A stretch of DNA of 38,580 nucleotides from contig JAOPWJ010000116.1 in assembly GCA_025965715.1 (NCBI GenBank), positions 1 through 38,580 on the forward strand, read 5' to 3'. Below, piece after piece: positions 1-38,580 of this stretch (its first letter is position 1; each line of letters opens with the position of its first letter). The notes under the pieces are model-generated. The model did no database searches, was not told where the DNA came from, and saw nothing but the letters and a program-made list of their open reading frames with translations. Both the position numbers and the translations under genes were made by a program. Origin of the DNA: Blastococcus sp. GTDB taxonomy: Bacteria > Actinomycetota > Actinomycetes > Mycobacteriales > Geodermatophilaceae.

Positions 1-372
1 CTCGATCTCGCGCACCGGCCGCCCGGCGACGAACGCCAGCGCGTTCTCGCGGATCGTGTGCATGTCGTCGGCGCTCTCGTTGCCGGCGATGCGGAACTTG
101 GCCTGCTGCCAGATGAAGCTGGCCAGATCGCGGGTCGTGAAGTACTTCCGGGCGGCCAGTCCGCGGGCGAACCAGAACAGCGAGGCGCCCATCATCATCG
201 TGTTGTCCACGTCGAAGAACGCGGCCCCGGTCGGGTCGGGGCGGACCGCCGGCGGGCCCGCGACCTCGGCGGCGGCGGCAGACGCAGCCCCCGCCACGTG
301 CGCCCGGGTCTCCTCGTCCGGGAGCCTCGCGGCGCGCTCGGACCGGCGGCCGCGCAGCGGCAGACGCGACAC
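1..372 (-). CDS. HAD-IB family hydrolase, N-terminal part (runs off the left edge)
   Basis: About 124 N-terminal residues are visible; the C-terminus lies outside the window. After a roughly 50-residue Ala/Arg-rich leader comes the phosphatase motif I FFDVDNTMM, with the nucleophile and acid Asp pair near residues 54 and 56. Helical cap sequence follows (SLFWFARGLAARKYF, FIWQQAKFRIAGN). This pattern fits the SerB-like HAD-IB subfamily, which dephosphorylates small phosphate esters; the substrate cannot be read from the sequence. The GTG start is supported by an AGGGAGG ribosome site 5 bases upstream. It lies downstream of the sigma/anti-sigma pair on the same strand with a gap of about 95 bases. 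That gap contains a possible -10 (TAGGGT, 431 to 426 on this strand), so it may have its own promoter. Confidence 0.85.
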   Translation of the reverse strand, partial: MSRLPLRGRRSERAARLPDEETRAHVAGAASAAAAEVAGPPAVRPDPTGAAFFDVDNTMMMGASLFWFARGLAARKYFTTRDLASFIWQQAKFRIAGNESADDMHTIRENALAFVAGRPVREIE

Positions 373-467
373 GGGGACCTCCCTGCTATGGATCCGCCTT
401 CTGGCGGCCGGCACGGACGACATCGACCCTAGCCGGGCCGTTCCGGACCGATGGGCCCGTGGTCGGG

Positions 468-1721
468 TCAGCAGGACCCGATGGTGATCGGCCCCAGGCA
501 GACGTCGACGTGGAGCTCCGCCGACGGCGTCGGCAGGCTTCCAATGCCGGGCAACGGCAGGGAGGGCACCGCCGGGGTCGTGGGCACCTGGACGCCGATC
601 GAGGGCAACGGCAGGGACGGTGTCGGCAGGGACGGTGTCGGCAGCCCGCCACCGCCGGGCACCGCGGGGGCGGGCACGCCGCCGGCACCACCGCCGCCGG
701 GGACACCGTCGGCGGGACCGGTGCCTCCGGAGCCGCTCGAACCCGCGTCGCCGCTCGTCCCGCCGGGGACGCCGGTCGCCACTTCCGCCGGCGGGGTGGC
801 GCCGGTCGTTCCGCCGCGCACGGTCACGGTTCCCCGATCGCCGGCGGCGTCGGCCGGGCAGGTGCCCGGCACGGGGCCCAACGCGTCGGCCCCGTCGGTC
901 GCCGGGCCCGCAGGGCAGTCCATGGCGGTCCGCAGCGCCGCCGTCCGGGCGTCGATCTGCGCCAGCAGTTCCAGGGAGTCGTCGAACGCCGGGCGGGCCA
1001 CCTCGGGGACCTCGGGCTGGAGTGCGGCCAGACCGGCGGACTGGCCCGCGGCCCAGCCGGCGAGCTCCTCCAACGGCGCGGTCTCCCGCCCGTCCACCGA
1101 GCGCTCGGTCAGCCAGCTCGCCCCGTCGGTCGTCTGCGCATCCATCGTGTCGAGCGTCTGCAGCACCAGCTCTGCCTCGGAGTCGGCGGCCAGGACGACC
1201 GGCTCCCCGCCCGCCGGAGCGGCCCCCGCGGCAGGCAGCGCGGAGGGGCCCTCGGACACCAGGTAGTCGAGCTCGCCGAGCCGGGTGCTGGCGAGGCCGA
1301 GCAGGGTCTCGCCGCGGCGCGAGTCGCCGGCCAGGGCGAGCTGCGTCTGCTCGGTGCCCCGCTTGAGGCCGTAGAGAACGTCGCCCGGGCGGGCGTCGGT
1401 CGACAACGCCACCAGCGTGGACAGCGCGGTCACGGTGAGCGCCGCGCCGGCGAGCCCCGCGGTCAGGCGCGTCCGCCATGGGGCCGGGACGGCGTCGGTC
1501 GAGCGGGCGGCCAGCAGGCGCCGGAGGGGCGACACGGGCTCGGGGTGAGGCGACCGGACGGCGGCCATGGCGACGAGCCGCGCGCGGGTGGCGGCCCGGA
1601 AGGCGGGATCCGGCTCGCCATCGAGCTGCGGCGCCAAGCTGTGCAGCTGCGCCCGCACCAGGGCGTCGCGCTGGCCGGCCGTGCTGCGGTCGTTCACCGC
1701 AGAGCCGCTGCGCACGATCAC
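468..1721 (-). CDS. rsbN: DUF5667 membrane anti-sigma factor, RsbN-like
   Basis: Predicted single-pass membrane protein of about 417 residues. The cytoplasmic N-terminus (about 1-85) would bind the sigma factor. A hydrophobic segment lies near 86-107 (LTAGLAGAALTVTALSTLV), followed by the DUF5667 signature PGDVLYGLKRGTEQ near 112-125. The extracytoplasmic half is helical, then becomes a Gly/Pro-rich tail with LPTPS repeats and ends in a two-Cys segment. RsbN of Streptomyces, the antagonist of BldN, is the best known DUF5667 protein and is encoded just downstream of bldN, as here. I chose the GTG with a GGAGG 6 bases ahead. A GTG 24 bases further in (VNDRST) or one at 1823 are alternatives. 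The specific pairing with the upstream sigma factor is inferred from family and position. Confidence 0.75.
   Translation of the reverse strand: MIVRSGSAVNDRSTAGQRDALVRAQLHSLAPQLDGEPDPAFRAATRARLVAMAAVRSPHPEPVSPLRRLLAARSTDAVPAPWRTRLTAGLAGAALTVTALSTLVALSTDARPGDVLYGLKRGTEQTQLALAGDSRRGETLLGLASTRLGELDYLVSEGPSALPAAGAAPAGGEPVVLAADSEAELVLQTLDTMDAQTTDGASWLTERSVDGRETAPLEELAGWAAGQSAGLAALQPEVPEVARPAFDDSLELLAQIDARTAALRTAMDCPAGPATDGADALGPVPGTCPADAAGDRGTVTVRGGTTGATPPAEVATGVPGGTSGDAGSSGSGGTGPADGVPGGGGAGGVPAPAVPGGGGLPTPSLPTPSLPLPSIGVQVPTTPAVPSLPLPGIGSLPTPSAELHVDVCLGPITIGSC
610..639. repeat. 15-base perfect tandem duplication in the anti-sigma factor tail
   Basis: GGCAGGGACGGTGTC occurs twice head to tail. On the minus strand it encodes part of the LPTPS-LPTPS tail repeat, so each copy adds five residues in frame. 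This looks like a recent slippage duplication in a low-complexity surface tail. Confidence 0.8.
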
Positions 1722-1836
1722 CTGAAGCCTCCGGACGTCGTTCCTACGAGGGGATCCGCCGTGGGCACACCCCGGTGCGAACGGTTCAACGACGACGCCT
1801 GCCCCGGGGTTACGGCCATCCACGACGGCGTCCGGC

Positions 1837-2595
1837 TCATCGCAGCCCCTCGGGGAGGAGTCCCGCCAGCCGGCGCACGGCGCGGTGCTGCAGCGCCTTG
1901 ATGGCGCCCTCCTTCTTCCCCATGATCTCGGCAGTCTCGGACACCGACATGCCCTGCAGGAAGCGCAGCGCGATGCACTCCTGCTGCTCGCTGCCCAGCT
2001 GCTTCACGCAGGCCAGCAGCTGCTCGTTGGTCAGCTTCTGCACGACCGCGTCCTCGGGGCCGTCGGTGGCGCGGTCGGCGTCGCGCATGTCGGCCGTGGC
2101 GACCTCCAGGCGGTAACGGCTGCTCTTCACCTGGTCCCGGATGATGTTGCGCGCGATCGTGACCAGCCAGGCGCCCACGTCCCGGCCCTGGAAGGACAGC
2201 GAGTCGATCCGGCGCAGGGCGCGGACGAAGGTCTCGCTCGTGACGTCCTCGGCGGTCGCCCGGTCACCGACCCGGTGGTAGGCGTAGCGGTGCACCAGCG
2301 TCACGTAGTGGTCGTAGAGCTCCCCGAAGGCTTCCGCGTCGCCCTCCTGTGCGCGCCGGACCATGTCCCAGACATCGGCGGCCGGGGCGTCGGGGAGGGA
2401 ACTGGCAGCCCCGGTCGGATCCTCGGCCGGATCCTCGTCGAGCCCGGCGGCCAGCTCGACCGGGACCTCGTCCACCGCGTCGACCGGCAGCCCGTCAGGG
2501 CCGTCCTCCGTGCTGGTACGGGGCCGGGGGGTCGGCCGAGCACGCGCCGGGGACGGTTCGGCAGCCGCCGGCCCGGCGTCCAGGGGTTGCGGCAT
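1837..2595 (-). CDS. bldN: ECF RNA polymerase sigma factor, BldN-like
   Basis: 252 residues. Region sigma-2 begins near residue 77 (WDMVRRAQEGDAEAFGELY) and includes the -10 recognition helix TAEDVTSETFVRALRRI. Region sigma-4 near 190-250 contains QQECIALRFLQGMSVSETA and GAIKALQHRAVRRL. The sequence style (GRDVGAWLVTIARN, KSSRYRLEV, ALRFLQGMSV) matches BldN, the ECF factor for aerial development in Streptomyces. It has a Pro/Asp-rich N-terminal extension of about 75 residues before sigma-2, resembling the BldN pro-sequence that is removed in Streptomyces. The ATG has GGAGG 12 bases ahead, a rather long spacing. The anti-sigma gene follows on the same strand. BldN assignment is from remembered family features; generic ECF function is near certain. 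Confidence 0.85.
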   Translation of the reverse strand: MPQPLDAGPAAAEPSPARARPTPRPRTSTEDGPDGLPVDAVDEVPVELAAGLDEDPAEDPTGAASSLPDAPAADVWDMVRRAQEGDAEAFGELYDHYVTLVHRYAYHRVGDRATAEDVTSETFVRALRRIDSLSFQGRDVGAWLVTIARNIIRDQVKSSRYRLEVATADMRDADRATDGPEDAVVQKLTNEQLLACVKQLGSEQQECIALRFLQGMSVSETAEIMGKKEGAIKALQHRAVRRLAGLLPEGLR

Positions 2596-2798
2596 GCGGG
2601 CGATCGACCTCCTCGTCGGACCGCCGTCCTGGACCGTGTCGTTCCCGGCGCGCAGGAGACCTCTGCCGGCGCGCGTGCTGCGGGTGGGGCCCCATGGTGA
2701 CAACATCGCCCCAGCTCGTCCACGCCAGCTGCCCAGATGCCCCATCCGATACACCGGACGGGGCGGTGCGGAGCAGCACCGACGACAGGAGAGGTCCA
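2596..2798. promoter_or_regulatory. Divergent intergenic region between the sigma factor and acyl-CoA synthetase genes
   Basis: 203 bases with no ORF of its own. It must hold outward-facing promoters for both genes, but I could not fix convincing -35/-10 pairs. A single GTGAC half-site occurs near 2697-2701; BldD operators need an inverted pair, and I do not see the second half. Confidence 0.4.
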
Positions 2799-4346
2799 GT
2801 GTCCGAGGCAGCGACGTCGCTGGCTGCACTCGTGCGCTCGGCTGCCGGCCGGCGCCGGGACGCGCCGGCCGTGATCGCCGGCGACCAACGGCTGACCTGG
2901 GCGGAACTGGATGCCGCGGTGGACCGCGTCGCTGCCGGCTACGCCGCCCGCGACCTCGCCCCCGGGAGCCGCGTCGCCGTGCAGCTGCCCAACGGGCTGG
3001 CGTGGCTCCTGGCCTCGCTGGGGGCGCTCCGGGCGGGGCTCGTCGTGGTCCCGGTGAACACCGCCTACACAGATCCCGAGCTCGAGTACGTCCTCCGCGA
3101 CTCCGGCGCCCACCTGCTCGTGGCCGCCGGCGAGCGGGCCGATGTGGGCGGGGTGCCCGTGTGCGCCGGCCCGCCGGAGGGCGACGGCCCGCCACCCGAG
3201 GTGCCCGACGACCCGGACGCGCTCGCCTTCCTGGCCTACACCAGCGGCACCACCGGGCGGCCGCGCGGCGCCATGCTGACGGCCGGGGCGCTGCGGGCCA
3301 ACCAGGAACAGTGCCTGGCGATGACGCCCCCGCCGGTCCGCGAGGACGACCGGGTACTCCTCGTCCTTCCCCTCTTCCACGTGTACGGCCTCAACGCCGG
3401 GTTCGGCCTGGTCGCAGCGACCGGCGCGTGTGCGGTGCTGCAGGAGACCTTCGACCCCCGCGGCTCGCTGGCCCTGATGGCCGAGGAGGGCGTCACCGCC
3501 GTCCCCGGCGCCCCGCCGATGTACCAGGCGTGGCTGGCCGTCGCGGATGCGCTCGGCAGCGACGCCGAGCTGCGGCGCGGCTTCGCCGCGGTGCGGATCG
3601 CCTCGTCCGGCGCCGCTCCGATGCCGGAGGACGTCTTCACCGCCATGCGGGAGCGTGCCGCGGTCACCGTCTGGGAGGGCTACGGCCTGACCGAGGCCTC
3701 ACCGGTCGTCGCCAGCACGCTGGCCACCGGGCGGGCCAAGCCGAACTGCATCGGCGGTCCGGTGCCCGGGGTGGAGCTGGTGCTCCGGGACACGGCCGAC
3801 TCCCAGGTCGGCGAGGGCCACGGGGACGGCGGCCACGGGGACGGCGACATGGAGGAGGGGCCCGGGGAGATCTGGGTCCGCGGGCCGAATCTGTTCGCCG
3901 GTTACTGGCCCGACGGCGCCGACGGGCCGGACGCGGCGGGCTGGCTGGGCACCGGCGACCTCGGCTACCGCGACGCCGACGGCGACGTCCACCTCGTCGA
4001 CCGTCGCAGCGACCTGATCCTGGTGAGCGGGTTCAACGTGTACCCGGCCGAGGTCGAACGGGTGCTCGACGCCCACCCGGCGGTCGCGGAGAGCGCCGTC
4101 ATCGGGGTGCCCGACGGCCACACCGGCGCTGCCGTCCGCGCCGTCGTGGTCCTGGCGGAGGGGGAGAAGGTGACGTTCGAGGAACTGCAGTCCTATGCGG
4201 CGGAATCGCTGGCCCGTTACAAGGTGCCGACGTCGGTGAACTTCCTCGTGTCCCTGCCGCACTCCCTGACCGGCAAGGTGAGCCGGGCCCGCCTGCGCGA
4301 GCTGGGCCTCACCGGCGGTGACGTGGAGGGCGGGACGGATGGGTGA
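2799..4346 (+). CDS. AMP-binding acyl-CoA synthetase (fatty acid-CoA ligase type)
   Basis: 515 residues, a full-length ANL-superfamily adenylate-forming enzyme. It has the P-loop-like core motif YTSGTTGRPRG at about 147-157, the aromatic/Thr-Glu motif GYGLTEASPV, the hinge GDLGYRDADGD with RRSDLILVSGFNVYPAEVE, and the C-terminal catalytic Lys in LTGKVSRARLR (K493). It should activate a carboxylate, most likely a fatty acid, to an acyl-AMP and then an acyl-CoA; the chain length is not readable. The GTG start follows AGGAGAGG, and translation of the frame further upstream loses family similarity. An insertion of GHGDG repeats near residue 340-355 comes from a 15-base duplication. It overlaps the next gene by 8 bases, so the two are probably translated together. 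Confidence 0.9.
   Translation: MSEAATSLAALVRSAAGRRRDAPAVIAGDQRLTWAELDAAVDRVAAGYAARDLAPGSRVAVQLPNGLAWLLASLGALRAGLVVVPVNTAYTDPELEYVLRDSGAHLLVAAGERADVGGVPVCAGPPEGDGPPPEVPDDPDALAFLAYTSGTTGRPRGAMLTAGALRANQEQCLAMTPPPVREDDRVLLVLPLFHVYGLNAGFGLVAATGACAVLQETFDPRGSLALMAEEGVTAVPGAPPMYQAWLAVADALGSDAELRRGFAAVRIASSGAAPMPEDVFTAMRERAAVTVWEGYGLTEASPVVASTLATGRAKPNCIGGPVPGVELVLRDTADSQVGEGHGDGGHGDGDMEEGPGEIWVRGPNLFAGYWPDGADGPDAAGWLGTGDLGYRDADGDVHLVDRRSDLILVSGFNVYPAEVERVLDAHPAVAESAVIGVPDGHTGAAVRAVVVLAEGEKVTFEELQSYAAESLARYKVPTSVNFLVSLPHSLTGKVSRARLRELGLTGGDVEGGTDG
3816..3845. repeat. 15-base perfect tandem duplication inside the acyl-CoA synthetase gene
   Basis: GGCCACGGGGACGGC is repeated twice without a gap, encoding GHGDG-GHGDG in a surface loop between the core motifs. 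It keeps the reading frame. Confidence 0.85.
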
Positions 4347-4587
4347 CGATCCCCGGTTGGTGCTGCTGAGGCGCGCCGACTGCCATCTGTGCGTGGTGGC
4401 CGGGGAGACGCTCCAGCGGATCGCCGGCGAGGCGGGCCTGGTGGCCGAGGAACGGGACGTCGACGCCGACCCCGCGCTCCAGGCCGAGTACGGCGACCGT
4501 GTGCCGGTCGTGTTGCTGGACGGCCAGGAGCACTCCTACTTCACCGTGGACGTGGAGCGGCTCCGCCGCGACCTGCTCCTCGGCTGA
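4339..4587 (+). CDS. Glutaredoxin family protein
   Basis: 82 residues, small thioredoxin-fold protein. It begins LVLLRRADCHLCVVAGETL, with a CxxC redox pair (CHLC) near residues 13-16 after the first strand. The cis-Pro strand follows (RVPVVLLDGQEH), then a closing helix ending RRDLLLG. This fits the short glutaredoxin-like (DUF836) proteins of actinobacteria; the redox partner is unknown. The ATG with GGAGGG upstream overlaps the end of the acyl-CoA synthetase gene; a GTG 21 bases earlier is possible but poorly placed. A strong hairpin follows the stop, so it is the last gene of its transcript and separate from rex. Confidence 0.85.
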   Translation: MGDDPRLVLLRRADCHLCVVAGETLQRIAGEAGLVAEERDVDADPALQAEYGDRVPVVLLDGQEHSYFTVDVERLRRDLLLG

Positions 4588-4593
4588 GCCCCC

Positions 4594-4638
4594 GACGCCC
4601 CTCCTCCGGGCTGTTTCGGGGCCCGAGGGGGTGGCGTC
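4594..4638 (+). terminator. Strong hairpin after the glutaredoxin gene
   Basis: GACGCC pairs with GGCGTC at the base, and CGGGC pairs with GCCCG near the tip around a short loop; the middle is mostly paired with a few mismatches. There is no T run, which is common for high-GC actinobacterial terminators. It separates the acyl-CoA synthetase unit from the rex-hem promoter. Confidence 0.5.
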
Positions 4639-4693
4639 GGCCACAACGCCACCCGTCCGGGCCGGTCAGCACGCTGTCGCGCGTTCCGCGACT

Positions 4694-4711
4694 TTGTTCC
4701 TGCGTTCACAA
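4694..4711. promoter_or_regulatory. Rex operator (imperfect) upstream of rex-hem
   Basis: TTGTTCCTGCGTTCACAA has the 18-base layout of the actinobacterial Rex operator TTGTGAA-N4-TTCACAA. The right half is perfect and the left half keeps TTGT (11 of 14 fixed positions). It overlaps the putative -35 and spacer of the promoter for rex, as expected for autorepression relieved by high NADH/NAD+. Rex autoregulation of rex-hemACD is established in Streptomyces; here it is inferred. Confidence 0.65.
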
Positions 4712-4722
4712 GCGGTTACCGT
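4694..4722 (+). promoter_or_regulatory. Putative rex-hem promoter
   Basis: TTGTTC (-35-like) and TACCGT (-10, TANNNT) are separated by 17 bases, giving a start near 4729. The leader to the chosen GTG of rex is then about 86 bases. The overlap with the Rex-type palindrome supports this being a real promoter. Confidence 0.45.
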
Positions 4723-4814
4723 GGCCGACGCGGGCGCCTCGCGCCCGCATTCCGATGTCGCAACCCGCCCCCGGCGCCCGCCGGGCGGACGAGGGCGACC
4801 GCTGTGGAGAGCCC

Positions 4815-5477
4815 GTGATCCAGCCGCGGCCCCGGACCATCCCGGAGGCCACCGTCGCCCGCCTGGCCGTGTACCTGCGGGCACTGAGCACCTTCTCCGA
4901 GGGTGGTCGGAGCACCGTCTCCTCCGGCGACCTCGCCGAGGCCGCCGGCGTCAACCCCGCCGGGCTGCGCAAGGACCTCTCCCACCTCGGTCCGTGTGGT
5001 GTCCGGGGCGTCGGCTACGAGGTGCGGACGCTGCGCGACCGCATCGCGCGTGTGCTGGGCGTCGAGCGGTCCCGGGCCTGCGTCCTCGTCGGGATCGGCA
5101 ACCTCGGGTCCGCGCTGGCCGACTACGCCGGCTTCGGGTCCCGCGGCTTCGAGTTCGTGGGGCTCTTCGACGCGGCGCCCGCCCGCATCGGGCAGCGCAT
5201 CGGTGGGCAGACGGTGCGGCCGCTGGATCAGCTCGCCGACGTGGTCGCCGCCACCCAGGCCTCCATCGGCGTCATCACGACACCGGCCGACGTCGCCCAG
5301 TCCGTCTGTGACCGGCTCGCCGCGGCCGGGGTGAGGAGCGTCTTGAACTTCGCGCCGGTCCCGCTCGTGGCGCCCGAGGGCGTCGACGTCCGCAAGGTCG
5401 ACCTGTCCGTCGAGCTGCAGGTCCTCGCCTTCCTCGGCCAGCAGCGGCTGGTCTCGGCGCTCGGTGAGCCGGCATGA
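4815..5477 (+). CDS. rex: Redox-sensing transcriptional repressor Rex
   Basis: 220 residues. The N-terminal winged helix starts at IPEATVARLAVYLRAL and contains VSSGDLAEAAGVNPAGLRKD, the DNA-reading helix region. The Rossmann domain has the NADH-binding VGIGNLGSALADY and the conserved VGLFDAAPARIG, then VLNFAPVPL and VDLSVELQVLAF for domain-swapped dimerisation. Rex binds operators when NADH is low and releases them when NADH/NAD+ rises, controlling respiratory genes. The GTG start gives the usual family N-terminus and has GTGGAGA ahead; an in-frame ATG at 4755 would add 20 residues of unlikely sequence. It overlaps hemA by ATGA, so repressor and heme genes are co-translated. Confidence 0.95.
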   Translation: MIQPRPRTIPEATVARLAVYLRALSTFSEGGRSTVSSGDLAEAAGVNPAGLRKDLSHLGPCGVRGVGYEVRTLRDRIARVLGVERSRACVLVGIGNLGSALADYAGFGSRGFEFVGLFDAAPARIGQRIGGQTVRPLDQLADVVAATQASIGVITTPADVAQSVCDRLAAAGVRSVLNFAPVPLVAPEGVDVRKVDLSVELQVLAFLGQQRLVSALGEPA

Positions 5478-6823
5478 GCCTGCTGGCGGTGGGCGTGAGC
5501 CACCAGAGCGCACCCGTGGCCCTGCTGGAGCAGTTCGCGATGGGCGCCGACGACCGGGTCAAGGCGCTGCACGAGCTGGTCGGGAGCGACCACGTCAGCG
5601 AGGCCCTCGTGCTCGCCACGTGCAACCGGATCGAGGTCTTCGCCGAGGTCGAGAAGTTCCACGGCGGCGTGGCCGACGTGAGCCGGGTACTCGCGCGGCA
5701 GGCCGGCGCCACGGTCGAGGAGCTCTCCCCGTACGTCACCGTCCACTACGAGGACCAGGCGGTCGCCCACCTGTTCTCCGTGGCCGCCGGGCTGGACTCG
5801 ATGGTCGTCGGCGAGACCCAGGTGCTCGGCCAGCTGCGCGCCGCGTACGCGCTCACCCGCGCCGAGGGCACCGTGGGGCGGGCGCTGCACCCGGTCGCCC
5901 AGCGGGCGCTGCGCGTGGGCAAGCGGGTGCATGCCGAGACCGGCATCGACCGGGCTGGGGCGTCCCTGGTGTCGGTCGCCCTCGCCCGCGCCGAGGAGCG
6001 CATCGGCAGTCTGGTCGGCCGCCGCGTGCTGGTCGTGGGTGCCGGGTCGATGGGCGCCCTGGCCGCGACCACGCTCGCCCGGCGCGGGGCCGACGTCGTG
6101 GTCAGCAGCCGTACCGAGGCCTCGGCCGCCCGGCTCGCGACGAGCATCGGCGGCCGCGCCGCCCCGCTCGCGCAGCTGCCGGCAGAGCTGGCCGCCGCGG
6201 ACGTGCTGGTCACCTGCACCGGCGCCAGCGGGCTGGTCGTGGGCACGGACGTCGTCGCCGGCGCCATGGCCGCCCGGCCAGCCCGGCCGTTGGCCGTGGT
6301 CGACCTCGCGCTGCCCCGGGACGTCGACCCCGGCGTGGCCGCCCTGCCGGGCGTGCACGTCGTTGACCTGGCTCTGCTGCAGGGCGAGCGCGCCTCGACG
6401 CCCGGCCGGCCGACGGACGGTCCGGTGGCGGCCGACGACATCACCGCGGCACACGCCATCGTCGAGGCCGAGACCGCACTTCTGCGGGCGGAGCGGCAGG
6501 CCGCCGAGGTGGCCCCCACCGTGTCCGCGTTGCGCAGCCAGGCCGCCGGTGTGGTCGACGCCGAGCTGCTGCGGCTGTCCACCCGGCTGCCCGACCTCGA
6601 CGGGCGCGCCCGCGCCGAGATCGCCCGCACCGTGCACCGCGTCGTGGACAAGCTGCTGCACGAGCCCACCGTGCGGGTGAAGGAACTCGCCGCGGCACCC
6701 GGCGGCACCGACTACGCCGGGGCGCTGCGCGCGCTCTTCGGCCTGGGCATCGACGCCGAGGTGGACGAGCTGGCCGAGGCCGTCACCGTCGATCCGGCGC
6801 TCCGGGCAGGGGAGGCATCGTGA
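5474..6823 (+). CDS. hemA: Glutamyl-tRNA reductase
   Basis: 449 residues. It reduces glutamyl-tRNA(Glu) to glutamate-1-semialdehyde with NADPH, the first committed step of the C5 heme pathway. The catalytic Cys50 lies in ATCNRIEV, the substrate domain continues with [15 protein letters not shown], and the NADPH domain carries [14 protein letters not shown]. The C-terminal helical dimerisation domain ends the protein. Its length matches the family. It overlaps rex by 4 bases upstream and hemC by 4 bases downstream, so a Rex-controlled promoter would set its level. Confidence 0.96.
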
Positions 6824-7773
6824 CCATCGGCACCCTCACCGTCACGCTTCGCCTCGGCACCCGAGGCAGCGCCCTGGCGCGCACCCAGTCGCAGGCGGTC
6901 GCCGATGCGATCACCGCGGCCACGGGTGCCGCGGTGGAGCTCGTGCACATCGAGACCGAAGGCGATCGTTCCGCGGCCGCGATCGCCCAGCTCGGGGGCA
7001 CCGGCGTCTTCGTCACGGCGATCCGCCGCGCGCTCGTCGAGGGCAGCATCGACCTGGCGGTGCACAGCTACAAGGACCTGCCGACCGCGTCGGAGCCGGG
7101 CCTCATCCTCGCCGCCGTTCCCGGCCGCGAGGACCCGCGGGACGCGCTGGTCGCCCGGGACGGGCTCACCCTCGGCCAGCTGCCCCCCGGGTCGCGCGTC
7201 GGCACGGGCGCGCCCCGGCGGATGGCGCAGCTGCGTGCGCTCGGCCTGGGTCTGGAGGTGGTCCCGATCCGGGGCAACGTCGACACCCGGCTGGCACGGG
7301 TGGCCGGCGGCGGGGGGAGCGGCGACCTCGACGCCGTCGTCCTCGCCCGGGCGGGGCTGGCCCGGCTGGGCCGGCTCGACATGATCACCGAGACCCTCGA
7401 TCCGCTGCAGGTGCTCCCCGCCCCCGCTCAGGGCGCGCTCGCCGTGGAGTGCCGGACCAGCGACGCCCGCACCCGCGAGCTCGTCGGCCGCCTCGAGGAC
7501 CAGACCGCCCGCGCCTGCGTGATCGCCGAGCGCAGCACCCTGGCCGCCCTCGAGGCGGGCTGCAGCGCGCCGGTGGCGGCCTACGCCGAGCTCGCCGAGG
7601 GAGAGGACGGCCCCGAGTTGTTCCTCCGCGCCTCGGTGACCGCGCTCGACGGCAGCGACGCCGTCCGGGGCTCGCTGTCCGGCCGGCCATCAGCCGCCGC
7701 CGAGCTCGGCCGGTCCCTCGCAGCCGAGCTGCTCGACCGCGGCGCGGCCGCCCTCATGGCGGTACCCCAATGA
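6820..7773 (+). CDS. hemC: Porphobilinogen deaminase (hydroxymethylbilane synthase)
   Basis: 317 residues. It joins four porphobilinogens into hydroxymethylbilane. Visible marks are [12 protein letters not shown] at the N-terminus, the catalytic Asp86 in HSYKDLPT, the Arg-containing [12 protein letters not shown] and IRGNVDTRL, and Cys248 in [12 protein letters not shown], which carries the dipyrromethane cofactor. The GTG start overlaps hemA (GTGA). A 53-base gap follows before the hemD fusion gene, the only real gap in the first part of the operon. Confidence 0.96.
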
Positions 7774-7826
7774 CCCCTGTAACCCCCCGCACGCGCCCGA
7801 TCTCGGGCCAGAATCAGGAGCACGCG

Positions 7827-9371
7827 ATGACGCGCAAGCGCCCGACCGCAGGCCAGGCAGGCCGGGTCGTCTTCGTCGGCGCAGGGCCGGGCGACCCCGG
7901 CATGCTGACCGCCCGAGCGACCGCCGCACTCGGCGAGGCCGGCCTGGTCCTCGTCGACCCGGACGTCTCCTCCGCCGTCCAGGACGCCGTCCGCGAGGAC
8001 CAGCCGGAGCTGGAGATGATCCCGGCCGTCGGTGAGTCGGCCGAGGTCGTCAAGGCGGCCGTGGCCGCAGCGAAGAACGGCACCGTGGTCGTCCGGCTGG
8101 TGGCCGGCGACCCCTACACCACGGACGCGGTGGTCAAGGAGGTACTGGCGGTCGGCCGCACCTCCGTGCCCTTCGACGTCGTGCCCGGTGTCGCGCTCGC
8201 CACGGCCGTGCCCGCCTTCGCCGGCGTGGCGGTCGGCAGCACGGCGGTGACCGCGGACCTGCGCAGCGGCGTGGACCTGACCGCCCTGGCCGCGGCGGCG
8301 GGGTCGGCCGGTGGCACGCTGGTGCTCCAGGGCGCCGTCGAGGATCTGCCGGACGCCGCCGCCCGGCTCGTCGAGGGCGGCCTGTCCGGGAGCACACCCG
8401 TCGTGGTCACCGCCGGTGGCTCGGGGACGGCGCAGAAGAGCGTCGTCGCCAAGCTCGCGGCGGTCGCGGAGAAGACCGCCGGACTCGATTCGCTCACCGG
8501 GCCCGTGGTCGCCACTGTCGGGACGGCGGTCGACAAGCGGGGCCGGCTGTCGTGGTGGGAGAGCCGCCCGCTGTTCGGCTGGCGCGTGCTGGTGCCGCGC
8601 ACCAAGGACCAGGCCGGTGAGATGAGTGACCGGCTGCGCGCTTACGGCGCCGTCCCGGTCGAGGTGCCGACCATCGCCGTCGAGCCGCCGCGCAGCCCCG
8701 CCCAGATGGACCGCGCCATCAAGGGCCTGGTCACCGGCCGCTACGGCTGGATCGTCTTCACCTCGGTCAACGCGGTGCGCGCCGTCCGGGAGAAGTTCAC
8801 CGAGCTCGGGCTGGACGCGCGCGCCTTCGCCGGCGTGAAGGTGGCCTGCATCGGCCGGCAGACGGCGGACGCGGTGCGCGCGTTCGGCATCGTGCCGGAA
8901 CTTGTGCCCACGGGTGAGCAGTCCAGCGAGGGCCTGCTCGCCGACTTCCCGCCCTACGACGACGTCTTCGACCCGATCGACCGGGTGCTGTTGCCCCGCG
9001 CCGACATCGCGACCGAGACGCTCGCCGCCGGTCTGCAGGAGCGCGGCTGGGAGATCGATGACGTGACCGCCTACCGCACGGTCCGGGCGGCCCCGCCGGC
9101 CGCCAGCGTCCGTGAGGCGATCAAGGGCGGCGGCTTCGATGCGGTGTGCTTCACCTCCTCGAGCACCGTCCGCAACCTCGTCGGCATCGCCGGCAAGCCG
9201 CACACCAAGACCGTCGTCGCGGTCATCGGCCCGGCCACCGCGGCCAGCGCCACGGAGTTCGGCCTGCGGGTCGACGTCCAGCCCGAGACGGCCGCGGTCG
9301 CGCCGCTGGTCGACGCGCTGGCGGAGTACGCCCTGTCGCTGCGGGACGCGGAGGACGGGGCCGACAAGTGA
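7827..9371 (+). CDS. hemD: Uroporphyrinogen-III synthase fused to an N-terminal SUMT-like domain
   Basis: 514 residues in two parts. Residues about 12-235 resemble uroporphyrinogen-III C-methyltransferase (VFVGAGPGDPGMLTARA, VVPGVALATAVPAFAG). However, the SAM-site GGDPF-type motif reads VAGDPYTTDA (near 92-101), and the usual downstream Gly-rich stretch is missing. Residues about 250-510 are the HemD domain (GWRVLVPRTKDQA, WIVFTSVNAVRAV, FDAVCFTSSSTVRNL), which cyclises hydroxymethylbilane with inversion of ring D. The same fusion order and weak SUMT motifs are usual in Streptomyces, so siroheme-type methylation by this protein is doubtful while HemD function is likely. The ATG follows AGGAG at 7 bases. 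Confidence 0.92.
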   Translation: MTRKRPTAGQAGRVVFVGAGPGDPGMLTARATAALGEAGLVLVDPDVSSAVQDAVREDQPELEMIPAVGESAEVVKAAVAAAKNGTVVVRLVAGDPYTTDAVVKEVLAVGRTSVPFDVVPGVALATAVPAFAGVAVGSTAVTADLRSGVDLTALAAAAGSAGGTLVLQGAVEDLPDAAARLVEGGLSGSTPVVVTAGGSGTAQKSVVAKLAAVAEKTAGLDSLTGPVVATVGTAVDKRGRLSWWESRPLFGWRVLVPRTKDQAGEMSDRLRAYGAVPVEVPTIAVEPPRSPAQMDRAIKGLVTGRYGWIVFTSVNAVRAVREKFTELGLDARAFAGVKVACIGRQTADAVRAFGIVPELVPTGEQSSEGLLADFPPYDDVFDPIDRVLLPRADIATETLAAGLQERGWEIDDVTAYRTVRAAPPAASVREAIKGGGFDAVCFTSSSTVRNLVGIAGKPHTKTVVAVIGPATAASATEFGLRVDVQPETAAVAPLVDALAEYALSLRDAEDGADK

Positions 9372-10375
9372 CCGCCGGCGGGCTGGGCGGGCCAAACGCG
9401 GGGTTCGCGCGTGGGCGTCGACTCCGGTCGACGCCCGCCCTGCGGCGTCTGACCGCGCAGACGCGGCTGGCGCCGGCGGACTTCGTGCTGCCGGTGTTCG
9501 TCAAGCAGGGCATCGAGGCCCCGGTGCCCATCTCGTCGATGCCCGGCGTCGTGCAGCACACCCTGGACTCGTTGCGGAAGGCCGCGGCCGAGGCAGCCGA
9601 GGCGGGCATCGGCGGCCTCATGCTGTTCGGCATCCCATCGGAGAAGGACCCGGTGGGCTCGCAGGCCGACGCCGCCGACGGCATCGTCAACGTCGCTCTG
9701 CAGGTGCTGCGCGCCGATCTGGGCGACGAGCTGGTGCTGCTGGCCGACCTGTGCCTCTGCGAGTACACCGACCACGGGCACTGCGGCGTCGTCAGTCCGG
9801 CCGGCGTCGTGGACAACGACCCGACCCTGGACCGGTACGCCGCGGTGGCGATCGCGCAGGCCCAGGCCGGCGCCCACGTCATCGCGCCGAGCGGAATGAT
9901 GGACGGCCAGGTCGCGGCCATCCGGAAGGCCCTCGACGGCGCTGCGCACACCGAGACGCCGATCCTGGCCTACGCCGCGAAGTACGCGTCCGGCTTCTAC
10001 GGCCCGTTCCGCGAGGCGGCCGAGGGGGCGCCGCAGTTCGGTGACCGCTCGACGTACCAGATGGACCCGCCCAACGCCGACGAGGCGCTGCGCGAGGTGG
10101 CACAGGACCTCGCCGAGGGTGCCGACGCGGTCATGGTCAAGCCCGCGTTGCCCTACCTCGACATCGTCGCCCGGGTCGCCGACGCGGTCTCGGTGCCGGT
10201 CAGCGCCTATCAGGTCAGCGGCGAGTACGCGATGGTCGAGGCCGCCGCGGCCAACGGCTGGATCGACCGGGAACGTGCCATCCTCGAGACCCTCACCGCG
10301 ATCCGGCGGGCCGGTGCGGGCACGGTGCTCACGTACTGGGCCGTCGAGGCCGCGCGGCTGCTCGGCCGCGCCTGA
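9368..10375 (+). CDS. hemB: Delta-aminolevulinic acid dehydratase (porphobilinogen synthase)
   Basis: 335 residues. It condenses two 5-aminolevulinates into porphobilinogen. The Schiff-base Lys258 lies in VMVKPALPYLD, and a second active-site Lys205 in AYAAKYASGFYGP. Three Cys (129, 131, 139) in LADLCLCEYTDHGHCG form the catalytic zinc site, so this is a zinc-type rather than magnesium-only enzyme. The substrate-loop sequence QMDPPNADEALRE is intact. The GTG start overlaps the hemD stop (GTGA). The order hemD-hemB is the standard actinobacterial arrangement. Confidence 0.96.
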   Translation: MTAGGLGGPNAGFARGRRLRSTPALRRLTAQTRLAPADFVLPVFVKQGIEAPVPISSMPGVVQHTLDSLRKAAAEAAEAGIGGLMLFGIPSEKDPVGSQADAADGIVNVALQVLRADLGDELVLLADLCLCEYTDHGHCGVVSPAGVVDNDPTLDRYAAVAIAQAQAGAHVIAPSGMMDGQVAAIRKALDGAAHTETPILAYAAKYASGFYGPFREAAEGAPQFGDRSTYQMDPPNADEALREVAQDLAEGADAVMVKPALPYLDIVARVADAVSVPVSAYQVSGEYAMVEAAAANGWIDRERAILETLTAIRRAGAGTVLTYWAVEAARLLGRA

Positions 10376-10384
10376 CCGACTGAC

Positions 10385-10867
10385 GTGCGCGGCTACGTCG
10401 AGCCAGGCGGCACCTGGCGGCCGTTCTGGCTCGTGACCGCCGCGCTGGTGGCCTTCGTCGTCCTCGACGTGGCCCTTCCGGGCGGCGACGTACCCCCGCT
10501 GATCTGGGCGGTCGCGACGGTCTCCGTCCTCGGGATCGTCGCCGCCAGCACCCTGTCGGCCCGGCGGCTGTGGACCGTGCGCGTCGACGCCTCCGGGCTC
10601 ACCGTCGGGCGGGAGAGTGTCGCCTTCGCTGACATCGATACCGACCACCTCCGCGACGTCGATCGTGGGGTGGACGCTGGTGCGCCGGTGCTCGGCGGCG
10701 GCTGGTCGTTGCCGCGCGGCCGGACCGGACTGCCGCTCAAGCTCACCGACGGGCGCACCGTCCTCGCGCCGACCCGCGACCCGGCGTCGCTGTGGGCCGC
10801 CCTCTGCGACGGAGTGCGCAACACCACCGACGGCGCCTCAGGAACACAAGGGACACTGAATCCGTGA
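10385..10867 (+). CDS. Small two-helix membrane protein of unknown function
   Basis: 160 residues. Two hydrophobic segments near 14-30 ([18 protein letters not shown]) and 39-58 ([17 protein letters not shown]) are followed by a soluble beta-rich domain ([34 protein letters not shown]). The layout resembles small actinobacterial membrane proteins of the DUF3093 kind, but I am not sure of the family. It sits between hemB and hemL, where mycobacteria also carry a membrane protein after hemB. Start is GTG 9 bases after hemB; the stop overlaps the hemL start (GTGA). The conserved position suggests a supporting role in heme supply, which is only an inference. Confidence 0.75.
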
Positions 10868-12228
10868 CCTCGCTGGACAGCTCCGCCTACGCCTACGAGG
10901 CGCCGGTCTCGGCCGACCTCTTCGCCCGCGCGCGAACGATCACACCCGGCGGGGTGAACAGCCCGGTCCGCGCTTTCCGGGCCGTCGGGGGCACCCCCAG
11001 GTTCATGGCCGAGGGCTCCGGACCCTGGATCACCGACGCCGACGGGCGCCGCTACGTCGACCTCGTCAGCTCGTGGGGCCCGATGATCCTGGGGCACGCC
11101 CACCCGGCCGTCGTCGACGCCGTCACCGCCGCCGCCCGCCGCGGCTTCTCGTTCGGCGCTCCCACCGAGGGCGAGCTGGACCTGGCCGAGGAGATCCGCG
11201 ACCGGGTGCCACCGGTGGAGCGGGTCCGCCTGGTCAACTCCGGCACCGAAGCGGTGATGTCCGCCGTCCGGCTGGCCCGCGGCGCCACCGGCCGGCCGGT
11301 CATCGTCAAGTTCGCCGGCTGCTACCACGGCCACGTGGACGCGCTGCTGGCCTCGGCGGGGTCCGGCGTGGCCACCCTGCTGGCCGCCTCCGGGTCCGAC
11401 GTCGCCCGGCCCGGCCGGCCGGACACCCCGGGGGTGACGGCCGGCGCGGCCGCCGACACCGTCGTCCTGCCCTACAACGACGTGGCGGCCGTCGAGGCGG
11501 TGTTCGCCGAGCGCGGCGCCGACGTCGCCTGCGTGATCACCGAGGCGGCCGCCGGCAACATGGGCGTCGTGCCGCCGTTGGACGGGTTCAACGCGGCGCT
11601 GCGGCGGATCACCGCCGCGCACGGGGCCCTGCTGATCATGGACGAGGTCATGACCGGTTTCCGGGTGTCCCGTGCCGGCTGGTACGGCATCGACCCCGTG
11701 GACGCCGACCTGTTCACCTTCGGCAAGGTCATGGGCGGCGGCCTGCCGGCCGCCGCGTTCGGAGGCCGCGCCGACCTCATGGAGCGGCTGGCACCGGTGG
11801 GGCCGGTCTACCAGGCGGGCACCTTGTCGGGGAACCCCGTGGCGGTGGCGGCCGGACTGGCCACCCTTCGGCACTGCACCGACGAGGTCTACGCGCACTG
11901 CGACGAGGTCGCCGCCGTCCTCCGGGGCGCCGCCAGCGCCGCGCTGTTCGCCGCGAGCGTGCCGCACCGGGTGCAGCAGGCCGGGTCGATGTTCTCCGTC
12001 TTCTTCGTGCCCGACGAGCGCCAGGTGCGCGACTACGACGACGCCCGCACGCAGGACCTCGCGCGCTACACCGCCTTCTTCCACGCGCTGCTCGCCCGGG
12101 GTGTGTACCTGCCGCCGTCCGCCTTCGAGGCCTGGTTCGTCAACGCCGCGCTCACGGGTGAGGCGCTGGACCGGGTGCTCGACGCCCTGCCTGCCGCCGC
12201 CCGGGCCGCCGCCGAGGCGGGCCAGTGA
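10864..12228 (+). CDS. hemL: Glutamate-1-semialdehyde 2,1-aminomutase
   Basis: 454 residues. PLP enzyme of aminotransferase class III that converts glutamate-1-semialdehyde to 5-aminolevulinate. It has the family N-terminus [16 protein letters not shown], the PLP phosphate site [17 protein letters not shown], the Asp-containing [13 protein letters not shown], and the internal aldimine Lys288 in [18 protein letters not shown]. The gating loop region [16 protein letters not shown] is intact. The GTG start is preceded by AAGGGA and overlaps the membrane protein gene; the stop overlaps the phosphatase gene. Confidence 0.96.
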
Positions 12229-12872
12229 CGCAGCGGAGCCCCGACATCACGACGGTCCATCTGCTCCGGCACGGAGAGGTGCACAACCCGGGCAAGGTCC
12301 TGTACGGCCGGCTCCCGGGTTACCGCCTGTCGACCACCGGCGAGGCGATGGCCCTCGCCGCCGCCGAATGGTTCACCGGCAGGCGGGTCACGCACCTGGT
12401 CTCCAGCCCGCTGGAGCGGGCGCAGCAGACCGCGGCGCCCGTGGCCGAGGCGCTGTCCCTCCCGGTCGAGATCGACGAGCGCCTCATCGAGGCCGCCAAC
12501 GCCTTCGAGGGGCGTGCCGTCGCGGGGGGTGCCGGTGTCTTCGCCGCCCCCGGGAACTGGTGGAAGCTGCGCAACCCGTTTCGTCCCTCGTGGGGGGAGC
12601 CCTACGTCGAGATCGCCACGCGGATGCTCGCCGCGGTCGAGGCCGCCCGTGACGCCGCCCGCGGTTCCGAGGCGGTTCTGGTCAGCCACCAGCTGCCCAT
12701 CTGGACGGTCCGGATGCACGTCGAAGGACGGCGGTACGTGCACGATCCGCGCCGCCGGCAGTGCGGCCTGGCCAGCGTGACCTCGCTCGTCTACGAGGGC
12801 GACCGGGTCGCCCGCGTCGACTATGCCGAGCCGGCCGGTGCCACCGATGCCGACGCGGTGCCCGGAGCATGA
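12225..12872 (+). CDS. Histidine phosphatase family protein
   Basis: 215 residues, phosphoglycerate-mutase-like fold. The catalytic histidine lies in [11 protein letters not shown] (His16), followed by the second conserved patch [19 protein letters not shown] and the second catalytic His in [11 protein letters not shown]. The natural substrate is unknown. In mycobacteria a homologue also sits between hemL and the thioredoxin/ccdA genes, so the link to heme and cytochrome c assembly is conserved. It overlaps hemL by GTGA and the lipoprotein gene by ATGA. Confidence 0.88.
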
Positions 12873-13474
12873 GCGGCCGGCGCGCGCTGCTCGGCCGCAT
12901 CTGTGCGGCACTGGCCTGCACGGCACTGGTCGCGGGCTGCTCGACGGGATCGGACCAGGTGGAGGTCAACAATGGTGGCGAGTTCCGCTTCGTCGAAGGC
13001 ACTCCGGCCGGCGCCGTGATCCCGGTGGGCGAGCGGGCCTCCGCCCCGGCGTTCAGCGGCACGCTGCTGGACGGCGGCGCGTTCGACTCGTCGGAGCTCG
13101 CGGGGCACGTCGCCGTGCTCAACTTCTGGGGTTCGTGGTGCCCGCCCTGCAGGGTGGAGACGCCCATGTTCGACGAGGTCGCTGCCGACCTGGCGGACGC
13201 CGGCGTGCAGTTCCTCGGCATCGACGTCAAGGAGACGGACAAGCAGTTCGCCCAGGCGTTCCTCGACCGCTTCGAGATCAGCTTCCCGTCGCTCTACGAC
13301 CCGCGGGGCGAGGTCGCCCTGGCGTTCCGCGACTATCCGGCGAATGCCATCCCGTCCACGATCGTCCTGGACGCCGAGGGGCGGGTGGCGGCGGTGTACA
13401 CCGGTGAGGTCGCCGAGGACGACCTGCGCCGGGTGCTCGACCGCGTGCTGGGGGAGGGGGTTTCCGGTGGGTGA
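12869..13474 (+). CDS. TlpA/ResA-like thiol-disulfide lipoprotein
   Basis: 201 residues. A lipoprotein signal with lipobox LVAGC (Cys24) anchors it outside the membrane. A TlpA/ResA-type thioredoxin domain follows with FWGSWCPPC (Cys91, Cys94) and the cis-Pro loop AIPSTIVLD. In System II cytochrome c maturation such a protein keeps the apocytochrome CxxCH cysteines reduced, taking electrons from CcdA. Its gene is followed by ccdA, resB and ccsB, which supports that role. The start overlaps the phosphatase gene by 4 bases. Confidence 0.9.
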   Translation: MSGRRALLGRICAALACTALVAGCSTGSDQVEVNNGGEFRFVEGTPAGAVIPVGERASAPAFSGTLLDGGAFDSSELAGHVAVLNFWGSWCPPCRVETPMFDEVAADLADAGVQFLGIDVKETDKQFAQAFLDRFEISFPSLYDPRGEVALAFRDYPANAIPSTIVLDAEGRVAAVYTGEVAEDDLRRVLDRVLGEGVSGG

Positions 13475-14294
13475 GACGTTCAGCGGCCTGGTCACCGACG
13501 GCCCGCTGCTCGTCGGTGCCGCCGTGGCGGCGTTGGTGGGCCTGATCAGCTTCGCGTCTCCCTGCGTGCTCCCCCTGGTTCCCGGCTATCTCTCCTACGT
13601 CGCCGGACTGGTCGGCGCCCCGGCAGCGCAGGCTCCGCAACCGACAGCCTCCCCGCAGCCCGCCGGCGGGGGTGCCACCGCGACCGCTGTGCGCGCGGAG
13701 GTCTCGGCGCGCGGCCGCATGGTGGCCGGTGCGCTGCTGTTCGTGCTGGGGTTCAGCCTCGTCTTCATCGCGTTCGCGACCGCGTTCGGTGGCCTGGGCC
13801 GGCTCATGCTCGAGTACACCGACGTCCTCAACCGCGTGTTCGGGGTCGTCACGGTGCTCGTCGGCCTGGGCTTCCTCGGCTGGCTCCCGCTGCTGCAGCG
13901 CACGACGCGGCTGTCGGCCCGGCCCGCCGCCGGGCTGGCCGGGGCGCCGCTGCTCGGAATCGTCTTCGGCCTCGGCTGGACCCCGTGCCTGGGCCCCACT
14001 CTCGCCGCCGTCTACTCGCTGGCCGTCTCGGAGGCGACCGCCGCGCGCGGTGCCGTGCTCGGTCTGGCCTACTGCCTGGGACTGGGCGTGCCGTTCGTCC
14101 TCGTGGCACTCGGCGCCCGATCGGCCGTGGGCGCCACCGCGTTCCTGCGCCGGCATGCGCGCACCGTCACCCGCGTCGGCGGAGCGGTCCTCGTGCTCGT
14201 CGGCCTGATGCTGCTCACCGGCGCGTGGACCGAGCTCATGGGCTGGCTGCGCTCGTGGCTGGCGGCGACCGGGTTCGGGGAGTCGGTCCTGTGA
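13467..14294 (+). CDS. ccdA: Cytochrome c biogenesis protein CcdA (DsbD-type thiol transporter)
   Basis: 275 residues, about six membrane segments. It moves reducing power from cytoplasmic thioredoxin to the outer-face TlpA-like lipoprotein. The two redox Cys lie in the signature segments FASPCVLPLVPGYLSYVAG (Cys33) and GLGWTPCLGPTLAAVYSL. An insertion of about 35 residues, rich in Pro, Ala and Thr, sits between the first two membrane segments (AAQAPQPTASPQPAGGG). The GTG start has GGGGGAGGGGG nearby and overlaps the lipoprotein gene by 8 bases. Confidence 0.93.
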   Translation: MGETFSGLVTDGPLLVGAAVAALVGLISFASPCVLPLVPGYLSYVAGLVGAPAAQAPQPTASPQPAGGGATATAVRAEVSARGRMVAGALLFVLGFSLVFIAFATAFGGLGRLMLEYTDVLNRVFGVVTVLVGLGFLGWLPLLQRTTRLSARPAAGLAGAPLLGIVFGLGWTPCLGPTLAAVYSLAVSEATAARGAVLGLAYCLGLGVPFVLVALGARSAVGATAFLRRHARTVTRVGGAVLVLVGLMLLTGAWTELMGWLRSWLAATGFGESVL

Positions 14295-15952
14295 CAGTGA
14301 CCGCCCCGCCGCGCGAGTCCGCGGCCCCCACCCCGCCGGCGCGCCCCTCGGCCGGCCGGCGGGTGGGCGATCGGCTCCTGTCCTGGTGGCGCCGCCTCAC
14401 CGCGATGCGGACGGCGATCATCCTGCTGTTCCTGCTGGCGCTGGCCGCCGTCCCCGGTTCCCTGCTGCCACAGCGTGCGCTGTCGCAGAACAACGTCCGG
14501 CAGTACGTCGCCGACCACCCGACGCTGGCGCCGGTCCTGGACCGGCTCTACCTGTTCGACGTCTTCAGTTCGCCGTGGTTCGCCGCGGTCTACCTGCTGC
14601 TGTTCGTCTCGCTGATCGGTTGCGTGCTGCCGCGCGGTCTCGAGCACGCCCGCGCCCTCCGCGCCGCTCCTCCGTCCGCTCCCCGGCATCTGACCCGGCT
14701 GCCCGACTCGGGGGAGGTGGCCACCAGCCTGCCCTCAGGGGAGGCCCTCGACGTCGTGGAAGAGGAGCTGCGGGTCCGCCGCTTCCGGGTCGTGCGCCGG
14801 GACGGCCCTGCCGATCCGGCGGGGACCCGCGGTGACCTCTCGGCCGAGAAGGGCTACCTCAAGGAGACGGGGAATGTGCTGTTCCACCTCTCCCTGGTGG
14901 CGCTGCTGCTCGGCCTGGCCGGCGGCAAGCTCTGGGGCTATGAGGGCAGCATCCTGGTCACCGAGGGCCAGGGCTTCTGCAACTCCTTCCAGCAGTACGA
15001 CACGTACTCGGCCGGGCCCCTCGTCGACAGTGCCGACCTGAGCCCGCTGTGCGTCGACCTCGAGGACTTCCGGGCCCAGTACGAGCCGAACCTGACCGCC
15101 TCCTCGTTCACCGCCGGCATCGGCTACGGCGCCCCCGGCGAGCAGGGCCGGCCCACGAGCATCGGGGTCAACGACCCGTTGCGGATCGACGGAAACCGCG
15201 TCTACCTGACAGGCCACGGCTTCAGCCCCTCCTTCACCGTGACGCTCCCCGGGGGGAAGACGTTCGAGAACGTCTCCCAGCCGTTCCTGCCCACCGACCA
15301 GTCGACGATGGCCAGCGAGGGCGCGCTGAAGCTGCCCGACGCGGGCGCGTCCAGCGACGACCAGTTGGCTCTGGAGGGCTTCTTCGCCCCGACGGGCCTG
15401 GTGCGGGGCGGCGTCCTGACGTCGGTGGACCCTCGTCCCCTGGCGCCGCAGGTGGCGATCGTGGCGTACCGGGGCTATCTGGGTCTGGACTCCGGCGTTC
15501 CCCAGTCGGTGTACTCGCTGGACGCCTCGCAGATCGAGCGGGGACGGCTGGAGCGGGTGGGCGCGGCGAACCTGGCCGTGGGCGACTCGCTGGACCTGCC
15601 GGACGGCACCAGCATCGCCTTCACCGGCTACCGCGAGTTCGCCGCCCTGCAGCTCTCGCACGACCCCGGCCAGGTGTGGGTGCTGGGCGCCGCGATCTCG
15701 CTGCTGACCGGGCTGCTGGGCATGCTGCTGCTGCGCCGCGAGCGGATCTTCGCCCGGGCAGCACCCGACGCCGCCAGCGGCGGTAGCGTGCTGACGGTCG
15801 CCTCGCTCTCCCGTGGCAGCGGCCAGAACGGGCCGAGGTTCGCGGCACTGGCCGCCGACCTGCGGAACGCCCTCGACGACCGCGCCCGTGGCACCAGCAC
15901 TCGCACCAGCACCAGCACCAGTACTCGCAGACCGGAGGGACCCCCCGCGTGA
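14291..15952 (+). CDS. resB: Cytochrome c biogenesis protein ResB
   Basis: 553 residues. It forms the System II heme lyase with CcsB and helps present heme and apocytochrome. An N-terminal cytoplasmic stretch leads into a membrane segment (MRTAIILLFLLALAAVPGSL), a second one near FAAVYLLLFVSLIGC, a third near VLFHLSLVALLLGLAGG, a large extracytoplasmic beta-rich domain, and a last membrane segment near VWVLGAAISLLTGLLGMLLL. This is the ResB/Ccs1 layout. The tail ends in a Thr/Ser/Arg repeat. Overlaps of 4 bases on both sides place it firmly in the maturation operon. Confidence 0.93.
   Translation: MTVTAPPRESAAPTPPARPSAGRRVGDRLLSWWRRLTAMRTAIILLFLLALAAVPGSLLPQRALSQNNVRQYVADHPTLAPVLDRLYLFDVFSSPWFAAVYLLLFVSLIGCVLPRGLEHARALRAAPPSAPRHLTRLPDSGEVATSLPSGEALDVVEEELRVRRFRVVRRDGPADPAGTRGDLSAEKGYLKETGNVLFHLSLVALLLGLAGGKLWGYEGSILVTEGQGFCNSFQQYDTYSAGPLVDSADLSPLCVDLEDFRAQYEPNLTASSFTAGIGYGAPGEQGRPTSIGVNDPLRIDGNRVYLTGHGFSPSFTVTLPGGKTFENVSQPFLPTDQSTMASEGALKLPDAGASSDDQLALEGFFAPTGLVRGGVLTSVDPRPLAPQVAIVAYRGYLGLDSGVPQSVYSLDASQIERGRLERVGAANLAVGDSLDLPDGTSIAFTGYREFAALQLSHDPGQVWVLGAAISLLTGLLGMLLLRRERIFARAAPDAASGGSVLTVASLSRGSGQNGPRFAALAADLRNALDDRARGTSTRTSTSTSTRRPEGPPA
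15893..15930. repeat. Six-base repeat at the 3' end of resB
   Basis: Variants of AGCACC and AGCACTCGC units run in tandem and encode TSTRTSTSTSTR at the ResB C-terminus. The low complexity suggests slippage; all copies keep the frame and the stop overlaps ccsB. Confidence 0.65.
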
Positions 15953-16896
15953 CTCCTGACCAGTCGCTGGCCGAGCTGTCCGACCAGCTCTTCACGAGCG
16001 GCGTCGCGCTCTACTCCCTCGCCGTGGTCGCGTTCTGCGCGCAGCTGGCGTTCGGCCGGCGCCCGGCGCTGGTCGCCGCAGGGGGCGGGGGAGTGCTCCC
16101 GTCGGACGCGCCCGCCGACGAGCCCGAGCGCGGTCGCCGTTGGGGGATCGCCGCCATGGCCCTGACGGTGCTCGGGGCGGTGGCGCACGCCGGGGTCCTG
16201 GTGACCCGCGGCCTGGCGACCGACCGGCTGCCCTGGGGCAACATGTACGAGTTCGCGACGGCGACGGTGCTGGTCGCCGTGGTGGCCTACGTCGTGCTGG
16301 CGCTCCGCTCGCCCGGTCTGCGGCACATCGGCGTCTTCGTCCTCGCCCCGGTCGTCCTGGCCCTGGTGCTGATCGGGCTGTTCCTCTACGCCGAGGCCGG
16401 CCCGCTGGTGGCGGCGCTGCGGTCCTCCTGGCTGGCCATCCACGTGAGCACCGCCATCCTCGGCTTCGGGATGTTCTTCGTCAGTGGGATCGTCAGCGTG
16501 CTCTATCTCGTCCGCACCCACCACGACGCGCGCGAGCCCGACGACGGCCGGCAGGGCGACGGCATCGTCTCGCGGCTGCCTGCTGCCGGGGCGTTGGACC
16601 GCGTCGCGCACCGCACCGCGGTGTTCGGTTTCCCGATCTGGACCTTCGCGGTCATCGCCGGCGCCATCTGGGCCGAGAGCGCCTGGGGCCGATTCTGGGG
16701 CTGGGACCCCAAGGAGACCTGGGCCTTCATCGCGTGGGTGGTCTACGCCGGCTACCTGCACGCCCGCACGACCGCGGGGTGGCGGGGCCGCCCCGCTGCC
16801 TGGGTCAACGTCGTCGGCCTGGTCGTCATGGTGTTCAACCTGCTCTTCGTCAACATGGTGTCGACGGGGCTGCACAGCTACGCCGGCGTGAACTGA
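15949..16896 (+). CDS. ccsB: Cytochrome c biogenesis protein CcsB (CcsA/ResC family heme lyase)
   Basis: 315 residues, about eight membrane segments. It carries the heme-handling tryptophan-rich motif WGRFWGWDPKETW on an outer loop, flanked by conserved His (LHARTTAGW upstream of the last helices, AIHVSTAILGFGMFF). With ResB it delivers heme to c-type apocytochromes. The GTG start overlaps resB. Nothing on this strand follows closely, so this is the likely end of the transcript that began at rex. Confidence 0.94.
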   Translation: MTPDQSLAELSDQLFTSGVALYSLAVVAFCAQLAFGRRPALVAAGGGGVLPSDAPADEPERGRRWGIAAMALTVLGAVAHAGVLVTRGLATDRLPWGNMYEFATATVLVAVVAYVVLALRSPGLRHIGVFVLAPVVLALVLIGLFLYAEAGPLVAALRSSWLAIHVSTAILGFGMFFVSGIVSVLYLVRTHHDAREPDDGRQGDGIVSRLPAAGALDRVAHRTAVFGFPIWTFAVIAGAIWAESAWGRFWGWDPKETWAFIAWVVYAGYLHARTTAGWRGRPAAWVNVVGLVVMVFNLLFVNMVSTGLHSYAGVN

Positions 16897-16974
16897 GCCC
16901 CCTCCGGGCACTCATCGGGAGACCGGCACCCGGCGCAGGTGACGACTGTCCGACCAGCGTGTTTACATTCCGCC

Positions 16975-17100
16975 ATGAGCATTCCCCCGAGCCGGCCTGC
17001 CCAGACCGGCCTGGGCGGCCTCGGCTGGCCTGCCCCGCCCCCGCCCGGGGGTGGGAGCCTCGGCTGGCCGGTGAAGGACGCCGCCGGTGAGGCGCGCTGA
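16975..17100 (+). CDS. Putative 41-residue leaderless ORF, Gly/Pro-rich
   Basis: A short ORF, MSIPPSRPAQTGLGGLGWPA followed by a Pro/Gly stretch and a second LGWP. A -10-like TACATT ends 5 bases before the ATG, which would make the message leaderless; there is no ribosome site. The internal GLGWP/SLGWP repeat is the only visible structure. I do not recognise a family. It could be a real small protein or chance coding in GC-rich DNA. Confidence 0.3.
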   Translation: MSIPPSRPAQTGLGGLGWPAPPPPGGGSLGWPVKDAAGEAR

Positions 17101-17114
17101 GCGGGTGCTGAACG

Positions 17115-17333
17115 TCAGGCGGGCGAGCCGTCGTCCCGTCGCGTGCGTCGCTCCAGCTCGCGCAGGAACTCCGGATCGTCGTCGGGGGCGAGCGGCCGCG
17201 TCGGGCGCGGCGGCCTCGGTCGGCGGGGTCCGCGCAGCGCGCCGCCGCCTCGTCCGCCCGGGGGCGTGCCCGCCGCCCGCATGACCAGCACGACGACCAC
17301 GACCGCGACCACCAGCAGCACCAGGTACGGCAC
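17115..17333 (-). CDS. Small single-pass membrane protein, unknown function
   Basis: 72 residues. A valine-rich membrane segment (YLVLLVVAVVVVVLVM) is at the N-terminus. A basic Pro/Arg/Gly stretch follows, then an acidic-basic helix ending DPEFLRELERRTRRDD. GAGGGGG lies 8 bases before the chosen GTG; a GTG 9 bases further upstream is an alternative. A TACGCT -10-like hexamer at 17364-17359 on this strand fits a promoter. It is convergent with the 41-residue ORF and divergent from the Lrp-type gene. Confidence 0.6.
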   Translation of the reverse strand: MPYLVLLVVAVVVVVLVMRAAGTPPGGRGGGALRGPRRPRPPRPTRPLAPDDDPEFLRELERRTRRDDGSPA

Positions 17334-17434
17334 TTCGACCACCCCCTCGTCGGCACCCAGCGTACGTCCGCGGGAATACTCAGTGCCGCGCCGCAGACGC
17401 GCCGACGCACTCCCGCAGGACGGAGACCCCCACC

Positions 17435-17872
17435 ATCGACGCAGTCGACCGGCAGTTGATCGACCTGTTGCGTGCCAACGGGCGGGCGAGTTACGCCGAG
17501 CTGGCCCGTCAGGTCGGGCTCTCCTCGCCGGCGGTGCACGAGCGGGTCGCCAAGCTGGAGGGCGCCGGGGTCATCACCGGCTACCGCGCCGTTGTCGACC
17601 CCCCGTCGGTCGGTCTCGACGTGGCCGCGTTGATCGGGGTCATCGAGAGCGACGCCGTCGACGACACTGGGCTCGAGGAGGCCATGCGGGCGATGCCGCA
17701 GATCGAGGACTGCTGGCGCGTGGCCGGCAGCGAGGGATACCTGCTGAAGGTGCGCGTGAGCGACATCCCGGCACTCGAGGCCACCATCAGCGCGTTGAAT
17801 CGGATCAGGGGTGTGGCACGCACCCGGACGACGGTCGTGCTGTCGACCAAGTGGGAGGGCCGTCATGGCTGA
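17435..17872 (+). CDS. Lrp/AsnC family transcriptional regulator
   Basis: About 145 residues if read from the ATC codon, 138 if from the TTG at 17456. The N-terminal helix-turn-helix is ASYAELARQVGLSSPAVHERVAKLEGAGVI. The C-terminal half is the ligand-binding RAM domain (DVAALIGVIESD, CWRVAGSEGYLLKV). Family members normally begin with a Met directly before DAVDRQLIDLLR-type sequence; here that position is ATC and no ATG, GTG or TTG lies in frame upstream. A GGACGGAGA stretch 9 bases before the ATC could serve as ribosome site. It overlaps the DUF4229 gene by 8 bases. The effector and targets are unknown. Confidence 0.85.
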   Translation: MDAVDRQLIDLLRANGRASYAELARQVGLSSPAVHERVAKLEGAGVITGYRAVVDPPSVGLDVAALIGVIESDAVDDTGLEEAMRAMPQIEDCWRVAGSEGYLLKVRVSDIPALEATISALNRIRGVARTRTTVVLSTKWEGRHG

Positions 17873-18197
17873 GCAAGGCACCGGTGAGAGCACGTCGGGC
17901 ACGGATGCCGTCGTCGGGCCGACGGGAGGGCGCCCCGCGGCGCCGCGGGTCTTCCCTTGGCTGTTGGTGTACACGATCGGCCGGCTGGGGATCCTGGCGG
18001 CGCTCGTCCTCCTCCTGTGGACGGCGGGGCTGGCCCGCGATCCGGGGCTGCTCTTCGGGCTCCTGCTGTCGATGCCGGTCTCCTACCTGCTGCTCCGCCC
18101 CTCCCGGGAGCGGCTGAGCGAGGCGCTGGCCGCGCGCAGCGTCAAGCGCCGGGCGGCGAAGGACGACCTCCGCGCGCGGCTCAGCGGCTCGGAGTAG
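17865..18197 (+). CDS. DUF4229 small membrane protein
   Basis: 110 residues. After a disordered N-terminus come two membrane segments (FPWLLVYTIGRLGILAALVLLL and GLLFGLLLSMPVSYLLL), then a basic helix RERLSEALAARSVKRRAAKDD. This is the DUF4229 layout, an uncharacterised actinobacterial family. The ATG follows GGGAGGG and overlaps the regulator gene. It is convergent with menA. Confidence 0.8.
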   Translation: MAEQGTGESTSGTDAVVGPTGGRPAAPRVFPWLLVYTIGRLGILAALVLLLWTAGLARDPGLLFGLLLSMPVSYLLLRPSRERLSEALAARSVKRRAAKDDLRARLSGSE

Positions 18198-18383
18198 CGC
18201 CGGTCAGCTCGGCGGCCCCGCTCGCGGCGACGTGGGCCGGCACGTCGGCCCACGTCTCGGTGGCCTGGACGTCCGCCACAAGTCATCCTCGACCTCCCGG
18301 GAGAGCGGCGTGGAGGCGTTGCCGCGCGAGATGGCGGGGCGTCGCCCGTCGAGCCCGCCGTCCTCGACGTCGTTGGGCAGCAT
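18181..18383 (-). pseudogene. Possible frameshifted gene remnant between DUF4229 and menA
   Basis: On the minus strand one frame reads MLPNDVEDGGLDGRRPAISR and on to SREVEDDL with almost every third base G or C. Near 18292 this quality switches to the +1 frame, which reads ADVQATETWADVPAHVAASG and on to TGATPSR before a stop. Neither frame alone stays coding-like. This looks like one small gene split by a one-base indel, overlapping the 3' end of the DUF4229 gene on the opposite strand. I do not recognise the protein. Confidence 0.3.
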
Positions 18384-18425
18384 GCCGCGCGCACACCGTC
18401 GGAGACCACCCCGTCACCGCGTCGG

Positions 18426-19295
18426 TCAGCTCAGCGCGAGCCCGGCTCCCAGCAGCACGCCGGTGGCCAGGGTGAGCAGACCGGTGGCCTGCAGCGCGGC
18501 GATCAGCGCGGGCCCCCGCCCCCCGGAGAGCACGGTGCGCGCGGGCGGCAGCGCCAGGGGCGCGGCCAGCAGCGCCAACAAGGCCCACGGCCGGGCCACC
18601 CCGACGGCCACCACGACGGCGAACGGCACGGCCAGCAGCCCGACGTAGGCCAGTCGCGTCGTCCGGTCGCCGAGCAGCACCGCGAGCGTTCGTTTGCCCA
18701 CGGCGGCGTCGCCGGCGATGTCGCGGAGATTGTTGACCATGAGGATCGCCACGATGAGGAGGCCGATCGGCACCGCGACGGCGAACGCCAGTCCGGCCAG
18801 CGTCCGGGTCTGCACGTAGGTCGTGCCGACTACCGCGACCAGGCCGAAGAAGACGAAGACGAAGATCTCACCCAGCGCGCGATAGCCGTAGGGGATGGGG
18901 CCGCCGGTGTAGGTCCACGCCGCCACGATGCAGACCGCGCCGACGGCGACGAGCACCCAGCTCGACAGCGCGGCCAGCGCGAGCCCGGCGACGGCGGCAA
19001 CGGCGAACGCGAGCCCGGCGGCCAGCAGCACCTGCCGCGGCGTCGCCGTGCCCGAGCCCACCAGCCGCATGGGGCCGACCCGATCGGCGTCCGTTCCGCG
19101 CCGGCCGTCGGAGTAGTCGTTGGCGTAGTTCACCGCCACCTGGAGCGCGAGAGCCACGAGCAGGGCCAGCAGGGCGGGCACGAGCCGGAAGCCCTCGAGC
19201 GCGGCGGCGGCCCCGGTACCCACGAGGACCGGGGCGAGGGCAGCCGGGAGCGTGCGGGGGCGGGCACCGGCCAGCCACTGCGCGGGCGTCGCCAC
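18426..19295 (-). CDS. menA: 1,4-dihydroxy-2-naphthoate polyprenyltransferase
   Basis: 289 residues, UbiA-family membrane enzyme with about eight to nine helices. It attaches the polyprenyl tail to dihydroxynaphthoate to give demethylmenaquinol. The first Asp-rich motif is NYANDYSDGRRGTDADR, and the second is NNLRDIAGDAAVGKRTLAV. The family N-terminal AGARPRTLPAALAPVLVG is present. The GTG lies 2 bases after the menE stop on the same strand, so the two are co-translated. It ends convergent to the DUF4229 gene. Confidence 0.95.
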   Translation of the reverse strand: MATPAQWLAGARPRTLPAALAPVLVGTGAAAALEGFRLVPALLALLVALALQVAVNYANDYSDGRRGTDADRVGPMRLVGSGTATPRQVLLAAGLAFAVAAVAGLALAALSSWVLVAVGAVCIVAAWTYTGGPIPYGYRALGEIFVFVFFGLVAVVGTTYVQTRTLAGLAFAVAVPIGLLIVAILMVNNLRDIAGDAAVGKRTLAVLLGDRTTRLAYVGLLAVPFAVVVAVGVARPWALLALLAAPLALPPARTVLSGGRGPALIAALQATGLLTLATGVLLGAGLALS

Positions 19296-19297
19296 CG

Positions 19298-20461
19298 TCA
19301 GCGCGTCCCCTCGACGACCGCGGCGGCCACCGCGCGCCGGTCGGGCTTGCCGGTGTGCAGCGCCGGCACTGCCGCGATCGTGTGCAGCTCGCGCGGCGCG
19401 GCCGGGGCGCCGAGCCGGTCGGCCACCCAGGAGCGCAGAGCGGCCAGGTCGGGGGCGGTGCGGGTCCTCGGGACGACGGCGGCGACGACCCGCTGGCCCC
19501 ATTCGTCGTCGGGGCGGCCGAACACGACGGCGTCCTCGACGTCTGGGTGCTCGCGCAGGACCGCCTCCACCGCCGCAGGAGCCACGTTCACCCCGCCGGT
19601 GATCACCACGTCGTCGAGCCGGCCGGAGACGGTGAGCCGGCCGGCGTCGTCCAGGCTCCCGGCGTCCCGGGTGACGAACCAGCCGTCGCGGAACGCGGCC
19701 GCGGTCGCCACGGGGTCGAGCCGGTAGCCCAGGGCGAGGACGGGGCCGGCCAGCAGGACGCCGTCCCCGTCGATCCGGACCCGCACACCGTCCAGCGGCC
19801 GGCCGTCGTAGACGCACCCGCCCGCGGTCTCGGTCATCCCGTAGGTCGTGGTCACCGCCACCCCGGCGCGGTGCGCGCGGTCGAGCAGCTCCGGGTCGGT
19901 GGCCGCCCCGCCGACGAGCACCGCGTCGAAGGCCCGCAGCGCGTCCGGCTCGGTGTCGAGGAACCGGCGCAGCTGGGTCGGCACGAGGGAGGTGTAGTGC
20001 CGGTCGCCGGGCGGCAGGCGGCGCAGCGCGTCGGCGAGGGGCTCCCCCCTCTCCAGGACGGCGGGGGTCCGGTCGGTCAGCGCACTGCGGCACAGGACCT
20101 GCAGCCCGCCCATGGCCGACGACGGCAGGGCCAGCAGCCAGCTGCCCGGACCGCCCAGTCGGTCCAGCCCCGAGATCGAGGACGCCCGAACCGCGGAGGC
20201 GGAGAGGAGCACCGCCCGCGACCGACCGGTCGACCCGGAGGTGACCACCACGAGGTCGGCCTCCGGTTCCACCGGCTCCTCGTGGCGCAGAGCGGCACGG
20301 GCGGCGTCGACGACCGCGGACGGGCCCGGGGGGAGGACCGCGAGCGGCCCGGCGCCCTCGAGGCAGGCTCGGATCCCGGGTAGGACGGTGGTCCGGACCC
20401 TGGCCTCGACGCCCGGCTCAGACAGGTCCGGCGCGCGCACGAGGGTCAGCTGCCGGGCCAC
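19298..20461 (-). CDS. menE: o-Succinylbenzoate-CoA ligase
   Basis: 387 residues, short ANL-superfamily ligase as usual for actinobacterial MenE. It activates o-succinylbenzoate to its CoA thioester. Motifs: VVVTSGSTGRSRAVLLS, TTYGMTETAGGCVYDG, GRLDDVVITGGVNVAP, and the C-terminal catalytic Lys372 in LHTGKPDRRAV. The GTG has no ribosome site, but a TACGCT -10-like hexamer ends 8 bases upstream, so initiation may be leaderless. menA follows immediately. Confidence 0.92.
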   Translation of the reverse strand: MARQLTLVRAPDLSEPGVEARVRTTVLPGIRACLEGAGPLAVLPPGPSAVVDAARAALRHEEPVEPEADLVVVTSGSTGRSRAVLLSASAVRASSISGLDRLGGPGSWLLALPSSAMGGLQVLCRSALTDRTPAVLERGEPLADALRRLPPGDRHYTSLVPTQLRRFLDTEPDALRAFDAVLVGGAATDPELLDRAHRAGVAVTTTYGMTETAGGCVYDGRPLDGVRVRIDGDGVLLAGPVLALGYRLDPVATAAAFRDGWFVTRDAGSLDDAGRLTVSGRLDDVVITGGVNVAPAAVEAVLREHPDVEDAVVFGRPDDEWGQRVVAAVVPRTRTAPDLAALRSWVADRLGAPAAPRELHTIAAVPALHTGKPDRRAVAAAVVEGTR

Positions 20462-20555
20462 GAGGCACGAGCGTACGGCGGCTCCCGCCGCACGGCGCCA
20501 CCGCGAGCCTGTGAGCGGTGCGGAGCCGGCGGGGCCCTTCTCCTAGGCTGACCGT
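20462..20555. promoter_or_regulatory. Divergent menE/menC promoter region
   Basis: 94 bases between diverging start codons. TACGCT (20475 to 20470, minus) ends 8 bases before the menE GTG, and TAGGCT (20544-20549, plus) ends 6 bases before the menC GTG. Both fit TANNNT at leaderless spacing. I see no convincing -35 for either. Confidence 0.45.
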
Positions 20556-21509
20556 GTGATGTCCGCCCTTGCCGGGCCGGCGCTGGAGACGCGGGTCTAC
20601 TCGGTGCCCCTGCGCACCCGCTTCCGCGGCATCGACGTGCGCGACGGGGTTCTGGTGCGTGGGCCGGCCGGCTGGGGGGAGTTCTCCCCCTTCTGGGACT
20701 ACGACGTCGCGGAGAGCCGGCGCTGGTGGGCGGCCGCCGAGGAGGCCGCCGTGATCGGCTGGCCCGATCCGGTCCGCGACTGCGTGCCGGTCAACGTCAC
20801 GGTCCCGGCGGTCGGGGCGGCGCACGCCCACGCCATCGTGACCGCCTCGGGATGCCGCACCGCCAAGGTCAAGGTCGCCGAGCCGGGCCAGACGCCGGCC
20901 GACGACCTTGCCCGCGTGGAGGCGGTGCGGGACGCGCTGGGCCCGGGCGGCGCGATCCGCGTCGACGCCAACGCTGCCTGGGACGTCGACACCGCGGCCG
21001 CCCGGATCGCGGAGCTGGACGCGGTCGGCCTGGAGTACGTCGAGCAGCCTTGTGCGACGCTGACGGAGCTGGTCGCGCTGCGCCGGCGGATCGACGTCCG
21101 GATCGCCGTCGACGAGGTGGTGCGGCGGGCGGCCGACCCGCTGGCGGTCGATCTGCGAGAGGCCTGCGACATCGTCGTCCTCAAGGTGCAGCCGCTCGGC
21201 GGCGTGCGCGCGGCGCTGCGGGTCGCCGAGGCCCATGGTCTGCCCTGCGTGGTCTCCTCGGCGCTCGAGTCGTCGGTCGGCATCGCGGCGGGGGTCGCCC
21301 TGGCCGCCGCGTTGCCGGAGCTGCCCTTCGCCTGCGGGCTGGCCACGGTCGCCCTGTTCACCGCCGACGTGAGCAGCCGGCCCCTGCTGCCCGTGAACGG
21401 CGCGCTGCCCGTCCGCCGGGCCGAACCCGACCGGCTGGCGGAGCTGGCGGCCGGCCCGGAGGTCGAGGCCCGCTGGCGTCTGCGCCTGGCCGCGGTGACG
21501 GCCCCGTGA
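20556..21509 (+). CDS. menC: o-Succinylbenzoate synthase
   Basis: 317 residues, enolase superfamily. It dehydrates SHCHC to o-succinylbenzoate. The acid/base lysines are in TAKVKVAE (Lys104, Lys106) and IVVLKVQPLGG (Lys210). The metal ligands are Asp137 in RVDANAAWD, Glu163 in YVEQPC and Asp186 in AVDEVVR. The GTG is followed at once by ATG (GTGATG); either may start. A -10-like hexamer just upstream suggests a leaderless message. The stop overlaps menD by GTGA. Confidence 0.94.
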   Translation: MMSALAGPALETRVYSVPLRTRFRGIDVRDGVLVRGPAGWGEFSPFWDYDVAESRRWWAAAEEAAVIGWPDPVRDCVPVNVTVPAVGAAHAHAIVTASGCRTAKVKVAEPGQTPADDLARVEAVRDALGPGGAIRVDANAAWDVDTAAARIAELDAVGLEYVEQPCATLTELVALRRRIDVRIAVDEVVRRAADPLAVDLREACDIVVLKVQPLGGVRAALRVAEAHGLPCVVSSALESSVGIAAGVALAAALPELPFACGLATVALFTADVSSRPLLPVNGALPVRRAEPDRLAELAAGPEVEARWRLRLAAVTAP

Positions 21510-23209
21510 ACCCCTCCACCGCCTTCGGCCGGGTGCTCGTCGACGAACTGGTGCGCGGTGGCGTCACCGACGCCGTGCTCTCCCCGGGCTCCCGCTCCGC
21601 GCCGGTCGCGCTGGCCCTGGCCGCCGCCGAACGTGACGGGCGGCTGCGCCTGCACGTGCGCATCGACGAGCGGACGGCGGCTTTCCTCGCCCTGGGTCTG
21701 GCCAAGGCGTCGGGACTGCCGGTACCGGTGCTCACGACGTCGGGCACCGCCGCCGCGCACCTGCACGCGGCGGTGCTCGAGGCCGACGCCAGCGGGGTTC
21801 CGCTGCTGGCGCTCACGGCCGACCGCCCGCCGGAGCTGCGGGCCACCGGAGCGAACCAGACCGTCGAACAGCCCGGGCTCTACGGCGGTGCGGTGCGCTG
21901 GTCGGCCGACGTGGGGGTGCCCGAGGCCGGCCGCGAGGAGGCGCAGAACCGTTACTGGCGCTCGCTGGTGGCCAAGGCCCTCGTGCTCGCACGGGGCACG
22001 CTCTCCGCCGATCCCGGGCCGGTGCACCTCAACCTCGCGCTGCGCGAGCCGCTGCTCCCTGACGACGGGCCCGGTCCGCTCCAGAGCCCCTGGGCCGGCC
22101 GGCCCGGCGGCAACCCGTGGACCGTGGTGCGCGCGACGCCCCGGCCCACGTCGAGAGCCACGGCTCGGCCGCAGCGCACGCTGGTCGTGGCCGGCGACGG
22201 TCCGCCGTCCCGGGGTCGGGTGATCGCGGACGACGCCGCCGCCTTCGGGGTCCCCGTCGTCGCGGAGCCGAGCAGCGGTTCCTGGACCGAGCAGGCGATC
22301 AGGAGCGGTGCCCTGCTCCTCGGCGTGCCGGGATGGCTGGCCACGCACCGCCCCGAGCGGGTGATCGTCGTCGGGCGGCCCACGTTGTCCCGGCCGGTCG
22401 CCACGCTGCTCGCCGACCCGTCGGTCGAGGTCGAGACCGCCGTCCTCACGCCGCGATGGCCCGACGCCGGCCGGTCCAGCGCGTCGGTGGGGGTGGGGCT
22501 CGACGCCGGAGTGGGCGAGGGCGACTCGATCGACGGGGGATGGCTGGCCGAGTGGCGGGCCGCCGCCGACCGGGTGGCGACCGCGGTGGATGCCGTCCTG
22601 GACGCGGCGCCGGGTCTCAGTGCCGCGCGCCTGGCCCGCGACGTCGTGCGCGGGTTGCCCCCGGGCGCGCTGCTCGTGCTCGGCTCCTCGACCCCGGTGC
22701 GTGACGTCGACCGGCTCGCGGTGCCGCGGAGCGATCTGCGGATCGTGGCCAACCGGGGGGTGGCGGGCATCGACGGCACCATCTCCACTGCCGTGGGTGC
22801 AGCGCTTGCGCACGCCCGGGCCGGCGGCGCGCCGGCGTTCGCGCTCATGGGAGACCTGACGTTCCTGCACGACCTCACCGGCCTGCTGGCGGGGGAGGGG
22901 GAGCAGGTGCCCGACCTCACCGTCGTCGTCCCGGACAACGACGGCGGGGGGATCTTCGCCCAGCTCGAGTCGGGCGCGGACCGTCACGCCCGTGACTACC
23001 GGCGGGTGTTCGGGACGCCGCACGGGCGGGACCTGGTGGCGGTCGCGCAGTCCCTCGGCTGGGCGGCGTCGCAGGTGTCCGCGCCGGCGGACCTGGCCGG
23101 CGCGCTCATGCTGGGCGGCCCCCGCGTGGTGGTGGTCCGTACCGACCAGCGGGCCGAGGCACTGCTGGCCGGGGAGCTGCGCCAGGCGGCGGCCCGGGCG
23201 CTGGCCTGA
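21506..23209 (+). CDS. menD: 2-Succinyl-5-enolpyruvyl-6-hydroxy-3-cyclohexene-1-carboxylate synthase
   Basis: 567 residues, thiamine-diphosphate enzyme joining isochorismate and 2-oxoglutarate (SEPHCHC synthase). The N-terminal pyrimidine-binding domain has DAVLSPGSRSAPVALAL, the catalytic-Glu region HVRIDERTAAFLALGLAK, and TSGTAAAHLHAAVLEA. The C-terminal diphosphate domain has ANRGVAGIDGTISTAVG and the Mg-ThDP motif MGDLTFLHDLTGLL through VPDNDGGGIF. The GTG overlaps the menC stop. This is the branch step that commits isochorismate to menaquinone. Confidence 0.95.
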   Translation: MNPSTAFGRVLVDELVRGGVTDAVLSPGSRSAPVALALAAAERDGRLRLHVRIDERTAAFLALGLAKASGLPVPVLTTSGTAAAHLHAAVLEADASGVPLLALTADRPPELRATGANQTVEQPGLYGGAVRWSADVGVPEAGREEAQNRYWRSLVAKALVLARGTLSADPGPVHLNLALREPLLPDDGPGPLQSPWAGRPGGNPWTVVRATPRPTSRATARPQRTLVVAGDGPPSRGRVIADDAAAFGVPVVAEPSSGSWTEQAIRSGALLLGVPGWLATHRPERVIVVGRPTLSRPVATLLADPSVEVETAVLTPRWPDAGRSSASVGVGLDAGVGEGDSIDGGWLAEWRAAADRVATAVDAVLDAAPGLSAARLARDVVRGLPPGALLVLGSSTPVRDVDRLAVPRSDLRIVANRGVAGIDGTISTAVGAALAHARAGGAPAFALMGDLTFLHDLTGLLAGEGEQVPDLTVVVPDNDGGGIFAQLESGADRHARDYRRVFGTPHGRDLVAVAQSLGWAASQVSAPADLAGALMLGGPRVVVVRTDQRAEALLAGELRQAAARALA

Positions 23210-23313
23210 GTCGGAGCGGTCGTCGCCCCGCTCGGCGGGTCCCTCGAGCTTGCGGATGTCTTGCGGTTTCCTCGACGGGGGCCTGCGGTTGGGCCTGGAT
23301 CGTCATTCCTGTC

Positions 23314-23395
23314 ACCGGGACCACCCGGACCCGGACAGTCAAGGAGAGACGACGACATGAACACCATCCTCAGCCCGCTGCGCCGCGTCGGCGCC
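23314..23395 (+). repeat. 82-base direct repeat, copy 1
   Basis: Covers the 5' untranslated region, ribosome site and first 13 codons of the secreted protein gene. It matches copy 2 at 23970-24051 with 5 mismatches and no gaps, and the ATG falls at the same offset in both. Confidence 0.9.
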
Positions 23396-23830
23396 GGCCT
23401 TCTCATCGCCGGCATCGCGGCGTTCGGCACGGTCGCCGTCGCGCCGGCCGCCCTGGCCGATGAGACGGTCGCCGTGGCGGTCGCCCCGGTCGCCGAGCCG
23501 ACCGCTCCGGTCGTCACCGAGCCCGCCGCCAAGCCGGGCAAGACGCCGAAGATCTGCACCGCGGAGGACCTCGAGGCCTTCGCCGCGCAGTCGCTGAAGT
23601 GGCAGCAGCAGGCCGAGCAGCTCCAGTCGCTGGCCGTCAAGGCTCGGGCCGGTGCCGAGGCCCTCCGGGCGCAGTCGAAGAACCTCAGGGCCGCCGCGAA
23701 GAAGTTCGCCGAGGAGCTGGCCAAGGCTTTGGACAAGGCCGCCGCCGCTTGGGAGGCCCAGGCCCAGGACCTGATCGCGAAGACGCTGCTGGGCCCGCCC
23801 TGCACCGTTCCGGGCGCCGCGCGCTTCTGA
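23357..23830 (+). CDS. Secreted alpha-helical protein of unknown function
   Basis: 157 residues. A signal peptide (LRRVGAGLLIAGIAAFGTV, ending near ALADETVA) is followed by a short Val/Pro/Ala linker. Then comes a long Ala/Lys/Glu/Gln-rich helical stretch from about 70 to 145 (KWQQQAEQLQSLAVKARAGA, EELAKALDKAAAAWEAQAQD), likely a coiled coil. Two Cys, one in KICTAEDL before the helix and one in GPPCTVPG after it, could join its ends by a disulfide. The ATG has AAGGAGAG at proper spacing. It lies between menD and the isochorismate synthase gene, and its start region is duplicated just downstream. I do not recognise a family. Confidence 0.8.
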   Translation: MNTILSPLRRVGAGLLIAGIAAFGTVAVAPAALADETVAVAVAPVAEPTAPVVTEPAAKPGKTPKICTAEDLEAFAAQSLKWQQQAEQLQSLAVKARAGAEALRAQSKNLRAAAKKFAEELAKALDKAAAAWEAQAQDLIAKTLLGPPCTVPGAARF

Positions 23831-23861
23831 GCCCGCCCGTCCGCATGTCCGACCGGTGACC

Positions 23862-23895
23862 GGCCGGTGCCCCTGGTTCGCCGGGGACACCGGCC
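23862..23895 (+). terminator. Hairpin after the secreted protein gene
   Basis: GGCCGGTGCCCC pairs with GGGGACACCGGCC (one bulged A) around a 9-base loop. It is a strong stem without a T run, 31 bases after the stop, and probably ends the transcript. Confidence 0.55.
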
Positions 23896-23969
23896 AGTCG
23901 GCGTTTCCGGCCCCGTGGCGAGCGGCCCCGTGGCGACAAGCGATGTTCGGTGCCGTTCCTCGCGGTCCC

Positions 23970-24051
23970 ACCGGGACCACCCGGACCCTGACGGTCAAGG
24001 AGGGACGACGACATGAACACCGTCCCCAGCCCGCTGCGCCGCGTCGGCGCC
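23970..24051 (+). repeat. 82-base direct repeat, copy 2
   Basis: About 94% identical to copy 1 at 23314-23395, including the ribosome site and the start of the coding sequence. Here it leads into a 23-residue minigene instead of a full protein. Confidence 0.9.
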
Positions 24052-24084
24052 CAGCCGGTCGTCGAGGACGGCGCCCGCTTCTGA
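24013..24084 (+). pseudogene. 23-residue remnant of a second secreted-protein copy
   Basis: Begins MNTVPSPLRRVGA, like the full-length neighbour (MNTILSPLRRVGA), then reads QPVVEDGARF and stops. The neighbour ends PGAARF. The paralogue appears to have lost its signal-peptide core and whole helical domain by an internal deletion that kept the frame and the last residues. The ribosome site AAGGAGGG is intact, so it may still be translated, but without a signal peptide it would stay inside. Confidence 0.55.
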
Positions 24085-24104
24085 CCCACCGAGCGACATC
24101 CACC

Positions 24105-24135
24105 GGCGGTGTCCCCGATCCCGGGGGTCACCGCC
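24105..24135. terminator. Hairpin between convergent genes
   Basis: GGCGGTG pairs with CACCGCC, and CCCC with GGGG inside it, separated by a T-T mismatch and closed by a short loop. It lies between the plus-strand minigene and the minus-strand isochorismate synthase gene and could serve both directions. Confidence 0.45.
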
Positions 24136-24152
24136 TGGTCTGTCCGCACGGG

Positions 24153-24186
24153 GTGCTCAGTCCTCCAGCGTGCTCAGTCCTCCAGC
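24153..24186. repeat. 17-base perfect tandem duplication over the isochorismate synthase stop codon
   Basis: GTGCTCAGTCCTCCAGC occurs twice head to tail. On the minus strand each copy contains the last codons LED and a TGA, so the gene end was duplicated without changing the protein. Confidence 0.9.
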
Positions 24187-25439
24187 GCGGCCTGGAAGGC
24201 GGCGAACTTCGCCTGGGTCTCGGCCAGCTCCGCGGCCGGATCGGACCCGGCGACGATGCCGCAACCGGCGAACAGCCGGGCCTCCTGAGGGCCGGTCAGC
24301 TCGGCGCAGCGCAGCGCCAGGCCGAACTCGCCGTCGCCGCGGGCGTCCAGCCAGCCGACCGGACCCGCGTAGCGACCACGGTCCATGCCTTCCAGCTCCG
24401 CGATCACCGCGGCGGCGTCCGCCGTCGGGGTGCCGCAGACGGCCGCGGTCGGGTGCACGGCATCGATCAGCTCCAGCAGGTCGGCACCGCCGCGGCGGCC
24501 GCCGCGCCGCTGGGTGCCGTGGACGTCGCTGGCCAGGTGGCGGACGTTGGCCAGGGTGAGCAGCGCCGGCTCGGCGGGCGTGTCCAGGTCGAGGCAGTAG
24601 GGATCCAGCGCCCGGACGAACGAGTCGACGGCAAGGGCGTGCTCCGCACGATCCTTGGTCGAGCTCACCAGCGCCGCAGCCAGCCGCTGGTCCTCGGCGC
24701 CCGCGCCGCGCGGCGCCGTCCCCGCGAGTACGCGGGCGGACAGGGCCCGTCCCGTGCGGCGCAGCAGGAGCTCCGGCGTTGCCCCGAGCAGGCCGTCCAC
24801 GGCGAAGGTCCAGCAGTCCGGAAAGCGAGCCCCGAGCCGGCGCAGGATCCGGCGGGGGTCGAGCGGGATGTCGGTGGTGACCAGCAGGTCGCGCGCCAGC
24901 ACCACCTTGGCGATGTCCCCGGCGTCGATCCGCCGCACGGCCGTGGCGACGGCGGCGCACCAGCTCGCGGGGTCCAGGGCGCCGTCTGCGTAGCGCAATC
25001 GGGGCGCGGGGCCGTCGTCCAGGGGCTCGGCAGGCAGCGGGACGGACTGTTCCGCCGCACCCATGCGGGTGAGCCAACCGACGCCGTTCCGGAGGCCGAC
25101 CACGACCTCGGGCACGACGAAGATCGACGTCCCGGTAGTGGGGTCGAACGCAATGCTGGCGAAGAGGACCGGGCCGGACCCGGGGACGTCGACGGCGTCG
25201 TCGACGTCCAGACCGGCCGTGAAGTCGGCCCACCACGCGGAGGCCTCGGCGAGCGCGCGGGGTCCGGAGACCTCCAGTCGGGCGACCTCGCCCCAGGCGA
25301 TCATGCCCTCGCCGCGCCGCACCCAGGACAGCGCCGAGGTGGCCGGGAGCAGCTCCAGAAGTGGTGCCGCGGCTTGCGTGCGCGTCGTCGTGACAGTGCG
25401 CGCGGCGGCGTCCGGGGAGGTCAGGGCGGCCGCGGTCAC
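24174..25439 (-). CDS. menF: Isochorismate synthase (MenF/EntC type)
   Basis: 421 residues, chorismate-binding fold. It converts chorismate to isochorismate, which feeds MenD. The general-base Lys is in [14 protein letters not shown]. Substrate and Mg sites are in [34 protein letters not shown], the HxxxD-type block [13 protein letters not shown], and [14 protein letters not shown]. The end [19 protein letters not shown] and [16 protein letters not shown] is complete. Its position beside men genes favours menaquinone over siderophore use; no 2,3-dihydroxybenzoate genes are in view. The GTG lies 6 bases after a TACGCT -10-like hexamer, suggesting leaderless translation. Confidence 0.93.
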
Positions 25440-25474
25440 GGACCCAGCGTAGGAGGCCTTGTAGCGTCCCCGCC
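25440..25474. promoter_or_regulatory. 35-base divergent promoter between menF and menG
   Basis: TACGCT (25451 to 25446, minus) and TAGCGT (25462-25467, plus) face outward. Each is placed 6-7 bases before a GTG start. Any -35 elements would have to lie in or beyond the opposite -10 region, so the two promoters should compete or be switched together. Confidence 0.45.
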
Positions 25475-26194
25475 GTGGGAGACCGGCGAGATCACGCACA
25501 CACCGCGGGCGTCCGGGCCGGGCTGGACAAGCGCCCGGCCGATGTCGCGGCCATGTTCGACCGGGTCGCACGGCGCTACGACGTGACGAACACGGTGCTC
25601 TCCGCGGGACTGGACGCCTCCTGGCGCCGGGCCACCCGTGACGCCCTCGGGCCGCGCCCTGGACAGACGGTCCTGGACGTCGCGGCCGGAACCGCGGTCT
25701 CGACGGTGGAACTGGCGGCCGGGGGCGTGCACGCCATCGCCTGCGACTTCTCGCAGGGCATGCTCCGCGCGGGCGCTTCCCGGCACGTACCGAAGGTCGC
25801 CGGCGACGCCATGGCCCTGCCGCTCGCCGACGCGAGCGTGGACGGGGTCGTCATCTCCTTCGGGCTGCGCAACGTGGCAGACCCCGACGCCGCCCTGCGC
25901 GAGTTCCGGAGGGTCACCCGCCCGGGCGGAACCCTGGTCGTCTGTGAGTTCTCCAGCCCGACGTGGAGCCCGTTCCGGACGGTCTACTCGGAGTACCTGA
26001 TGAAGGCGCTGCCGCGGATCGCCCGCGCGGTCAGCAGCAACCCCGATGCCTACGTCTACCTGGCCGAGTCGATCCGCGCGTGGCCGGACCAGGCGTCCCT
26101 CGCCGGCCGGATCTCGGCGGCGGGCTGGAACGACGTCGCCTGGCGCAACCTCACCGGCGGGATCGTCGCCCTGCACCGGGCCCGACGGCCCTGA
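25475..26194 (+). CDS. menG: Demethylmenaquinone methyltransferase
   Basis: 239 residues, UbiE/MenG class I SAM methyltransferase doing the last ring methylation of menaquinone. It has the family N-terminus [23 protein letters not shown] motif [48 protein letters not shown] and the C-terminal [19 protein letters not shown]. The first SAM motif is slightly altered (AAGTA in place of the usual G-rich form). No ribosome site precedes the GTG; a -10-like TAGCGT lies 7 bases upstream. Confidence 0.94.
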
Positions 26195-26316
26195 CCTCCT
26201 CCGCGGTGCGCCCCTCCGCCGGCTGACCCGATTGGCCCCGTCGTCGGCGGGCCACCGCCTTGTCCTCGGCTGGGAAACTCACCGAAAAGGGCGGGCTCGG
26301 CTCTCGACTTCGGGTC

Positions 26317-26322
26317 TAGCGT
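26317..26322 (+). promoter_or_regulatory. -10-like TAGCGT before the proline-rich ORF
   Basis: TAGCGT followed by six bases and then ATG, the same spacing as at menC and menF. No clear -35 is seen. It would also drive the phosphoribosyltransferase gene downstream. Confidence 0.35.
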
Positions 26323-26328
26323 CGCTTC

Positions 26329-26475
26329 ATGACGACCCCGCCGCCGGCCCCTCAGCCGCCCTCACCGTCGCCTTCGCCGACCGACCCCGTGCCGCCGCCG
26401 ACGCCGGCTCCCTACCCCACGCCCGACCCCACGGCTCCGGTCGCGCCCCCGCCTTCCGGCCCGCAGCCGGTCTGA
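26329..26475 (+). CDS. Putative 48-residue proline-rich leaderless ORF
   Basis: Half of the residues are proline (24 of 48), in runs such as TPPPAPQPPSPSPSPTDP and VPPPTPAPYPTPDP, with no Cys, Lys, Arg or His. It lacks a signal peptide and a ribosome site, but the ATG sits 6 bases after a TAGCGT hexamer. It ends 12 bases before the phosphoribosyltransferase start. Repeated PPP would slow ribosomes without EF-P, so it could act as a leader peptide; it could also be a short structural tail-like protein or noise. Confidence 0.35.
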   Translation: MTTPPPAPQPPSPSPSPTDPVPPPTPAPYPTPDPTAPVAPPPSGPQPV

Positions 26476-26487
26476 CGGCTCCGCCGA

Positions 26488-27162
26488 GTGCGGGCCCGCG
26501 CCGTGTCTAGGGGACGGTTCGCCGACCGGCGCGACGCCGGCCGCGTCCTGGGGGAGCGGCTGGCGGCCACAGCACGCGAGGACGCCGTCGTCCTCGGTCT
26601 CCCGCGGGGCGGGGTGGTCGTCGCCGCAGAGGTGGCCGGCGTGCTCGCCGCACCGCTGGACGTGCTGGTCGTCCGCAAGCTCGGCCTCCCGTGGCAGCCC
26701 GAGCTCGCCATGGGTGCCATCGCCGCGGCAGGGGATGTCGTCGAGACGGTGCGCACGGAGGCGGTGCTCGCCCGTGCGCACGTCGATGACGACACGTTCG
26801 CTGCCGTCCGGGATCGGGAACTCGCGGAGCTGCGCCGGAGAGAGGCCGCCTACCGGGGCCAGCGGCCGGTGGTTCCGGTGACCGCCCGCGAGGTCCTCCT
26901 GGTGGACGATGGCCTGGCCACCGGCTCGACGATGCGCGCCGCCGTGCTCGCGGTGCGCCGCGGTGCGCCGCGCAGGATCACCGTCGCCGTGCCGATCGGG
27001 GCGCCCGCGGCCTGCGCGGCGCTGGAGCCCGACGTCGACGAGCTGGTCTGCCTGTGCGCGCCGCAGGCCTTCCGTGCGGTCGGCCAGGGCTACGCGGACT
27101 TCGCCCCCACCGTCGACGACGAGGTCCGCGCGGCCCTCGCCCGCCACGCGGGGATGTTGTGA
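26488..27162 (+). CDS. Phosphoribosyltransferase family protein
   Basis: 224 residues. The PRPP-binding loop EVLLVDDGLATGSTMRAAV has the two acidic residues and the TGST turn of type I phosphoribosyltransferases. The N-terminus (RDAGRVLGERLAATARED, AVVLGLPRGGVVVAAEVA) and VRKLGLPWQPELAMGAIA are typical of the stand-alone actinobacterial family whose substrate is unknown. A GTG at 26503 is an alternative start. It lies between the proline-rich ORF and the Rex operator that precedes the MenJ-like gene. Confidence 0.88.
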   Translation: MRARAVSRGRFADRRDAGRVLGERLAATAREDAVVLGLPRGGVVVAAEVAGVLAAPLDVLVVRKLGLPWQPELAMGAIAAAGDVVETVRTEAVLARAHVDDDTFAAVRDRELAELRRREAAYRGQRPVVPVTAREVLLVDDGLATGSTMRAAVLAVRRGAPRRITVAVPIGAPAACAALEPDVDELVCLCAPQAFRAVGQGYADFAPTVDDEVRAALARHAGML

Positions 27163-27209
27163 CCAAGGCCTCCGCGAGGGGGTGCTGTTTCGTCCGTCAC
27201 AGCCGGGCC

Positions 27210-27215
27210 TAGACT
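27210..27215 (+). promoter_or_regulatory. Putative -10 (TAGACT) upstream of the MenJ-like gene
   Basis: TAGACT fits TANNNT. The transcript would start near 27222, placing the perfect Rex operator at about +10 to +27, where a bound repressor could block elongation. The -35 is weak. Confidence 0.4.
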
Positions 27216-27230
27216 CGGATTCGACAGACC

Positions 27231-27248
27231 TTGTGAAGCTTTTCACAA
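27231..27248. promoter_or_regulatory. Perfect Rex operator
   Basis: TTGTGAAGCTTTTCACAA matches the actinobacterial Rex operator TTGTGAA-N4-TTCACAA at all 14 fixed positions and is a perfect inverted repeat outside the 4-base centre. It lies 33 bases before the GTG of the MenJ-like reductase and about 1.4 kb before nuoA. In Streptomyces, Rex controls nuo directly. Confidence 0.85.
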
Positions 27249-27280
27249 GCTCGCGAAGGACTCGAGGGGGTGCCCAGGTC

Positions 27281-28537
27281 GTGACCGTCGCCGACGTGAT
27301 CGTCGTGGGCGCAGGCCCGGCCGGCTCGAGCGCCGCATGGTGGTCGGCGCAGGCGGGCCTCGACGTGGTCGTGCTCGAGAAGGCGGCGTTCCCGCGCGAG
27401 AAGGTCTGCGGCGACGGGCTCACGCCCCGCGGGGTGAAGGCCCTCGACGACATGGGCATCGACACCTCGCCGGCCGCCGGTTGGACCCGGCACAAGGGTC
27501 TCCGCGTGCACGGCGGCGGTCAGGTGGTCGAGGTCGACTGGCCGCAACTGTCCCGCTGGCCGGACTACAGCCTCGTCCGTCCGCGTCGCGAGCTCGACGC
27601 CATGCTGGCGGCCCACGCCGAGGCGGCGGGCGCCCGCGTGCACACCGAGGTGACGGTCACCGAGCCCCTGCTGGACGACGCCGGCCGTGTCACCGGCGTG
27701 CGCGCCCACGCGGGCCCGGACAAGGAGCCGGTCACCTGGCGCGCGCCGCTGGTCGTCTCTGCCGAAGGGCTGTCCGGGCGGCTGGCGAAGTCCCTGGGAC
27801 TCGTCCGCCGGGAGGACCGGCCGCTCGGCATCGCCGTCCGGCGCTACGTGCGCACGCCGCGCACCGACGACGACTACCTCGACATCTCCTTCGACCTGAC
27901 CGAACAGGGTCCGTCCCGGGAGTCCATGCCCGGCTACGGATGGGTGTTCGGAATGGGCGACGGAACGGCGAACGTGGGGTTCGGCCTGCTGGACACCCGG
28001 CGCGCAACGGGCTCCGACCACCGCGAGACGCTGCGCCGCTGGCTGGCGACCTTTCCGCCCGAGGAGCAGCTCGGCGAGGAGTTCGCGGTCACCCCGCTGC
28101 GCGGTGCCGGCCTCCCGATGGCGTTGCACCGGCAGCCCGCCTACACCCGCGGCCTGCTGCTCACCGGCGACGCCGCGGGCACGGTGAACCCCTTCAACGG
28201 CGAGGGCATCAGCTACGCGATGGAGACCGGTCGCATGGCCGCGGAGACCGCGGCCGAGGCGCTCGCCGCTGCCGAGGGCCCGATCCGCGAGGGGGCGTTG
28301 CGCCGCTACCCCGCCCGGCTGAGCGCCGCATACGGCCGCCACCACCGCCTCGGCATGGGTTTCCTGGCCCTGCTGAGCCGCCCGGAGCTGGTCCGGTTCG
28401 CCACCGCGCACGGCCTCAAGCGCCCGGTGCTCGTGAACGCTGCGCTGCGGCTCATGGGCAATCTGTCCGATGGCCGGACCGGCGACGCCGTCGACCGGGC
28501 GGTCGCCGCCCTCACCCGACTTGCGCCGGCGGTCTGA
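27281..28537 (+). CDS. menJ: Geranylgeranyl reductase family flavoprotein, MenJ-like
   Basis: 418 residues. The FAD Rossmann motif VIVVGAGPAGSSAAWWSAQA is at the N-terminus, followed by CGDGLTPRGVKAL. The second FAD motif is LLLTGDAAGTVNPFNGEGI with YAMETGRMAAE after it. This matches mycobacterial MenJ, which saturates one isoprene unit of the menaquinone side chain at the membrane. Its place between men and nuo genes fits that role. Other family members act on carotenoid or archaeal lipid precursors, so the exact substrate is inferred. The GTG start is in frame with the family N-terminus; GAGGGGGT lies 11 bases upstream. Confidence 0.88.
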   Translation: MTVADVIVVGAGPAGSSAAWWSAQAGLDVVVLEKAAFPREKVCGDGLTPRGVKALDDMGIDTSPAAGWTRHKGLRVHGGGQVVEVDWPQLSRWPDYSLVRPRRELDAMLAAHAEAAGARVHTEVTVTEPLLDDAGRVTGVRAHAGPDKEPVTWRAPLVVSAEGLSGRLAKSLGLVRREDRPLGIAVRRYVRTPRTDDDYLDISFDLTEQGPSRESMPGYGWVFGMGDGTANVGFGLLDTRRATGSDHRETLRRWLATFPPEEQLGEEFAVTPLRGAGLPMALHRQPAYTRGLLLTGDAAGTVNPFNGEGISYAMETGRMAAETAAEALAAAEGPIREGALRRYPARLSAAYGRHHRLGMGFLALLSRPELVRFATAHGLKRPVLVNAALRLMGNLSDGRTGDAVDRAVAALTRLAPAV

Positions 28538-28563
28538 CATGCCTTGCCTCACACAAATGATCC

Positions 28564-28573
28564 GTGTCGACAC
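28564..28573. promoter_or_regulatory. 10-base palindrome ahead of nuoA
   Basis: GTGTCGACAC is a perfect palindrome in the 96-base gap between the MenJ-like gene and nuoA. It could be an operator; no known factor site is matched. Confidence 0.2.
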
Positions 28574-28620
28574 GCGCCGTCAACGCCTTGCCGTTACACG
28601 GAGCGTAATCGTCCTGACCG

Positions 28621-28626
28621 TAGGGT
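28621..28626 (+). promoter_or_regulatory. Putative nuoA -10 (TAGGGT)
   Basis: TAGGGT ends 7 bases before the nuoA ATG (and 4 before an in-frame GTG). That implies a leaderless nuo transcript in addition to any read-through from the Rex-operator promoter upstream. Confidence 0.4.
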
Positions 28627-28633
28627 GCCCGTG

Positions 28634-28996
28634 ATGCTCTCGACCTACGTCCCGATCCTCGGGTTGTTCGCCCTGGCCGCTGGATTTGCGATCTTCTCCG
28701 TGGCCGCCGCACCGCTCATCGGTCCCCGTCGCTATAACCGCGCGAAGCTGGACGCCTACGAGTGCGGGATCGAACCGGTGGACCAGCCCCTGACGGGCGG
28801 CCGTTTCCCGGTCAAGTACTACCTGACGGCGATGCTCTTCATCGTCTTCGACATCGAGATCGTCTTCCTCTACCCGTGGGCCGTCACCAACGACCGCCTG
28901 GGCATGGTCGGACTGGTCGAGATGGTCGTCTTCATCGGCACGGTGTTCATCGCGTACGCCTACGTCTGGCGTCGCGGCGGGCTCGAGTGGGACTGA
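28634..28996 (+). CDS. nuoA: NADH-quinone oxidoreductase subunit A
   Basis: 120 residues, three membrane helices. The conserved loop [22 protein letters not shown] and the acidic helix [17 protein letters not shown] are the family marks. It is part of the membrane arm of complex I at the junction with the quinone site. An in-frame GTG directly before the ATG is an alternative start. nuoB follows after 13 bases. Confidence 0.95.
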
Positions 28997-29009
28997 GAGA
29001 GAACTGATC

Positions 29010-29684
29010 ATGGGGCTCGAAGAGAAGCTGCCCAGCGGGGTCCTGTTGACCACCGTGGAGAAGCTGGTCAACTGGACGCGCAAGTCGTCGCTGTGGCCGG
29101 CGACGTTCGGCCTGGCGTGCTGCGCCATCGAGATGATGGCGTCGGGCGCCGGCCGCTACGACCTCGCCCGGTTCGGCATGGAGGTCTTCCGGGCCTCGCC
29201 GCGGCAGGCCGACCTGATGATCGTGGCCGGTCGCGTGAGCCAGAAGATGGCGCCGGTCCTGCGCCAGATCTATGACCAGATGCCCGAGCCTCGCTGGGTG
29301 CTCGCGATGGGTGTCTGCGCCAGCTCCGGCGGCATGTTCAACAACTACGCGATCGTGCAGGGCGTCGACCACATCGTGCCGGTGGACATGTACCTGCCGG
29401 GCTGCCCGCCGCGCCCGGAGATGCTGATGGACGCCATCCTCAAGCTGCACCACAAGATCCAGCACGAGCCGCTCGGTCCCAAGCGGGCCCGCCAGTTGGA
29501 GCGCCAGCGCGAAGACGGGACGGCGAAGAACCTGCACGTCGAGATGCCGTCGACGGTGCGCGTCGACAAGAACGCCCGGCGCGCCTACGAGGAGGCCGCC
29601 GCCCAGGGCCGCACCGGCCAGTTCAACATCGAGCAGCGGGGTGGCAACGCCGTTGTGCTGCCCGGTGCGGGAGATCGCAGATGA
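29010..29684 (+). CDS. nuoB: NADH-quinone oxidoreductase subunit B
   Basis: 224 residues. It carries cluster N2, the last iron-sulfur centre before quinone: Cys37-Cys38 in [11 protein letters not shown], Cys103 in [10 protein letters not shown] and Cys132 in [12 protein letters not shown]. The C-terminal 60 or so residues are a charged extension ([23 protein letters not shown]) also common in actinobacteria. It overlaps nuoC by ATGA. Confidence 0.96.
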
Positions 29685-30430
29685 GCAACGACGGCGGGGA
29701 GGTCCTACCGGGCCGCACGGAGGCCGGGTACGGCGACGCGACCGCCCCGTCCGGAGGTTTCCGGAAGGGCGCCTTCGGCGTCACGGGCAGCGGTGACACC
29801 TCCGGCTTCGGTGGTCTGGTCCGTGTCGAGCCCGGTGGGGCGGTCGCGCTGCACTCGACCGAGCGGCCCTACGGCGGGTATTTCGACGAGGTCACCGACG
29901 CCCTCATCGAGGCCGTAGGTCAGGCGACCTACGACGCCGCCGTCCAGCGCGTGCTCGTCGACCGCGGGGAGATCACCTACTTCGTCGCCCGTGAGCACCT
30001 GCTGACCCTCGTGCACGCTCTCCGGGACGACGATGCCCTGCGCTTCGAGCTCTGCAGCAGCGTCTCCGGAGTCGACTACCTCGACAGTGGCGGCCCCGCC
30101 GTGACCCCCGGGCGCCCGCGGCTGCACGTCGTCCTGCACCTCACCTCGATGACCTACCGCCGCCGGGTCCGGCTGGAGGTGGCGGTGACCGCCGAGGACC
30201 CGCACGTTCCGTCGGTGACCGGCATCTACCCGACGGCGGACTGGCACGAGCGGGAGACCTTCGACATGTTCGGGATCGTCTTCGACGGCCACCCGGCGCT
30301 CACCCGGATCCTCATGCCGGACGACTGGGACGGGCATCCGCAGCGCAAGGACTATCCGCTCGGCGGCGTCCCGGTCGAGTACCACGACGCCACCATCCCG
30401 CCCCCGGACACGCGCCGGGCCTACCGGTGA
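29681..30430 (+). CDS. nuoC: NADH-quinone oxidoreductase subunit C
   Basis: 249 residues. The core 30-kDa domain starts near [13 protein letters not shown] and has [12 protein letters not shown] and [19 protein letters not shown], then [20 protein letters not shown]. About 60 Gly-rich residues precede the core. It is separate from NuoD, as usual outside enterobacteria. Its stop codon is overlapped by the GTG of a 33-codon ORF that leads to nuoD. Confidence 0.95.
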
Positions 30431-30528
30431 TCGCGATGACGACGCCCGGGCGAGCATCGCAAGCAGCGCCGGCGACCGAGGACCGGAACGAGGCCGGAGA
30501 CGTGCACATGATTGGCCACCAGCTATGA
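30427..30528 (+). CDS. Putative 33-residue bridging ORF between nuoC and nuoD
   Basis: GTG overlaps the nuoC stop (GTGA) and its own TGA overlaps the nuoD start (ATGA). The frame is open across the whole gap and reads [20 protein letters not shown], then 13 more residues. It could keep ribosomes moving from nuoC to nuoD. The peptide has no recognisable domain, and the DNA contains a repeat element shared with the next gap, so peptide function is unproven. Confidence 0.35.
30452..30510 (+). repeat. Modular intergenic repeat, copy A (nuoC-nuoD gap)
   Basis: Contains GAGCATCGCA, CGACCGAG and CGGAGACG followed by ATG, in this order. The same three blocks recur in the same order in the nuoD-nuoE gap (31850-31931) with different spacing. 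No other copy was noticed in the window. Confidence 0.55.
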
Positions 30529-31847
30529 CGACGACACAGGATCCGTACGCCGGTTCCCGCGAGACCACCGAGGGCCGCGTCTACACCGTCACGGGCGGGG
30601 ACTGGGACGTCACCCTCGGCGCCGACCTGCAGGGCGCGGAGCGCCTCGTCGTCAACATGGGGCCGCAGCACCCGTCGACGCACGGGGTCCTCCGGCTCGT
30701 CCTCGACCTCGAGGGCGAGACGGTCACCAAGGCGCGGGTGGTGATCGGCTACCTGCACACCGGCATCGAGAAGAACACCGAGTACCGCAACTGGGTGCAG
30801 GGCACCACCTTCGTGACGCGGATGGACTACCTGGCCCCGCTGTTCAACGAGACCGGTTACTGCCTGGCCGTCGAGAAGCTCCTCGGCATCGAGGCCCCGC
30901 AGCGCGCGCAGACGATCCGCGTGCTGGTGTTGGAGCTCAACCGGATCGCCTCGCACCTGGTCGCGCTCGCCACCTTCGGCATGGAGATGGGCGCCCTCAC
31001 CGGAATGACCAACGGCTTCCGCGAGCGGGAGATGATCCTCGACCTGCTCGAGGAGATCACCGGCCTGCGGATGAACCACGCCTACGTCCGCCCCGGCGGC
31101 CTGGCGCAGGACCTGCCCGAGGGCTCCGTCGAGCACATCCGCGAGTTTCTCGAGGTGATGCCCAAGCGGGTCGCCGACTTCCATCGGCTGCTCACCGGTC
31201 AGCCCATCTGGCAGGCTCGGCTCAAGGACGCCGGCTACCTCGACGTCACCGGCTGCGTGGCCCTCGGCGTCACCGGCCCGATCCTGCGGGCCGCCGGGCT
31301 GCCGTGGGACCTCCGCAAGGTGGAGCCCTATCTGGGTTACGGAACCTATGACTTCGAGGTCCCGACCGCCGACACCTGCGACGCCTGGGGCCGCTATCTG
31401 GTCCGCATGGCCGAGGTGAACGAGTCGCTGAAGCTCATCGCCCAGGCCCTGGACCGGCTCGAGCCCGGTCCGGTGATGGTCGAGGACCGGAAGATCGCCT
31501 GGCCCGCGCAGCTGTCCCTGGGCGCCGACGGCATGGGCAACTCCCTCGAGCACGTCAAGAACATCATGGGCCAGTCGATGGAGGCCCTGATCCACCACTT
31601 CAAGCTGGTCACCGAGGGGTTCCGGGTGCCGGCCGGACAGGTGTACGTGCCCATCGAGTCCCCCCGCGGCGAGCTCGGCTACCACGTCGTCAGCGACGGC
31701 AGCACCCGTCCGTGGCGCGTGCACGTGCGCGACCCCAGTTTCGTGAACCTGCAGGCCACGGCCGCGATGAGCGAGGGCGGCATGATCGCCGACGTGATCG
31801 CCGCGATCGCCTCGATCGACCCCGTGATGGGGGGAGTCGACAGGTGA
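30525..31847 (+). CDS. nuoD: NADH-quinone oxidoreductase subunit D
   Basis: 440 residues. The 49-kDa subunit, which forms the quinone pocket with NuoB. Motifs: [19 protein letters not shown] (quinone-site His), [33 protein letters not shown], and the C-terminal [20 protein letters not shown] with DPVMGGVDR. Its length is normal for actinobacteria. It is flanked on both sides by short bridging ORFs instead of the direct overlaps seen elsewhere in the operon. Confidence 0.97.
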
Positions 31848-31951
31848 GTGAGCATCGCAGCCAGCGACCGAGCCGACAGCGAGTGGTCACAGGGCGCACG
31901 AGGAGCGGAGCGGCCGCGGAGACGACCCATGGACACGGAGTAGACCGCTGA
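31844..31951 (+). CDS. Putative 35-residue bridging ORF between nuoD and nuoE
   Basis: GTG overlaps the nuoD stop (GTGA), and its TGA shares a base with the nuoE ATG (TGATG). It reads [20 protein letters not shown], then an Ala/Thr/His/Gly-rich end. It is basic and shows no domain. As in the nuoC-nuoD gap, the open frame spans the gap exactly, which favours a coupling role over a functional peptide. Confidence 0.35.
31850..31931 (+). repeat. Modular intergenic repeat, copy B (nuoD-nuoE gap)
   Basis: Shares GAGCATCGCA, CGACCGAG and CGGAGACG plus ATG in order with copy A at 30452-30510. Between the second and third blocks it holds extra sequence including CACGAGGAGCGGAGCGGCCG, a style of GAGCG-rich intergenic repeat common in high-GC actinobacteria. 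Confidence 0.55.
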
Positions 31952-33024
31952 TGAGTGCACTTCCCGGATCGCCCGAGGCCGCGGCGACGACGGGTCTGGA
32001 CGACGGCCCTGTCCTGCCCGCGCCGATCGACCTGCCGCCGCTGACCGAGCGGACCCGCCTGGAGGCGCGCGAGATCATCGCGCGCTATCCCGTGCCGCGG
32101 TCGGCCCTGCTGCCGATGCTGCACCTGGTGCAGAGCTACCAGGGTTACGTCTCGCCCGAGGGGGTCGCACTCTGCGCGGAGGAGCTGGGCCTGACCAAGG
32201 CCGAGGTCGGCGCGGTGGCGACCTTCTACACGATGTACAAGCGCCGCCCGACCGGCCGGCACCTGGTCAGCGTCTGCACGAACACGCTGTGCAGCGTGCT
32301 CGGCGGCCAGCGGATCATGGATGCCCTCAGCGCCGACCTCGGCGTCCACCACGACGAGACCGCGGCCGACGGCTCCATCACCCTCGAGCACGCCGAGTGC
32401 CTCGCCGCGTGCGACTACGCGCCCGTGGTCACGGTCGACTACGAGTTCTACGACCAGCAGGACGTCGAGAGCGCCCGCGCCCTGGTCGCCGCGCTGCGCC
32501 GGGGCGAGAAGCCGGCGCCCACCCGCGGCGCCCCGCTGACCGACTTCCGTGGGATCTCGCGTCAGCTGGCCGGGTTCTCCCAGTACCCGGACGCGGCCGC
32601 CGCCGCCGCCGCGATCGATGCCCCGGGTGCCCTCGGCCCGACCCTGGTGGGGCTGCGGCTGGCCGAGGAGCGCGGGGAGTCGGCGCCGGCGATGCCGCAG
32701 CCCCCCTCCGCCTCCGCCTCCGCCGCCTCCTCGGGGGTGGACGCCGGCGAGTCGCGGGAGACGGTGCGTCCCTCGGGCGGCACCGGCGAGACGCCGGGAC
32801 AGGAGGCCGCCGAGGCACGTGTCGCGGCCGCCGACACCCCGGCCGAGAAGGCCGGCGCCGCCGGATCGCACCCGGACGCACCAGAGCCGGCCGGCCGGTC
32901 CCTCGCCGACCAGGACGACGGCACCGAGACCCCCGCCGGCCAGGAGCCGGGCACCAGCGGCCAGGGCCCCGCCGGACCCGGCCGCGTCGTCGAGGGCAAG
33001 AACACTCCCAAGCGGAAGAGCTGA
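31951..33024 (+). CDS. nuoE: NADH-quinone oxidoreductase subunit E with a long C-terminal tail
   Basis: 357 residues; the core is complete by about 210. The 2Fe-2S cluster N1a ligands are Cys109 and Cys114 (VCTNTLCSVL) and Cys150 and Cys154 (ECLAACDYAPV). The thioredoxin-like core starts near REIIARYPVPRSALLPML. From about 215 on, the protein is low-complexity, Ala/Pro/Glu/Gly-rich and acidic until a basic end (KNTPKRKS). Such tails occur in actinobacterial NuoE, but this one is long, about 140 residues. The coupled order nuoE-nuoF is standard (3-base gap). Confidence 0.95.
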   Translation: MSALPGSPEAAATTGLDDGPVLPAPIDLPPLTERTRLEAREIIARYPVPRSALLPMLHLVQSYQGYVSPEGVALCAEELGLTKAEVGAVATFYTMYKRRPTGRHLVSVCTNTLCSVLGGQRIMDALSADLGVHHDETAADGSITLEHAECLAACDYAPVVTVDYEFYDQQDVESARALVAALRRGEKPAPTRGAPLTDFRGISRQLAGFSQYPDAAAAAAAIDAPGALGPTLVGLRLAEERGESAPAMPQPPSASASAASSGVDAGESRETVRPSGGTGETPGQEAAEARVAAADTPAEKAGAAGSHPDAPEPAGRSLADQDDGTETPAGQEPGTSGQGPAGPGRVVEGKNTPKRKS

Positions 33025-33027
33025 CCG

Positions 33028-34356
33028 ATGCCCCTCACTCCCGTCCTCACCACCCGGTGGGGCGCCGACCAGTCGTGGCGGCTCAAGACCTACGAGCAGC
33101 TCGAGGGCTACGCGGCGCTGCGCACGGCGCTGTCGATGACCCCGGACGCACTCGTGACCATGGTCAGGGACTCGGGCCTGCGCGGCCGAGGTGGCGCCGG
33201 GTTCCCCACGGGCATGAAGTGGAGCTTCATTCCGCAGCCCAAGCCGGGGGAGACGCCGAGCGGCCCCGCTGCGATGCCCAAGTACCTCGTCGTCAACGCC
33301 GACGAGGGCGAGCCCGGTACCTGCAAGGACCTGCCGTTGATGATGGCCGATCCGCACTCGCTCATCGAGGGCGTGATCATCGCCTCGTACGCGATCCGGT
33401 CGCACCTGGCTGTCATCTACGTCCGTGGGGAGGCGGTGCACGCGCACCGCCGCCTGGTCAGCGCCGTCGAGGAGGCGTACGCGGCCGGCTACCTCGGCAG
33501 CGACGTCCTCGGGAGCGGCTACGGCCTGGAGCTGATCGTGCACGCGGGCGCCGGCGCCTACATCTGCGGTGAGGAGACGGCGCTGCTCGACTCCCTCGAG
33601 GGCTACCGCGGCCAGCCCCGGCTCAAGCCGCCGTTCCCCGCGGTGGCCGGTCTCTACGGTGCCCCGACGGTGATCAACAACGTCGAGACACTGGCCAGCG
33701 TGCCGTTCGTCGTCCGGGGCGGTCCGGAGTGGTTCAAGGCTTTCGGGCCGGAGAAGTCGCCGGGCCCGAAGATCTACTCGCTCTCGGGCCGGGTCGTCCG
33801 CCCCGGGCAGTACGAGGCCCCGATGGGGACGACGATGCGCGAGCTCCTCGAGATGGCCGGCGGGGTCCGCCCCGGCCACGAGCTCAAGTTTTGGACGCCG
33901 GGCGGCTCCTCGACGCCGTACTTCACCGCCGAGCACCTCGACGTGCCGCTGGACTTCGACTCGGTGGCGGCGGCGGGCTCCATGCTCGGCACCACGGCCC
34001 TGATGGTCTTCGACGAGACCGACTCGATCGTCGAGGCGACGCTGCGGTTCACCGAGTTCTACGCGCACGAGAGCTGCGGCAAGTGCACTCCCTGTCGGGA
34101 GGGCACCTACTGGCTGGTCCAGATCCTCGAGCGCCTGGTCGAGGGGCGTGGCCGCGCCGCCGACCTCGACCTGCTGATCGACACCTGCGACAACATCCTG
34201 GGCCGCTCGTTCTGCGCCCTCGGTGACGGCGCGACGAGCTGCATCTCCAGCTCGCTGAAGTACTTCAAGGACGACTACGTCGCCCTGCTGCCCCCCGAGG
34301 AGCAGGCCCGGCTGGGTCGTTCCCTCCGCATCGAGCCCGTGGGAGTTGCGTCGTGA
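33028..34356 (+). CDS. nuoF: NADH-quinone oxidoreductase subunit F
   Basis: 442 residues. It binds NADH and FMN and passes electrons to cluster N3. The NADH/FMN region is [17 protein letters not shown] (53-69) with [12 protein letters not shown] and [19 protein letters not shown]. The 4Fe-4S ligands are in [13 protein letters not shown] (Cys350, 353, 356) and [10 protein letters not shown]. The presence of NuoE, F and G means this complex I oxidises NADH, unlike reduced complexes that use ferredoxin. It overlaps nuoG by GTGA. Confidence 0.97.
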
Positions 34357-36827
34357 CACTGACGCCCACCAATCCGACTCCTGCGCCGGCGGTGCCGCCG
34401 GGCGCGCCCGGTCCGCACACGCCGCCGGATGCGGTCCGCTGCACGATCGACGGTTTCGACGTCGCCGTGCCGAAGGGAACGCTGATCATCCGCGCGGCCG
34501 AGCAGATCGGCGTGTTCATCCCGCGGTTCTGCGACCACCCGCTGCTCGAGCCGGTCGGCGCCTGCCGCCAGTGCCTGGTCGAGGTGGAGGGCCAGCGCAA
34601 GCCGGTGGCCAGCTGCACCATGCCGGTCACCGAGGGCATGGCGGTCAAGACGCAGCTCACCAGTTCGGTGGCCGACAAGTCGCAGCAGGGCACGATGGAG
34701 CTGCTGCTGATCAACCACCCCCTCGACTGCCCGACCTGCGACAAGGGCGGCGAGTGCCCGCTGCAGAACCAGGCGCTGAGCAACGGGCGCACCGACAGCC
34801 GGTTCGTCGACGAGAAGCGGACGTATCCCAAGCCGCTGCCGATCAGCAGCCAGATCCTGCTCGACCGCGAGCGCTGCGTGCTGTGTGCGCGCTGCACCCG
34901 CTTCTCCCAGCAGGTGGCCGGCGACCCCTTCATCGAGCTGTTCGAGCGGGGCGCGCTCGAGCAGGTCGCCATCTACGAGGACGAGCCCTTCGAGTCCTAC
35001 TTCTCGGGCAACACCACGCAGATCTGCCCGGTCGGCGCCCTCACCAGCGCCCAGTACCGGTTCCGGGCGCGCCCCTTCGACCTCCGCAGCGAGGACAGCG
35101 CCTGCGAGCACTGCGCGTCCGGCTGCGCCATGCGGACCGACTACCGGCGCGGCCGGGTCACCCGCCGGCTCGCCCGTGAGGACCCGGCGGTCAACGAGGA
35201 GTGGACCTGCGACAAGGGGCGGTACGCGTTCCGCTACGCCACCTCCAACGAGCGTCTGACCACCCCGCTGGTCCGCCGGGACGGTGAGCTTCAGCCGGCG
35301 TCCTGGCCCGAGGCCTGGGCCGCTGCGGCGACCGGACTCCTGGCGGCTCGTGCGGACGGCGGCGTCGGCGTGCTGCCCGGTGGCCGGCTGACCGTCGAGG
35401 ACGCCTACGCCTACGCCAAGTTCGCCCGCGTGGTGCTCGGCACCAACGACGTCGACATGCGCGCGCGGGCCCATTCCGCGGAGGAGGCGGCCTTCCTCGC
35501 CGCCGCCGTTGCCGGCACCGGTCCGGGCACCGGTGCCGTCACCTACGACGACCTCTCCGCCGCCTCGGCCGTCCTGCTCGCGGGGTTCGAGCCGGAAGAG
35601 GAGTCGCCGATCGTCTTCCTGCGGCTGCGCCGGGCGGTGCGCACCACGGGTCTGCCGGTCTTCGACATGGCACCGTTCGCCACCCGCGCGGCTCAGAAGC
35701 TGGACGCCACCGTGCTGACGACGCTGCCCGGCGGTGAGGCGCAGTCCCTGCGCGCGCTCGCAGAGGGCACGTGGGGCGGTCCTGCCCTGGAGGCGCTGAA
35801 GGCTCCGGGCGCCGTCGTGCTCGCCGGCGAGCGGCTGGCCGAGGTGCCCGGCGCATTCTCCGCGCTCCTCGCCCTCGCCCGCGCCACCGGCGCCCGGGTC
35901 GCCTGGGTCCCGCGCCGGGCGGGGGAGCGCGGCGCCGTCGAGGCCGGCGCGCTGCCGAACCTGCTTCCCGGTGGTCGGAGCGTCGGGGACGCCGTCGCCC
36001 GTGCCGAGGTCGGTGCGGTGTGGGGCATCGAATCCGGTGCGCTGCCCTCCACGCCTGGGCGCGACGCCACCGGGATCCTCACCGCCCTCCGGGACGGCGA
36101 GCTCTCCGGGCTTGTCGTCGGTGGCGTCGACCCCGCCGACCTGCCCGACCCGGCGCTGGCCAACGCGGCACTGGCCGCGGCCGGCTTCGTGGTGAGCCTG
36201 GAGATGTTCCCCACTGCGGTCACCGAGTGGGCCGACGTGGTCCTGCCGGTCGCGGCCGCCTCGGAGAAGGCCGGCAGCTACCTCGACTGGGAGGGCCGGG
36301 TCCGCTCCTTCGACGCCACCCTGCACGGCACCGGCCGGCTGCCGGACGGGCGTGTGCTGCACGGCCTGGCCGAGGAGATGGACGCCGATCTGCGGTTGCC
36401 CGCGCCCGAGGCGGCTCGCGCCGAGCTCGCCGCGCTGGGCGCCGTCCGCCGTCCGGGCGAGGGCGAAGGGCTCGACGTCCGGCCTGCCCCCGTGCACGCG
36501 GTCGAGGGCGAGACCGCCCTGCTCGCGTCCTGGCGGCAGCTGCTCGACGTCGGCACGCTGCAGCGCGACGAGGTGGAGCTGTCCGGCACCGCCCGGCCGC
36601 CGGTGGCCCGGATCGGACCGGACGCCGCGGCCCGGCTGGGCGTCGTCGACGGCGACCGGCTCACGGTCGGCGGGGCCACCGGAGCGATCACCTTGCCGGT
36701 GCAGATCACGCCGATGCCCGACCACGTGGTGTGGCTGCCGATGAGATCACCGGGGAGCGAGGTGCGCTCCGACCTCGGGACTGCGCCCGGTGGTGTCGTT
36801 CGGCTGAGCGCTGGAGGTCTCCTGTGA
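34353..36827 (+). CDS. nuoG: NADH-quinone oxidoreductase subunit G
   Basis: 824 residues. The N-terminal ferredoxin-like part holds the 2Fe-2S cluster ([19 protein letters not shown], then a Cys in VASCTMPV). Next comes the His-ligated 4Fe-4S site [17 protein letters not shown] and a second 4Fe-4S site [10 protein letters not shown] with ICPVGALTS. An additional set, [15 protein letters not shown] followed 27 residues later by Cys in [12 protein letters not shown], fits the off-path cluster N7. The remainder is a molybdopterin-oxidoreductase-like domain without a cofactor role. It overlaps nuoF and nuoH by 4 bases each. Confidence 0.95.
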
Positions 36828-38293
36828 ACCTGCTCGCGAGCGCCGACCAGCCGACGCTGGAGGATTTCGGGCACGACGTCTGGTGGATCGTCCTCATCAA
36901 GGTCGTCGGCATCTTCGCCGTGCTGGTCTTCATGACGCTCTTCGCGATCGTCTTCGAGCGCAAGGTCGTCGCGCGGATGCAGCAGCGGATCGGCCCGAAC
37001 CGGGTCGGCTGGCACGGCTACCTGCAGAGCCTGGCCGACGGCCTGAAGCTCGCCTTCAAGGAAGACATCATGCCGGCGCTCGCCGACAAGCCGGTGTACT
37101 TCCTGGCCCCGGTGCTGGCCACCATCCCGGCGTTCATCGCCTTCTCGGTGATCCCGCTGGGCCCGACGGTGAGCATCTTCGGCCAGCGGACCCCCCTGCA
37201 GCTCACCGATGCCCCGATCGGCGTGCTGGTCGTCCTCGCCTGCTCGGCGATGGGCATCTACGGCATCGTGCTCGGGGGCTGGGCGTCGGGCTCGACGTAC
37301 CCGCTGCTGGGCTCCCTGCGCAGCGCCGCCCAGATGGTCAGCTACGAGATCGCGATGGGCCTGTCCATCGTCGCGGTGTTCCTCTACTCCGGCACGATGT
37401 CGACCTCCGAGATCGTCGCCGCCCAGGCCCACGGCAACCAGCTGTCGTTCTTCGGCTGGGAGTTCACCGGGCCGAGCTGGTTCGCCCTGCTGCTGCCGGT
37501 CTCCTTCGTCATCTACGCCATCGCGGTGGTGGGCGAGACCAACCGTGCTCCCTTCGACCTCCCGGAGGCCGAGAGCGAGCTCGTCGGCGGCTTCCACACC
37601 GAGTACTCGTCGCTGAAGTTCGCGCTGTTCTTCCTCGCCGAGTACGTCAACATGGTCACCGTCTCGGCGCTGGCCGCGACGCTGTTCCTCGGCGGCTGGC
37701 GGGCGCCGTGGCCCATCTCGATCTGGGACGGCGCGAACACCGGCTGGTGGCCGCTGCTGTGGTTCTTCCTCAAGGTCGTCGTGGCGCTGTTCATCTTCAT
37801 CTGGCTCCGCGGCACGCTGCCCCGGCTGCGCTACGACCAGTTCATGCGCTTCGGCTGGAAGGTGCTGGTCCCCACCGCGCTGGTATGGATCCTCGCCGTC
37901 GCGACCATGCGGACCGTCGCCCGGGAGGCGGACCTCTCCACCGGTGAGGTCGCGCTGTACGTGGGAGTGCCGATCGCCCTGGTCGTCATGGCTGTGCTCC
38001 TCCTCGCCAGCCGTGCCGCCCACCGGGACACCCGCCTGGCCGCGGTCGAGGCGGCCGCGGGCTCCAACCACCCGACCCAGCCGGAGCCGGAGATCCTTCC
38101 GCCGACCGGCCCGCGGCGGCGGCCCACGGGTGCGCCCAGCAGGGCCGAGGGCGGCTTCCCCATTCCGCCGATGGATCTGAAGGTGCCGCCGTCCCCACGG
38201 CTGCGCCGGGAACCGGTGACGCCGGACGGTTCGGCCGTGGTGGGCACGGGACGTCGAGGCTCGACCAGCGCAAAGGAGCACGGCGATGTCTGA
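36824..38293 (+). CDS. nuoH: NADH-quinone oxidoreductase subunit H with a C-terminal extension
   Basis: 489 residues; about eight membrane helices end near residue 398. Quinone-channel signatures are [34 protein letters not shown], and [20 protein letters not shown] with [16 protein letters not shown]. The final 90 or so residues are a cytoplasmic Pro/Arg-rich tail ([36 protein letters not shown]), also seen in Streptomyces NuoH. The GTG has GGAGG at 8 bases and overlaps nuoG; the stop overlaps nuoI by 8 bases. Confidence 0.95.
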
Positions 38294-38580
38294 CCGCAAG
38301 CCCGGCGAGCAGGACATGGTCCGGCGCTCCCGCGGGGAGGTGGAGCACTCCACCGAAGGCGGGCGGAACCGCCCCGCCGTCCGCGACAGCGTGCTTCCGG
38401 CGCCGGTCCAGGGCTTCGGCGTCACCTTCGCCCAGATCTTCCGGAAGGTGACGACGGAGCAGTACCCGTTCGAGCCGAAGGTGACCAAGCCGCGCTACCA
38501 CGGGCGGCACGTGCTCAACCGGCACCCCGACGGCCTGGAGAAGTGCGTCGGCTGCGAGCTGTGCGCCTGGGCCTGCCCCG
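38286..38580 (+). CDS. nuoI: NADH-quinone oxidoreductase subunit I, N-terminal part (runs off the right edge)
   Basis: 98 residues visible. A charged N-terminal extension of about 40 residues ([19 protein letters not shown]) precedes the core [21 protein letters not shown]. The first 4Fe-4S motif [12 protein letters not shown] is reached at the window end; the second ferredoxin motif must lie beyond. It would carry clusters N6a and N6b between NuoG and NuoB. The remaining nuoJ-N genes are expected downstream. Confidence 0.93.

Follow-up and report, generated by a model that had tools for sequence, protein, structure and literature searches.

When a perfect Rex-type palindrome stands in front of a reductase gene that is itself followed by the genes of complex I, which of these genes does it control, and what is the reductase? 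The question arises in a 38,580-nucleotide stretch of DNA from Blastococcus sp. (contig JAOPWJ010000116.1), referred to here as the window, where TTGTGAAGCTTTTCACAA forms a perfect palindrome at positions 27231-27248 (no strand assigned) and is predicted to be a Rex operator. A sequence-only reading had singled out this site, and it holds: the palindrome fits the Rex-operator consensus TTGTGAANNNNTTCACAA at 14/14 fixed positions, with 0 mismatches. The layout claimed for it was also recovered, the operator lying 5' of a reductase gene and nuoA following on the same strand, 1.39 kb past the operator. The reductase gene, ggr (27281..28537, + strand, TIGR02032), encodes a nuo-linked flavoprotein of the geranylgeranyl reductase family of 418 aa and starts with GTG at 27281, 32 nt after the operator, and nuoA starts at 28634, 96 nt after ggr. 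The first complex I genes, nuoA to nuoG (28634..36827, + strand), were assigned with NCBIfam models and start at 28634 (nuoA), 29010 (nuoB), 29681 (nuoC), 30525 (nuoD), 31951 (nuoE), 33028 (nuoF) and 34353 (nuoG). The earlier claim of a run from nuoA to nuoI therefore stands as far as nuoG by family models; nuoH and nuoI were not confirmed, the one ORF tried for them (36883-37947) having no family-model hit.

The motif is rare in the genome to which the window belongs. In the assembly searched (3.55 Mb, 263 contigs, 80% complete), positions 27231-27248 were the sole place with up to 2 mismatches, and the reversed control gave 0. With up to 3 mismatches there were 9 places versus 6 in the control, so this level is mostly noise, and these places offer no evidence of a wider regulon. 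Within the window, two matches were found at up to 3 mismatches, against a shuffle mean of 0.09.

The presumed regulator is encoded in the window, on the same contig as the operator. The rex gene (4815..5477, + strand) scores 326 bits with NF003992 (cut-off 226), lies above the cut-off of PF06971 and is followed by hemA at 5474; its GTG start at 4815 is the analyst's choice in a frame open from 4716. The product resembles solved Rex chains over nearly its full length, with E values down to 1e-41, and has in common with them an RKDLS stretch and a VGxGxLGSALADY loop, for which we assume roles in DNA and NAD binding. Ahead of rex, at 4694..4711 (no strand assigned), lies a Rex-operator-like site, TTGTTCCTGCGTTCACAA, with 3 mismatches and one half intact, which is weak when taken alone, since 3-mismatch places are equally common in the control. 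The genome G024 has a 1-mismatch site by the start of rex (L108, base 2152), which suggests a self-control of rex that would have decayed in the window.

Conservation in the family Geodermatophilaceae, which the earlier reading had put forward as a check, supports the site: the operator is kept with at most 1 mismatch in 74/76 family genomes and occurs at exactly one place in 68 of the 76 at this threshold. The two genomes without the motif are G016 (76% complete) and G033 (74% complete). The operator's spacer of 4 nt is variable and its arms are kept. A nuo-linked reductase was found at E <= 1e-60 in 60/76 genomes, and 70 loci could be read, all except those of G005, G010, G016, G033, G056 and G071, which have no reductase match and in which the sites are fragmentary, missing or not listed. 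Three arrangements were distinguished among these loci. In the A type, which includes the window, the order is operator-ggr-nuoA (42/70; 34 operators perfect, 8 with 1 mismatch). In the B type it is ggr-operator-nuoA (18/70, all operators perfect), and in the C type the operator precedes nuoA and ggr is missing (10/70, all perfect). Among 79 named loci, the B type occurs in Klenkia, Goekera, Modestobacter sp. Leaf380 and part of Geodermatophilus (14 loci). The A loci and the B loci of Geodermatophilus have menG and a phosphoribosyltransferase gene upstream in common, so in Geodermatophilus it was apparently the operator, not the reductase, that moved. Some loci carry further copies of the motif: G018 has two 1-mismatch operators 24 bp apart before ggr (L090, bases 1980-2021), and at the C-type loci L093, L094, L095 and L100 the perfect site is followed, at a distance of 23 bp, by another with 2 mismatches. 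Operator-like sites with 0-1 mismatch also lie away from ggr and nuo in groups g6, g9 and g11 (L102-L107, L109, L110). One linked reductase gene (G008:C168:9643-10893) contains an in-frame TAG and may be a pseudogene or reflect a sequencing error.

The position of the operator relative to a promoter-like element is also kept. In the window it stands 15 nt after TAGACT (27210..27215, + strand), the presumed -10 element of a promoter called here P1. The distance from the end of TAnnnT to the operator is 11-15 nt in 41/42 A-type family loci and 9 nt in the remaining one, and 12-14 nt in 18/18 B-type loci; 9/10 C-type loci also have TAnnnT before the operator. In the wider survey of the class described below, TAnnnT lies 11-16 nt before the operator in 46/64 loci, where 1.6 would be expected from mononucleotide shuffles. 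Because of this fixed spacing, transcription probably starts just before the operator, near 27222 in the window, which would place the operator at about +9 to +26, and Rex would then block the initial transcribed stretch. The operator is thus found, and conserved, in what is predicted from the DNA sequence to be the promoter region of a respiratory and redox unit. A terminator-like hairpin at 27168-27183 (1 found versus 0.4 expected from shuffles) lies between a phosphoribosyltransferase-like gene and P1 and would separate the ggr-nuo unit from the preceding genes.

The survey was extended to the class Actinomycetes, where nuoA was found in 112/118 genomes searched. Leaving aside the locus of the window and that of G135, which lies at a contig edge, 110 loci were read, and the reductase adjoins nuoA in 69 of them. 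An operator with up to 2 mismatches was found within 250 nt before the reductase in 63/66 of these loci, the 66 being those of the 69 with at least 250 nt of sequence before the reductase. The three misses are L227, in whose genome no rex was detected, L270, whose genome has rex, and L301, with a perfect site 294 nt upstream, just beyond the 250-nt limit. Both controls, the reversed pattern and a window placed inside the reductase gene, gave 0/66. That the palindrome is a functionless product of chance therefore deserves almost no credence: this idea is contradicted by the shuffles (mean 0.09), by the class controls (0/66 versus 63/66) and by the class-wide conservation itself, and it was rejected. 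Apart from the family group of the window, 21 others have the order operator-ggr-nuoA. The operator lies directly before nuoA in the Streptomyces-like group f18 (9/9) and in groups f20, f24, f27, f29 and f31, and in groups f2 and f23, of 8 genomes each, both the linked reductase and an operator before nuoA are missing. In 22 named loci, including those of Tessaracoccus, Flaviflexus and Bifidobacteriaceae, ggr is beside nuoA and there is no operator at up to 2 mismatches. Given the distribution of the arrangements in the class and the family, the A type is probably ancestral and the B type derived, and operator-ggr-nuo is probably a widespread and ancestral unit in Actinomycetes.

Whether an operator placed before ggr also reaches nuo depends on what lies between the two genes. 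The window has no terminator-like site there. It has a second putative promoter, P2 (28605..28626, + strand), whose TAGGGT (28621-28626) ends only seven nt before the ATG of nuoA at 28634, hence presumably leaderless. In relatives a GTGA-N6-TCAC element lies between the -35 and -10 of P2; it was seen at 30/33 A-type family loci whose ggr-nuoA gap is long, and the copy in the window is degraded. The pattern TAGGxT-N5-9-rTG was found in 32 of these 33 loci, in 2/10 C-type loci, and in neither the A-type loci with a short gap (0/7) nor the B-type loci (0/18). These counts refer to the 40 gaps available among the 42 A-type loci (33 long, 7 short), the other 2 having no nuoA on the contig. Two C loci, G019 from the genus of the window and G069 (g12), have both operator and P2, only the reductase being missing between them. 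The idea that P2 marks a wider regulon was discarded, the pattern occurring at a single place in 11/12 genomes searched; in the genome of the window the search returned no place, P2 being degraded there. Scanning 27100-29100 for consensus promoters returned a single hit, at 28534-28561 (0.1 expected).

The conservation of P2 in 32/33 long-gap loci speaks for an alternative in which the operator governs ggr alone and nuo, in A-type genomes, is driven by P2 and free of Rex. In A-type genomes such as that of the window, most nuo transcripts could originate at P2, but as an account of the operator this alternative is unlikely. P2 is absent from 7/7 short-gap loci (27-69 nt), which leaves nuo at these loci without another recognised promoter nearby. 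The operator is kept, perfect in every case, before nuoA in the 10/10 family loci that lack the reductase, and control of nuo by Rex is proven in S. avermitilis, according to the available part of PMC5355995. Moreover, a reductase belonging to the linked clade described below occurs in two of the six class genomes without a detected nuoA, G077 and G186, which both have rex, and no site with up to 2 mismatches was found within about 1.5 kb of this gene. As the operator is kept without the reductase and is absent beside a reductase without nuoA, nuo is the constant target. The reductase would be an optional one, covered when it is situated within the unit, and nuo is probably reached from P1 by read-through. 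An operator serving the reductase alone was rejected on account of the same 10/10 loci, of G077 and G186, and of the 18/60 family loci in which the operator lies between reductase and nuoA, leaving the reductase outside the unit. The emphasis that the earlier reading placed on the reductase was right in that the predicted operator lies in the presumed promoter before that gene; it has to be reversed, with complex I as the constant target, since the operator persists where the reductase has been lost and comes after it in those 18 loci.

The occurrence of the site also follows that of its presumed regulator. A rex gene above the family cut-off was found in 62/80 chosen genomes, of which 73 could be scored for rex and operator, six having no nuoA and one too little sequence. 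An operator before ggr or nuoA was present in 54/58 scored genomes with rex versus 0/15 without it. The p-value, 2.7e-12, exaggerates the strength of this association, since the genomes were hand-picked and related, and the choice included all f2 and f23 genomes known to lack an operator before nuo. One of the genomes without detected rex, G081, has kept ggr-nuoA and has no detected operator. Because the motif of the Crp family has the same GTGA-N6-TCAC core, the palindrome might be bound by such a regulator instead of Rex, and the four genomes that have rex and no operator before ggr or nuoA (G144, G102, G167 and G177) would fit this idea. These four also count against a general pairing of rex and operator, as do, as far as their genomes carry rex, the 22 named loci mentioned above. 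Nevertheless, conservation extends over the full TTGTGAAN4TTCACAA, and none of the 15 scored genomes without detected rex, G081 included, has the site, which makes another regulator very improbable, and Rex remains the preferred candidate.

The reductase had been named MenJ, like the menaquinone reductase of Mycobacterium tuberculosis, and this name has to be withdrawn. The product of ggr passes TIGR02032, for the geranylgeranyl reductase superfamily (244.8 bits, cut-off 158.8), and fails NF045655, the MenJ equivalog (231.3 bits, cut-off 700). The MenJ-type gene of the same genome lies on another contig (C141:1015-2232, L325) and scores 632 bits, below 700 but far nearer; genes above this cut-off were found in only 2/60 genomes. 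In a reductase tree of 86 rows, made by a quick method and unrooted, one branch with an SH-aLRT of 100 divides 48 linked-clade sequences, including that of the window, from 38 of MenJ type, among them C141:1015-2232. Orthology with MenJ is therefore rejected on both the score and the placement, and the gene in the window is, on these sequence comparisons, a member of a separate nuo-linked reductase clade, a paralog of MenJ. The two also differ in their surroundings, as the best site in the -500..+40 region of the 38 MenJ-type loci (two of which are one and the same gene, upstream regions being taken from mapped gene starts), including that of the same genome, has at least 5 mismatches. At one of them, L313, a place with 2 mismatches lies 2.1 kb after the gene start. 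Among 60 hand-picked genomes, each with at least one of the clades, 20 have both, 23 the linked clade only and 17 the MenJ type only, a split that is no estimate of frequency. The presence of one or both clades in each genome suggests an overlapping function. MenJ and the ggr product belong to the same flavoprotein superfamily and probably have a similar menaquinone-tail chemistry, and the linked reductase probably saturates the menaquinone tail. The main menaquinone of Geodermatophilaceae is MK-9(H4), and MenJ was reported in all genomes studied by BLAST with the mycobacterial protein, according to the available part of PMC9686282; the MenJ of that report is taken here to be the other, MenJ-type gene and not the nuo-linked one.

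Part of this system has been described in other Actinomycetes. In S. avermitilis, gel shift, ChIP and footprinting established that Rex represses nuoA1-N1 and is released by NADH, and Rex bound less well to probes with 3 mismatches than to probes with 1-2 (available part of PMC5355995). The window has the same operator consensus and the same main target, complex I. The nuoA1 promoter of S. avermitilis, however, has its site at -42 to -16, whereas in the window the site lies before the reductase, probably downstream of the transcription start, like the S. avermitilis cydA1 site, which was footprinted at -3 to +25 (PMC5355995, same part). In the Streptomyces-like group f18 the reductase, where found, is 1.7-4.3 kb upstream and outside the unit, unlike in the window. 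The gene pairing of the window resembles that of Actinomyces oris, where a geranylgeranyl reductase gene, ggr, which adjoins ubiE, was counted in the nuo locus, and transposon hits in ggr and nuo gave a common phenotype; the available part of PMC5478893 makes no mention of Rex or its operator. Among the matches listed in the literature search, no paper joined Rex to a nuo-linked reductase, and the available parts of PMC4172946 and PMC5765111 hold nothing on point, an earlier description being possible.

Here it is proposed, with high confidence, that the palindrome is a working Rex operator, that a P1 transcript beginning with ggr continues into the nuo genes, and that NADH relieves the repression. 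At low NADH/NAD+, Rex would occupy the site just downstream of the P1 start and block P1. As NADH builds up, for example under low oxygen, Rex would be released, and complex I and the reductase would be made together. Complex I re-oxidises NADH. In Blastococcus-like genomes, P2 at nuoA could give a basal, Rex-free supply of complex I. What the sequence comparisons themselves establish is the site, its promoter-like spacing, its conservation, its joint occurrence with rex, the order of the genes and the keeping of the site with nuo. Binding by Rex, the response to NADH, read-through into nuo, how strong P2 is and what the reductase acts on are the parts of this scheme that we infer.

Rex, and nuo as its target, were already known; according to the literature searched, what appears to be new is the operator-ggr-nuo unit, with the reductase as the first gene of a Rex unit. 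In such a unit, the composition of the electron carrier would be linked to the enzyme from which it receives electrons. A caution in naming also follows, as the nuo-side reductase should not be called MenJ, and a MenJ-type gene may lie elsewhere in the same genome. A broader proposal, to which we give somewhat less than even credence, is that in many families of Actinomycetes a single Rex operator governs complex I and also how far the menaquinone tail is saturated. Under this tentative proposal the linked reductase would be a second menaquinone saturase, the sole one detected in many genomes, hydrogenation of the quinone pool would follow NADH/NAD+, and lineages that also have a MenJ-type gene could lose the linked reductase or shift the operator to its far side. 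If true, such a loss or shift would free quinone tailoring from redox control and leave complex I under it. The family, with the operator before ggr, after ggr or with ggr absent, offers natural experiments for the effect on quinone hydrogenation. A single sensor may thus adjust the first pump of the respiratory chain in concert with its electron carrier.
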